Assembly (NCBI GenBank): GCA_903813345.2
Contig: CAIIXF020000010.1
Location: forward strand, 11,537,181-11,601,180
Source of the DNA: Owenia fusiformis
Taxonomy: Eukaryota; Annelida; Polychaeta; Sabellida; Oweniidae
DNA length: 64,000 nucleotides
Direction of reading: 5' to 3'
Each line of letters opens with the position of its first letter. Position 1 is the first letter of the stretch. The translations under genes and the position numbers were made by a program. The notes under the pieces were generated by a model. That model saw only the letters and a list, made by a program, of their open reading frames with translations, was not told the DNA's origin and did no database searches. Shown in pieces: positions 1 to 64,000 of the stretch.

Positions 1-145
1 GTAGTCGGAAGTTGAACAAAAAAATTGTGGCGAGCGTAGATCTTTCTAAGACTGCAACATGTTTTTTTTAAATTATTGAATTGAACACCTACAGGAAACG
101 ATTATTAGATGGGATTTTCTGTTTCAATAATACTGAATACCATAC

Positions 146-305
146 CTTAAACTGGAGCAAGAAGTCACTTTGAAGTCTATGGGAAATGCTTAGCAGCCCA
201 TTCGTGAGAGTTCTGTATTCGTCCTTCTTCGGCCCGGGGATGATTTTTACAGCACATTCTGTTCCATCCGTCATGATGCCCAAAACAACCGTGACCTGGT
301 CAGTT
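146..305 (-). other. Kinase-like N-lobe exon
   Basis: This 160-base exon joins the giant exon through a phase-2 intron (acceptor GATGATAAG before position 305, donor GTATGG at 145). It encodes TDQVTVVLGIMTDGTECAVK followed by a charged stretch and DFLLQFK. AVK fits the beta-3 lysine of protein kinases. A glycine loop (GxGxxG) is not evident in the residues before it. The exon ends in phase 0; its continuation is upstream of base 1 of the window. Confidence 0.55.
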
Positions 306-3300
306 CTTATCATCAACAGATAGAAAACATAATTTAAAAATGAAAGAGCCACGACCTGATTTCCAAAACACATCTAGATTACTTTTGCATATAGAAGCGA
401 AACATCTAGGTATAAAAGGAAATTCAAGACCTTTTACAATATGCATTTGACCTCTTTACAAAGTATGTTTAAAGAATTTTCACTATCCATAGGCCAGATA
501 GAGCCATGTCCAGACCAAAAATGTAATTTACCTCGAATTTCTCTCAATCTTGGTACCAGAGGGCAGTGTTATACACCGTTCAGGTGGTGTCATTGCGATA
601 TTCTGCAAGTAAGGCATCCATAACTGACTCTTGGGCTGCCATCTTGAATTTCCCTTTAGCAAATGAAGTGGCCCCATGGACGCGTTCTTGAGAACTGGAA
701 CGATGTTTGGGTGTTTTTCCGCCTGGGTGACGTTTGCTACACCGACTAGAGAAGGAATCTGTTGTGGGTACTGATGTGAGATGTTCTCATTGGGAACGAT
801 CACTTTTCTGCGAATGTTTTGTGATCGACTGTGTTGGACTCTTTCAAGTTCGGATATCATCATGGTGTTTGGTTCTACTAACTTCACTGGGGAAAGATCA
901 AGAAGACTAGGAATATGTTGTACAACTGGATTACTGTTTATATCTACTTGTTTCTTCGGACTGGAAGTACAGAATTGAGCATCAGTAGTATCCTTGTCAG
1001 ATTCGGTGGAAAAATCCCAAGGTTTGATGACGTCATCAAATGCAGAAGGGAAGAATTCAGGAATGCTTCCATTGTCAGCCTCTCTTTCATTTACTGATTT
1101 GACATTATAGCATATATCATTTATATTGGGTGCATTGCTTTGTGCCGCATCTTTTGTTTGCTTGCAGTTGTCATTAAGTGAGTCAGGTGTCTGTTGCTTT
1201 TCAAAATCAGTGATGAAAAGTTCTGTTTGCTTGTTCAAATCATCGAGAGTGTGGATGGGAGAACCATCACTGTTATCCTCAGCCCATTGTGGAAGTTCTT
1301 CGACCTCAAACTCTTCAATATTGTCATTTTGGTGTAAATTAGTTTTCAAGAGATCTCTAAATGGGTAGACTTCGATGTCCATGAGATTTGGAATAGTTTT
1401 GTGTGTAACACTACGCTTGTCTGATATATTTGATGGAGGATGATTACTCTCATCTAACGGCTTACATGGACTACATCTGTCTTCTATCTTCTGTGGACTA
1501 TCGTTGAATCCCTTTGACAGTTTATGTGGGCTACAGTCGCCTGATATCCTTTCTGGACTATCATGACCATCGATTGAGATCTCTTGTGGTGGACTAGTAT
1601 CATCACATCTGTTGGACAGTGTTGGTGAGTAGTTTGTGCCAACATCTAGAGTTTCCTGTTGGAAATTCACGTCATATATTGAATTCAACAGATTCTCGGT
1701 CCCGCTTGAACCAGAGCTGGAAACTGGGTACGATTGATTCATATTCTGTTTTGAGATCTGCTCGCTATACACTTTATTGTAATTTTCATGTGACCAAATT
1801 AAATCTTCGGTTGTTAGATTTTGTATGGGAGATGTGCCATCTATAACTCTCTGAAGAGGGCAGTTTGTATGAGTCCAAGGTGTCTGTGGTGCGTTCCCAG
1901 TTTCGAGGGTACCGAAGGCCTGGGCGTATTGATAGTACACCAACTGTGTTAGGGAAATGTTAGGATCAACAACAGGTAACATTCTAGGTCGCGCGATCAC
2001 CTGACGCACGTCGCCTTTACCTTGGTCTATTGAACCATTTGAATCAGAGCTTAGCACCGAGAAATCGCTCGTGTTTCCAAAGTCGTATGGTGAACATTGC
2101 TTCATTTTTAAATCCATCAGATGTTCAGTACGTATGTGGATATATCCAGGAGGTGTTGGCGTCCGGTATGCAAAGTTCTTATCCGTAGGTAACACCATTG
2201 ATGGACATTCTTTAAGTGGGTAAGAGTCATTTTGTAAGTTGTTAAATGACTCATTACATGCTGATTTGTTCAAACTGTGACTCATGCCACCGACACACGA
2301 CTCCACGCTTGAGATACTCAATGATGAAGCATCCAATGATACACTGTTGGTGCCAGATATGTCAACATCTGAAGTTGGTGACTTGAATGAATCACTTTCA
2401 GGATTAGAATGGTGCATACCCAAAATGTTATCGTTGATATACTGATCTTCTATGTGTATATTTCTTTGTCCGCATCCGTCTATGACATGTTCTCCATTTG
2501 TATGCAGGTTTTGTTGTAATAGCGGTAACCTGTTTTGCTGCCCTTTATGATTTTCAACGTTGGGTTCAATTGACATTTTAAACTCTGGTATAGGCTGACA
2601 TCTCTCCCCTCCATTCCTTCCATAACATGTAGGATTATTATTTGAATCCCGGGTTTCTTCAGGTTTACATGGGGGACATTCAAGTGCTACTTTGGCATTT
2701 GGTACACGTTCGTGTCCTTTTGCAGTTGAATCTTGATGGAAATGCGAAGAAGGTAGATTGAGGTTAGGCGGTTGGGGAAGCTGTTGTATGTTAGGAAAGC
2801 GTAATGAAGAAGGTATGGGCACGAACGGAGGTCTTGGAACATTCCGGTTCTGTGCAGATTGATATCTTAACATCTGTTGGTAATGAAGATGATGCAACAT
2901 AACCTGATGCTGTTTCTTCATCATCTCCAGTTGGTTCTGTTGCTGTATCATCACACTCAAACTTGGCGGAGTCTGTTGTCTAACATTATCGTTTACAACT
3001 GTATCACCGCCAACATCCATTTCACATATATCGACATTTTGGTTTTCGTCTATGGGTCCATCTTCTGCATGAGAGTCAGGCATAGTCTCTAATACAGTTG
3101 CTTTAGCAAGTGACTCGTTTTGTTCGTGCTTTCCTACGACAGCATTTTTATAATTCATAAAGTTTACGGTGTCATCGGTTTTCGTGTATTTATCATTGGA
3201 GATATTAGCATTGCTACAATTCAACCAGTCGTCCAATGAAATAGCATTAACTTTTGATCCAACATGATTATTCAATTCATTGACTTCAAGGCCATTCTTT

Positions 3301-6300
3301 TTCAACTTTTGAGATTCATTTATTTCTACGTGTGCCTTCTTGACGTTCCTGAATCGTGGGGGTATTTCTCTCTGAAACTGATTAAGATTTTGTTTATGTT
3401 TGTCTCTCTGCTTTGCACTGGAGTCTTTTTCAGGGTAGTCCACTGAGAGGTCGTCATCATTGTTGAATGATTGGTCTAAATACCCTGATGTATTTGGTGA
3501 TCGCAATGTATCACCATTTGGCGATCTTACCAAATCTGCCCATGTTTTCTTGACATTTGTATTACCAGCTGACAGATGTGAGTTTGTAGCCTCTGCCACA
3601 CTCGCCCCCATGTCCATGTCTTTCATTGCTGAACTCTCACATGGAGTGTATACCTCGGGGATATGTATAGTATTATTTTTGTGATGTGAAGACATATTAC
3701 CAGATGTCTGCGATGGATCCTTAGATTTAGGCGGAATGTTATATGCCATGTTCGATTCACTACTTACATGCAAAGATGGACTACAGATCAATAAGTTTTC
3801 ATTAAGCATATTCGGAACTTCGTTTTGGATATTTTGTGTCCCTGTTTCATCTTTGTTTTGGGAGGAACACTGTTGTATATCAGCGGAAGTACAACTAGCG
3901 ATATTAAACATTTCATCTTGATCTATTGTACTATGTTGGTCTTGGTTACTGTTAATTTCAATAACAGGGCAAGACTCTACCGAACGCAAGCTATTTGGAT
4001 TTACAGCAGACATAGTTTGTCTCTCTGTTAGCAAATCATCTTCACAATCATTAAAGGAAGCTCTGAGTGGATCATCTAATTCAACAGACACCGAGTCAGT
4101 GCGTGACTTTTCTGTTTCTCTCTTTTTAAGTTTCTTCTGACGTTTTTTCTTTTTATTAACTACAATCTCAAATTCTTCCAATGGAATTTCCTGTTCTATT
4201 GAACAAGTATCAGAACTTTCACTCGGTTTTCTCAATCTTCGTTTCTCTCGTTGCTTTAGTCTGCGTTTAGCAGATTTTGATAACTTGTTTTGCATCTCCA
4301 AGGCCATACTGTTGATAGTCGCTGGTGTGATGTCAACTGTCGCATTTTCACGAATGTAGTTAGAAGCCTCTATTTCAAGCGTATTCATTGATGTTGTCAA
4401 TTCACTTAGTTCCTCGTCGATCCCATCAGAATCCGGTCTTGTAGAGTCATCGTTAATTCTTGGATTTCTCTGCCTTCTCTTGAGCTTCTTCTTCTCTCGT
4501 TTCTTTGCCCTTCTTTGCTTTTCATGTTCCTCTGTAGCAATCAGCTCCTGTAAGCGTTTATCTGATTCACCTCGATGCATATGTTCAAACCACACTTTGA
4601 AAATATTCCACATGGCAAGAATCTCAGGTTCCCAAAGCAGTTTACTCGGTGACACGTGTTTATGATGATCTCGATACGTTGCAAGATGTGGCGCCACCTT
4701 GTGAAAGTTTTCAGACAACCACATCTTGCCAATGGCGCAGTGACCCATTACTATGAATATCCTCATGACATGCACAGTGGTACAAATGTCATAGTCTTGC
4801 TGGCCCTTCTTCTTGGTGACACCAACTAATACCTCTGGCCCATAAACATCCATGAACTGACCCATGAATACTAGCTCGATCTCCCTGGTAGTGTGATTAT
4901 ACATCAAAGGAAACATAATATCTCTTAATATCAAATCAACGTTATCAAAGAGATCTAACTCTGCGTATCGTTCTACCATTGTTACCAACTTTCCTAAAAT
5001 GTCATTCTCATAAATGAAGTGTCTCATGTTGTATTTGTCTGTGGGCTCAGACAGAGTGGCTAAGACATCAAACAACGTGTAGGATATTGATTCTTCACTG
5101 TCTTCGTCTTCTAGAATATCGTCGTCAGTGCATCCGATCAAAACGCTTAGCTGAACATCTCGTCCCTGTAACCAAGCAAACTTTTATTTAAACCTTTCCT
5201 CGATGATGTACTAGAATTCGCGATCAATGAGAACACCGGTGATGATTTGATTCGATGATGTATTTAACCGTAACTCCCCCCCCCCAAAAAAAAATCGTTC
5301 ATAATCATGGAGCTTTTCATTATTCTGAGCAAATGTCAAAGGTAAAATCCTCTGGAATTTTTTGAATATAGCTTGAACATTTGGTAAATTGATGTAGTTC
5401 TTACCATTACGTATTTCATCCTTTGGTTAGAATCCAGTTTGGACATGAGCACGTCGACAATAGCCTGATTTTTCTTCTTGATTGCATAGCACAAAGCAGT
5501 CACTCCGTCCTGTGTAACAAATATGTATGCATTATCATTGAGGAAGTAAAAGGTACGTAGACGACTCGAACGTGATGTAAGACATAATCGAAAGTTAATT
5601 CAGGATATAAGTTCTTGTTCTACTATAGCTTTCACACTTACGTTGTTCTCTTCAAGAATGTTGGCACCAGAGGAGATTAGTCGATCAAGGGACTTTTTGT
5701 CGTGTTTCAGTGCAACCGTCATAAGCGGAGTCATACCACGCTGAAAAAACAATACCAAACCTCTTAATACAAGATGTCAGACTTATCGTTCAAACCAATG
5801 TACTATTTTAAAATGGCATGTCTGATATGAACAGAAAATAGTGCAAACTAACTTCCCCAGGCCTCCAAAACTTCCTCTCCAAAACTTCGGCAACGCCGAT
5901 TTTCCTATTGCACGTGTTAATGGCTATTGATTTTTGGCAATCTTATAAGAATCCTCAAGTATTTTTCCGACCTTTGTTAATAAAAATGTAATCGAGGAAA
6001 AATTTAGGCATAAACATCTGATGGAAAGGCAGAGTTGTCAACTTTTGCAAGGGGAGTGTGAATAAATTTTGCGAACCCTTACATTGTTTCCTTGGTTCTT
6101 GTTTGCACCCCCGCAGACGAGCATGTTAAGGCAGCTCTCCCATTGACGGCTGGCAGCAATGTATAGGGCAGAGCAACCGATCTGTAAGTAAACGTGAATC
6201 GTGTATGGTGCAATATATCATCTATAGGATACAAACCTCATCGGGTGAAACTCACTACATGACTCAGTCATTTCCAACCCGATTCCAACCTGTTGGGCCT

Positions 6301-8088
6301 ACGATTGTTATTTAATAGGAAAAATTGAATTTCATGTCGACCTTTGTGTACATGTATTTTATTTTATTTTAAAGAGAATCATAATTGTGCCAATTTTACC
6401 TTGTTTGTTTGGTTGATGTTGAATTTAGATCTGTATTGCCAGAGCAAATTAACAGGTCCAGCGTCACCAGTAGATACAGCCGCCATAAATGCATTGTTCC
6501 CATCCTAAAAATGATCAACTGATTTACGTTTTTTCTGAACGAGCATAATCATTTTCAATTTGAATTTGAATTTTGTGAATAGATATTTTTAATTTAACAC
6601 GTACAGCTTTTGATTTCCGATCAGAATTAAAAACCTAGCACATTCACTAGATGAAGACGCATGACAGTTGGTTTGTTCGAGAGTTATACCTTTGTGATTG
6701 CAATACAGATAGGCACGAGTTCAGATACGCGTATACTTATTTCTTAATCAATGGTTGCTGCCTGATGCACTCCCCAACGCTCGTATTTCAGACTACTCAA
6801 GCTACACTTGGTGGAGCAATGGGATATTTGCCGGGATGAATTCATTTTAAAATGGGCAACACCTATTTGTTTTGAATTTTATTTCTATGATCTTATAGTA
6901 TTGGCCTATTTTTGTACCTAGATGTCATTATACCATCATTGCAGCTGTCTAATTTAAAATGACCCTAGTGTTTTAATATAAGATTTATATTTATGTATTA
7001 GTAAGTAGCAACAAAACCTTATTGGTAAGTGACGGATCTGCGCCCTTCTCTAAGAGTTTCTTCATAATGTTCACATGACGAATTCTAGCTGCTAATATCA
7101 GGGGACTATTACCATCCTAAAATAAGAATTGATTCAATTGGATAGTCAACTGAGCAGAAACATTACTTTGCAATGCATTATGGTTTCATAATGAACTGAG
7201 CAGTGTCAATATTGGTAAAATAATATCGTCGTCACAGTGCATTATGGATTCATAAAGAACTATAGGCTATGTACAATGTCATTTTTATAAACGAGTGAAT
7301 CCAGTAGTCTTGTTCCAAGACCCTGAACCCCCCTCCCATCTTCTTTTCATCAGTAATGTGTTGGAAAAGTAGATAGGGGGAGGGGGGTAAGGAGGGGTCC
7401 ACAGTCTTGAAGAGAGACGACTAGAATCACAATTAAGAACCCTGTCACTTTTTTTGTGTACGATTAAGTACATGTACTTTTGCTTTTAAATGTAAATAAA
7501 GAATAATAAAGGAATCCGTATTCATTAAGAAGATACCATTTGGTTGATGACATTCGGATCCGCTCCGGAACCAAGCAAAACATCTACACCTTCTTCTGAA
7601 CCCATTGAAGTGACGACCAATAAAGGAGGCATGTCCAACTGAAAGGAACATTATTCTAAAATCTAAATTCAAAACAAACGGCTTTGATGTCAATACGTAT
7701 ACAAACTCAAGAGGGGATAAAAAGAAGCATAAAATTAAATGCAATGCGACACGTTTGCTTAAATAGATAGGTTTCGCCATGGGTTTTCAAAGCCCATGGT
7801 TTCGCACAATGGGTTGTTAAAGCTAAAACGTATCCACAACCGCATCTCGTTTTAATTGAACTGGCTACACATTATAAATCTGGTATAGGCAGACTGGCGT
7901 TACTAATGATTCCATATTTATTTCTTTATTTTGCAACTCTTTAGAGTCATTTTACTACTCACCACCCCACTTTGAAATGCTTGTTTGAACTTCTCATCAC
8001 CTTGAAATATCTTCAAAAGCTGCATTGACGTCAAATCGACTGATTTTCCATCACTTTTCTCGGTAGAATTAATTTTATTTGGCTTCAT
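146..8088 (-). CDS. Large ankyrin-repeat protein with a kinase-like N-lobe (3' part outside window)
   Basis: Exons in transcript order: 8088-7963, 7638-7537, 7116-7018, 6504-6400, 6181-6083, 5740-5642, 5509-5405, 5165-532, 305-146. All borders are GT/AG and phases agree, giving about 1,843 residues before the window ends. Residues 43-245 are six ankyrin-type repeats, one per exon (33-35 codons), with motifs such as DGNSPLILAA and LLEKGADPSLTN. Residues about 246-440 look helical and globular. Then come about 1,300 residues of low-complexity linker rich in S, N, Q and P, with three KR-rich blocks (for example KREKKKLKRRQRN) and a run of spaced SP sites. The last visible exon reads VVLGIMTDGTECAVKII, a kinase beta-3 strand with the VAIK-type lysine. 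Ankyrin repeats ahead of a DGTE-x-AVK kinase recall RNase L/IRE1-like proteins, but the C-lobe and any KEN domain are not visible, so the family is inference. The start is the first ATG of the first exon in frame with the repeats. Confidence 0.72.
5405..7638 (-). other. Ankyrin-repeat exon series, one repeat per exon
   Basis: Exons 2 to 7 of the ankyrin gene are 102, 99, 105, 99, 99 and 105 bases long and all begin and end in phase 0. Four of them begin with DG or RG followed by an xTPL/xSPL-like segment (DGNSPL, DGNNAF, RGMTPL, DGVTAL) and most end near the GA(D/N) turn. Exon borders therefore coincide with repeat borders. The exon starting IGCSALYIAA is the most divergent at its start. The donor of the last exon could be used at either of two GTs six bases apart (5404 or 5410), adding or omitting Val-Met. 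Confidence 0.8.
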
Positions 8089-8192
8089 GATGCACAAAAT
8101 GTTTTGTAGAAAATCAAACTAATCTTTATAATAATTCCTCCTGGCTTGCCATGGATAAAAATGTGTACTTGATATTTTTGAACGGTTGATAG

Positions 8193-8203
8193 AATATGGC
8201 GGC
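8193..8203. promoter_or_regulatory. YY1-type motif near the ankyrin gene start
   Basis: AATATGGCGGC matches the YY1 consensus AAnATGGCGGC and lies 105 bases upstream of the start codon at 8088. YY1 sites are common in 5' UTRs and core promoters of animal genes. The same core also occurs inside nearby repeats, so the function is inferred from position only. Confidence 0.3.
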
Positions 8204-8695
8204 TATTCTTCATAGATGCATGGAATGTGTTATTGTGACGTAATCTATCAAGTGATGCTCAAATCTGACAAAAATAGGCTGCACAGATATTTTTCAAAAT
8301 GTTGTATTTTTTATAAGGGGAACAGATAACTTAACAAACGCGAAAACGAGATTGTTGGAAAAAGAAAAACTCATATTTCAAAAGGTGATATTACCAAAAA
8401 GCTAAACACTCATCACATCATTTTATGTACATCAATCTCGTCTTGTGACTTCATCATGTTCATAGTTGTGAATAAAAAATTCTACCTTGGAACATGGACT
8501 TCCATGCTTGGAATACAATCTAGCTGAACCAACCTCTGTATAGTCTGTCACGTGACTCTATGAATGATGGGTGGGCGAACGGTTCGCGGTTCTTTCCACT
8601 TCAGGTTTATAATGATACTTTTAAAATGGTTTTAGACTTCGTATCTCTGAAACTTGTCCCGTACCATCAACAAAAGCAACACCAAAGTGTAGCAA

Positions 8696-9794
8696 ATCCC
8701 ATCGAACAGACATGGCTGGTATTTTTACAAACGAAGTATATAGCAAAAATCGTAAAATAACACACTCAAAAATGGCCACCATTTTCAAAATGGTTGCTCA
8801 CTGGCCAAATTGTCATCAGAAAGTGTAATATAGTGTGCTTCTTAGTATAGGCACATATAAAACTTTTAATAAAATCGCACACGGCGTACATGTAAAATGA
8901 CGCCCATTTTTCAAAATGATCACCTACTAGCCAAAATGTAATTAGAAACGTTTAGTAAGGTCTAGTAAAATGTCGAATATGTTTCGGATAAGATGCATGT
9001 TATATGAAGGTTTAATTTATTTTATCAATAGTCACTCATGTCATGTCAATCGAACATTTTCCTTACCATTGCGAGATGTACGATCAAGAAAGGCTAGTAC
9101 CAAACGAAATCTATGAATATAACGATACAACTAGTGTTGAAGATCGTATCAATTTTTCAAACGATGATCTTGCATTGCAAGCTGTCGTAATAATTCATTC
9201 AATGTATATTAAAAGACAAGCAAGGCTCACAATTTCATAACATAAACATGAGCAAATAATTTACCTACTGTCTTGTTTATGTGTTAATTCACAATTAATG
9301 TACAATTGTAACTCTCTTATATCAGAGGTAAATAAAGAATATTTACAATTAGACAGTGTCCCATACTTTTAGTATTCGCATATCAAATATGAACAAAATC
9401 GCTACACTACTTTTCAAGTTAAAGCAAAAATCGTAAAATAGCATGTAAAGGCCGCCATTTTCAAGATGGCTGCCGTTTGGTTCTTGAATATCTACATTTC
9501 TAGCTTTATAAATGTCCTATATATTATTTTACATTTAAAACATATTGCTATTACAGTTTATATATTGTACCTAAATTACTGTAAAATCAGCACTAGAATG
9601 GCCGCCATTAAACGAGCGGCCATTTTGAAAATCGGCTTTCGAGCAAAACTTCTACACCCATAGGGTATATATGTACAAAATATGAACAAAATCGGGTCAA
9701 CGGTATTTTAGTTATCGCCCGGGCAGACGGGTGGACGTACGTTCAGACGGACGGAGGCGTTCCCTATATCACTCCGAACTTCGTTCGATGGCAT
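8696..9794. mobile_element. Inverted-repeat element with ATCCCATCGAAC ends
   Basis: The left end ATCCCATCGAAC is answered by GTTCGATGGCAT at the right end. The right part carries a GACGGACGG-type tract and the subterminal segment CCGAACTTCGTTCGATGG. The interior repeats short units containing GGCCGCCATTTT next to AAAATGG, around 8770, 8905, 9450 and 9600. It has no recognisable transposase. It is the same family as 11507-12262, where the ends match perfectly. Confidence 0.5.
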
Positions 9795-11506
9795 AAATAG
9801 CTCTGCGTATTATGGACAAACTGGACTCCTGCATAGATCTTTAACAATTTCCATATTGGATCGGGTATCTCACTTCCTTTTCAGATATTAAAATAGAGAT
9901 TGCAAAAGAAAACATCGACTTTGAACGAGTCATGCCATAAGAGGAAAGGGTTGTTTAAATGAATTATGGTTGCAACGCCATATGGTTGAAGGGTTAAAAA
10001 CGATAGAACATATATATTTGAGGACAACGGGCATTTCACCATACTCGGCATCTAGATGTCTTAGGGCGATATTCAGGAAAACAACACATTGATTCACATC
10101 AATTAGCTGACATTTATTTCAGATTTATTCAAATTAAAAAAAAATATTTCGCAGCAAACAATTAAATTTGATACAATATAATTTATTATGAAGCAGTATT
10201 CAACATATTAAACAGAAAATAAAATTATATTTTGGCAAAAGCTTTTGGTATAAAATTACCACACTATGTAGTAGATACTATACATCTAATTTCACATACA
10301 TTTATACTCAACCATGGGCATTCAAAAGAGTTTGAAAACCCATGACTCAACCAAAGCCTTATGTAACAACATTATAAGTATACTATACTGAAACAGTATG
10401 TAAAGCTGAATACATGTAAAATGTTTTTTAAACAAGTGTAAGAAAGAAAACAATCCAAAAACAATACCTACAGCCTTATATTATAGTATTATTACTGCTT
10501 TTTATCGGGTAAAATAATAAATTAAAGGTAATTAATTGTAATCAAAATTAAATCTTAATCCAAATGGTTTATTAAGGATATTATATAATAGTAGTACAAT
10601 TACAATAGTACTATATTGTAATGATTAACTGTTAAGAAACTACCCATTCTATCCTTGGGAAATAGTATTAGGACAACACAACAAATTGTGAAAATAAACA
10701 CTACCAGTTTAAGTCTCAGAAGTTACCGTGTGTAACCATGGGTTACCGTGTGTAACCATGGGCTTTCAACAGAGTCCATGCTGGTGTAACTATGTAAATG
10801 TTGACATGGTTGAAGCATTACTTAAACCACTACTAAGACTAGAGAACGAATTTTCAGTGACAAAACAACAATACGAATGATTTGAACATGCTATACGACT
10901 TAAAGCTGTTGTAAAACATTTAGGTCCTGATAACATGTTCCTGTTTTGCAATGCAAGATGATCTGATTTAATACACAACTTTCCTGATCTGAGATCATCC
11001 GATAGAAGTTACAACTGTTAACTTGCATATTTATAACTCACATATAGTACATGTTCTTTATATTGCCTATAACAAATACATAATGGGTATCACTTTCTAT
11101 CACAGTACCAGTACTCTCAAAACAAACAGTTTTAATATCCCCCAAAATAGGGTTGTGATTGCTATTTCTTTGGTGTCTCATTATGAAAAGTAGCGAATTA
11201 TTCCATGGGTTTCCTATCATAAGAAGGACATGGTTGCCATGACGGTACAGCACCAAAGAGTGTAGGTACATTTAGTGTTCAGAATAAATTGTGTACCTTC
11301 CAAAAATAACAAACGGGAATTCAGATCTTTATTAAACCAAACTAAAAACCTAATAGTTTCCTACAGCCCTATGCGCATTGATTTCAATTTTGATTTAAAT
11401 GAAGACAATCTTACGATCTACACACATGCAGTGAGCTACTTCAAACGTTTAAAGTTAAAGTAAATTTTGATTTGAACTAGATAACGGCAACTCCGCGGAG
11501 TAGCAA

Positions 11507-12262
11507 ATCCCAACGAACAAAATATCAATTACCGAATTCCAATCAATTATACTCATTACTTTGGTTGAAAATGAAAAAATTAGATTTTAGAATTGCGAAT
11601 TCCTGCAAAGCAGCCATTTTGAATTTTCTGAGGTACAAATCTGAAAAATAATACCATAATTGTGATCTACTCCAAAATTCCTTCAATTTGAGTATAATAT
11701 AGCCATACTTTGAAGGGATCGAAAAATTATTGCGAAATCGTACATTAGACGGCCATTTTGAATTTTACGAGGCTCGAATCAGAAAAAAGATACAATATTT
11801 GCAATCTACTCTTAATTGCCTTTCATTTGAGTATAATAAAGCTATACTTCAGAAAGATCTAAAAATTAGCGAAAATTTCTGTTTTCCTGGGGGTCAGGAT
11901 GAAAAACACGGAATATATGTGAAATAGATAAATGTTGTGAATACATTACCCAAATTTCAAACAATAATATTAATTACTTTGGTTTAGAATGAAAAATTTA
12001 TGGTTTTTGCGAAAAAGTCCCGTCATTTTTAAAGCGGCGGCCATCTTGAAAAATTTTTTTTTTGCGTAAAACTATTCACCAATATACATCTTTCCACTAA
12101 ATATGAAGAAAATCTGTCAACTAGTATTTGAGTTATCTTCCGGACAGACAGAGACTGACTGACTGACTGACTGACTGACGGACTGACAGACTGACGGACT
12201 GACGGACAGACGGACGGACGGAGGGCTTCACTATATCCCTAACGAACTTCGTTCGTTGGGAT
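11507..12262. mobile_element. Inverted-repeat element with ATCCCAACGAAC ends
   Basis: ATCCCAACGAAC at the left is perfectly complementary to GTTCGTTGGGAT at the right, and the subterminal ACGAACTTCGTTCGTTGGG forms a second small palindrome. It contains GCGGCGGCCATCTTG and a long GACT/GACG tract just inside the right end. It is non-coding and probably a non-autonomous DNA element of the family seen at 8696-9794. Confidence 0.55.
12145..12222. repeat. GACT/GACG microsatellite
   Basis: Tandem GACTGACTGACT grading into GACGGACTGACG and GACGGACGGACGG, inside the 3' part of the element at 11507-12262. A shorter version (CAGACGG...GACGGACGG) sits at the same place in the copy ending at 9794, so the tract belongs to the element family. 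Confidence 0.85.
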
Positions 12263-12381
12263 AACAATGGCACGACAAGCAATCCTTTAGAAGATTTATC
12301 TTATAAATAGAGGAAAATATGGTTGATAAAAAACTGCATATGTCAAATGGAAATAAATAAGTCATGGGATTTCATGGGGAT

Positions 12382-14162
12382 TTAAAGGTAAAGTGGTTGA
12401 TCTTCTGAGTAAGTCTCCTGTTCTGTGTACCAATCGGTTGGGGCGGAGTGTTTGTCTTCTCTGTCTCTTGCTCTTTCAAAAATCCAGTCTGTTTTGTGGA
12501 GTTCATATTCACGATCAAGTGCGCGTTCAAATAACCAATCAGGACTAGCATCTCCATCGTCGTCATCATCATCATCCTCATCATCATCTGCAATAGCTTC
12601 TTTAGCTTGCTGCAGTTGTTTAAGGTACCACATTCCTGGGGCTTCTCGTAGGTTTGCCCGTTCTTGCATTCGTTCAAAGTACCATTGAGAGTTTGTGTCA
12701 CCACGTTCACGTGCCCTATCGGCCATCAAATTGAAGTACCATCTTGCATCATCTGTATAGTTTTCATTTGTTGCATAGCCATGTTCGTCATTAAATTCAA
12801 ACTTCAATTCTTCAGATTTCTTCGGTTTGGGAATATTCTTCATTTCCTTCCTGCACTCCTTAAAGCATTTCTTGTTTTGCTTATGGTCCTTTTCACAGCA
12901 TCCTCCAAACTTCTCCTTGTGTTTGTACTGGAACCTCTTCGCTTTCTTTCCCTTGCAGGAGCATTTGTCACTTCTATTATAACATCTACGTTGACAGATG
13001 GTGTTTCTCTGCCATTGAGGAAGAACAGCAAGACACTGGGGCTGCCATTTGAATTGGGCATGTTGTTTAGAGAGTTGGTACTTCCACCATTGAGCCTGAC
13101 AGAGCAGCCATTCCTCAAGGTCATTATCTACTTCATCTTCATAGTCATCATGAAAGTCCTCAAACTCATCCAGTATATCATCCATATCATCATCGTCCAT
13201 CCTACGTAGACTTTCCTCATTCATACGTCTTATAGAACGCTGAAGTTTACGTAGTCGGTACCAGTAGTCTTTATCCATTGGTGCTTTTGGGGGTGTAATT
13301 TCCTGGTCATCATTATCTTTAGCAGGTTCTGAGTACCATTGTTTTCCACCTCGCTGGATCTTTTTCTTGACACGTTCCCATTTAGAGTTCACCTTGGCAC
13401 GTAGCTTAGTTATCTTTTCAGAGATGGAGTCTGAGAGAGAGCTGATGGTGGGGGATGATTTCATTTGTTTCCAAGTATCATGCAGAGAGTCAGTTAGATT
13501 CTTCACTGTACCTGTAGTTTTATTTAGAATATTCTGCACCTTGTCTGACTTAGTGTAGTTCTTCACTGAATCCCACTTTGATTTCAAATTTTCTTGGATG
13601 GTTTGGAAAGTTGATTTTGTGCTATTGACACGCTCCTGAAATTCTTCAGAATTGGTGTAGTTTTTAACTGCCTCCCAATGAGTTTGGAGATTTTCCTGGA
13701 TCTTTTCGAAAGCTGACTTTGTGCTATTGACATGTTCTTGAAACTTCTCAGATCTTGTGTAATTCTGGACATATTCCCACGACTGTCTAGCACTTTCATT
13801 AAGACCTTCATACATATGTGCAGCGTTATCCATCACCTCTTTAAACTCATCAGTCTCGGACAAGTTCTTAAACAATTTCCATTTCTCTTCAAATGTGTAC
13901 TCCGTTTCATTTTTAAAGAATCCCCAATGATCCCAAAATTTGTTAACAAAATCTTTAAATTTTTCATCAAAACCCTTGTTCATTGTGTTAATATTTGGGA
14001 GGATTAATCTCATGCAAGTAAAAAAGTCTTGAGGAGTAGGTTCACTCTGTTGGCTGTTCTCACGTTCTTTGGTGTAGAGTCTCTCAAACATATTGGCTCT
14101 GTTTTCTTGTACCTTGAGTGACTGCTTTAGTTCCTCTAACTCTAAGTTACTACTGCTCTTGT
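12382..14162 (-). other. CCPG1: CCPG1-like last exon: lumenal repeats, Cys patch and WYF tail
   Basis: This 593-codon exon includes the stop (TAA at 12382-12384). It holds about three 34-residue helical units, KNYT(R/N/K)S(E/D)KFQ...NSTKS(A/T)F, with NYT and NST sequons typical of lumenal glycosylation. An acidic block follows, then a basic cysteine-rich patch (CQRRC, CSCKGKK, GGCCEKD, CFKEC). At the C terminus six related units carry WYFNLMADRARE, WYFERMQERA, WYLKQLQQA, DWLFERALDRE, DWIFERARDRE and DWYTEQ. Such W-x-F...R-E repeats are a family hallmark; their partner is unknown to me. Confidence 0.82.
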
Positions 14163-17100
14163 CTGGAAATGCATCGAATATAAACAATTCATAAAGTATC
14201 ATGTACATGAAACATATGATGTCAAAGCAACAATACCAATTAAATTAAATTGATGTACGTGTCATTTTATTCACAATTGAGTTTCATGACTATTGGTAAA
14301 ACATCATATAACAGGCATTTTCAATACCAACTATCCAAGGGTCAGTTATAAAGAAGTGAAAATCTTAGAGGCCCATGAATACCTTAGAACATCCAACATG
14401 TTATGCAGGCCCGTAGCCAGAATTTTCCAAGGGGGGGTTCGTTTTTCTAAAAAATTCTAGGGGGGGTTCACTTTGGCAAATATGGCCAAAAATCACTCAA
14501 AAATTAGTCAGAATGGTGAAAAACTGCATGATTTTGAAAGAAATTTTGGCCAGGGGGGGTTCGCCCGAACCCCCCGAACCCCCCTGGCTACGGGCCTGAT
14601 ATGGGAATCATCAGGCTGCAGAGAATCGTAATTTTACTGAGTGGCTTCACGAAAAAATAAAAGGGCTATACGTCTCGTTAAGTTTACTAAAATGAAATCA
14701 CTTTACATATAGAATAGCCATCAAAACCTGATAGACTGATGTCATTACCTTGGTTATCATTCTGAGAGGGCTGTGTATATCGCATTTTGCCCACTGCTAC
14801 CTTCAGGTCACTGTTCTCCAGCTGAAGCTCATTCATTTGCTGCTTTGTGATGTCATCAACATGGCTGCCAGATTCTGAGTTTCCAGGATGTTTCAAGTAG
14901 CGCATCTTTACCACCATTTTCCTGAAGATAAATAGCATATAGATCAAGTATGTATCTTTAAAATTACAAACAGCTTGGTACAGGATCAAAGACTAAGATT
15001 AAAGACCAGATTGCTACAATCAAACATATTGCATTCAATCCATAAGCAATCACTTTTTTCAAGTTCATTACCAAGAGCGACAAGTGCATGCCAGATGTGA
15101 GTTTCGAACCCTCATAGATACATGTAAGATTCACAGCATTTGGACTAGGATTTTGGGATGGAAGATTTTGTTGTCATTTTTACTCTATCCGAATTGGTTT
15201 TTTAATTCTTAGAGCAACAATCAATGTTTTTTGTACTACCGTATTCTCTGTAATTAGTGCTTAGAAAATTGAGAATAAATCCCCAGGAATTTCATGTATG
15301 TACCTTCGCAGAAGCTTTCTTGATTCAATGCCGATCAAAATTCTTGAATATTTCCTTCATTCATTATGGACTATTTTGAGGTAATATTAGCTTTGTACGA
15401 TGTGGGAAGCACCCAAAGATAGATATTTATTGGGAAGATACTTTTTTATTGTCACCCACTTCAATTTCGATTGTTTCTGATATATTCGTTGGTCAAACTT
15501 AGTCATTTCTCAATATTTCTTGAACTTTGTGAAGCAGGGTGGGTGCTTATTACATGTAGGGAGTGGGCATTAATTACAGAGAAATTGGTACATGTTTTTG
15601 TACAGATGTTATACTAGAAATATTACCTGAGGTCATCATTCTCAGTCATTATGTTATTCAGCTGTGTCTTCACCTCCCTAAGTTCACTCTCCTTCTCTAC
15701 AGAAGCATGCAACTCATTCTCCTGTTTTGTTGTATCCATATCATCTCCATGCTCGGCCAGTCTTGCCTGATCCACCATTGCATCATCTATCTGTTGTTGC
15801 TGTTCTAGTATTCTGGCCTGGAGAAGGTGGATTTCCTCAGCACGGTTCAATAGTTGCTTCTCAAGGTTTTCTGTAGCAAGCTGGAACACACATTGAAAAA
15901 ATTAGACATGGCTTTTGGAGATTGGAGTATAATTGCAATATGTTTTAAGTTCTATTCATAGATGTCACCTAAAATATTTTTATGGAAAAACAAGATAGAT
16001 TATGTCTACAGTTTACTAATTGTAATTTATTAGTATCTGTTGGTAAAAATTTTTGAGTTGAACAATTTGAGATAAAAGGGTTAATCCAAACAGGTGCCAT
16101 GGGGGTGAGAAGCCAAATCTCCCTCATATGGTCCATCCCTTTACTCACCAAAGATTCTGACAATATTTTACAGTTGATAACAGGCATATCAGAAATACAA
16201 AGGGTGGGATACCGTAGAAGTAAGAACCTCACAAGTTATAAAAATATATTAGTTTGAACTGCTGTGTTCAGTTCATAAAAATCCAAAACAAAAAGCATGC
16301 AGTTTAAACATGGACTATACAGTCAGTGCAACTATTTCAAGGTCGCTTTCACATAAATAATCTTTAGGTGTAAAATTAATAAATCATTTAACAGAAACAT
16401 ATTTGCACCCATTGATTAATAAGTAACAGGGATTTTATTGTTCAAGTGGTCATAAAAAGTTAGGCATACACACAGACTAAGCCATCAAAAGGACCAAGTC
16501 ATGCTCTTACTTTACTCATCTTAGGGCACTCATCAAGATTTTCGAAATTGCTTTTCAAAGCCATGATTCCCTATGAAGTTATAAGCACAATTTAATTTTA
16601 GTTTACCTCACAAATTATTTTTTGCTTTCATAATTGACAACATGCCTAGTACCCACCTATGGATTATTCATTAACATAAATCGTATAGATATTGTGTTCA
16701 TATAGGTTCTCCCATCCAACAATTTGAAAAATCTGGATGTTTAATCAGTTCAGAAATGGGCTCTCAAGATATTCAGAGTCATGAATTCCTGTGAAGATAA
16801 CCATAAGTTAACCATACACAGTCAGTATATTTTACTTCTTAACAACATTACCAGCCAATATATTACACTTAGCAACCAATTCAATTTGACACTAAGCAAA
16901 TACAGACTTGGTATTAAAATAATTTCTCATTATATGAGGTCAAATGTTTCAAATGCACCCACCTGTTTTGCTTGTTCTAAGTCTATATGATTAGCTTGTA
17001 CATTATTAAGCTTCTCCTCAAGCAGAAGAATTGTTTGCTTGTATTCATTCTCCTTTGATGCAGTCTCAATGTTAACATCATGCAGTTTGCTCTTGAGGGA

Positions 17101-20100
17101 GAAAATCCTACGCCTTAATTCATCTTCTTTACTAGATTCTACAGACACTTGGTTTTGGTTGTCTTGGAGTTTAGTTTGTAGTTCCACTAGTTCTGCCTCT
17201 AGGTTCAATACTGTCTGCTTGTGGCCTTCCTCTGACGTAGCATACACCTAAATAGTAGATATTTAATCGTTTCAGTCGTGAAATTGCTACATACTAGGTT
17301 GATAAATAGATGGCAGTAATAATTCTGGCTGGGCTAGAATGTATTTTTAGAAGAAAACTGACAAAAGTTACTTTATTCATTGATTTTTCAAACATTTTCA
17401 ATTGGACTAATGTAGAAGGCCATTAGCATGCAACCAGATAATAGTTGTGACATGCAGACTGTTTCTTAAGTTTTAACCTTAAAATTGTGAACCTGAATAC
17501 TGGAAAAGTGAATCAATGGATTTAGCCCTTTTTGACAAAACTTAAAAAGTCAGTTTGTAACATTACTTCCTTAACACACTGTACATAAGACATACATTTT
17601 GTAGCTTTTCCTCTAGCTGTAGAACTTTACGTTTGCATTCACTCTCTCTGGATGCTGTTTCAATGTTAACATCATGCAGCTTGCTCTTGAGGGTGAAAAT
17701 CCTACGCCTAAATTCATCTTCTTTACTAGATACTACAGGCAGTTGGTTCTGGGTGCCTTTAAGTTTAGTCTGTAACTCCCCTAATTCAGTCTCAAGGTTC
17801 GATATGGTTTGCTTGTGTGCTTCTTCTGTTGTATTGTACACCTGGAAATTGAATCATTTTCATTGACTTACAGTTATACACATGTATTATGGACCTCTTT
17901 ATAAAACATGTACATATCATGAAAACGCAATGGCAGGGAACGTTACAGTTGAAACTTATTCACTGAAACCACATATGACTTTAACCCAAATTAATCAAAT
18001 TCAATCTATGTTTTCTGGGTAAAGTACATTTACAAAGTAAAGTAATAAAAAGTTCAATTAAAATAAAAGTAAATAAACAATTAAATTACTTTCGATATTT
18101 GATGACCTACTTAAATGAAGTTACGAGTTTACATTAATATATTGCATATAATGTAACATTCATAAAAAATAATCCAACTTGGAAATGACAGAATCTTTTT
18201 TTCGATTATCATCATTCCAGCAGCAAACAAAAATACATTTACATCACCTTACTAAGCGTAATCAGTTTCTCAATGGTTGAGTCTCTTTGGTTCATGCAGA
18301 TCATATAATCATCTTGCAGGGACTGCATCTTACGAACCTGGCCCTTGTGAAATGCCTGATTCTCATAGAAGTCATACGATGAACCTAGAATCACACAATA
18401 GCTAAATCAACAGACAAAATATAGAATAAAGAAATAAGACACAACACAATCGATAAAATTGTATGACACATACATGTAAAATTGTACATTGAGAAAAAAA
18501 TCAGCAGAAAATTTTCATAAAAAATAAAATGCTTGTACATGTGTTTAATGAGTAAGAGTTGCCCAAAACCAAAGTGTAGTATACATGGTATATATTTATA
18601 ACATTTAATATGAAATTAATTGGTTTTATGTGTGTTTTATGGGAGTTGGTCATTTCTTAAAAAGGTAACCCTTCCACCTGTGTTATGATTAGATGAAAAC
18701 AAACTTTGGTTTCCAGGAAGAAAAATGTAGGTCAATGCACTGCACATGTGCAGATTGAACTCATTTCCCACCAATTTTCTTACAAGCTAGAAGGTCTGAT
18801 TGAATCCTGTAAGTATTTGCCCACCAATCCCTCCCCCAAAATCACCGATGAATTATCCCCTAACTAAGGTGAGATCAAGAAATTGGTAAGAGATATTGTA
18901 AGTGATACATGAAGGTAAGCAACCACAGTAATCATTATTATGTCGGTCAGATGCACAGTTTATATTTTTGAGAGATAATATAGCTAATTAAGTCAAAATT
19001 AAATATGTAACAGAAATGACTAGTCCCTAAAAACCCACATGGACAAAAATACAGATAAATATTGGAATTAGAGACTTATGTTTATTAATTTTACAAGGAT
19101 ACATCAACCTACATGTAGCCACACAAAACCCATGCAAAAGGACTTATTGGGCCTATTTTCGGTAAACAATTTATGGGCTGGCAAATATTATTAGTGAAAA
19201 TTGGAAAACATCCTATAAGCAACCCAATGGAACAGGCATACGATTCTGAATTCGAAACAAATGGTTGGAGATACAGAAGCTGTTATGCTTTAACATATAT
19301 TCCATAATGATATGACTTTGTAAAATGTCACAGGTTTAGACTCATTTTAATTGAAATAAATATCATGGTTGAATAGAGGCTTTTCCATATAGCTTTGAAA
19401 TCTCGTTAATTTTAGTATCGTTTTTAGTGAGATTTTAAGAGATCTGCATTTCTAACCACTAAAGATTAACATTTTCTTCTATTTGATGGCACATTTGAAT
19501 TCTCTGTTTAATTTTCTATCAAAACAACTTTGGTTTTAATGCACTACTTTTTATCTTTATTCAAATTCTAGAGATTTTCAAGTTTTCTGAAAATGGCTGG
19601 GCTAAATCCCCATTGACACAATGTTGAAAAACCTTTCAAAGTTCATTTACTTTTATAAGGATCACAATTTTAATGTGAAATCACAATCCACATGTCAATA
19701 ATATCATATAGTTATATTCCAATGGTGTTTTAAGTATATCCAAATGAAATTACTTTTTGAATCAAAAAATTAAGTAACTCTTGCTATCAAGTTGCCATGT
19801 TATTTAGCCCTACCAATACCCATGATGTCATCTATTTTTTCCATTTATATGGAAAAGGATCAATAGGCACTCATAATGGATATTTCCATCTTATACCCCA
19901 GGGGCTTATAATAGTAATAAAATGGTGGTTCAACACTGTAATCTTTTACTTAAAGGATTAGACCATTGACTCGTGACGCCCACAAATGATACAACACCAT
20001 TTAACCTATTTGTACATTAAATGGTCTAAACTGTAAGATGCAAAACTCCGTAAATAATCCAATACATCTACATGTAAATATAACATAGCATGAACAAGCA

Positions 20101-23100
20101 ATAGAACACAAGTCCTGTAGTTTTCTTGGCAGACTATGTAGGCCTCCTCTTTGCTGAAATAAATAACTATGCGGTCCAATCATGAGATTAAGATAAAACT
20201 GCATGCTAAATGGGGGAAAGGTCAAAATATGATTTACTTGAGAAAATAATTTAACAAATGCTCAGCAACATTTCTGCCAATTCAATTCTAAATTTAAACT
20301 TTTTTCTGAATTCCCTTGATTAATTTTGATGAAAAACTAACACATTGATACTTTTCCCAGCCCCTACTCAGTCGCTATATATACAGGATCATATTCTGAT
20401 CACAATTAAGTCAGGATAGACATACACACCCCTGGTATGCAAATGTATCAATAATGGACGGGGCCAGTGCAGCAGTGTGACCAGGGAATATAACTCTCCA
20501 TTTTCTACAGATTTTTTATATGGTATTGATGCCCACGAGATGCGAATTGTATGTCAATAGGATCTCACCTAAACATAGGAAATTAGAAGTGATTATAGAG
20601 AAGTTATAGAGAAAGTGAACAAGACCCTCTTGGGAAAAAAGTCTTAGTGCACATTTCAAGAGATTTACTTCATCTAAAAATCTGCACAAAATTTCTAAAG
20701 CTTCTGAACACTCTTGGACATCAAATATTTCAAACTTGGCATGAATAAATATTTAGCAAGATATAGGTTATCTTAATAAAAAAAGTTGCACCCTCTAATG
20801 CTATTGCACTAGCCCAGTTCATTATCGGCAGCTGTGTATACTAAGGGTGATACAGGGAGTTATATGAATCATTGTCTCACACCAATAAATTGAATATTCT
20901 GTGACATTCCAGTGGTTAACAGTAATACACACACACACCCTTAGTTGATCAAGTATAGCTGTATGACCGCACTTACCTATGAAAATATTCCCTAAAATGT
21001 CACAAAACACACACTTTACACATTGGAAAGATAAATGGACATTTGGACTTAATAACCGGTGCATTAAAGGGACAACAAGGACTGTAGAGAAAAAATTCGA
21101 AATTTTTTATTTTTTCTGCACTATCAGGTCAATATTTGGCTTAACATCTTCTTTGACATACCTATTTTCTTAAAATGTATGGATAAACTTTCAATTTCAG
21201 CATTAAAATTGTAAATTCAGGTCAAAGCTTCTCTAAAGGGACTTCCATTTATAGATTTTTAAGATTCATCACGTTTCAAGAGGAATATCAGCTGAAATAA
21301 TGTTCATCCAGAGGGTTTCTTTGTAGATAATAAAAATATATGTTAGTTTGATGAAATATCCAAACTTAAATATATTTTGACACTAGTCGATGATCGTTGA
21401 ATGGCCCCCTGCACTTATTGTTGCACCTTTAATAATTTAAGTCTGATTAATTACTCTGAAATACATTATATTACTGAAATAAAATAATACATGTATGGAG
21501 ATTGAAACAAAAGAACACAGAAAAAATCAAAATAAATGAATTCACTCAAAAATATAATGGCATTGAAAATGTTTGTGATTAAGTAAAAACTGAATGTATG
21601 AGTTAGCATGTAGTTATATTGAAATGAAATATGCAGACCTATGAAAATTACTTATACGATATTTTCAGATTAATAGAAGTATTAAAGTTTCAAATAAACC
21701 AATATTTGGGAATCCGATGGCTGTTTTGCAATACATTTCATTTTAGAACTTGTTACTATTGTAACAAGCATGTTTATGCTGTAACATGAGGACAATGGCA
21801 AACAAAATGAGAACATGTAACAGGAAACAGTTTTTATTCTTACCAATAAAGTGTCCAAATCCGATGCCAACAGCGAAGAAAACAGCACAAATGGCGAGGC
21901 AATTGAGGCGATAGTTAAGACTGCTATTTGGTGAATGATGCAGGTTTCGTCTCCTTGCATTCTCATTGGCTACTCCATCCCACAAATCGGCGATGTCATA
22001 ACTTTTGTGAGAAAGGTCTTCATCAATGAACTCAGGATCGTCATCAGGGATATCAACTCCAGAGATGTCGCTCTCAACACGATCATCTACCTCATCTTCT
22101 GCAGGTTCAGACTCATTATCTAAAAGTAATATATTTGGAATTTTATGTTATGTTAGTCTTTTATGATGACATACCAATTTATCTTTAGTGAAAACTTTAG
22201 GATCTGGAAAATCCCTGGAGAGGTGTTCAAATGCACAAATTTTACAGAATTAACCTTCTCTATAATGTACCTTACCTTCTTCCCTAGAATTGCTACTTCC
22301 ACTACCACTAGATCTACTCCGTGATCTTCGCAAAAAATTAAAGTTTGAGAAAACACTTGAATTTGAACTCGAGCTAGCAGTCATCTTGGATTCTTGTGAA
22401 GGATTTGTGTCATTGATGTCTGGAAACTCAAACTCATCAAGACGCACAAAGTCAGAGCCCTCTGAAATGAAATAAGAACAATTACTAGAATAATGAAAAT
22501 GAACGGAGTTCAATCTAAGACTCCAGATTGAATTGGCTAAAGATCTTGACCTTGACCTTTGATCTTCAAAATTTTGAATTTGTTTCATTTTTGGTCATCT
22601 TTAATCATTTTAGTAGGTTGGTTGTCTGATTAGTTAGTTGTCTGTTTGGTTGATTGTCTGGTTGGTGAGTTGCCTTGTTAGTTGATTAGTTATCTGGTTG
22701 TTTGGTTGTCTGGTAGGTTGTCTGGTTGATTGGCTGGTTGTCTGGTTGATTGGTTGGTTGATTAGTTGGGGTTAACATGATTTTATGGTGCTATAATAAT
22801 GAATCACAAATAAAATTTGAAATAATATGATTAATATGAATGTTTAATTAAACTTAGTTGTTGGAGTAAATTAACTTTGACAAATCTGTTATCAAGAAAT
22901 AACCTAAAATATTTTTGGTGATAATAAATGTCAATAAATGTTGCACAAATTCAGAAAAACATCAGATGACCTCCAATATTATAACAGGATATGAGATATC
23001 AAATGTTGCACTCAATATAGGAATCATTATTAGTGAATCTTTTAACATATGCCTGCTTGTGCTGCGCAACATATTTTTGTTGAGATACAAATATATAAAT

Positions 23101-25695
23101 ACCTGAATCTGTATTCACCAAATTATCTTTCTCTCGCTCCATGCTAAAAACAGATGTTTGGACACTATTATAATGTCTGGATGTATCATTTAGTTAAAAG
23201 TAATGTACATAAAGTATAATAAACATATAGAAATTGTATTCTCTGATAAATCATTTATTTAATCAAGCGTCAATAACAGACTAATAACTCGAAAATATAA
23301 AACTTAAAGGTATGTGTAATCTAGTAATAGTACATACGAGGGGGGATTCATAAGTAGTGGGACTTTTCTGAGGCAGCAAGTCCCTGTGTACATACCTCAA
23401 CCAAATTTGGCACACGAACGGACTAGGATATAAGGCATTGTTTTGCGAAATTTCAATTTAATTCATTTTGTTCCCTAGCAACAACGGTTGCTATGGTAAC
23501 CAAAAGTAGGGGTTAACGGAGCAGTTAAAAAATGAAGGCCTTGATCAACATAAATATGCTCATAAATATCTCAAAATGACAGTTATTTTCAAATATTTGG
23601 TTTCATATTGTCTCAAGCCTTGTAGTCATGACAACTGTAACATATATTACATCATCATGCTATTGTGATGTCACTCAAAGCAGTGACACCAGGACACTGC
23701 CATTTTCAGTCCTTCTTGGATGGAGCAAAATTTGATTAAAATAGCAATGAAAAAGCAAGAATCACGTATAAACATCCGTACTGTGATTAAATGTAATGCT
23801 TTGAAGAAGTTTTAAGTATTAGAGACCTATAGAGGTTTGTTGGAAATCTATGGGAAAGAAGAAGTAAAAAAATCTACAGTATATAGGTGGTATTCTGTAT
23901 ATGTATTCTGAATATGCTGTGAGAGCCGAGATGACCAATCTTGGAAAATACGGTTTTGAGGGTGCATACATAGAATGGTTGAGGAGATGCCAAAAATGCA
24001 TTGATTGTCATGGCCAATACTTTGAGAAAGAGTGAGATTGCACCAGAAGGATAAGGAATCAAAAGTCTTGCACAGAATTGATGTGTTCCACAAAAGGAAC
24101 TCGCTTGAAGTCACGGATTAGATCACGTCCTGAATATCAGTTGGGACTTGTACATTTAACTAGCAATTAGTGACAAACAATGTGCTCCGTGGACCCTGTT
24201 GTGACGTCATGATTGGAACTCTCACTTTACTGAAGTTGGGTGTAACTTTTGGAAATTTTCACACAATGATTATCACATGTTTGTGGTTCTGTGTCCCAAG
24301 TTTGAATAAAAACTCGTTGATATAAGTGAAGTTATAGCATTTGTCCCACTACTTATGAATCCCCCCTCGTACATAATGGATTTAAGAGTCTCTGCTAGTT
24401 TTGTTCCTGAATTTTCATTCAGACTAGCTTTTCCTGTTGGTACGGTAACACTTCCATCTGTTTCCATTGGTTTGTTTTCCTCTGTGCTCTGTTCAACTTC
24501 AATTTTCTCTAAAATAAAATACACGTATATGTAAATACTAAGATCAACTATTAAAGAGTATTTGAAGTTTAGATCCAGTGATTTTTGATCATTAGTCAAT
24601 CTAGACCAGTATGAAGAGTAAATCTCTGAACAAACATAAGACACCTGTAAGATAACAATCAATCTGGATGTTTTCTTATTACCTTCTTGTGTGTGAGGAC
24701 TTGAGCAAATAACATCTGAGTCTACACTTGATGGTTCAGATGCTTCCAGTACACTTGTACTGTATGTGCCTGACACAGGTGGGGAGTTGCCTTCCACTGC
24801 CTCGAAACTGTCATAGGAGCTGGTACCCGGTGCTTCCTTCGGTCCTTGTAAAGGTCCTGGAGACTCTGGATCATCCTTCAAGTTCACGACTGGTTCCAGA
24901 GTCACATCTAATTTTAGCATAGCTGGTTGTTCAAGAGGACCTATGAGGTCCTGTTGCTGTCCTGCAAGGTGATCGAGAGAGCTCTCATGGCTCTGGTTGA
25001 TATCTCTAGGTGGTTCCTCATCAGAGGTTGGTTCTGCTGGTTCTACTGGCTGACTTTTGTGAAAGCTGACCTCATCTGGGGAGACCTTGATGTAACCTGA
25101 GGATGACTGGCTACTGGTAGCACTGTCACTCTCACTGCCATTCTAGAAATGAAGGTTGGTGCACTTGAATGAGATCCTAAGGCCCATGATTTTATGCCAA
25201 AGTTGTCAAATGTAAACTTCCCTGGAGTTTTTTGGAAATTGAGCCCCCTTGTCAAAGCTGGTTATAGGCCTATCTATTTTATGTTTTTTTTATATACATA
25301 TGAGAGTTCTGTTCATATCTGGAAAACATGTCCATCAACTGTAATAACCAGCTTCTGGTAACAGTTCATGACATCCAGACTTACTGAGATTTACATTGTA
25401 TCTATGAGAACAATTTGTGTAACTTTAACATTGGTTACAGCACCCCGAGTTGATGTCAGTTACCTCAGCTCAATGCTGATCAAATGAACAAAAAATATAT
25501 CTGTATGTCAATAACCATAATATACATGTAATGACTAAAAAATAAGGACATTTAAAATATTATTTTGAATGGATTTACAAGAAGATTTTGGCCTCTTTTA
25601 GTTAGTCTTACCTCAATGTCCCCCTTATTGTTTACAAGCGCCCATCCCTTTAGTTTTGTACCCCCATCATCTGAGTCACTATTGCTCCTCGACAT
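12382..25695 (-). CDS. CCPG1: CCPG1/PBXIP1-like ER-phagy receptor
   Basis: Twelve coding exons: 25695-25612, 25142-24683, 24508-24373, 23143-23103, 22461-22276, 22119-21844, 18384-18248, 17841-17596, 17247-16963, 15880-15627, 14921-14749, 14162-12382. Phases agree throughout and predict 1,352 residues. The N terminus MSRSNSDSDDGG...GWALVNNKGDIE aligns with the start of vertebrate CCPG1, including the LC3-interacting core (W-A-L-V). One membrane segment (about 373-392) separates an acidic cytosolic part from a long lumenal part: coiled coils (395-760), repeated KNYT/NST helical units with N-glycosylation sequons, a Cys-rich patch and a tail of W(Y/L/I)F repeats. Known family role: single-pass ER receptors that link ER to the autophagy machinery through LIR and FIP200-binding motifs. 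The lumenal part is much longer than in human CCPG1 (about 757 residues in total). It could equally be the pre-duplication ancestor of CCPG1 and PBXIP1. Confidence 0.85.
14406..14598. mobile_element. MITE with CAGGCCCGTAGCCAG ends, in a CCPG1-like intron
   Basis: CAGGCCCGTAGCCAG at the left is the exact reverse complement of CTGGCTACGGGCCTG at the right. The 193-bp interior is G-run-rich, with GGGGGGGTTC next to both ends, and is non-coding. It lies in the intron just 5' of the last exon. Short flanking bases (TTATG / ATATG) are only a tentative target duplication. It looks like a non-autonomous DNA transposon. Confidence 0.8.
16963..17841 (-). other. CCPG1: Duplicated coiled-coil exon pair in the CCPG1-like gene
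   Basis: Exons 17841-17596 (82 codons) and 17247-16963 (95 codons) are tandem duplicates. Both begin VY(N/A)T(T/S)EE(A/G)HKQT, share SSKEDE(F/L)RRRIF and KSKLHDVNIETAS, and are phase 0 at both ends, so either can be skipped without a frameshift. Both are heptad-rich coiled coil in the ER-lumenal stalk. The second copy has an extra 3' segment ending LEQAKQ. Confidence 0.88.
21064..21434. mobile_element. Possible MITE in the largest CCPG1-like intron
   Basis: ATTAAAGGGACAACAA on the left and TTGTTGCACCTTTAAT on the right are imperfect inverted repeats about 370 bp apart. The interior is AT-rich and non-coding. No clear target duplication was found, so this is a weak call. Confidence 0.35.
21844..22119 (-). 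other. CCPG1: CCPG1-like exon with the transmembrane helix
   Basis: The exon encodes a strongly acidic stretch, a basic cluster NARRR and then the single hydrophobic span CLAICAVFFAVGIGFGHFIG. Basic residues sit before and acidic or coiled sequence after the span, fitting a type II orientation with the N terminus in the cytosol. It is followed by the gene's longest intron (18385-21843), which holds at least one MITE-like repeat and no recognised exon. Confidence 0.8.
22612..22765. repeat. GTTGGTTGTCTG-type simple repeat
   Basis: Degenerate tandem units of GTTG, GTCTG and GATTG (GTTGGTTGTCTG, GGTTGATTGTCTGG) fill about 150 bp of an intron of the CCPG1-like gene. Confidence 0.85.
23337..24369 (+). 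mobile_element. mariner-type transposon, internally deleted, in a CCPG1-like intron
   Basis: The ends are inverted repeats: CGAGGGGGGATTCATAAGT and its complement at 24351-24369, extending through GTGGGAC, flanked by TA on both sides. The 1,033-bp length is below a full mariner (about 1.3 kb). The interior retains degraded transposase sequence on the plus strand. The right end lies three bases inside the intron that follows the exon at 24373-24508. Confidence 0.9.
23726..24035 (+). pseudogene. Broken mariner transposase remnant
   Basis: From about 23726 the plus strand reads MEQNLIKIAMKKQ, then RTVIKCNALKKF, a TAA, and in the same frame VLETYRGLLEIYGKEEV and KKSTVYRWY, which resembles the helix-turn-helix half of mariner transposases. 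About 60 bases later YGFEGAYIEWLRRCQKCID then CHGQYFEK resembles their C-terminal end. The catalytic D,D,D core between them is missing. The remnant is inactive through the stop and the deletion. Confidence 0.75.
25612..25695 (-). other. CCPG1: CCPG1-like exon 1: start codon and LIR motif
   Basis: The 28-codon exon begins at ATG 25695 and ends in phase 0 before GTAAGAC. The Ser/Asp-rich start followed by G-W-A-L-V matches the family LIR (aromatic-x-x-aliphatic), which binds Atg8/LC3 proteins. GDIE directly after it resembles the first FIP200-interacting segment of CCPG1 (SDIE). In the 5' direction the sequence is intergenic. Confidence 0.8.
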
Positions 25696-25965
25696 ATCAG
25701 CTCTACATAACTTACTAGACTAGAAAAATACAAGACTAAAGCCGTCAAGTTGTTTTAAACTTTCATAACTGATATCAGTAGCATGTACTAAAATATGTTA
25801 ATAATGTTTTTGTACTATGATGTAAATGACATGCAAGCAGGATGAAATTCTTTGTCACAAAGTTTGGCATTTTTTATAAAATCAAACGTGCGTCATTGAA
25901 ACTCACAAGATGTAAATAGCATGTCATTTACATCATACCTTGATGGGGAGAAATAGATCTTTTAT

Positions 25966-26887
25966 GGGGTTTTGGTAAAACACCGACCACCGACCAGTCA
26001 CTCTCCACAGTTGGGTACATGTGGTCGGTGGTCGGCTGACGGTCTTTTACATAAAGATGAAAATATGCAAAATTAGAAGTAAAACTAAAACTGGGAATCC
26101 AATGACTATAGTACCTTTACTAGGTCGTGATTTAAAAACGTATAATTATCATTTCAAATCACGATGAAAACGTTACATCGTCGTGGTGTGTAATGTCATA
26201 TTTTTAAGGGATGCTTCAGTTGTTAGAAGACCAATTTCATCCTGGTTAGTCACTTTGGAAAAAACGCACGTAACATTGCATTAAGTTCATTCTTCATTCA
26301 TATGAAACGCAATAACAAAAACACACAAACATCGTCGATGTTGACGTCGTAACGTTATGTTTGATTTCTCAGTTGTTAAACGTCAACTGGTAAAAACTAC
26401 ATTTGATATGACAAAAAAAAGCTTTCTAAAGGTGTACTGAAATGGTAAGTCACTTTTAATCCCGATAAGAGAACGCATGTAACTTTATATCGTGTTCAGT
26501 ATTCAGTAGGCTATGACGATAACAAATCATTTTTGTTTCGAAATTGTTAAATTTCAGTAAAAAATTAGGATAGATTCCCGTAGAAACGATAGGTTGGTTA
26601 ATGATAGGTTAGGACCTAAGGCTGGGCAATTAATCGAGAGGAGACGGTCATGACCAATTTGTTTGCTTGCCATTCGTTGCAAGGTACAAAATCGGTAAAA
26701 AACGTTGCCTAGTCCAACGATTGACATTCAAAATCAAATTATTAATATTCTAAGGCTACAAATATTTTCGGTCTTTTACATGATATGGTCGGTCTTTTAC
26801 ACATTTTCTTCAAACCCTGTTTTGAGGCTACCAGTGGAAAACACCGACCGGTCGGTGGTCGGTGGGGTCGGTCTTTTCGGAAAACCC
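25966..26887. mobile_element. Inverted-repeat DNA element with 8-bp target duplication
   Basis: The directly repeated flank TCTTTTAT (25958-25965 and 26888-26895) encloses a 922-bp element. It starts GGGGTTTTGG and ends CGGAAAACCC. Subterminal ACCGACCACCGACC on the left is answered by GGTCGGTGGTCGGTGGGG on the right. An 8-bp duplication suits hAT or P-type elements. There is no intact transposase. A related GACCACCGACCAGT fragment occurs at 45999. Confidence 0.8.
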
Positions 26888-27159
26888 TCTTTTATGTTAG
26901 AAGTACTAAATAAAAGTTATCGTGAAAATGAGACAGTCGTTCTCGAGAGAAAAGAGCATAAATGCGCATTTAGAGAGTTTTGGTCCGTTTAAAAATCTGT
27001 AAAAAATTGGGGTACTTAAAAACATCGGGAGGCATCATATATTTCAATATATATAGACACGAGGAAGTCAATATTGAGTAAGTTATGGCTGTTTTAAATT
27101 CAAATAAAACCGTTAACCCGTACCGGTCCAGCTTTTGACCCGTACCGGTCAATTTTCGT

Positions 27160-27450
27160 TAGCTGCGTATACCAAGGGTGATTTATACATGGAAAATCAT
27201 CTCCAATTATCACCTAACTTACTATTGATAATTAGTTGAAAGTTAGGTGTAAAAATTCACATGCAAATGAGCTAATTATCAACTTAATTAACGCTTAATT
27301 TGCAACTTAATTAACGATTAACTATCATCAATATGCAAATGAGCTATTTACGTAAATTAGTTGAAAGTTAGTTGTAAGTTTGATGTAAGTTAATCTCTAA
27401 TTATCACCTAACTTACTATTGATAATTAGTTGAAAGTTAGGTTTAAGTCA
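27160..27450. repeat. AT-rich direct repeats
   Basis: TAATTATCACCTAACTTACT and ATTGATAATTAGTTGAAAG follow one another at about 27205-27245 and again at 27393-27440. Between them are TTAATTAACG units and ATGCAAATGAGCT twice. Related units (GATAATTAGTTG, AATTAGTTGG) recur at 28610-28650. No coding potential. Confidence 0.7.
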
Positions 27451-29314
27451 GATTTGTGACATCTCAAAAATGACTCGCTTCTTTTTTGCTTCTCTTCACT
27501 CGGAGATTTTTGCTTCATCTTGAACTATTTTGAGACGGAATATTCATCTTAATTAGGATCTTTCAGAACAGACAACATTGAACTTGAACTATTGAAATTT
27601 CACAGCAAGAGGAGGGAAAACCCCATGATTCAATTGATGACATACGATTTCCTCCTTCGCACACCTCCTTTTGTCGAAAACGTACCCTCCATCTTGGTTT
27701 TCAAAGTTTTCAAATTGACCTAGTTTTAAACCAATCAACGATCGACTCGCTAAACCAATCAGCGACGATGTCATCTCAATACAGATTTACATTATAAGCG
27801 TATGTCATCTTTGAACCCTGGGGTTTCTCCCCCTCTTTTTTAAAGCTATTCTATTTTGCAAATTTTTAAGATTCATGAAAAGCATGTGAAAACATCATTA
27901 TTGCCATCAACAACTAAAATCAGAACACAAACATTAGACTATAATGTTACATAATAAGGACGTAACAGATATAATCAAAAATATGTTTTGAAATGTCTTT
28001 GATCTAACAATCATTATTTAGAAGAGCACATTTGGATTACTTGTGAAATATAGGTAACCCATGTTAGTACCTAAATTGCATTCTAGGATTAATATTATAT
28101 GATCTGATTCAAAAAGATTTTTAAATTCATAAACATTTCAGACAGAAGTGTGAATAAGATTTAACATACATTGTATTCATGTTCTACATACCCTTATAAT
28201 AATGTTGACCAAATTTCATGGTAGTATACGCACCATTCACGTTGTAATTCTCAATTTTATGAGAGAAATATCTCTCACATGTTTTCTTTTTCCACCATCT
28301 TGAAATTAAATTTAGGGGGTTTGTATTTCTAAATCATGGGCCTAATTTACGACTAATTATCATTATAATCATCCTATATGTTAACTATCAACCAATAATC
28401 TACTTCAGAACAAAAATGTTTTAATTTACCACTTACTATCACCCTCAAACATTTCATATCTTAATTATCAACTAAAAATCACAAATCAGCATTATTGTAA
28501 GTTAATTTACATTGAACTTGCTACTGATAATTAGGCCATAATTATCATTGATTTAATTGATTTAATTAACGCTTAACTTTAATTCCAATTGCCAGCAGAA
28601 TTGTTGATAATTAGTTGTAAATTAGTTGGTAATAAGTTGGTAATTAGTTTTATTTTTCAATTGGGGGTAGATCAACACTGTGTATGCCATAAATAGGGTG
28701 TGGTACAAGTGTTTGTTTACTACATGAGAAATAAGTAGTCATTGGTGAAACTAACAAATAACATCTAGGTATTATGTTGTTTATAAAAACAATGATACTG
28801 CAGAGTACAGACATATGCATTTGTACTGACTTGACCTGGATAAGGTGAAATCTGAAATCATAAAAATCAACAAATGAACGCAAAAAAAGTCTGAGAACTC
28901 AATGTTGATTCAACGCAACAGTGCTCAATGTTTGTCACTAAAAAGGAAATATAAACACACATGGTACATATTTATATAATAAATCGTGTTATTCGACAAA
29001 ATCAGGTGCATATAAATGTTGATAATTACCTGTTGAAATCAGGGATTCTTTTGTTTTGAAAATGTTATAACCGGAAATGAATAATCACTAAATTGCGCAC
29101 GCATATGCTGATGGAGATTATATTATCATAACGACAGTTCACGTTACCCACAATGAAGAACGGGGTTCTGATTAAAACGTTGGGCGACTGGGGTTTATAT
29201 TTGTTATAATTGAAATAAAAATTGACTAAATTGGCAACTGATTGAACCAAATTAATACCACTTTTGTGGAAAAATTGATTTTTGACCTATAAAGCCATTT
29301 TGAAAATTGGTTAA

Positions 29315-30069
29315 GGTGCTATGGAAGTTAACAAGAAATGACAAAACAAAAAATGTCAGAACCATGCTGGATTTTGAAAATTTTTTGAACCAAGATAACA
29401 GAGTTCTGTTTGGACCTCCAGTCAGTTTAACTTGTTCCACATATCATTTACATGACCAGGAACACAATGAAAATGGTCAGAATGACCATAAACGTGATGA
29501 AATAACATTTTCAGCCCTCTGAAAATGTGACCGAAAAATAGCTAAAAGTAGGTGCTGAGGAAAGGTCAATGAACAGAATTTTTGATTTTTTCAGAAAATG
29601 TGTCTAATATATTGCTCTAAATGATACAATCTTTGAAATTTAAAAAAATCGTCTGAAACAATAATGGCTGTAGTTAAAAGGAAAATAGATCGATTTTAAA
29701 TTCATTTTTTTCATTTTTTTCTTTTTCTAAGAATGATATGAAATTTTTTTAAATTGTATCATTTAGAGCAATATATTTGGCACAATTTCTGAAAAAGTCA
29801 AAAGATTCTGTTCAGTGACCTTTCCTGAGCACCTACTCTTGGCTATTTTTCAGTCACATTTTCAGAGGGCTGAAAAGGTTATTTCATCATGTTTATGGTC
29901 ATTCTGACCATTTCCATTGTGTTCCCAGTCATGTAAATGATATGTGGAACTAGTTAAACTGACTTGAGGTCCAAACAGAACTCTGTTATCTTGGTTCAAA
30001 AAAATTTCAAAATCCAGCATGGTTTTGACATTTTTTGTTTTGTCATTTCCTGTTAACTTCCATAGCACC
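29315..30069. mobile_element. Foldback element with TTAA target sites
   Basis: TTAA (29311-29314 and 30070-30073) flanks a nearly complete palindrome. The left arm begins GGTGCTATGGAAGTTAAC and the right arm ends GTTAACTTCCATAGCACC; homology continues for roughly 330 bases per arm, meeting in an AT-rich loop near 29690. Small open frames in the two arms mirror each other because of this symmetry. The TTAA duplication points to a piggyBac-type origin. Confidence 0.85.
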
Positions 30070-30267
30070 TTAATCAGAATACAGTTTTAAATCAGTTTTC
30101 AATGATAATGTTTCCGATTTGATGCACTGAAATCAGGTACAAAAACTACATTTCTACAAGTTTACAAAATTTAGAAATAAGACATTTCCAACGAAGGAAA
30201 ATCAATATAGTCAATGAATGAGCTGTTTAATATTGTAATGAATCTAGAAAATGTTATAACACTCTAC

Positions 30268-32260
30268 AAAGGATTGGTAGCGATATGGTGAACTGAATTC
30301 AACATCATTTTTCTCTATTGAAAACATTTTGTAAAAAACATTATCTTTTGTGTCATGGTCACTGATTGACAACATAATGTGAAAATTCAGTCCCCGAGCC
30401 TTTCGTCCAGTGCCATAATAACTTATATATACTTTATACTATTGTTTTGAGAACAATTTTTGTTTTTAGTGCATTTGTTTTTTGTTCTTTTCTACCAATT
30501 CTTGAGAATAAAATAAAATATCTATCCAAACCTTGTTGGAACAAAATGGCATGTTAGGTTCACTCTAGGTTCGAACCTAACCAAACCTAGAACTAGGTTC
30601 GCTTTAGGTAAATATTACATTTAGGTTCACTTTTAGGTGATGTTCAAACATGTTAAATGGTTCTAGGTTAAATTGGGTAAATCTACCTTACTGAACCTAT
30701 CGTGTACTGTAGGTTCGCCTTGGGTAAGGCTTTGGGTGAAGAAGTTTCATCCTGCAGCTTAGAAGATGATGAAATTCAATACTTTCATGGGGAATGTGTT
30801 CACGATAAATGTATTTTCTACATGATAAAAATATGGTGGCTTGTATTTCCATACTATATATGTTTAGAAGCCTTATAAATGGTATCAACTGTATTACAAG
30901 GTAAACATCCATATTTCTGAGGTAAACAACATTATCAAATAATTTTGCAAAAAAATATTTCGAAAAATTAACCTTAATTTTTTTTAATGACCATGCTTAT
31001 CTTCTATATTTAGGCAAAGCATTTTCACTTAGGGTTCTGAATACAGACATTTAACTGAAACTGTGGACCCCTGAGTGCCATACAACAGTTCCTTTGGTTT
31101 GGAAAAATTGTTTGGTTTGGATTTTCTAACAGAACGCTCAATGCAACCATTTATTAACGTTATTCAAAAAAAATGTCTACTGCGGACATTGAGAAAAATG
31201 CCGATGGATGAGAAAGATATTAGTGCCATTGGCACTAATAATCTTGTTTTTCTCACTAGGTATCAGATTCAGCTGACACAAACTGTACATTAACAGTTAA
31301 ATGAACCGAGGGATTCAAAACCAAACCGAATTGAAAATTTTGAAACATTTTGACCCCTATTTGTACTACATGCTACACATGCTACATGCTATCTATTTGT
31401 AGATATGAATGTGTCTTGGTTAAAAGTGTGGAAGTAATTTGGTTGCATTCTGGAGATTTTAAGCCAATTACACTCTACTATACCTAGCCCCTAGAAATGC
31501 ATAAGATACTCTGTTTGTCTAATTATTGCGATGTTTAGTATATTTTTGAAAGTACCTTATTAACATCTAACTTTTAACTGATAATTAAATCATTAATAAG
31601 GAATAGACAAATAAAAACAAATAACATAATTATTACTAATAAGCCAAATGGGTTGCTCATGAACACCGAATACAAGGTATAGTAGAGTGAATTATCTTAT
31701 AACCAGTTTTTTTTTATCATTTCTTCATATCATTTGTTTTACCTTGAATTCTTAGATTTCATCTGCAAGTATGCTTCTAATATATGTTCAGTGAAAATGA
31801 TTAAGTTTTTTAGGTTCGCTTTAGGTAGCTCTAGATATTTTCAAGATTTTTAGGTTCGCTTGAGGTAAGTCTAAACATTTCAAAGTTTTTTAGGTTCACA
31901 TTAGGTTCGAACCTACTTGTATAGTGAGCCTAGAAATTCGTAATTTTTAAAAGTGTTATAGGTTGTGTTAGGTTCGAACCTGTGGCTACTTTTTGTAGGT
32001 TCATTTAGGTAGCTGACAAATTATGGGAAACACTTTTAGGTTCGCTTTAGGTTCAAACCTACATCACCTACTGAAAGGCTTGGTTAACAGGATACTTATT
32101 TTAAATAAAGCAAGCTTTCCTTTGTACAATTACATTGTTGAGAGACTTAAACAAATTATATGTCACTTTGTTCGGATAAATGTTTCATTTCATTCCGAAC
32201 ATATGGTACCAAGAAAAAACATGTGTTCAATTTAGTTCACCATATCGCTACCAAGCCTTT
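30268..32260. mobile_element. 2-kb TIR element with arrays of an AGGTTCGCTTTAGGT motif
   Basis: The left end AAAGGATTGGTAGCGATATG and its GTGAACT continuation match the complement of the right end (AGTTCACCATATCGCTACCA followed by AGCCTTT). Two zones inside (about 30550-30740 and 31805-32065) hold many copies of AGGTTCGCTTTAGGT variants, some as palindromes (AGGTTCGAACCT). The remainder is AT-rich without a convincing reading frame. No clear target duplication. Confidence 0.7.
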
Positions 32261-32442
32261 AAAATGGAATGGTTGTAGCAAGCAGATTCTAGACAAGTGA
32301 TTCTTAATTTCTGTGCAAAAACATTTTCAGAGCTTGTCAACTTAGAATAAAAGAAGAGAATTTCAGAAGAATTAAATCAGATACAAAATTGAAAAAGAAT
32401 ATTCAGCTGTTTTTGTAATTCTTAATAGCTCCTTCCCTAATG

Positions 32443-33506
32443 TAGAGGTGTCAAGTATTAACCGGTTAACCGCCGATAATGCCTTGACCGGTCTGAGTTT
32501 TTATGGGCGGTTAGTTGACCGTGTATAATTCTGTTATTTCCCGCGCTTATTTTGCATGCTAATCCGTTTGGTTTTATGGTGTCAGTTTCACGTAAGCTAC
32601 TCATACATGTCATAAGTCCCATAACTCCTTACAAACATCCAATCAGCAACTTTAATCCCTGCCACATTGCTTTCCCGCGCTTACTTTGCATTTTAATCTG
32701 TTTGTTTTTCAAGCGTCAGTTTCATCATATCCAGCAATCGTAATGTTAAATCGGACATCACCTTATCTCCTAAGTGGTACTATTACTGAGATTTCGTATC
32801 AACACTTTAGTCTACTAAATTATTGTTTAAAACTCATATATGTGAGCGTTAATGCAGGGGCATTTCATACAGCCTATAAACACCGCCCTTTCATTAAATG
32901 TGTTTTCTGGTTTCCTTAATTTCGCCAATTTCTTAAGAAATTGATGGATAATTTGAAGATTATATGATCAGACACATAAATATGGCATATACCACATAAG
33001 TTTCTCATATTTAGTTGTTGTTTTTTAGTTGCTGTTTTTTGTTGAACCATATATAACGTATGGATAACGTATTTTATTTACAAGTAGGCTGCATCTTGTA
33101 TTAGACCAACATAGCATCAAGTTTCACTAGAGCTGCTAAGAACACTTCTTATCAGATGTGTTGACAGCTCTCCTGATAAAGAAAGTGACCGGAGATTTCT
33201 GGATTTGTGTGAGCTACTCATACATGTGATAGGTCCGATAATTCCTTACAAACATCCTATCAGCAACTTTAATCCCTGCCACATTGCTTTCCCGCGCTTA
33301 CTTACATAGAATAGCGTAAAGCTTGACGAAGGTAAAAAATAAACGCCGATATATCATTTTTCCAATTCAGTTTTTCAACTTTCAAGATCGAAGATGAAGA
33401 TTTCATTTGAAATTATAAGTTCAAATTTCCCGCCGGTTAACCGACTTTAACCGGTAAAAACCCCCGGTTAACCGGTTAATGCTCAAGCGGTTAATTGACA
33501 CCACTA
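32443..33506. mobile_element. hAT-like non-autonomous transposon
   Basis: An 8-bp direct repeat CCCTAATG (32435-32442 and 33507-33514) encloses termini TAGAGGTGTCAAG and TTGACACCACTA. Both ends continue into AACCGGTTAACCG motifs. Inside, a segment including CTTTAATCCCTGCCACATTG and CTTTCCCGCGCTTACTT occurs twice, about 600 bp apart. No transposase frame. TIR and TSD together fit the hAT superfamily. Confidence 0.9.
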
Positions 33507-33639
33507 CCCTAATGACCCTAATGCTATATGCAAAGTTGAGAGTCGATGACATCACTTCCTGAGTGGAATCTTAAAAGATGGCAGCCTAGTGGAATTGAGT
33601 ACTACATTTCTAAGCGGGGGGCAGATCTCCCAAAGTTCA

Positions 33640-33875
33640 GTCTTCGTATTCGATCACGTGGTACTCACGTGCTAGATCCATATAAGGCTTCATGACCATA
33701 TAGGAATCCAACTGACCGTTGTCCGCCATTTTGAATATCATGTGAAAGATCCATATAATGTTTGTATGACAATATAGGAAGTTATCCGCCATTTTGAATA
33801 TCATGTGATAGATCCATATAAGGTTTGCATGTATGACCATATAGTTTGGCTAAGGGGAATCCCCGAATACGAAAG
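33640..33875. repeat. Three-unit tandem repeat bounded by TTCGTATTCG
   Basis: Units of about 80-90 bp repeat ATCACGTG or ATCATGTGA, AGATCCATATAA, GTATGACCATATAGGAA and CCGCCATTTTGAATATCATG. TTCGTATTCG near 33643 and CGAATACGAA near 33868 form inverted ends, so the block may be a small element. The open minus-strand frame across it (33637-33840) arises from the repeat and is not proposed as a gene. Confidence 0.7.
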
Positions 33876-34740
33876 AATATGATAGTATTACAGTAATTAT
33901 GGGAGCTACTCACTTCTTCTGATTTCTACATGTAAGTTGTTAAGTTTGACCATATCTAAACATTTTCACTGCTTTGCTAAACATGGCAAGTATACATATG
34001 GTTATAGCTACTATATGAGGAGAGAGATGGTTTGGCAAGGAATATCCCTTTAAGTCTGAAACATCGCTTAATCTTAAAAAATTGAGACATTTTTAATAGT
34101 TTACTCGATAAGCCTAACAATTTTACAAATTTTCAAATACATGTATTGCAGTATTGGAATGTCTAGTCTTTAATGTTTTCCTCATCTGAATCAAATGCTT
34201 TTTCAACGTTTGACGCATTGTTTAGCTATCTAGAGGTTGGAAATTTAATGACATGGTTTCTACCAACAAGAAGGTTGACAAAGTTATGGTATTTTAAAGG
34301 TGTGTTCCATTAAAAGTAAAATAAGGGTTCATGAATCATGCAATGGATTTATTTACATTTGTATACATATCTAATATTAAATCTATTGGTCTGTTTCTTG
34401 CCATATTTTCATTTAGTGTGTAAATTTTTATCTTCAGCCAATTATTGAAGATAAACAAACAATCATATATAAAGTATAAATTATTATTTATTTTTCAATT
34501 TTAATTACAAAATTATAGCAGATATAATCCTGCTCAATTAGATATCATGGTGCCCTTTATATAATTAGCGATTGAACATGATTCATTTGTATTTTAAAGA
34601 CAATGATGACGTACAAACATAGTGTTGACCTTTAACAAGATAAAATATTTCAAATTAATGATAATTCAATCATTATTAAAAATATATATTTTCATGCATT
34701 AAATAATCTTTAAAAGTTGTAATGTTTTAAATAATGAACA

Positions 34741-34909
34741 AGGCATTAACATGCAAAATGTCACCACCTGCCATTGTCTATGGATGCTGACACTGTAACA
34801 GACACAAAACACTGTTACAGATGCCAAAAACCATACACCAACAGCAGTACACCATCCCAAAAAGTTGGAGACCTTAAACTCTATGTCACAAAGGCTGATG
34901 GTGACATAA
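34741..34909 (+). mobile_element. TGTCACC-family MITE, copy A
   Basis: The family consensus starts AGGCATTAACATGCAAAATG with TCACCACCTGC following, passes AACACCAT and AAAAAGTTGGAGACT, and ends GTGGTGACATAA, so the ends are inverted TGTCACCAC/GTGGTGACA. This copy has both ends plus an extra internal ACTGTTACAG segment. Confidence 0.75.
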
Positions 34910-35610
34910 TTACTATGGTACTGAATTTACCTTTTGTTCAATACAAAAATTAATCAAGTCATGAAAACAATAAAGCCATTGGATTTGGAAATCGAATTAA
35001 CAGTTTCATTATCCAAATGAAGAAGTGAACTTGTAAACTCAAAAGCACATATGCTAAAACATGTATTACAGGTATGTATTAAATCAAGAGTGAACACTTT
35101 CTTGGTTCCGAATTTGTTATCCCTCATCAACTCACATAACATTTGTCATTGGTTAAAATCATAAATATTTCTCAGGAAATACACATACATGTATAATACA
35201 GTACTGTAGTAAAGTAGTTGTATAGAGTTCTACTCATACTTCATTTCCACCATCCATGTAGACATACATGGTAAAATTCCTGAGTGACATTTACTTGGCT
35301 TCATTAAAAAGTTTTGCGATTTTGACTCTCAAGTTCCACATTGAGATCTGTTTTGAAATTTGGCACCTTTATAGAACATTCATCCATACATAATGTGCCA
35401 TGATTTGGTTGCTCATGTGATAATCTCTAGGAGTATGCTTTCAAATATCAGTTTTTGGTTTAATAAAATTGGACGCATGTTGTTCCAGTGTTCAGTGTTC
35501 ACATTCTCTATGTTCACATCATCCTTCAAATAAATTATGCTGTGATCATATAAATCTAATCACTGGATCATTTTAACACTAAAAAGTGAAATGAATGCAA
35601 GTAAACAACA

Positions 35611-35750
35611 AGGCATTAACATGCAAAATGTCACCACCTGCTATTTGTTACAAGCGTCGAACTCCCAACACCAACCCCCGAACTCAAAACACCATCCACA
35701 AAAAAGTTTGAGACTAAAACAATATAGCAACACTTGTGGTGGTGACATAA
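35611..35750 (+). mobile_element. TGTCACC-family MITE, copy B, in the TAF1C 3' UTR
   Basis: A full-length, well-preserved copy with ends ATGTCACCACC and GGTGGTGACAT. It lies 28 bases beyond the TAF1C stop codon, so it is almost certainly transcribed (antisense to the repeat as written here) within the TAF1C 3' UTR. Confidence 0.8.
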
Positions 35751-35777
35751 TAATGATAACTTCACCCCTGCATTGTG

Positions 35778-38700
35778 TTAAAAAAATCCCATTAAGGATT
35801 TGCGTTTTTTCTTCAGTGGTGACTTCCCTTTACTTGGAGATGCTAAAATTCTCCTAACTGGTGGTCCCTGAGTATTATTAAAAGTTTTATCATGCTTCTC
35901 CTCACTTCCTATAGCTTCCCCTGGGCTCTCTAAAAATGAAAAAAGTGATGGTTTCTTTTGGGATTGATCAGCAGTGTTATCGATGAAAGAAAACAATGAT
36001 GGCTTTCTTGGAGATTGGAGAAATTTACGAACTCTTTCGGGAGTTTCTCCAAATCCACTCATAGAACTTCGTGATTTATTTGAGTACCTGCTTCTTTGAC
36101 TCGGAGTAGACACATGTCTCCTTTTTTCAATATCCTTTCTGATATTTGAGTATGTGAGTCCAGGTTGCTGACTAGGCATTTCTAACTGTGTGAAGGATTC
36201 ATGTCTACTTGGGATATCAAAATTGTTAATGTCATCAGCAGTCGATACCATCTCAAAATTGTTTTGTGGTATGTCATTGTTTTCTAATATAGATTCCATT
36301 TGGGGTTGGTCATATGAAGAACTATCCTGAACACTCATCTCTTCTATATCTTCCAAAATAGATGATGAAATTGACTCATTTAACACACTCTGTGTTTCCT
36401 CTTTGTCTTCTTGTAGTTTACGTTCTTTACGTTCTTTATCAAGCTGTATGACAATATCTCCAACATCTTCATCTTCTGTCCATAGGCATATCATAAGTTT
36501 ACTCATGGCCCTGTCATTGTGTCGAGGATTCACTGGAGGTAGTCTGTGTATAATGCTGGGAAAGCCAGGTTGAATATCACTTGAGCTTGCATGAATTACT
36601 GCACCCTGAAGATAATTCAAATACACATACAGTACTATAAGTTATTGAATGATTTGAAGTGCAATACAGGATATATTCTGCTCGAGAAATTCCGTGTGAT
36701 CCTCTGTATTGCTACTGAGAATGTCCCCTCCGTACCAATATTTTCTGTATTGCGACGGAGATGATCAATGGGGAGGATCTCAGTAGCAATACAGATTGGT
36801 ACAGCACAAGAACTGACCAATCAGAAGGCTTCGTTTTACAGATCATACGACAAATGTATTTACAGTATAACATTAACTCTTCACCTTTGAGCTCCCAAAT
36901 AAGTAGATACAACTACAAGCAGAAATCAATGTATTGATTCAATTTTTAAAGTAATCCAATGTTTAGATTGAACATATAGAAATGCAGAAATGTGGTTTCA
37001 AAAATTGCTTGTCAATTATGAATCAGAGAATACTTATTTCAAAACATAAAAATTTTATGAAAATAAATGAACCTGTTGAGCTGATTTCTTGAGTTGTCTT
37101 CCCTTAGACAAGGAAAATCCACATGCTTCACAAAAGTCTGCTGGATTACATTCAACAGCAGGCATGTCACCCCTGCAGAGGGCACACAATAGATGGGGGT
37201 ACCGTATTGTACTGATTGCTATAACATGAAATATGTGTATGTTCATTGAATATACATGGATGTATATATGTTTTCATACATTGTGCAATAATCTAGACAT
37301 GAAACTCTAAATAATAACTTAACTTTATATAGTAACTGTACAAAAGATCATGGAAAACAAGATGTACCATTTGAAAAAATTATTGTTTTCACTCCCCAGG
37401 TACATAGAAATAGAATTATCCAAAAAAAGTTTGTCTTACGTAACTTTTACCTTTAGAGTAATTGAGGTAACAAGTCAATGTCTTACCACTAAAATTTGAG
37501 GTCACATCACAAGGATGTCCTAGTTGAGGCTGATTCCTCACCAGTGTTTTGCAGTGCTGCACCCATTGGGCACATTGCATCCTATTCTCCTCATTTAGGT
37601 TCAAGCCCTCTGAGCCACATGGTCCACTGGAGCATGTTTTATCAAGTCGTTGATCCATCACAGGAGTGAAGGCCTGGTAGAACAGGTCCCCATAAGCCGA
37701 CATCTGAATAAAAATGTATGTTTATTATAAACTGACAGGAATATCTTACACAGGTTTTTTAGGTAATACTTAAAAGGGGAACAAAGGAAAAGGATAATTC
37801 AAGGATAAAATTCCGGAAAATTGTCACAATTTAATTTCTTTTTTGCTCGCTGACTTAAACTATGACTTAATTTGATTAAAATAGATCAATTTATAAAGTT
37901 ATGAGGCAGTAGTTTTGACATCCCCGGATTCTGTCTCTTGACTTTTTAATTACTTCAATATTTTATGAGATATATTTTTTCAGATATTAAATCTTGGTAA
38001 TGAATAGTACAAATGTACATTGATGTTGCATGTTTGATCTTTGAAACCTATCAGAATAAATTACACAAAACAGTCACAAATAAACACGCATATACAGTAA
38101 AACCTGTATTGAACACCCCTCACTCTCAATAGTGAACACCTGCCTAGAAGACACCCTTCCTTCCCACATACTCTAAAGACTTCTGTATAAATTACCCCTT
38201 CTGTTGTGAACTCCTACCAACACTGAATGTTTTTCTCGGCAAAAAAATGTTGAATATACATGGATTTTACTGTACCTGTATTGCTGTAAACCCATGTCCC
38301 TCTTTGAGATTAATTGCACAGATCCCTTGTATGGCCACCCCCAGTCTCAAGTCTAGCATCTTTCTATTTTCTTCAGTGACACCCATAAGACTCGAAGCTT
38401 TGGGAAAATCACTGAAATATGTGTACAATGTTGAATTTACTTAATGCCATCAATTTATTTCAACTTCATTTAGTGTTATATAAACAGTTAACAAACATTG
38501 AGTGTGATATACTAGTTTCAACATTTCACCCCCATGGAGCAAAATGGCAATACGTCTTTTTATCAATTAACTTCTCCCATAATGTAAAATGTTCTAAATA
38601 CATAGCAATCTGTACAGTACAGAATATAAACAAGGCATCAACATGCAAAATGTCACCACCTGCCATTTGTTACAGATGCTGAACTCTGAAAGCGGACTAC

Positions 38701-41700
38701 CAGACACCAAACACCATCAACAAAAAAGTTAGACACTATAACAAGATGTCACTTCTTATGGTGACTGACAAACAAGTACTTTTGCAAGTACTTTTTAAGT
38801 CCTAGTCATGATTCCAAGAGTTTTGCTAACCTGATTTGGGAGGCCCTCCACTGTGTACAAGTACTTCTGGGAGTGGAATGGTACACATCTGGCTCTGACA
38901 TCATGTTGAATAGGTCAAGGTCATTTGATGAGGTATTGCATTGGAAGCACATCATTTCCCCGCATTCTTGGCTGGAGACTATGATGATGTCATCAGAGGA
39001 ATCGGGTAAACCACTAGTAGTGACATCTATATACTGAGGGGGTTTCAATAACATATGTTTCCACTGTAGCACCTGGAAATGCACAGCAAAGATATGTGTT
39101 ACATGATTAAAAATGTGGAAATACTTGTCATGAGGCTTGTGCCTAAAATACATATTTTCTGTTTTGTTAAACATTGAGACCATCTTATTAAGCCGATCAC
39201 TTTATCGGGGGTATTTATATAAAGATTTGATTTCAATGCAAGTATGCTGTTGATATACAGGGTATCCATAAAGTATTTTTACAATGGCAGACTTTAAATT
39301 AACTGTAAAGAGAATTTATGGGCACTCTGAAGTCAAAACTTGCAGGCCCAGTTGTAATTGTCAAGGCACTTAATTTCACGATAACTTACTGGGTGGTTAG
39401 GAAATCTTTCATCAAGCAAGAACAGGCGTTGATCTGTTGCAACCACGTGGTAGAATGAACCTGGTGTATAGGGGGCACTGCACATTAATCTTTCTTTGGT
39501 ATCAAGGCATTTGTGGGGTAATGAGAATATATCTTGAATCTCCCGTTTACCCCTTATCTGCAATATAATTTTGAAAAAAATTCAAAGTGGTATTTTAAAC
39601 ATGCTTTACACAAAGAATCCCTTCTCTGGTTTGTTAACTTCCTGATAACCCAATTCCTACAATATAATATTGAAATAAATTCATAGTAGTATTTTAAACA
39701 TGCTTTACAAAAAATTATTCCCCTGTTTGTTAATTTCTTATTGTTAACTTCCTGTTTGTTAATTTCTTGTTTGTTAACTTCCTGTTCAATTATTAACTTC
39801 CTGTATGCATATCTAATTATATCAACAAATGTCAAACATATTTAGCCAGTTCAGGAATTCCAAAGTTCATTAATGCATCTTCAAAACTGACTTCATGATT
39901 TCCATGTTATAAAAGATTTATTTATTAGTTTTCAGAAACATACACATATCTTTCACTAATCTAAAACCCATAATCTTACCATAACATACAAAATTAGCTT
40001 CAGAACAAATGTTTGGAGTATTGTGGGAAAAGCTACAAATCTACTGTGCATTTTACTGATGAACAATGAAAAGTATACTACAGAGTTATAAGCACTTAAG
40101 AGCTTGAGCATTTTCATACCCTTGTGTCAATATATCCAAGCCCTGTCCTGTCAGCAAGTGTAATACATCTTGGGTGAGATCCAAAGTTAGTCTGGGTCCA
40201 CTCATCCTTACACTGAAACCTTGGAGAGCTAGCATCACACACCATCTCCATCCTGGAAAATATCGAATAGGCATTAATATTGTTTCAGTGTGTAATGTCA
40301 TGCTTATCTTATACTGTTGTATCATTTGAAATTTGAATAGTAAGACCTTATCTAAATCTTCGTTGTTGTTTATATGTGAATATGTTCCTAGCTCATATTT
40401 TTTCATTTCAATTATCATTTTGACCGTCAGAGATAAAAAGGATATCCTACAATTGAATGATATTCACTTGATTCACTAGGCATGGCTTCTAAAATTTCAT
40501 AATCTAGAGGTCTACATAATGCGGCCTCTAAGGAATCTTAATTTAGTTTAACATTATCAGTGGAGTATATGATATATTATTTACCTATCAAGTGACCATA
40601 ATTCAACAGCTCCAGTTCCCGTAGCAACCAAATATTCTGTATCTATGTAGGGACTCAAAGCTATAGATGTCGCCTCTTTACACTGCTTTTCATGAAGCAC
40701 CACGAATGGATTATCAGCTTTTGCTTGCTGATATTTTAATAACATTGCAGTTTGTTCAGTTCTGATGGCAATTACACAGTTATCATCATAATGTTTAGTG
40801 TTACTAGCTGTGGAAATCTCACAAATCTTTCCACTATTTAAGTTTATGGTTCCAGTGGGGTTTGGTGTCATCGTAGAACCACAAGGGAGAACCTCCATTT
40901 CTGTACATGTAAGAACATCCATGTTGGCTCCACTGGGGTGGAATAATACATTATGCAGTTCATTTCCTGAGAATATGGCACTTCTGCCAAGGCTTCCACC
41001 AGTATATTTGTAATTTACAGACTGAAAATAAAGCCGTAAAATATATAGTGAATAATATACAACACTTGTATATACATCTATACATGTACATACACTATGA
41101 AGGATGCTGAAGGATGCTGGGAGGCAATGAAGCTTGGGCAATGCCCTTAAATTGATAGATATAGATATTATAATGTATAAAATATTTTTACTGGTGTATA
41201 TGGATCCTTTAGGAACACATCCCTGGAGGAGCCCCTAACAAAGCGTTCCAATCTTTTGGGAAAGATGGCCTCAGGATCAATATCACGTGACTTGTTGAAT
41301 GTCTCTGGGTCATGATTCCGCAATATGTCTCTGTAGCGGTTCAGTAACGAACGCCTCTCTGCATTTGTCTAACAGAAGAAATTGCATATACATGAAATTA
41401 CAGATATGAAGTAAATGAGCATCAAATGAATACATGTATATGTACATGTGCCAAAGGGAAGACCAAAAACTGTACTGAATACAGCAGGACAAGGAAAACA
41501 TCTATGAGTACACCAGCCATGAGGAAAACAAACCTCAACTATCCCAGACCATGATCTAATGTGAAAGGAAACAATGTTCAATCTGCCTTTGCAAAAATGT
41601 GAACAGTTCATAAATGAGAGTTGTTCATGTTATTCTGGGAATTTTCCCCTTGGAAGTTTTCAAAAAGTGAACCCCACTTGGCAAATCCTAGCTAAGGGCC

Positions 41701-43219
41701 TGACTGAATTATGGCTCATGTATATAATCAAATTCCTGTTAATAATTTTAATCTACACGTACATCATGTAATTTGTATCCTGAATACATAACAATGGACA
41801 AGAGAGTCTACAACACAATGTAATAATCAGTGTTCACTGTCATCATGGTGATTCCATAAACATAAAACAAAAACCTACTTTGTGAAAGCCTATTGCTTTA
41901 GTGATTTGGAATATGGTATCAGAGAATGTCTTCTTGCTCTGCTGCAAGTCTCCCAATAGAGGGCAGCTCTCTTCAACAAAAGCTAAAAATGAATGTGCAA
42001 CCATTAATATCATACATTTCACCCCCCCCCCACTCTAAAATGTTGGAATACATCAATGTGAACAAGGCATGAAGTGAATCTGATGACATCTTAATTAGAA
42101 TAAATAATCTCAATTACCCAAATGCGAGTAGGTAGTTACCAGTTTCACCACCAGGTGGCTGATTCGGGTCAATTAACATGGCAGGTATATGAGAAAGTTC
42201 CCTTAAACTTGAATATTATCAATTTAAGTGGCTCAATTTTCATATAACCCTTATGCGTCTGATACTTATACTAATGAAAATATGTCCAGTAAAGCAAAAT
42301 ATTATCTGTCCACTAAAAAAGATAATCCTTTTTTGTGATTTTATAGCATGGGGTCTATGGGGAATCTCCCCGAGCTAGAAGTCACATTTTCAAAGAAAAT
42401 TAATTTTTCAAAATTGATAAACACTTTTTAAAACCACACTTCTAGATGTAATTTTACATGTAGATTTCAAATATGATATTAGTTTGACTGAATTTTGAAT
42501 TTTTAATGACGTAAATCAAGATTATTTCTACTCGCATCTGGGTTATTGATTTTAGTTGGATTGAAATGTTTTCATATTCTATACAAACTTCATCAACAAT
42601 CTTTTTTAGTTAAGATAGCTTAAAGTACAAAATCTGATTTGTTAAATTATATCTTCTGATGTTCATATCTTGGATGTTGTCTGGAGTATTATTACATCCT
42701 GTACTTCATTTATAAGATTAAGCAATATTATTATAAAACTAGTTCTTACTATTATTTGGCAAGCCTAGTGGAAGGGCAGGTTGTGAAGCCACAAGACGAA
42801 ACCTCTCAGATCTCTGCTCTCTTTGGAAGACAAACTGACAGTCTCCTTCATCAGTTGTCTAAAAGTATAACATTGTTGTCATAGCAACTACATGTATATT
42901 GTATAACTATTATTGTTGCAAGAAAGGAATGGTGGTCACACAATGATATTTCAAAAGAAAGTATTTGGTCAAAATCAGATACGATGAACAAGTTGTGAAA
43001 TTGAAATAAAGCAACTCATGCATGAATTCTGACCTCTGGAAGTGAACATTTCTAAAATACATTAATTCGTGTGAATTGGTCTAATATTCAAACATACCTT
43101 AATATTGAATGCTCCATGGCTCCCGTAGCCAGAAAACTCTTTTTGACGTTCTGAGTAGTAATGAAATTTTGTTCTTGGAATCACTGATGGAAAGTACTGG
43201 TTCATTTTATTCACATCCT
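35778..43219 (-). CDS. TAF1C: TAF1C, RNA polymerase I SL1/TIF-IB subunit
   Basis: Twelve coding exons with agreeing phases: 43219-43098, 42858-42750, 41982-41879, 41368-41192, 41021-40585, 40252-40120, 39557-39390, 39072-38831, 38411-38276, 37703-37487, 37218-37073, 36605-35778. From the ATG at 43205 this gives 934 residues (human about 869). Landmarks shared with vertebrate TAF1C are ATGTGAVELWS, HPRCITLADRTGLGYIDTR, FYHVVATDQRLFLLDERFP followed by VLQWKHML, SAYGDLFYQAFTPVMDQ, QCAQWVQHCK, and a C terminus KKKRKSLMGFF like the human KKPRMGF. Known role: SL1 recruits Pol I to rDNA promoters; the middle forms a WD-like propeller and the tail is basic and Ser-rich. The first exon here is entered in phase 1, so an upstream exon may exist; I did not find one. 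Exon 37218-37073 adds a cysteine cluster. Confidence 0.9.
37073..37218 (-). other. TAF1C: TAF1C exon with a zinc-knuckle-like cysteine cluster
   Basis: The exon encodes LLCALCRGDMPAVECNPADF followed by CEACGF. The five cysteines are spaced C-x2-C-x10-C-x5-C-x2-C, the last two in a CxxC knuckle, followed by a basic stretch (SKGRQLKKSAQQ). It joins its neighbours in phase (enters phase 1, leaves phase 0) and has good splice sites, so it is a real exon by these criteria. I do not recall such a cluster at this place in human TAF1C. Confidence 0.75.
38095..38272. mobile_element. pogo/Tigger-like MITE at a TAF1C splice donor
   Basis: The left end CAGTAAAACCTGTATTGAAC, continuing ACCCC, and the right end GGATTTTACTG are inverted repeats flanked by TA (38093-38094 and 38273-38274). 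The CAGT...AACC...ACACC layout is typical of pogo/Tigger elements. It is 178 bp and non-coding. Its right-hand TA is part of the GTA that opens the intron after the exon at 38276-38411. Confidence 0.8.
38631..38770 (+). mobile_element. TGTCACC-family MITE, copy C, in a TAF1C intron
   Basis: CAAGGCATCAACATGCAAAA with TGTCACCACC at the left and a decayed ATGGTGACTGACA right end. It sits in the TAF1C intron between 38411 and 38831, 60 bases downstream of the exon at 38831. Confidence 0.7.
39556..39825. repeat. Tandem duplication and GTTAACTTCCT repeats beside a TAF1C exon
   Basis: About 39558-39660 is repeated with changes from 39661: both start CT(G/A)CAATATAAT and contain GTATTTTAAACATGCTTTAC. 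From 39610 to 39810 TTGTTAACTTCCT and TTGTTAATTTCTT alternate several times. On the transcribed (minus) strand the duplication has copied the acceptor ATATTGCAG of the exon ending at 39557 as ATATTGTAG at 39660. Confidence 0.75.
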
Positions 43220-43905
43220 CTAAAATTAACAAAAAGATAAAAATTGATGACTACTCTATGTACAACTGTATGTAAGCTTACTTACAATACAGGGATCTCA
43301 CTAATGATAGATCTTGATTTTTCTAAAGGGACAACTCCATTTGGGTGATACTATTGGGCAGTCTGAGCCCATTTACCTGGAAATTACAGAATATCGTAAT
43401 TGGTCAATAAAAAATTCTAGTAATTTGATTGGCTTCTGAAGTGATGGCCCTTAACATCTAATTGTAATGTTGAGATAATGGGTACCAGTGACTAGAATAA
43501 GTCAACATGAATGAGATGAAAAATAGAAGAAAATGAGATGACAGCAAATTACACAGATATGAAAGGAACCAGAGACTGATAAATAAACAATGGACGAGAA
43601 ACACAGGTATTTGTCTTGCATAAAGCTCTTTAGAACCTCCCCTCTTAGATATAGATGCTGCCCTGTCAACCCTCACGCATTAGGCGTGATTATCACGCAT
43701 TTGCAGGAAAAAATGGAATCATCAATTTTGAGTGTATGATAAAATGTCACACAAATTACGCATTATGTTGATATTTAAAAAAATGCTTTTTTATAAAATG
43801 CTGATACGGTAAAAAAAGAACGTCGAAAAAGGGAACGCATTCTGTTCGGACTTTTCACACCAATTCCGTATATGTCATGCATTTGCTTCAAATATGTGTA
43901 TTTAT

Positions 43906-44304
43906 TAGGGCTCTCACGGTTTCATAATTCCTCGGTTCGGTTCGGTTCACGTTTTTTATCTTTCGGTTCGGTTTCGGTTCGGTTTCGGTTCGGTTTTCGG
44001 TTCTTATCGCACTTTAATGTAAAAAATCAAATAACTCAAATTGACACTTCATCTAACTAATGTATTCAACACCATCTCTCGTTGGAAATCCAAAATAACC
44101 CCAACAGTGGGCCTTATACGACTTTGGAGCATTTAGAATGCCGAAATCTTCACCTCTCGTTTCGAGATCCATCTTCCTCAACTTAAGCGAACGGCACTTT
44201 TTCTGAATTAAAGAGCCGTTAAAAAACCGAACATCGGAGTTTTCGAACCGAACGTACCGACCAAGGCCCTAGAACCGCGGTTTCGGTGCACCGCTAGACC
44301 CTTA
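43906..44304. mobile_element. hAT-like MITE with GGTTCG tandem repeats
   Basis: An 8-bp direct repeat GTATTTAT (43898-43905 and 44305-44312) encloses TAGGGCTCTCACGG...CCGCTAGACCCTTA. Near the left end is a run of CGGTTCGGTTTCGGTTCGG; complementary GAACCGAAC motifs lie near the right end. It is 399 bp and non-coding. TSD length and termini fit hAT. Confidence 0.85.
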
Positions 44305-44396
44305 GTATTTATCCTATGCCAACTAGAGTTTAAGGGAGATAAGTTGGTAAGATATATCCCGTATCCTGATTTTGAGGTTTCCATATCCAGAACCTC

Positions 44397-44470
44397 CATA
44401 TCTCCCGCCATATCTCCCGCTTCGGTGCATATCTTCCCGCTTCCGGTGCATATCTTCCCGCTTCCGGTAA
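44397..44470. repeat. Short tandem repeat with CTTCCGG motifs
   Basis: Three units of about 20 bp, CCGCTTCCGGTGCATATCTT, preceded by two shorter CATATCTCCCGC units. Each full unit holds CTTCCGG, the core of ETS-family sites. It lies between the divergent TAF1C and ANAPC11 genes, about 1 kb from the ANAPC11 start. Confidence 0.75.
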
Positions 44471-44700
44471 TGCAATAAAATGACTTTGCATATGAATGAT
44501 TTGTTTATTTTTACACCTTGTACTATTGAAATGGCCATATGCCCCTGAAAACTCTACTTGGTATAGGATAAAGCAGTTATGTACAGTCGGTTTGGATATT
44601 TGGTTCATCCCTCGTGAGATATGCACATCTACCTTTGGTAGAAAAAACATTTATGGGGGTAATGTGACGGGATGTCTTTTTTATAGTGTCATTATTTATG

Positions 44701-45062
44701 CAGGCTTGTCAACTGTCCCACAATTTGTGTATTTGCCACGCATTTGCTGAAGAATTTGAAGTCACGCCAGTTTTTTTGCATGACAGAAAATGTCACGCAA
44801 ATACGCATTTTACCTTGAAATTGTCAAGCAAAAAATATTTCTGTAAAAAAATTTCTAAAAAGTTTGTCGATACTGCAAAAATACTAACGCGAAAAAAAAC
44901 GTACGCATTCCGTTCAGACTTTTCACGCGAATCACGTATATGTCACGCATTCCGTTCGAAATTTTTTGTACCGAAATTTGGATCAAGGTGTTCAGTGGAC
45001 CAAGGTGTCCACATTTTGAGAGAAGGTGTTCAACATTTCCAGTGTTCCCAAGTTGACAGGCC
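44701..45062. mobile_element. MITE with CAGGCYTGTCAACT ends
   Basis: CAGGCTTGTCAACTG at the left answers AAGTTGACAGGCCTG at the right. TTTATG flanks both sides directly (a 6-bp match; 8 bp if one mismatch is allowed). The interior has repeated CACGCAT motifs and an open plus frame without recognisable content. A diverged, incomplete relative occupies about 43660-43900 (GCCCTGTCAACCCTCACGCA and later GTATATGTCA). Confidence 0.65.
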
Positions 45063-45465
45063 TGTTTATGTTGCCAACTTTAGATAATTTTGTCAAAAGG
45101 AAAAGGTAAGGGTAAGGTAACAATTCCGAGAAAAGGTTGGTAAAATGAAACCCCTAGAGTAGAAGCACTGTGCAATTTGATGCGGGTGATAATAGACAAA
45201 AAATCACGTTTTTTATTTTTTCAACAAAAAATGTTTGCAACTCCAATTTGTCATATATAAACACACAAAAGTTTGAAATAGTACGACCTAGGAACACTTC
45301 AATACTTACTCCATTTCAAATCGGCAAAACAGGGGACCCGCTACTTCAACATCGCTTGAAAATTGACATTATCTTGGGAGATTTGCAAATTTCGAAGTTT
45401 TACTAGCTCGGACTTGGAGCTCTTCAATTGTGGAGATAGTAAAATTTGAAATATTCTGAGGGAAA

Positions 45466-47726
45466 ATGAAGGTCCGAATAAAAGGTACTTTTAACTGGTA
45501 TTAATGGAATTAACAACTTGTTTGTGGCAAAAAGTAATATTGCACACATTTATTTATGTATTAGATATAAATATGTAAATATCTATTGAATCTGTATCGT
45601 AAATAAGACCGTTCAATAATTATTTCTGTAAAAAAACATATTATCGCCCACGTCATTTACATTTTCAAGCTTTTTGATTGGCTTGAGGTTTCATGTAGGC
45701 CTATGTATAAAATGTGGGATTCATGCTCTAAAACCATAATTACAAGAAAGATGAAACTTTATTCTCCAGGTTGGACAGCTGTTGCAACATGGAGATGGGT
45801 CGCGAATGATGACAATTGTGGGATCTGCCGATTCGCCTTTGATGGGTGCTGTCCTGATTGTAGACTTCCTGGTGATGATTGCCCACTAGGTGAGATTTTA
45901 CTGGAAATTTTATATGAGTGATACAAGCCAAGGGCTTGCCATTGGCTTTCAATTAGCCTCATGAATTGAAAGCCCATCGGTCTACGAAAAAGAACTTACC
46001 GATGACCACCGACCAGTACCCTCAAAACAGTGTTAGAGAGGAAAGTGAATAATCATTTAGGCACACCATTAGAAAAACTATTTTTGCTTTTGTTGAATGT
46101 CGTATTAACAATTGAGAAACCAGACATTGCAGTAATTCATTGATAAAGACAACAATATTCTACAGACGGCAATGTTAATTAACTTTAAATGGTTAACATT
46201 AACAACATTTAATATGTTATATTTTTTGGAATAAAAATTTTAATAAAAAAACAACAACAAAAAACAACAACATTTAAGCCTTGCCTTTGTAAAGCTATTA
46301 TTGTCATCTTTATGTCAAACTGGTAGTATTATTTTAGAAATGATGACCAACAATATTATGTTTTCTTGTGACTCGTTACGAGTCTTGTAATTACTTGTAA
46401 TTTTCGAGCCTCGTAAGAGCTAGTTCAACAAGTTAAACCCAATACCACGGCATTCATCTGAGTGTTCTTTTTGCCGTGGTTGGGTTTAACTTCCGTGCTA
46501 TGCTTTCATTGGTTGCAAATTGTCACTATCAGTTATTAATAAAACGCCGAAGAATTCTATGCGCTGCCATAGGCCATCATTAAAATTTTTTGCATCAAGG
46601 GTCGAATAGGCACGGATGTTAAACCTAGGGCGGGCCACAAGAAATGTCAGATAAGAAATAAGGCCCAGACTAGGTTTAACTTGTTGAACTACGTAAGAGC
46701 TTGTGATTACAAAGCTCGTAATAGCTCGTAATTTTTGACCCCTGTACTTGACAGTATGGTGTCCTTAACGAGCCCTGTAATAAATCAAAATTTTCGCTCC
46801 CCGTACTTACTGGTGCCTGTTACGAGGCCCGTAATAGGCCGTAATTTTCGAGCCTTGTACTTGCCTGTGTGATGCCCGTAACAAGGCCCATAATGGCTTG
46901 TAAGTTTTGAGCACTGTACTTGCCCGTATGGGGCTTGTAACGAGGCTCGTAATTGCTCGTTTATTTTGATGAACACTTTTTGATTGATGAAATAAAATAC
47001 AACATACTTGAGAAATGACATTTCAATTATATCTAATTATGAATTAATATGTCTTCAATAAAGCTAGGAAACAAAATAAACAGGAGGGTAACCAATACGA
47101 GACACCATAGTTCTCTACAAGTGAAGTAAATGCATATAAAATTTTGCATATTTTGCGTGTGGTATTGGAATATGTCGAAATGTGATGTAAATAAATGTTA
47201 TCGTCATTGAATGTGTGAATTAAAACATCAATCTGACATGATTAAACATACATAGCATGTTCTGGATAGATGCAAATCATGTAGCATGACAGCAGTTATT
47301 TTTTTGTTCAGAGTTCGATAATGGGCCTCGTACAAGCTCGTGCGGGCCTCGAAATTACGAGCCTCATATGTGCTCGTACGGGCCTCGAAAACAACAATTA
47401 TGAGCATCGTACAAGCTTGCACAGGCCTCAAAAACGGGCTTCGTACAAGCCTGTAAAACCGCAATCCTGATTACACTTATTTTTCAAACCTGGTTAAAAC
47501 CTTAGGTGCCTTTCTTAAACGCATGGTGTAATTCCAGCAAATATTAACATTGGTTATTGTACAAACAGCAACATGTAAAATTTACATGTACATTTTATAT
47601 GTTATTTCAGTTTGGGGTCAGTGTTCACATTGTTTTCACATTCACTGTATCGTGAAATGGTTGAACTCGCAACAAGTGCACCAGCTATGTCCGATGTGCA
47701 GACAAGAATGGAAGTTTAAAGAATGA
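45466..47726 (+). CDS. ANAPC11: ANAPC11, RING-H2 subunit of the anaphase-promoting complex
   Basis: Three exons: 45466-45484, 45770-45889 and 47611-47726, phases 1 and 1, give 84 residues, the same length as human APC11. The first exon encodes only MKVRIK plus one base; joined to GWTAVATWRWVANDDNCGIC it matches the human N terminus. The RING-H2 ligands are all present: CGIC, CCPDC, C in GDDCPL, CSHCFHIHC and CPMCRQEW, ending KFKE. With APC2 it forms the catalytic core that binds the E2 and ubiquitinates cyclins and securin. Intron 2 (45890-47610) holds repeats. It is head-to-head with TAF1C and tandem with NEIL1. A possible poly(A) signal AATAAA is at 48232. Confidence 0.96.
45936..45981. repeat. 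Stem-loop of the GAAAGCCCAT family
   Basis: CATTGGCTTTCAATT and AATTGAAAGCCCATCGG face each other across an 8-base loop in ANAPC11 intron 2, just after exon 2. It is the same sequence theme as the perfect hairpin at 49483-49520. Confidence 0.6.
46370..47462. repeat. Degenerate TTACGAGGC/GTAATTTTCGAGCC repeats in ANAPC11 intron 2
   Basis: Units such as TCGTAATTTTTGACC, CGTAATTTTCGAGCCTTGTA and CTTGCCCGTATGGGGCTTGT repeat at 46370-46420 and 46690-46960. They reappear in reverse orientation (CCTCGAAATTACGAGCC, GCTCGTACGGGCC) at 47315-47460. The arrangement resembles an element whose long ends are made of degenerate tandem units. Confidence 0.6.
46421..46691. mobile_element. MITE with TAGTTCAACAAGTTAAACC ends and 9-bp TSD
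   Basis: A 9-bp direct repeat CGTAAGAGC (46412-46420 and 46692-46700) encloses a 271-bp element with perfect inverted ends TAGTTCAACAAGTTAAACC / GGTTTAACTTGTTGAACTA. A 9-bp target duplication is typical of Mutator-like (MULE) transposons. It is non-coding and inserted within the degenerate repeat array of ANAPC11 intron 2. Confidence 0.85.
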
Positions 47727-48953
47727 ACATCAAAGATGAGTTACATCAACAAAAGCATAGTGTATGTAGTGATATAACAAAGAACAGTAGGATAACAGTG
47801 ACAATGAACATTGACATTTTGCCTCAATTCAGGTTGTCAGGCAGTAATGAACGAGATACAGTAACAACCATATTAACGTATCACATTATAAATGTACATA
47901 TGTATATAATTATTAATACAATATGAATTATAATGTATATCTGTTGTAAGAGTGATTCATTTCTTTCATGCATCCTAAAAATATGCCAAATTTCAGAAAA
48001 ATTTAACATCCTAAACTGCTAATTATAAATGAATTCAAACTTGGATCATCAATAGGTTTTGATACAAATATTCTATTTTGCAATATAATTTTGAAAGAAA
48101 ATTCTTTCCACAATTGTGAATGAATTAACTTACATATGCAGGTACATATGCTCTTGTTATGCAGTCAAATTTTTATCAAACTTTATCAGAGAGTTTACAT
48201 GATCATGGATGATGATGCACATGCAGCCTTAGAATAAAAATAATGTTTGGAATCACTGGTGGATCCAGGGGGGTGGAGGATTTTGTAGGGCCTCATTTAG
48301 TTGACCTTTTGGGAATTACTTGGCCTTTTTGGGCCTTGTTTTTTAATTTCTAAGTGATCTAGGAATACATTACAATTAAAGGGTTGCCTTTCACTGGAAA
48401 GACTCGATTACAGCTACATGTATTGTTGACTGTAATGATTACTTCTATAATCATGTACTGTTGACTCATTTTTTTTTCTATTTATTTATTTAAATCATAT
48501 TAACATATTTACATAATAATGATAAAGACTCAGGGGGTGTATGACTTATCACAAGCTAGAACATTTTAAAATTGCATATCATTAACTGACATTAAGTTGT
48601 AATTCTCTATAAATTGTTTTAAATTTAGGTGCATATGCTCTTGAATTTACAATGTGTCATCAAAATTTAAATTCATGGAATCTAAATGTGACAAAATAAG
48701 CATATTCTTAGATAATCATCAGAATGGGTGAATAAATTGAACAGATATACACAAATGAAGAAGATAAAGCCAAAGCCAGTACTTTTACTTCGTGGATTCC
48801 CAAAATATCAAATGGAGTGCCAATTAGTTTGAAATACCGCCGCTTGGGGCGCTCAATTGTTTACTTCCGGTTTATGTACATGTGAAAGTTACATAAATCT
48901 GACAAAATTGCTTCGCTGTTTACATCAAAACTTGATACTCTGAGTCGTGCAAA
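47727..48953. other. Intergenic region between ANAPC11 and NEIL1
   Basis: This holds the ANAPC11 3' UTR, with a candidate poly(A) signal AATAAA near 48232, a fragment resembling a MITE end (GGTGGATCCAGGGGGG near 48262) and AT-rich sequence. The last 130 bases before NEIL1 include an ETS-type motif. No further gene seen. Confidence 0.6.
48863..48870 (-). promoter_or_regulatory. NEIL1: ETS-type motif in the NEIL1 promoter region
   Basis: ACTTCCGG (CCGGAAGT on the other strand) is the classic ETS/GABP core found in TATA-less housekeeping promoters. It lies 83 bases upstream of the NEIL1 start codon, in a slightly GC-richer stretch (CGCCGCTTGGGGCGC just before it). Assigned from motif and position only. 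Confidence 0.4.
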
Positions 48954-51900
48954 ATGCCAGAGGGTCCAGAATTACACATGGCAAGCCGGTTTGTTAACCA
49001 CGTGTGCTCTGATCGAATGTTCTCTGGCGCAATTTTCAAGTCTGAAGTGAGCCACAAAAATCCTGAAATTCCATGGAATGAAAAAAGTTACACAATTTCT
49101 GCCACTTCAAGAGGAAAAGAAGTCAAGTTAACACTACATACCATGGACAACAAAACAACAAAGACCTCAAAACCACCAAAAATCCCCAAATCTATGGATA
49201 TTATATTTAGATTTGGAATGTCAGGAAAGTTCCAATTTACTTCTGACTCTCCAAAGGACATTCACAAACATGCTCATCTTCAATTCTTCACAGATGGTTC
49301 TCCAAAGAAGGTGCTCAGTTTTGTTGATGTTAGGAGATTTGGTAAATGGGAAGTGAATGGTGACTGGGGCAAACAAAGAGGCCCATGTGTATTGTTTGAA
49401 TATGATGCGTTCAGGTAAATATCAGAATATAACCATATAGTTCTGTGCACGCAGCGTCTTTATTAATAAATCTGATAGTCTTACCATGGGCTTTCAACTA
49501 GATAGTTGAAAGCCCATGGTCTTACTGAGAGCCGGGTGTCCCACTGTACCTACTCTTGTCTTAACAAACAAACTATCACGAGACACCATTGGAACAAAAA
49601 GTAATGCTTTGCTCCCACAGTCACAACACCAATACTTTATAGAAAATGGAAGTGCACATGATGTCGATTCAAGCCCATGATAAAAATCATAGGCAATAAC
49701 CAGGTGTCCGGTTGATACATACCTGTACATGTAGCTTATTCATTATATTATTTAGGAAGAATGTACTTGACAATCTGAGTACAGCTGCATTTGACCGTCC
49801 TATATGTGAGGCAATGTTAAACCAGAAGTTCTTCAATGGCATTGGTAACTACTTGAGAGCAGAGATACTTTACAGGTAATTAGATTCTGAACTGTGAACA
49901 GACTTCAGTTCAAGTTAAAACTAGATGTTGTCGAGATACCAATCTGAGCTTCATTCTTTAAAGATGCAAAAAGCAACCAATTCTCAATTTTATCAATCTA
50001 TAAACCATTCTTCATTCCCCTGTTTGAAGCTCCAGGATATATCAATTTGCCTCAACAGACAGTACTAGTATATGTACATTTATCCCATAGTTGAGGTCAA
50101 GTCTGTAGAATTACACATAGGCCTATATATATTTGTGATATTTTGCAAATGGGTTGAAAAAAGTAATATCTGTGGAATACGGAGAATATTCCACAGATAT
50201 CCCTCAAAATCATAGGATCCGATATCCTATACTTATATTCATGAAATGTATTTTTATATTTTAGACTACATATTCCTCCATTTGTTTGTGCTAGAGATGT
50301 CTTGGAACCTCTGAAGCTACAGGGGGATACAAAAGTCAAATCTGAAACCCCTGATCTGTTGGCCATGTGTAATATTGTTCCACTTGAAGTTGTTAACCTT
50401 GGTAAGTCATGATGTTATTTCTGATTCATTAAAATGTGAGAACTCTGAATAAGGAATGAGGAAACAGAGGTGAAATTAGGAGGTAAATAATATGGACTTT
50501 TATTTCTATAAACAAGAACCAAGGAGGATGGCTCCCATGGGTTCAAACTCAATATTTGACATTGACCTTGATCAACAAAATTATTTTCTGACTTGATAAG
50601 CCCACGGACTATAAATTCATAATCAGTGATCCAAAAGATTTGAACGAATATCTTGATCTCTTCTTTTGTGTTTTGAATATTTTTGAGAAATATATGTAAG
50701 ACCAAAATCAAATTCTAAAGTGAAAAATTGGCAGCTGTTTGATTTTGAATTTTATAACCACGACATGACTCTATATATGGCAGAATATTGTGTTGGCACC
50801 TGGAAGCCAATCCTCCTTGCATGGTCAAAAACAATAAAGAACAGTTTGATAGTACCATGTTAGTATATACAACAGTTTATACCTAGGCCCATAGATCATA
50901 CAAATGCTGTTCCCATGTGCTCTTAAACAATTTGAGTTCAGGAGTTTAGCCTTACTAAATGACATTTGATGTTCCAGGGGGCAAGGGTTATGACCCAGAA
51001 GGTGGAGCAGAGCAGTACTCTGAATTTTCCCAATGGCTACAATGCTACTACCAGCCAGGAATGTCAAACATTGCTGACCATAACAAACGTACAATGTGGT
51101 TCAGTGGCCCACCAGGTCCTATGATACCTAAAGGTAAAATTATTATCTAAGCATATTGGAGATTGGAAATTATACTTAACAAAACTCATGGAGTGTATTA
51201 TGAGTAAATTGTTTTAATTTCAGCACACTTTAATTAAATAATTCATGTATTTTGTATAAGCTCTAAAATTTAAATCTCAGTCAATAAATTGATACCGTAG
51301 TTAACATTTTTATCCAATGATATTTCAACTTTTCAAGTGATTTTTATGAAAATCCACTGAATGACACATTAGCCATGTTGGGCCACTAAAAATATGTTCT
51401 TGAATAAAACACTTTAATTGTTCAAAAATATAAAGTGTGTATAATGTTTTAGATGCTAAAACAAGAGCTACAAAGAAAAGACAGAAAAAGAACAAAGTCT
51501 CCGAAGTAAGTATCCAGGTGAGTATAGCTTTAACCTGAATTTATATTTGATGAGGTTATCATAACATATTAAGCATTAAGCATTTCCCAAGGATTGTGAA
51601 ATATTTATTTATATATATTTATTGCAACTCCAGATTTTCACACTACTTGGATATATTGCTGTGGGCCAACTGTTCTAAAAGACAACTGATCAAATAAATA
51701 TAGCAAAATGATCTATAAATAAAATCAAGATTCTTAAATATTGTGCAAATTAATTGATTACATCTCAACTCCTGCAGTGGGGGGAGTTACAAAGATGCCA
51801 TGTTATAAGATAACATTATACATTGTCAAAAACATTGTCAAAAATGACTTTTAGTCCAATATTTAAAATATATTCACGATTAAACTGTCTAACATTAGCA

Positions 51901-52465
51901 AGAGTTAAGAGTACCCAGCTCATTTAAAATGTCTCTGACTTGTATTCTATCTGTTTTGGCAATGACAATTATCAAAACATATTGATTTGAATTAGGTATT
52001 TGGCAATTCAATTTCAACCTCAGAATTGACAAAGTGGATTATGTTAGTTTTTTAAATTGTTTCTCAAAGTCATGCACATTAGGTCATTTTTAGAAAAACA
52101 CAAAAACAAAAAACACCAATTATTGCATATTAAAACAATCTGATCTCAATCAAAGTATTGTTACATATTGTAATTATCATGGTTAAATTATTCTGGAAAT
52201 GAAATTAAAATGCTCAGAGTTTTACAAGAACAGTATGGATTTTCAGGAAGAAGAAGAAGAATCTCCAATTAAGTCTAAGAGCCAAAACAAGAGAGTAAAG
52301 AAGGAAGAAGTTGACACAAACTCAAAGGTCACAAGAAAAACAAAGGCTGCCTCTAAACGCAGATCCACTTCATCAGGTCCAACTCCAGCTAAAAATAAAA
52401 AGACACAAAAAGAAGAAAATGGACCAGGAAATGTACGAAGAAGTCGGAGACTGAAAACAAAATGA
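48954..52465 (+). CDS. NEIL1: NEIL1, Nei-like DNA glycosylase/AP lyase
   Basis: Six exons: 48954-49414, 49756-49875, 50265-50401, 50978-51133, 51453-51517, 52247-52465; phases agree and give 385 residues (human 390). It starts MPEGPELHMASRFVN: after Met removal Pro2 is the Schiff-base nucleophile and Glu3 the acid. The beta-strand lysine is in ATSRGKEVKL; FRFGMSGKFQF, FVDVRRFGKWE, NQKFFNGIGNYLRAEILYR (H2TH region) and the zincless finger with KRTMWFSGPPGPMIPKG follow. The basic, intrinsically disordered tail (KTKAASKRRSTSSGP) matches the vertebrate layout. Known role: excises oxidised pyrimidines and ring-opened purines in nuclear base-excision repair. Exon 5 has two in-frame donors (after 51505 or 51517). 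Candidate poly(A) signal at 53157-53162. Confidence 0.96.
49483..49520. repeat. Perfect 18-bp hairpin in NEIL1 intron 1
   Basis: ACCATGGGCTTTCAACTA, a two-base loop and TAGTTGAAAGCCCATGGT form a perfect inverted repeat. Related CCATGGG...CCCATGG pairs occur at 7778-7800, 10312-10350, 10733-10760 and 45936-45981, so this is a dispersed short palindromic family. Confidence 0.85.
50166..50200. repeat. 14-bp stem hairpin in NEIL1 intron 2
   Basis: ATATCTGTGGAATA and TATTCCACAGATAT are perfectly complementary around the loop CGGAGAA, 65 bases upstream of the third exon. Confidence 0.8.
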
Positions 52466-53156
52466 TAGCTCATCAAGGAATACCAAATCTACCTCGATCT
52501 GGACAATATACTAATGTATACATGTAGTATATGCTTATCCTGGACTTGGATAATGTCAAATTAGATAGGCAAGATGTAGTTCAGTAGTTATCGGTCTTTT
52601 TTAGTGACATGAGGCGAAGGGCAGCTGTCAACAATTCAGAATCTGACAATGTATACTCCAAGTTATGGGTGTAGCATTAGGCATGCGACCCATTTTTCAA
52701 GCTATAATAGCCTAATTGTGAAATTAAGTTTAAAAGTTGTAATACACCTCCTTTAGCATGTTTAGGCTCATGCAATTTGCCTCAACTTCTTTTAGATCCT
52801 GGTTACCTCCCTGCAAGTAGACCTAAGGATAGTCATTTTCTTCAACTTATAAAAGACAGTAAACTTACTCAACTGAAATGGTGTGGAAAGAATTCTAAGA
52901 AAGGTTCAGGGAAATTTAAAAAATCATCAGATTCATGCAGTCAGTGAGACATGCATCTTTTAGTATGTTTACTAGTTAGGCTAGAATGTAGAATATCAAA
53001 GTATAACTTGTCGTAGTTGTATGTCAAGTTTTACAAATGCATTGATATTTGCTGATTGTAAGGTTTATACTGTAATACTTTTCTAAAAGCAAACTCTGAA
53101 CAAAATATGTCCCAACTCTGTTCCTAAAATGTGTGAACTGTGTTCACCAAAACTTC

Positions 53157-53162
53157 AATAAA
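53157..53162 (+). promoter_or_regulatory. NEIL1: Candidate NEIL1 polyadenylation signal
   Basis: AATAAA about 690 bases after the NEIL1 stop codon, followed within 40 bases by a T-rich stretch. It is a plausible 3' end; other A-rich signals farther on cannot be excluded. Confidence 0.45.
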
Positions 53163-54474
53163 ATTCAGAAAAGGTGTAACAATTCAAATTTATTTTGTAA
53201 AATTGAAATATGTTAATGGAAATTATTGTTTACCAACTACAAGTGAATAAATGACCTTTTAAATATTGATAATGTTAATTGATAATGATAAGTTTTGCTA
53301 TTGACATATAGTTAATTTTTAACATCTCTTTATTATTTTTCTGGTCGAGAGATAAAAATTGTGCCAAATCTATCACAAAATACAGTAAACGCCACAATAT
53401 CTATTACAAATAACAGATGTAACAGATGAGAGAAAAAATGTTGTAGCAACATATGAACGAATGAGCTTCTACCATCAATATTTTGAAAATGTTTTATTCC
53501 ATCATGATCGAAGTACCAAAATATTACCAGTAATGATACTTCAGTAGACTGTAATTGTGTCATTATTGAAAAACTGCACAATTATAAAATAGATGGGAGT
53601 AAACATTAACCAACTTTTTTTGCTCTTGTTATATTAATGACAAGTGACCCATGGTAAGGAAAAGTCAGCCATTTTTGAATTTAAGTATAGAATACTAACC
53701 AAGCATATACAATCTTCAAACCCTGCTCATAGCTTTTGGTGGTGACATAAAAAAGTTATTGTGGTATATTGAAGGAATCTATTAATAAATACTTAAATGT
53801 CAAACAGAATCTGTATGTAAAAGTTGAAAGTAACATCTCCTAAAATAATGTAATGATGACGTCACACTCGTATGTTTAAAGAATTTCTTGTGTCAAACAT
53901 TTATGCTCAACATTTTGGAAAAAGACGGAAAATGTGTTATTGCCATTGTTATCTAACTTCTTGGTGATTTTATTTAACTTGTATTTTAAGGGAATGCAAC
54001 AAAAGCCTGTCTGCTACTGGATTAATCTAGTATTTTATGGCCAACTCATTTAAACATGTAACCCATAAAATGGTAGGTTAATCTGGTAGCTGACAGGCGT
54101 TAGTTGCATTCACGAATATTTTCCAATATCAAATATAAGACATTTGATTTAGTAGTGAACAGTTACTAATAAAAAGTTCTGTTGATCATAAATACTACCA
54201 TTACTAAGATGAACAAAATGCATTTGATGGAAATTGAATGCATCTATATTCATCATGATATATGAACACCAGCTTGATTTATTGGACCCATCCAATGTTT
54301 TGCCTACCAGCAATGGAAAAAGTATGATTACAGTAATAGATTTTGATATTAGAAGTCTATTTCATCTAATTTAGAATGAGACACCTATCACAGGAAAATT
54401 CATTATGCATATAATTATTACATTTTGATGATTATATTGGCTCTTGATGAATTTATCATTTGCCTTTTACAAAA

Positions 54475-54612
54475 ATTAACATGACAAAATGTCACCATCA
54501 GTTATTGGAAGTTGTTAGAATTTGTAACATGCGCTGAACCCTAAATGCTGAACACTATGAACAAAAAAGTTGGAGACTAAAAATATGTCACCACTTCTGA
54601 TGATGACATGAT
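54475..54612 (+). mobile_element. TGTCACC-family MITE, copy D
   Basis: AACATGACAAAATGTCACCA at the left, AACAAAAAAGTTGGAGACTA inside, and TGATGATGACAT at the right. It is the same family as 34741, 35611 and 38631. Confidence 0.7.
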
Positions 54613-54842
54613 TAAATACCACTAGGTGGGACTTCTTCACACCAGCCCTTGGCGCAGAATTTCATTCTGTGTTTTCATAACTTTCCCAAATTCAGGGTTA
54701 TCTTTATCAATAAGTCTATTATCAAAGTGTGCAGTCTCTGTACACTTAGCTACAAATGCGTGGCAACGTGAGGTTCCCTTTCAGATCACATGTAGTCGAT
54801 GTAGATGCTTAGTCGATATGCTAGACAATCCATGATTTGTTA

Positions 54843-54964
54843 TGTCATCACAAGAAGTTGTGACATATTGTTAATCTTCCAACTTTTTTGTAGATGGTGT
54901 TTGGTAGTCAATCTGTGTAACAAATGGCAGGTGGTGACATTTTTCATGTAATCATCCCTTGTTT
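54843..54964 (-). mobile_element. TGTCACC-family MITE, copy E, inverted
   Basis: TGTCATCACAAGAAGTTGTG at the left, CCAACTTTTTTGTAGATGGT inside, GGCAGGTGGTGACATTTTTC at the right: the reverse orientation of the family. It faces copy D across about 230 bp. Confidence 0.7.
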
Positions 54965-55618
54965 TTATATTGTTGTGTTTTGAGGAACAAAATAAACATT
55001 AACAGTAAGCATAAACAGTCTTTGACACAGTTTTCACAGGTGATTTCAGGTTGCCTAATCTATGGAGGGGGTGTATAACCATTTGTGTTCAACTCTAGCC
55101 ACCTCTTAATTAAATTAACACTGGAAACCAAAATATATATTTCATTTTTAATGATGGTTGTTATCTTTTAAGGTGAAGTTTATTACAAAAATCTGAGCTA
55201 CCATAATAAGCTGATTAGATTTTTTAGATTATAATGGTCCATTTATCATTAACATCAAGCAGTGTATGTATGACATATTTCTATACTAGGCTAATTATAT
55301 AGGTCATCCATCCTATATTTGATATGAAAGCATACCCGCATATAGCCATTGTGTGTGATATAGGTTGGATCCCCATAAAATACTAGTCTGGTCTAAAAAT
55401 GTACATTTGATAATATTTTTACATAACATTTAAGAAATCAACATCTCTCAATGCCGCACTGTATTATCATGTTTAGACAAAAAGTGGATTGAGTAAAGAT
55501 AACCACTGGTACTGAGCAACTATCTAAGGCATTCTGATACAGCTCAAGTGCAGCCTTGAAAATATTATCTAAAATCTTGCTCGATTATTTCCAATATGCA
55601 TGTATAAAGTTTTTAGCA

Positions 55619-56240
55619 TGGGCTGGTAAGTGGTAAGTAAGATATTAATTGTTAAAGTTGATAGATTTAGCTAAAGTTGATATTCGATATACAGCTGATA
55701 GATACTGAGTTTTCCTGGGATGGAAATACTTGGTAAAAATTAGGCCACTGGGTGTTTTCAAGAGAATCTCAAAAGCTATTTTTAAGTGCTCGGCATTCTA
55801 CACAAAGGCCTCCTTTGAACAAGCTTCATTGCAGTAAAAATTATGGCATTCTCATATAATATTAAACAAACATTTTATCAAAACATTTGATCAATACATT
55901 CTCATATACAAGTTTATCAAAGTTAAAAAAAATGGGCTGGTAAGTGGTAAGTAAGATATTAATTGTTAAAGTTGATAGATTTAGCTAAAGTTGATATTTG
56001 ATATACAGCTGATAGATACTGAGTTTTCCTGGGATGGAAATACTTGGTAAAAATTAGGCCACTGGGTGTTTTCAAGAGAATCTCAAAAGCTATTTTTAAG
56101 TGCTCGGCATTCTACACAAAGGCCTCCTTTGAACAAGCTTCATTGCAGTAAAAATTATGGCATTCTCATATAATATTAAACAAACATTTTATCAAAACAT
56201 TTGATCAATACATTCTCATATACAAGTTTATCAAAGTTAA
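55619..56240. repeat. Recent 314-bp tandem duplication
   Basis: The segment starting ATGGGCTGGTAAGTGGTAAG at 55619 is repeated from 55933, offset 314 bp, to about 56240. I noted one substitution (ATTCGATATA versus ATTTGATATA) besides the junction A-run. The near-identity implies a recent event or an assembly artefact. Confidence 0.92.
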
Positions 56241-57789
56241 AATCAAAACATAAAACATCAAATTCTATTGTTTATTAAATATATACATCATTTTATTTAC
56301 ATTCACCTAACATATTGCACAGTAGATTTGTTGATAAATTCACATACTACAATGTATAATGACACAGTCATAGTTTCAGGAAAATGGGTAATGTGTAAAA
56401 GGACAATTAATACTGATGAAAGTGAAATGATGATAGTGAAACATATCTTTACAACAGGCCATTTTCCTTTTGTCCTTCATTTCAATCTAAGCCAGAATCT
56501 TGAATGTCCTTGAGTACATCATTGCAAATTATTTAACTTTCCATAAAAATGTTTCACAATATCCATGATTTAATATACAGACCATTTAACAAAAAGAATT
56601 AACGATAAAAAAAAACTTATGCCAGCAAGGACAAATTATATATCTATAGCCAGAAGGGGGTCAAGTCAAATATGAATGTGTTATTTAATATGAAACTAAA
56701 TTCCATCAAAAGGACTGAAATGCCAAAATTATTGAATGTTAAAAATGTATCTTCAAGGCTTGTTAAGATTCAATACATACAGGGCCTACATGTACATCAA
56801 AATTGTTTCTCAATGAATAAAATATTGTATTTTTACCTGGCCCCTTATGCTCGTATTATGAAACAGTTTTTCAAAAGGTTATTAATAAAAGCACATTGGC
56901 GCTGTAATGAACGCTAATAAATAGGTACACATTGCAAATGTCTTTGTCAGCACATTAAGAGGCCAGGAAAACCTGAAGATAAATAGGGATTAATCACACT
57001 TCATTACATATTTATGTTACAAGCCTCTGCACTTATGTTCTTTCAAGTGACAATTAGTGTTGCATGTAAAACAGAATGTTGAATATTCAAAAATGCGAAT
57101 AATGCTTTGTTTGTCACATTCTCATTTCTTTAAAGATAGTCATTACAAAAGTCATTATCACACATATGATATAAGGGATGGCGTCAAAAAGTCAATGCGG
57201 TGAAATTGCAAAGTTAGTTTCACAAGGTGAAGGGGAGATGATGAAAAAAGTTGATTTAAAAAAGTTTAATGAAAGCAAAATGAAAATTCTCAAATTTCGT
57301 AATATGAGGGAGGGGATTAAATCATAATAATAAAATTGTCAACATCTTGACACCATCCCTAAATGTCAAACATTCAATATGGAATAATAAGGTAAAATGT
57401 CACCCCCTAATGAACACCTTGTGCAAGCAGCAATTTAATTGGTGCATTAACCTTTTCAGTTGAACAATTTGTGTTATTAAGCCGCTCACATTACTCTGGT
57501 TTCCCTTAGTCTAGCTACAAGCCTTTGTGATCCCAACTACACCTTTCACTACAAGTGGCGGTGAAGAAGATAAGTGGGGTCCTGACACTTGAATATAGAA
57601 CTGACTGTCAAGCATATTATTTATCATTGGTCAAATCAAGGTCACATGACATGGTCACCAATCAAGCATATTGGATGTGACAAACTCTATCATCTTGATA
57701 TAATGAGTTATTTCTATATAGATTTTGTCATCCATGGAGGAATGTAAAATGTATTATCAACCACACGTAGCACTGTCACTATTCTGAAT

Positions 57790-58226
57790 ATGTCAAAATG
57801 CATAATTGACACATTGATTTATGTCATAAAACATAATTGACACCACCATTTATGTCACTATACATAGCTGACACCAGTATTTATGTCACTATACGTAGCT
57901 GACACCAGTATTTATGTCAATATACATAACTGACACCAGTATTTATGTCACTTTACATAACTGAAATCAGTATTTATGTCACTATACATTGCTGACACCA
58001 GTGTTTATGTCAATATACATAACTGACATCAGAATAAATGTCACTATCCATGACTGACATCAGAATTAATGTCACTATCCATAACTGACATAAGTTTTCA
58101 TGTCACTATACATAACTGACATCAGTATTTATGTCACTATTTATGTCACTATACATAACTGACATCAGTATTTATGTCACTTCACATAGCTGACATCAAT
58201 ATTTATGTCACTATACATTACTGATC
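57790..58226. repeat. 31-bp minisatellite (TTATGTCACTATACATARCTGACAYCAGTA)
   Basis: About 14 copies of a unit containing TTATGTCACTATACATA then CTGACACCAGTAT run head to tail. Variants include ATAAATGTCACTATCCATGA and one partial duplication (TTATGTCACTATTTATGTC). Each unit has TGTCA and TGACA in inverted order, so a single unit can pair with itself. Non-coding. Confidence 0.93.
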
Positions 58227-58389
58227 CCAGTCCGCTCAGATTGTTCTATTGCAGATTGTAGGTTGATGTCGAATAAATCACACCTGGAAATAATTAAATT
58301 AATCAAATTTTTTATATTTTTTATAAAACTGACATCATGTGGCTATATAGTATATTTGTTTATTTCTGCTGAATAACGAGCGAGTCTAC

Positions 58390-58505
58390 AACCAAAAAAA
58401 GTAAAAACCAGTTATATTCCTTTAGTAATCGAACCCACAACCTGCCGCACCTGAGGCGACAATTCTTCCAACAGACCAACTGGTCAATTAAGATTACGGA
58501 ACCAA
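58390..58505 (-). mobile_element. tRNA-derived SINE
   Basis: On the minus strand an A-box-like GACCAGTTGGTC is followed about 50 bases later by the B box GGTTCGATTAC (58425-58435), with GTCGCCTCAGGTGCGGCAGG between them, as in the head of tRNA-derived SINEs. The downstream tail is T-rich. No intact acceptor stem or anticodon arm is evident, so it is not a tRNA gene. Confidence 0.65.
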
Positions 58506-59639
58506 CAAGACAGTCAAGTCGCAAGCATTTAGGAAAACTGGGAATTATTTTGTATTGCACGAAATGTTCAATACATACACCCCTTCAAAGTGAACAAACC
58601 CTTCTAATCCGAAAATGTAAACACTTTGGTCAACGTAGTTAATTTTATCAAGCCCCTTTAAACATATTCAAAATGAATAAACTTTTCTAATCCAAAAATG
58701 TAAACACTTTGGTCAACGTAGCTACTTTTATTGAGTCCCTTTAAACTTGTGGTTTTTTACCCCAATGACCATGCGGCAGACAGCAAAATGGAAGAAACAC
58801 ACCAATTTCTGGCATTTTAGAAAATGCTAATGATACAGAAACTAGTCATTGTAACAGTCCTCCACTGTGATATAGGTGGTCCCGCTATATAAGATGGGGA
58901 CAAATGTAGGATAAACTTATACACAATACTAAATCTCATACACAATTTTCAATTTAAGCTTGTTGATTACTACAATATTTATAAATAATAACCTTTTGTT
59001 ATTATATGAATTATTTAAGATTTTTTCAGAATTTTGTCTGTATATTAAATACAGTACAAACTGTCATTTCTATGGCTGAATTCCATTGCAGCTTTAGAGA
59101 TTGAATAAAACAATAGACAATAATAGGATAATTACAAACTGCCAGTAGATATGAATGCGATTTCATGCTTGAGATACATTCACATCTGAATGTATTTGAA
59201 CACAATCAAGTCTTTATAACAACTTACGTGACATTTATTTTTAGAAAATAAAATTTCTGTCTGTTTATTATTAGAGGTGTGTGATTCTTAAAATGCAATT
59301 TCAAGAAAAAGAGATAGATTAAACATTTTCAGAAAACATGATAAGAAACACTTTTAAAATGACAATAAGTAAGACTACAATTTACAAACCAACGTGGTTT
59401 AAATTTCACATGGGCTTATAAATGAGACAAAAGAATCAGTTAAAGACTTAATTTATTCTGCGTTTTACCTGATGGGCATATCTATGGAATAAAATGGATT
59501 CTTCAGTGCATAATCAGCATAGACTTCATATAGTTTCTTCAACAGGCTTTCCACTCCAACTTGTCTAATATCTGTCACTACTATAAACTTGATCCCTGTA
59601 ACAACATAAAACAAGGCATTAACATGACAACATGTCACC

Positions 59640-59788
59640 CAAGGGTTTCATTAGCAGCAGGCAAGAGGCAATTTTTCTGGTTGTTTTACAAAATTGCCTG
59701 TTGTTTTAAGGGTCATTTGAACTTTTCCATGTTAAATTTATGATTTCCATTAATTTGCCTGTTGTGATAAATTCTAGTGAAACCCCTG
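59640..59788 (+). mobile_element. CAGGGG/GAAACCCCTG MITE, copy 1
   Basis: The ends CAAGGGTTTCATTAG and CTAGTGAAACCCCTG are inverted repeats with a directly repeated TCACC (59635-59639 and 59789-59793). The body contains TTGCCTGTTGTTTTAAGGG. It has landed inside the left end of a TGTCACC-family MITE (GGCATTAACATGACAACATG at 59615). Confidence 0.8.
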
Positions 59789-60045
59789 TCACCACAAAAT
59801 ATATGTTAACAATAAAAATTTCAGGTCTATGTGAACATTACATTTACCTGAAAGTCCACTTTTTTGTTGCCATGGTAACAGATATTGGCAGAAACGTGTT
59901 GGAACAGATACATATGATAATATGATCTTATAAGTTGTAAGAGTTTCTTACAGACACTGAAGATCGAAATGTTACAAGTCCACTGATTTGTTGCCATGGT
60001 GACAGACATTGGAAGAAAGGTGTTGAAACTCATTACATGTTTATA

Positions 60046-60825
60046 CAGGGTGGTCCAAAAAATCATTTACACTTTTGATTGGGTATCATTTTCTAACAAT
60101 GGGAAGATTTTCCAATTTTTTTCATAGACCTGTCATGCAGACATGTACGTTTTGTGTGGTATAAGTTGATCCTTCCTTTATCCTTCCCTTAAAGTATCCC
60201 AACCAAAAAACTTTATTTAGGGGATATGTCTTCAGAATGTGCAGGTCAGGTGTGATCCATAAAATGGGAGATGGGTCAGTCAGGGAAGTCATGAAGCAGG
60301 TATTCAAGTCAAGCATTGGATTAGTGCAATGTTACTTCATCTTGCCGATAGATAACAGTGACGGTATCCATGTCAACCCCTCGCTTCCACCCCAGTGCCA
60401 GGGTGAATTTTCTTCTCATAACTTCAATGTATCAGGCCATGTTCACGGGAAATGAATGTCCATTAGCATTCTCAAATTAAACCAGTATCGCCATTATGAC
60501 CTAACTTTCACCAGTCATCTTCTCCACATCACATGTTTGATGCTGATGCTCAGAAGAAAAAACGTGAGCCAAAAAGTGCATTTTCTATTTGTTGACAGTT
60601 ATTACAAACCTAAATGTGCAATTAACTACTGCAATTCACCACCAAAGAACTTGGATTGAGCACATGACAAACTATTGGCCTGCATGTGCTCTCATTACAG
60701 TGGTATATCAGAATAAAACTTACACCACACAAAACTTACATGTCTATAGGACAAGTTGGGAAATTTCTCTGTCATTAGAAAATGCTACGTTGTCAAAAGT
60801 GTAAATGATTTTTTGGACCACCCTG
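60046..60825. mobile_element. TA-flanked element with long inverted repeats
   Basis: CAGGGTGGTCCAAAAAATCA and its continuation TTTACACTTTTGA are exactly complementary to the right end; diverged homology extends to about 130 bp per arm (TTTTGTGTGGTATAAGTT versus AACTTACACCACACAAAA). TA flanks both ends, as in Tc1/mariner-type elements. Open frames inside show no recognised transposase motif, so it is probably non-autonomous. Confidence 0.82.
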
Positions 60826-60865
60826 TATATGTCCATGGTAAAAATTTGAAGAGAGTCTAAACATT

Positions 60866-60976
60866 ACTTGTTCAGTGGAAGTTGTAAGAATTTGTTAGAC
60901 AATGAATGCCAACCATCAAACACCATTCACAAAAATGGAGACTATAACAATATGTCACCACTTTTGGTGGTAACAT
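60866..60976 (+). mobile_element. TGTCACC-family MITE, copy F, 5' decayed
   Basis: Retains TTGTTAGACAATGAATGCCA, AAACACCATTCACAAAAATG, GAGACTATAAC and the right end TGTCACCACTTTTGGTGGTA. The left end is missing or displaced by the insertions at 59640 and 60046. Confidence 0.6.
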
Positions 60977-61943
60977 AAAAATGACATGTATAAAAAATGG
61001 CCACCACTTTTCAAAATGGCATTAAATGGCAAAGTAACAAAAGAGGATGTTTCGTGCTTCCAAATCGATTGCTTTATTCAATTTCAATTCAATTCAAAAT
61101 GGCTCATAAAATTCCTCATTTTGCTGATAAACAACATCAATCTTGTTTCGGTTGAATGAATAATATCAGAAATAATATCAAAACATCTTGAGATGGATAA
61201 ATAATTGAATAAGGATTTGCACATTGTTTACAGTGTGTAGGTTTGTTTGTTACATTTCACCTTTTACTCATACATCAGGCTCTTAATAGTATTCTTATGT
61301 AGCAGGAAGGCCATCATTTGTCACAATCAAGATATAAGGAAGGCTCTTACGAATAAAACACTGTTTAGCGGTGCCCATCGCTCGTTTGAAAAGCTCTTTG
61401 GTCAAAATTTTCTTGTCTTTTTAGAATCATATGCTTTTCCTAAACTTACCCATTTTGCCATCGTTTTGCCATTTTAAAGCAAAAGAAAGTAAACACCTGG
61501 TCACCTGATCACAATGACTACAAATAATTCTGCAATTTTACTGTAAATGCGTGATAATTTGAAATGAACCTCTCATTTACCTTTGAATATTTATCTGACA
61601 TGCAAAAAAACTAACTTAGTCTCATTGTTTAAACCGAGAAACATACCCCGGAAAATGTTAAAAATTCAAATGTAGTGTAAACGTGATCACAAGATTTTGG
61701 AATGCCTGGTTAAAAATTCAAACGAGTCAAGGCCACCTTGTAATGAACAAAACATGCCCAAAATAGATTATCAAAGCACAAAATATCCCTGAAATGTCAA
61801 CTCAGTGCCCACACTACCACTAAATTCTTCATTATAAACACGTTCTTCAGGTTGGATTATCAAATCACAAAAACATTATTTTCTTCTTTTCACAACCTTT
61901 ATTTTACTAAACAAGACGTTTCGGATACTGTCTGGATCCTTTT

Positions 61944-62092
61944 TCAACTGTATAAAAACTGAACTGAATCTGCTTCTATCTTATGTTCTTTAATTCTAAC
62001 TTTCAAAGGTCTTGAAGTTTCTCCTATATATGATTTGTTACATGTTTTGCAAGGTATGTAACTTTTGTTTTTGTAACTAAATTCTTGACTTT
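61944..62092 (-). pseudogene. GIY-YIG fragment of a Penelope-like retroelement
   Basis: The minus strand reads YKNKSYIPCKTCNKSYIGET then SRPLKVRIKEHK and soon stops. CxxC followed by YIGET...R...EH is the GIY-YIG endonuclease signature found at the C terminus of Penelope-like elements. Only about 50 residues remain, with no reverse transcriptase beside it, so it is a truncated relic. The CCGAAACGTCTTGTTTAGTA that follows downstream fits an element 3' UTR. Confidence 0.65.
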
Positions 62093-62168
62093 TCATGGTG
62101 ATATAATAACACTTTTATTGCAATAACAACCCCATTTCAGTCATTGACACTTAGTAAACCATATCCCA

Positions 62169-62346
62169 CAGGGCTTTCACTATAATTTCTCACAACAGGC
62201 TAATTAAATGAAAACAACAGGTAAAATTAATGAAAATCATAAATATAACATGGAAAAGTTGAAAAGCCCCTTAAAACAACCAGCGATTTTGTGAAAACAA
62301 CTGTTGAAAATCACCGGTTGCCTGCTAGCTGCTCATGAAACCCCTG
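62169..62346 (-). mobile_element. CAGGGG/GAAACCCCTG MITE, copy 2
   Basis: CAGGGCTTTCACTATAATTT and CTCATGAAACCCCTG are inverted ends with a directly repeated TCCCA (62064-region TSD at 62164-62168 and 62347-62351). It is the same family as 59640-59788, in the opposite orientation (shared AACAACAGG and CTTAAAACAAC). Confidence 0.8.
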
Positions 62347-62654
62347 TCCCAGTAAATCTAAGGGAGATGGTAATTAGCTGGAGATTTATACTGTGTATAC
62401 TAATTACAGTATGTAGGTTTGTTTGCAATATCAGAAGCTTCATTCATATATCAAGCTTTAGCGGTTATTTTAAAATCCATTGTGAAGTTCAGTAAATATA
62501 AATATGTTGTTTTCATCCCCCATAAATAAATATTTCTTGTTCCTGTCAGTATCTACCTACATAAGGCCTGTACCTAAATGACAATACACAGTCTCTTCCC
62601 CTTGATGAGTATATTCCTTTCAAGCCCATTTCGCTCTTGATATGGCAGCTATAA

Positions 62655-64000
62655 AAACTTAAAGAAACCAATATTGAACAATTAAACTCTGAAATCAGAA
62701 ACTTTAACTGGATGACTATCATAGATGGTGACCTAGATATGAATACAGTAACCACAAATTTTGTTGATAAACTAATGTCTATTTACAAAAAACACATACC
62801 TCATAAAATCATCAAACCTAAATACAATGACCAACCCTGGTTTAATAACTTTCTTCAATTGGAAATGAAAAAGAAAAAAAAGCTCTTCAATTCAATGAAA
62901 AAACATCCTACTTATCAAAATAAAATACTTTATGATCAGCAAGCAACAAAAGTTTCAAATTTAATTAAAAAAACCAAACTTGACCATGACCAAAATCTAA
63001 TCAAATCTATTGATAATTTGACCAAGAATGATAAGAATTACTGGAAAATTATTAGATCTTTCCTTGGAAACAATTTTAAGAAATCAGAAATAGCATGCAT
63101 TATAGATGACAGAACTGGTATCCCAATTAATAAAAACCTGGACATAGCTAATTCTTTTATGAAATATTTTTCTGGTAAAAATCATATGGAGATCAACAAC
63201 AACGACACACTACCAAACTTTCCATCGAGAACAAATTCCTTCATTATATCTGCAATTACCAACCAACATGAGATAATGAAACTTATACTTAACCTAGATA
63301 CTTCGAAAACATGCGGTCCTGATAACATAACCAATAAAATGTTAAACTTAACAGCCCATACACTTTCAAAACCACTCTCTAAATTATTCAATAAGCTTTT
63401 GACAAAAATATTTTCCCGGAAACATGGAAAATTGGTAGTGTCTGTCCAATTTTTAAAAAAGATGATAAGACAAATATAAAAAATTATAGACCAATTATGC
63501 TCCTAAATACCCTATCAAAGCTCTTTGAAAAAGTTCTTGCTGATCGAATTAAAAAACATCTTATACAAAATGATTTACTTTTTAAACATCAATCTGGTTT
63601 CCTGCCTGGCCACAGTACACACTCTCAACTTTTAGCTATTGAGCACTACCTGCAATGCACTTTCGAGGAAGGCAAAGCCTCTAAATCAATATTCCTTGAT
63701 ATTTCGGCCGCTTTTGATTGCGTACCACATAATCTTCTATTGCTTAAACTTAAATCTTACGGTATCCAAGGCCAACTGCTCAATGTACTCAAATCCTATC
63801 TGAATGACAGAAAATTCTTTGTTAATGTAGGTGGCGAATCTTCAAAACTTTCTGATACTAATTTTATTAACTGTGGCGTCCCACAGGGGTCTATTCTAGG
63901 GCCTATTCTATTTATCTTGTACATTAATGATATTCCTGACAACCTGGGTGGCCAGTGCTACATCTATGCTGATGATACCTCTTTACATTTTAAACTTGAT
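62655..64000 (+). pseudogene. Non-LTR retrotransposon ORF2 (reverse transcriptase), truncated and frameshifted
   Basis: The first frame (to about 63400) encodes the linker before the RT, with QPWFNNF, KNYWKIIRSFLGN and KTCGPDNITNKML. The reading then shifts at the A-run near 63400 into another frame that stays open to the window end. This second part has RT motifs NYRPI, SGFLPGHSTHSQL, FLDISAAFDCVP (motif A aspartate), GVPQGSILGP and YADDTSL (catalytic pair). No endonuclease domain precedes it; a stop lies in frame just upstream, so the copy is 5' truncated. Motif style fits the Jockey/CR1/L2 group, but the clade is not resolved. The 3' end is beyond the window. Confidence 0.88.

Follow-up and report, generated by a model that had tools for sequence, protein, structure and literature searches.

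A pogo-type MITE located in the TAF1C splice donor of Owenia fusiformis, apparently without breaking the donor

Introns, splice sites and transposable elements are known to meet in several ways. Introners are introns derived from transposable elements, and in some introner families the 5' splice site lies partly in the target duplication (PMC9860276, as given in an excerpt of that paper). For mulberry, the consulted part of PMC6593561 ties MITEs within introns to alternative sites and exonization, and a Brassica MITE family with duplicated TA shows intronic and splice-site associations (PMC3626606, excerpt). With regard to donor recognition, U1 can pair with 5' splice sites in a bulge register (Roca et al. 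2012, as referred to by the consulted section of PMC9311317). TA-transposons inside retained donors are not described in the titles and abstract openings of the open-licence papers that our searches listed.

Here, we study such a case within a 64-kb stretch of the Owenia fusiformis genome (contig CAIIXF020000010.1, in the following called the window). A MITE sits exactly in the donor of a gene that, by frame and profile match, is TAF1C, apparently without breaking this donor (Table 1). Read on the minus strand, AATACAG|GTA is directly followed by the element, i.e., CAG|GTA|CAGTAAAATCC, and the exon MSAYGDLFYQ starts directly after TTTTTATTCAG, with phase 0 on both sides of the intron. Splicing at the element-bordered GT preserves the TAF1C frame and joins FTAIQ to MSAYGDLFYQ. 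The protein matches the Pfam profile TAF1C_beta-prop above cut-off (E=8e-17), and a weak match to the TAF1C_HB helical bundle (E=0.012, below cut-off) extends across the junction; no PDB sequence match to the TAF1C protein was found at E up to 0.1. We read the GTACAG donor as working because both the frame and the TAF1C homology continue across the junction. The initial annotation had joined the same two exons to TAF1C and taken the donor to be in use, which agrees with these observations.

Table 1. Features of the window (positions counted from its first letter).
Feature	Position	Strand	Basis
coding exon of TAF1C (...DFPKASS...FTAIQ) ending at base 38276; other edge approximate	38276..38411	-	frame, profile match
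TAF1C intron, 572 nt, phase 0; donor GTACAG from 38275, acceptor AG 37705-37704; the MITE takes up 178 nt	37704..38275	-	sequence, frame
TAF1C exon after the intron (MSAYGDLFYQ...), other boundary placed by eye	37485..37703	-	frame, profile match
pogo-type MITE, 178 bp, 8-bp perfect terminal repeats CAGTAAAA/TTTTACTG	38095..38272	.	sequence, aligned genome copies
intron-side TA target-site copy	38093..38094	.	sequence, aligned copies
exon-side TA target-site copy, i.e., donor +2/+3 on the minus strand	38273..38274	.	sequence, aligned copies, frame
mariner-like element with CGAGGGGGGATTCATAA ends; TA at 23335-23336 and 24370-24371; minus-strand donor ATTAT|GTA at 24372	23337..24369	.	donor by frame only

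In the window sequence, the element reads CAGTAAAACCTGT...GATTTTACTG with TA at both sides; including this TA, ten bases of the inverted repeats are in perfect pairing (38093-38102/38265-38274). A genome-wide copy search (498 Mb) resulted in 1092 first-look candidates, 40 of which were scored. Among eight aligned copies (the window and seven others), the similarity ends at TA and the flanks diverge beyond it. The left TA is present in all eight copies and the right TA in 7/8; the right end reads TTTTACTGTA in seven copies and TTTTACTATG in L007. That is, the location and TA flanks assigned in the initial annotation were right, and the boundaries stay unchanged when aligned with other copies. 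The closest other copy among the 40 scored candidates shows 82% identity, and the TAF1C-borne copy diverges by 18-21% from the copies listed. Because the nearest other copy is only 82% identical, the TAF1C insertion looks old.

The terminal inverted repeats of pogo elements, which belong to the Tc1/mariner superfamily, begin with CAGT. The aligned copies show a TA target-site duplication, the terminal repeats CAGTAAAA/TTTTACTG are of the CAGT type, and the element is short (178 bp), lacks coding capacity and is of high copy number (about 7,850 net TACAGTAAAAYC ends, distributed over several related families). In its target duplication, type of ends and length, the element fits a pogo-type MITE. 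We also searched for an autonomous relative via the DDE_1 transposase (PF03184), which yielded 19 matches; 14 loci were read in stretches of about 3.3-3.5 kb each, and none of these 14 shows matching ends on both sides. One of them (L119) holds a degraded DDE_1 transposase copy with TACAGTAGAACCTGTGAAAGTGGAAC on one side, near a TACAGTAGAACCTGTG end. Concerning target flanks, A or G is found at -1 in 77/100 of the CAGTAAAA-type ends listed (of 817 in total), with otherwise mild preference. Three copies (L005, L006, L008) have AGCATATA in common at the left end and different right flanks, and the window copy too carries CATA before CAGT. This hints either that the preferred target is longer or that the left end is extended in a young subfamily.

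To relate the locus to the rest of the genome, we collected AGGTA sites followed by CAGTAAAAYC. Out of 101 counted sites, 100 were read and 92 were left after collapsing duplicates, i.e., eight sites that have 16 upstream bases in common and stem from a single repeat (L016 and others). L001 represents the window itself and was left out. Ten sites, TAF1C included, end a coding exon when judged by eye and not blind, namely TAF1C, L010, L021, L024, L043, L064, L081, L084, L093 and L106. Among the nine loci outside TAF1C, L081 is the only one to pass a curated Pfam cut-off (Ephrin_rec_like, E=4e-5). Matches below the curated cut-off identify L010 as a cytidine deaminase (CDA, E=8e-4), L043 as gamma-tubulin-complex-like (GCP_C_terminal, E=2e-5) and L093 as SKA1-like (SKA1, E=1e-5). 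L021 matches SBF_like (E=0.013, likewise below cut-off) and is presumably SLC10A7-like. No Pfam match was obtained for L064, L084 and L106, and only an irrelevant one for L024.

At six of the ten sites (TAF1C, L024, CDA, L064, L081, L093) the next exon is found in the frame of the GTACAG donor. The other four comprise L021, L043 and L106, for which the next exon was not placed, and L084, where the expected position lacks a clean acceptor. When joined at the occupied donor, the CDA exons align to the solved cytidine deaminase 1zab gap-free at the junction (E=4e-29). The CDA element is about 190 nt long within an intron of about 2.4 kb and resembles the window MITE; the others for which the far end was read span about 190 to 1,100 bp and have related ends. 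That is, the donor-borne elements fall into several related families. The far end TTTTACTG plus TA is present at 4/6 further donor loci (L108, L109, L111, L112); the sole TTTTACTG at L113 is followed by AT and may not be the element's end, and no TTTTACTG far end was seen for L110. In the CDA copy, GA stands in place of the far-end TA.

We then assessed whether element ends are enriched at donors, which the initial annotation had proposed to count genome-wide. For the pattern TACAGTAAAAYC we counted 8695 occurrences, at least 97 of which lie in one satellite array, compared to 842 for the reversed-pattern control. Given that AGG precedes 288 of 28,252 sampled TA positions, about 79 AGG-flanked ends are expected, or about 115 when calculating from the base frequencies in the flanks of these ends (1.5%). 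About 88 were found, i.e., 101 less 5 for the control and less 8 duplicates.

In addition, element sites, other AGGTA sites (from the window and the loci) and AG[ACT]TA decoys each received an exon score that combines codon usage with the open frame and the acceptor, where AGGTA and decoy sites less than 250 bases from the start or less than 60 from the end of a stretch were dropped. Control sites whose frame stays open for 30 codons were set aside, while element sites were left unfiltered. For cut-off 8, 8/92 element sites compare to 24/295 filtered control sites (Fisher p=0.83; ratio 1.07, 95% range 0.4-2.1); unfiltered, the control reaches 32/295, and the decoys show 21/1209 filtered and 57/1209 unfiltered. 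The respective element and filtered control counts are 4/92 vs. 12/295 (cut-off 10), 8/92 vs. 28/295 (7), 8/92 vs. 32/295 (6), 10/92 vs. 49/295 (5), 14/92 vs. 66/295 (4), 19/92 vs. 79/295 (3) and 38/92 vs. 143/295 (0). Hence, no meaningful excess of element ends at exon-like donors is present at any cut-off among the 92 element and 295 control sites. For laxer cut-offs a deficit of element sites appears, where decoys are frequent too. The score is weak, and cut-off 8 misses the TAF1C donor (5.7) and L021 (4.9). An earlier codon-only score likewise gave a deficit, i.e., 6/92 element vs. 45/328 control sites (cut-off 2) and 1/92 vs. 24/328 (cut-off 4), but its controls contained the exons on which it had been trained as well as sites inside exons. 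It was replaced by the combination of codon usage, acceptor and decoys, which is still imperfect. Compared to ordinary AGGTA sites, donors are thus tolerated at about an equal or a lower rate and do not represent hot spots; the counts leave room for mild selection against donor insertions. With respect to the initial annotation, its notion of permissive GTA donors is supported, with a CAGTAAAA-type end at ten coding donors (by eye) and an in-frame next exon at six of them. The step from two donor insertions in one window to special targets is not supported: the lack of an excess over other AGGTA sites corresponds to the outcome that the annotation itself had named as refuting.

Why a donor tolerates the element end had been attributed to the intact GT. 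The GT indeed stays, but this reason is incomplete and too weak, as donor bases -3 to +3 survive the insertion while +4 onward is replaced. Among 24 control AG|GTA donors (donors by score, two of which overlap) only 6 have G at +5, and positions +4 to +6 of AG|GTA donors look loosely constrained in this genome. The six reconstructed empty donors (GTATAT and GTATTT and GTACAT, each twice) never show G at +5; for CDA, the reconstruction treats the far-end GA as a changed TA. For all six pairs, the predicted pairing with the U1 5' end is stronger for the occupied donor than for the empty one, e.g., -10.4 vs. -7.7 kcal/mol for TAF1C, where the energies reflect plain base pairing without U1-C or pseudouridine. 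The stronger predicted pairing arises because AGUA of CAGTA pairs past one bulged C, i.e., CAG|GUA(C)AGUA, and removal of AGT from the pogo end abolishes the predicted gain. If transferred in silico to each of the 24 control donors, the pogo end gives stronger pairing for 17, equal for 2 and weaker for 5, while the CGAGGG end gives 0, 4 and 20, respectively. For the CAGGGTGG end, whose register was left unchecked, the values are 13, 3 and 8.

These energies suggest that a U1 bulge register may act at element-occupied donors, although it may be unnecessary for their tolerance. A stronger version would make CAGTA a splice-safe terminus: AG|GUA(C)AGUA would be bound by U1 around the bulged C, on paper more strongly than most control donors of this genome, such that selection would spare donor insertions of these elements but not those of TA-elements whose ends differ. 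We hold this version to be doubtful.

The window harbours further elements, some of them at donor-like positions. The first, unnamed element of the initial annotation is probably the mariner-like one at 23337-24369, whose end lies at ATTAT|GTA|CGAGGG. Its putative donor follows from the frame alone (ATT AT|C ATG GAG CGA); alternatively, the exon might continue for about 30 codons within the element. Counting ends with a non-T first flank base, this family has 67, of which 13 show ATGTA as here. A third donor candidate at 25816-25937 (AAG|GTATGATG) was rejected: the repeat extends beyond TA, as the 100 listed copies (of 616) show CCCATCAAG or a near variant before GTATGATG. It represents an inverted-repeat MITE TGATGTAAATGACATG inside a longer high-copy repeat, and the donor look-alike AAG|GTATGATG recurs in nearly all of these 100 listed copies (of 616 matches, non-T first base). 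The mariner-like CAGGGTGG-end family (60042-60829 in the window) has 3091 counted ends with non-T first flank base, of which 5 sites are at AGGTA (control 2). Rather than selection, this scarcity largely reflects target preference, i.e., T is found at -2 in 75/100 of the ends listed.

Two repeats elsewhere in the genome contain pogo-type ends. A tandem array at G000 C1:268276-278783, possibly extending further, has a unit of about 103 bp, each starting with TACAGTAAAACCTGT; a pogo-type end appears to be the origin of this satellite. Ten near-identical copies (L016, L028, L032, L042, L057, L067, L069, L071, L090, L104) of a longer repeat carry GATTTCAAG before the pogo-type end and seem to be a composite that spreads as one unit.

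Taken together, we consider it likely that the TAF1C locus represents an old pogo-type insertion that targeted the TA of an AG|GTA donor already present, which was kept and tolerated at nearly no cost. Accordingly read, a non-autonomous pogo-type transposon would have entered the TA of the pre-existing donor long ago, the target duplication would have retained donor positions -3 to +3, and the element's end would have become +4 onward, with a donor that, judged from the frame, should still work. The same CAGTAAAA end, stemming from several related families, would occupy about nine other coding donors at a rate not exceeding that of ordinary AGGTA sites. Tolerance could result from loose positions +4 to +6, with U1 needing mainly CAG|GTA, and additionally from the CAGTA end via U1 pairing with AGUA around the single bulged C. 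The insertion would then be about neutral and persist by chance.

The view that the intron instead arrived with the element, as for introners, could draw on the location of the donor, which is partly in the target duplication here as well as in some introner families (PMC9860276, excerpt). Yet, the element covers only 178 of 572 nt and does not span the whole intron, the acceptor (37704) is not its other end, 389 nt of intron lie beyond TA, and the CDA element likewise forms a small part of its intron, which renders intron gain most improbable. An occupied donor that is weakened, with TAF1C partly mis-spliced or using another donor and an insertion that is slightly harmful or regulatory, could draw on the overlapping GTAAAA 5 nt further in as well as on the lower frequency of occupied donors compared to controls for laxer cut-offs and the codon-only score. 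However, splicing at this GTAAAA, the sole alternative tested, shifts the frame, and the state looks old given the divergence of the TAF1C copy, such that we deem a weakened donor unlikely. Finally, TA-elements might be steered into GTA donors, either by the transposase or by chromatin that is open at splice sites. Two donor insertions within one 64-kb window point in this direction, since rough arithmetic puts the chance of two hits at about 1 to 5 in 10,000 (about 8 TA-elements by eye and 0.2-0.4% per element, where the upper figure assumes equally many non-AG donors). Against this, one to four such two-hit windows are expected among about 7,800 by the same rough arithmetic, CAGTAAAA-type ends show no genome-wide excess at donors, and the few AGGTA sites of the CAGGGTGG family mostly reflect its T preference at -2; preferred targeting is thus very improbable. 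The tempting step from two donor insertions per window to a donor hot spot is thereby corrected.

The old, tolerated insertion is of wider use, as about ten genes in one genome form natural experiments, in which +4 onward of apparently working donors is swapped for nearly the same transposon end. This gene set would allow testing of what extent of a donor is required in an animal and of whether real splice sites depend on U1 bulge registers.

With regard to known systems, and as far as the consulted excerpts describe them, the locus resembles introners in that a DNA-transposon-like element is involved and the target duplication gives part of the 5' splice site (PMC9860276); unlike introners, the TAF1C intron exceeds the element, the acceptor lies outside of it and the intron probably pre-existed. 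Mulberry and Brassica MITEs likewise reside in host-gene introns or splice sites (PMC6593561, PMC3626606), and the Brassica family also duplicates TA, but in contrast to the mulberry cases the original TAF1C donor is kept and +4 onward replaced. Stwintrons of the [D1,2] type also have a donor split by an insertion (PMC12403724, excerpt); their insert is an intron, whereas here a TA transposon lies between +3 and +4. Finally, as for 5' splice sites with U1 bulge registers (PMC9311317, excerpt), U1 would pair around a bulged base, with the difference that the register would stem from a transposon end, as predicted by computation.
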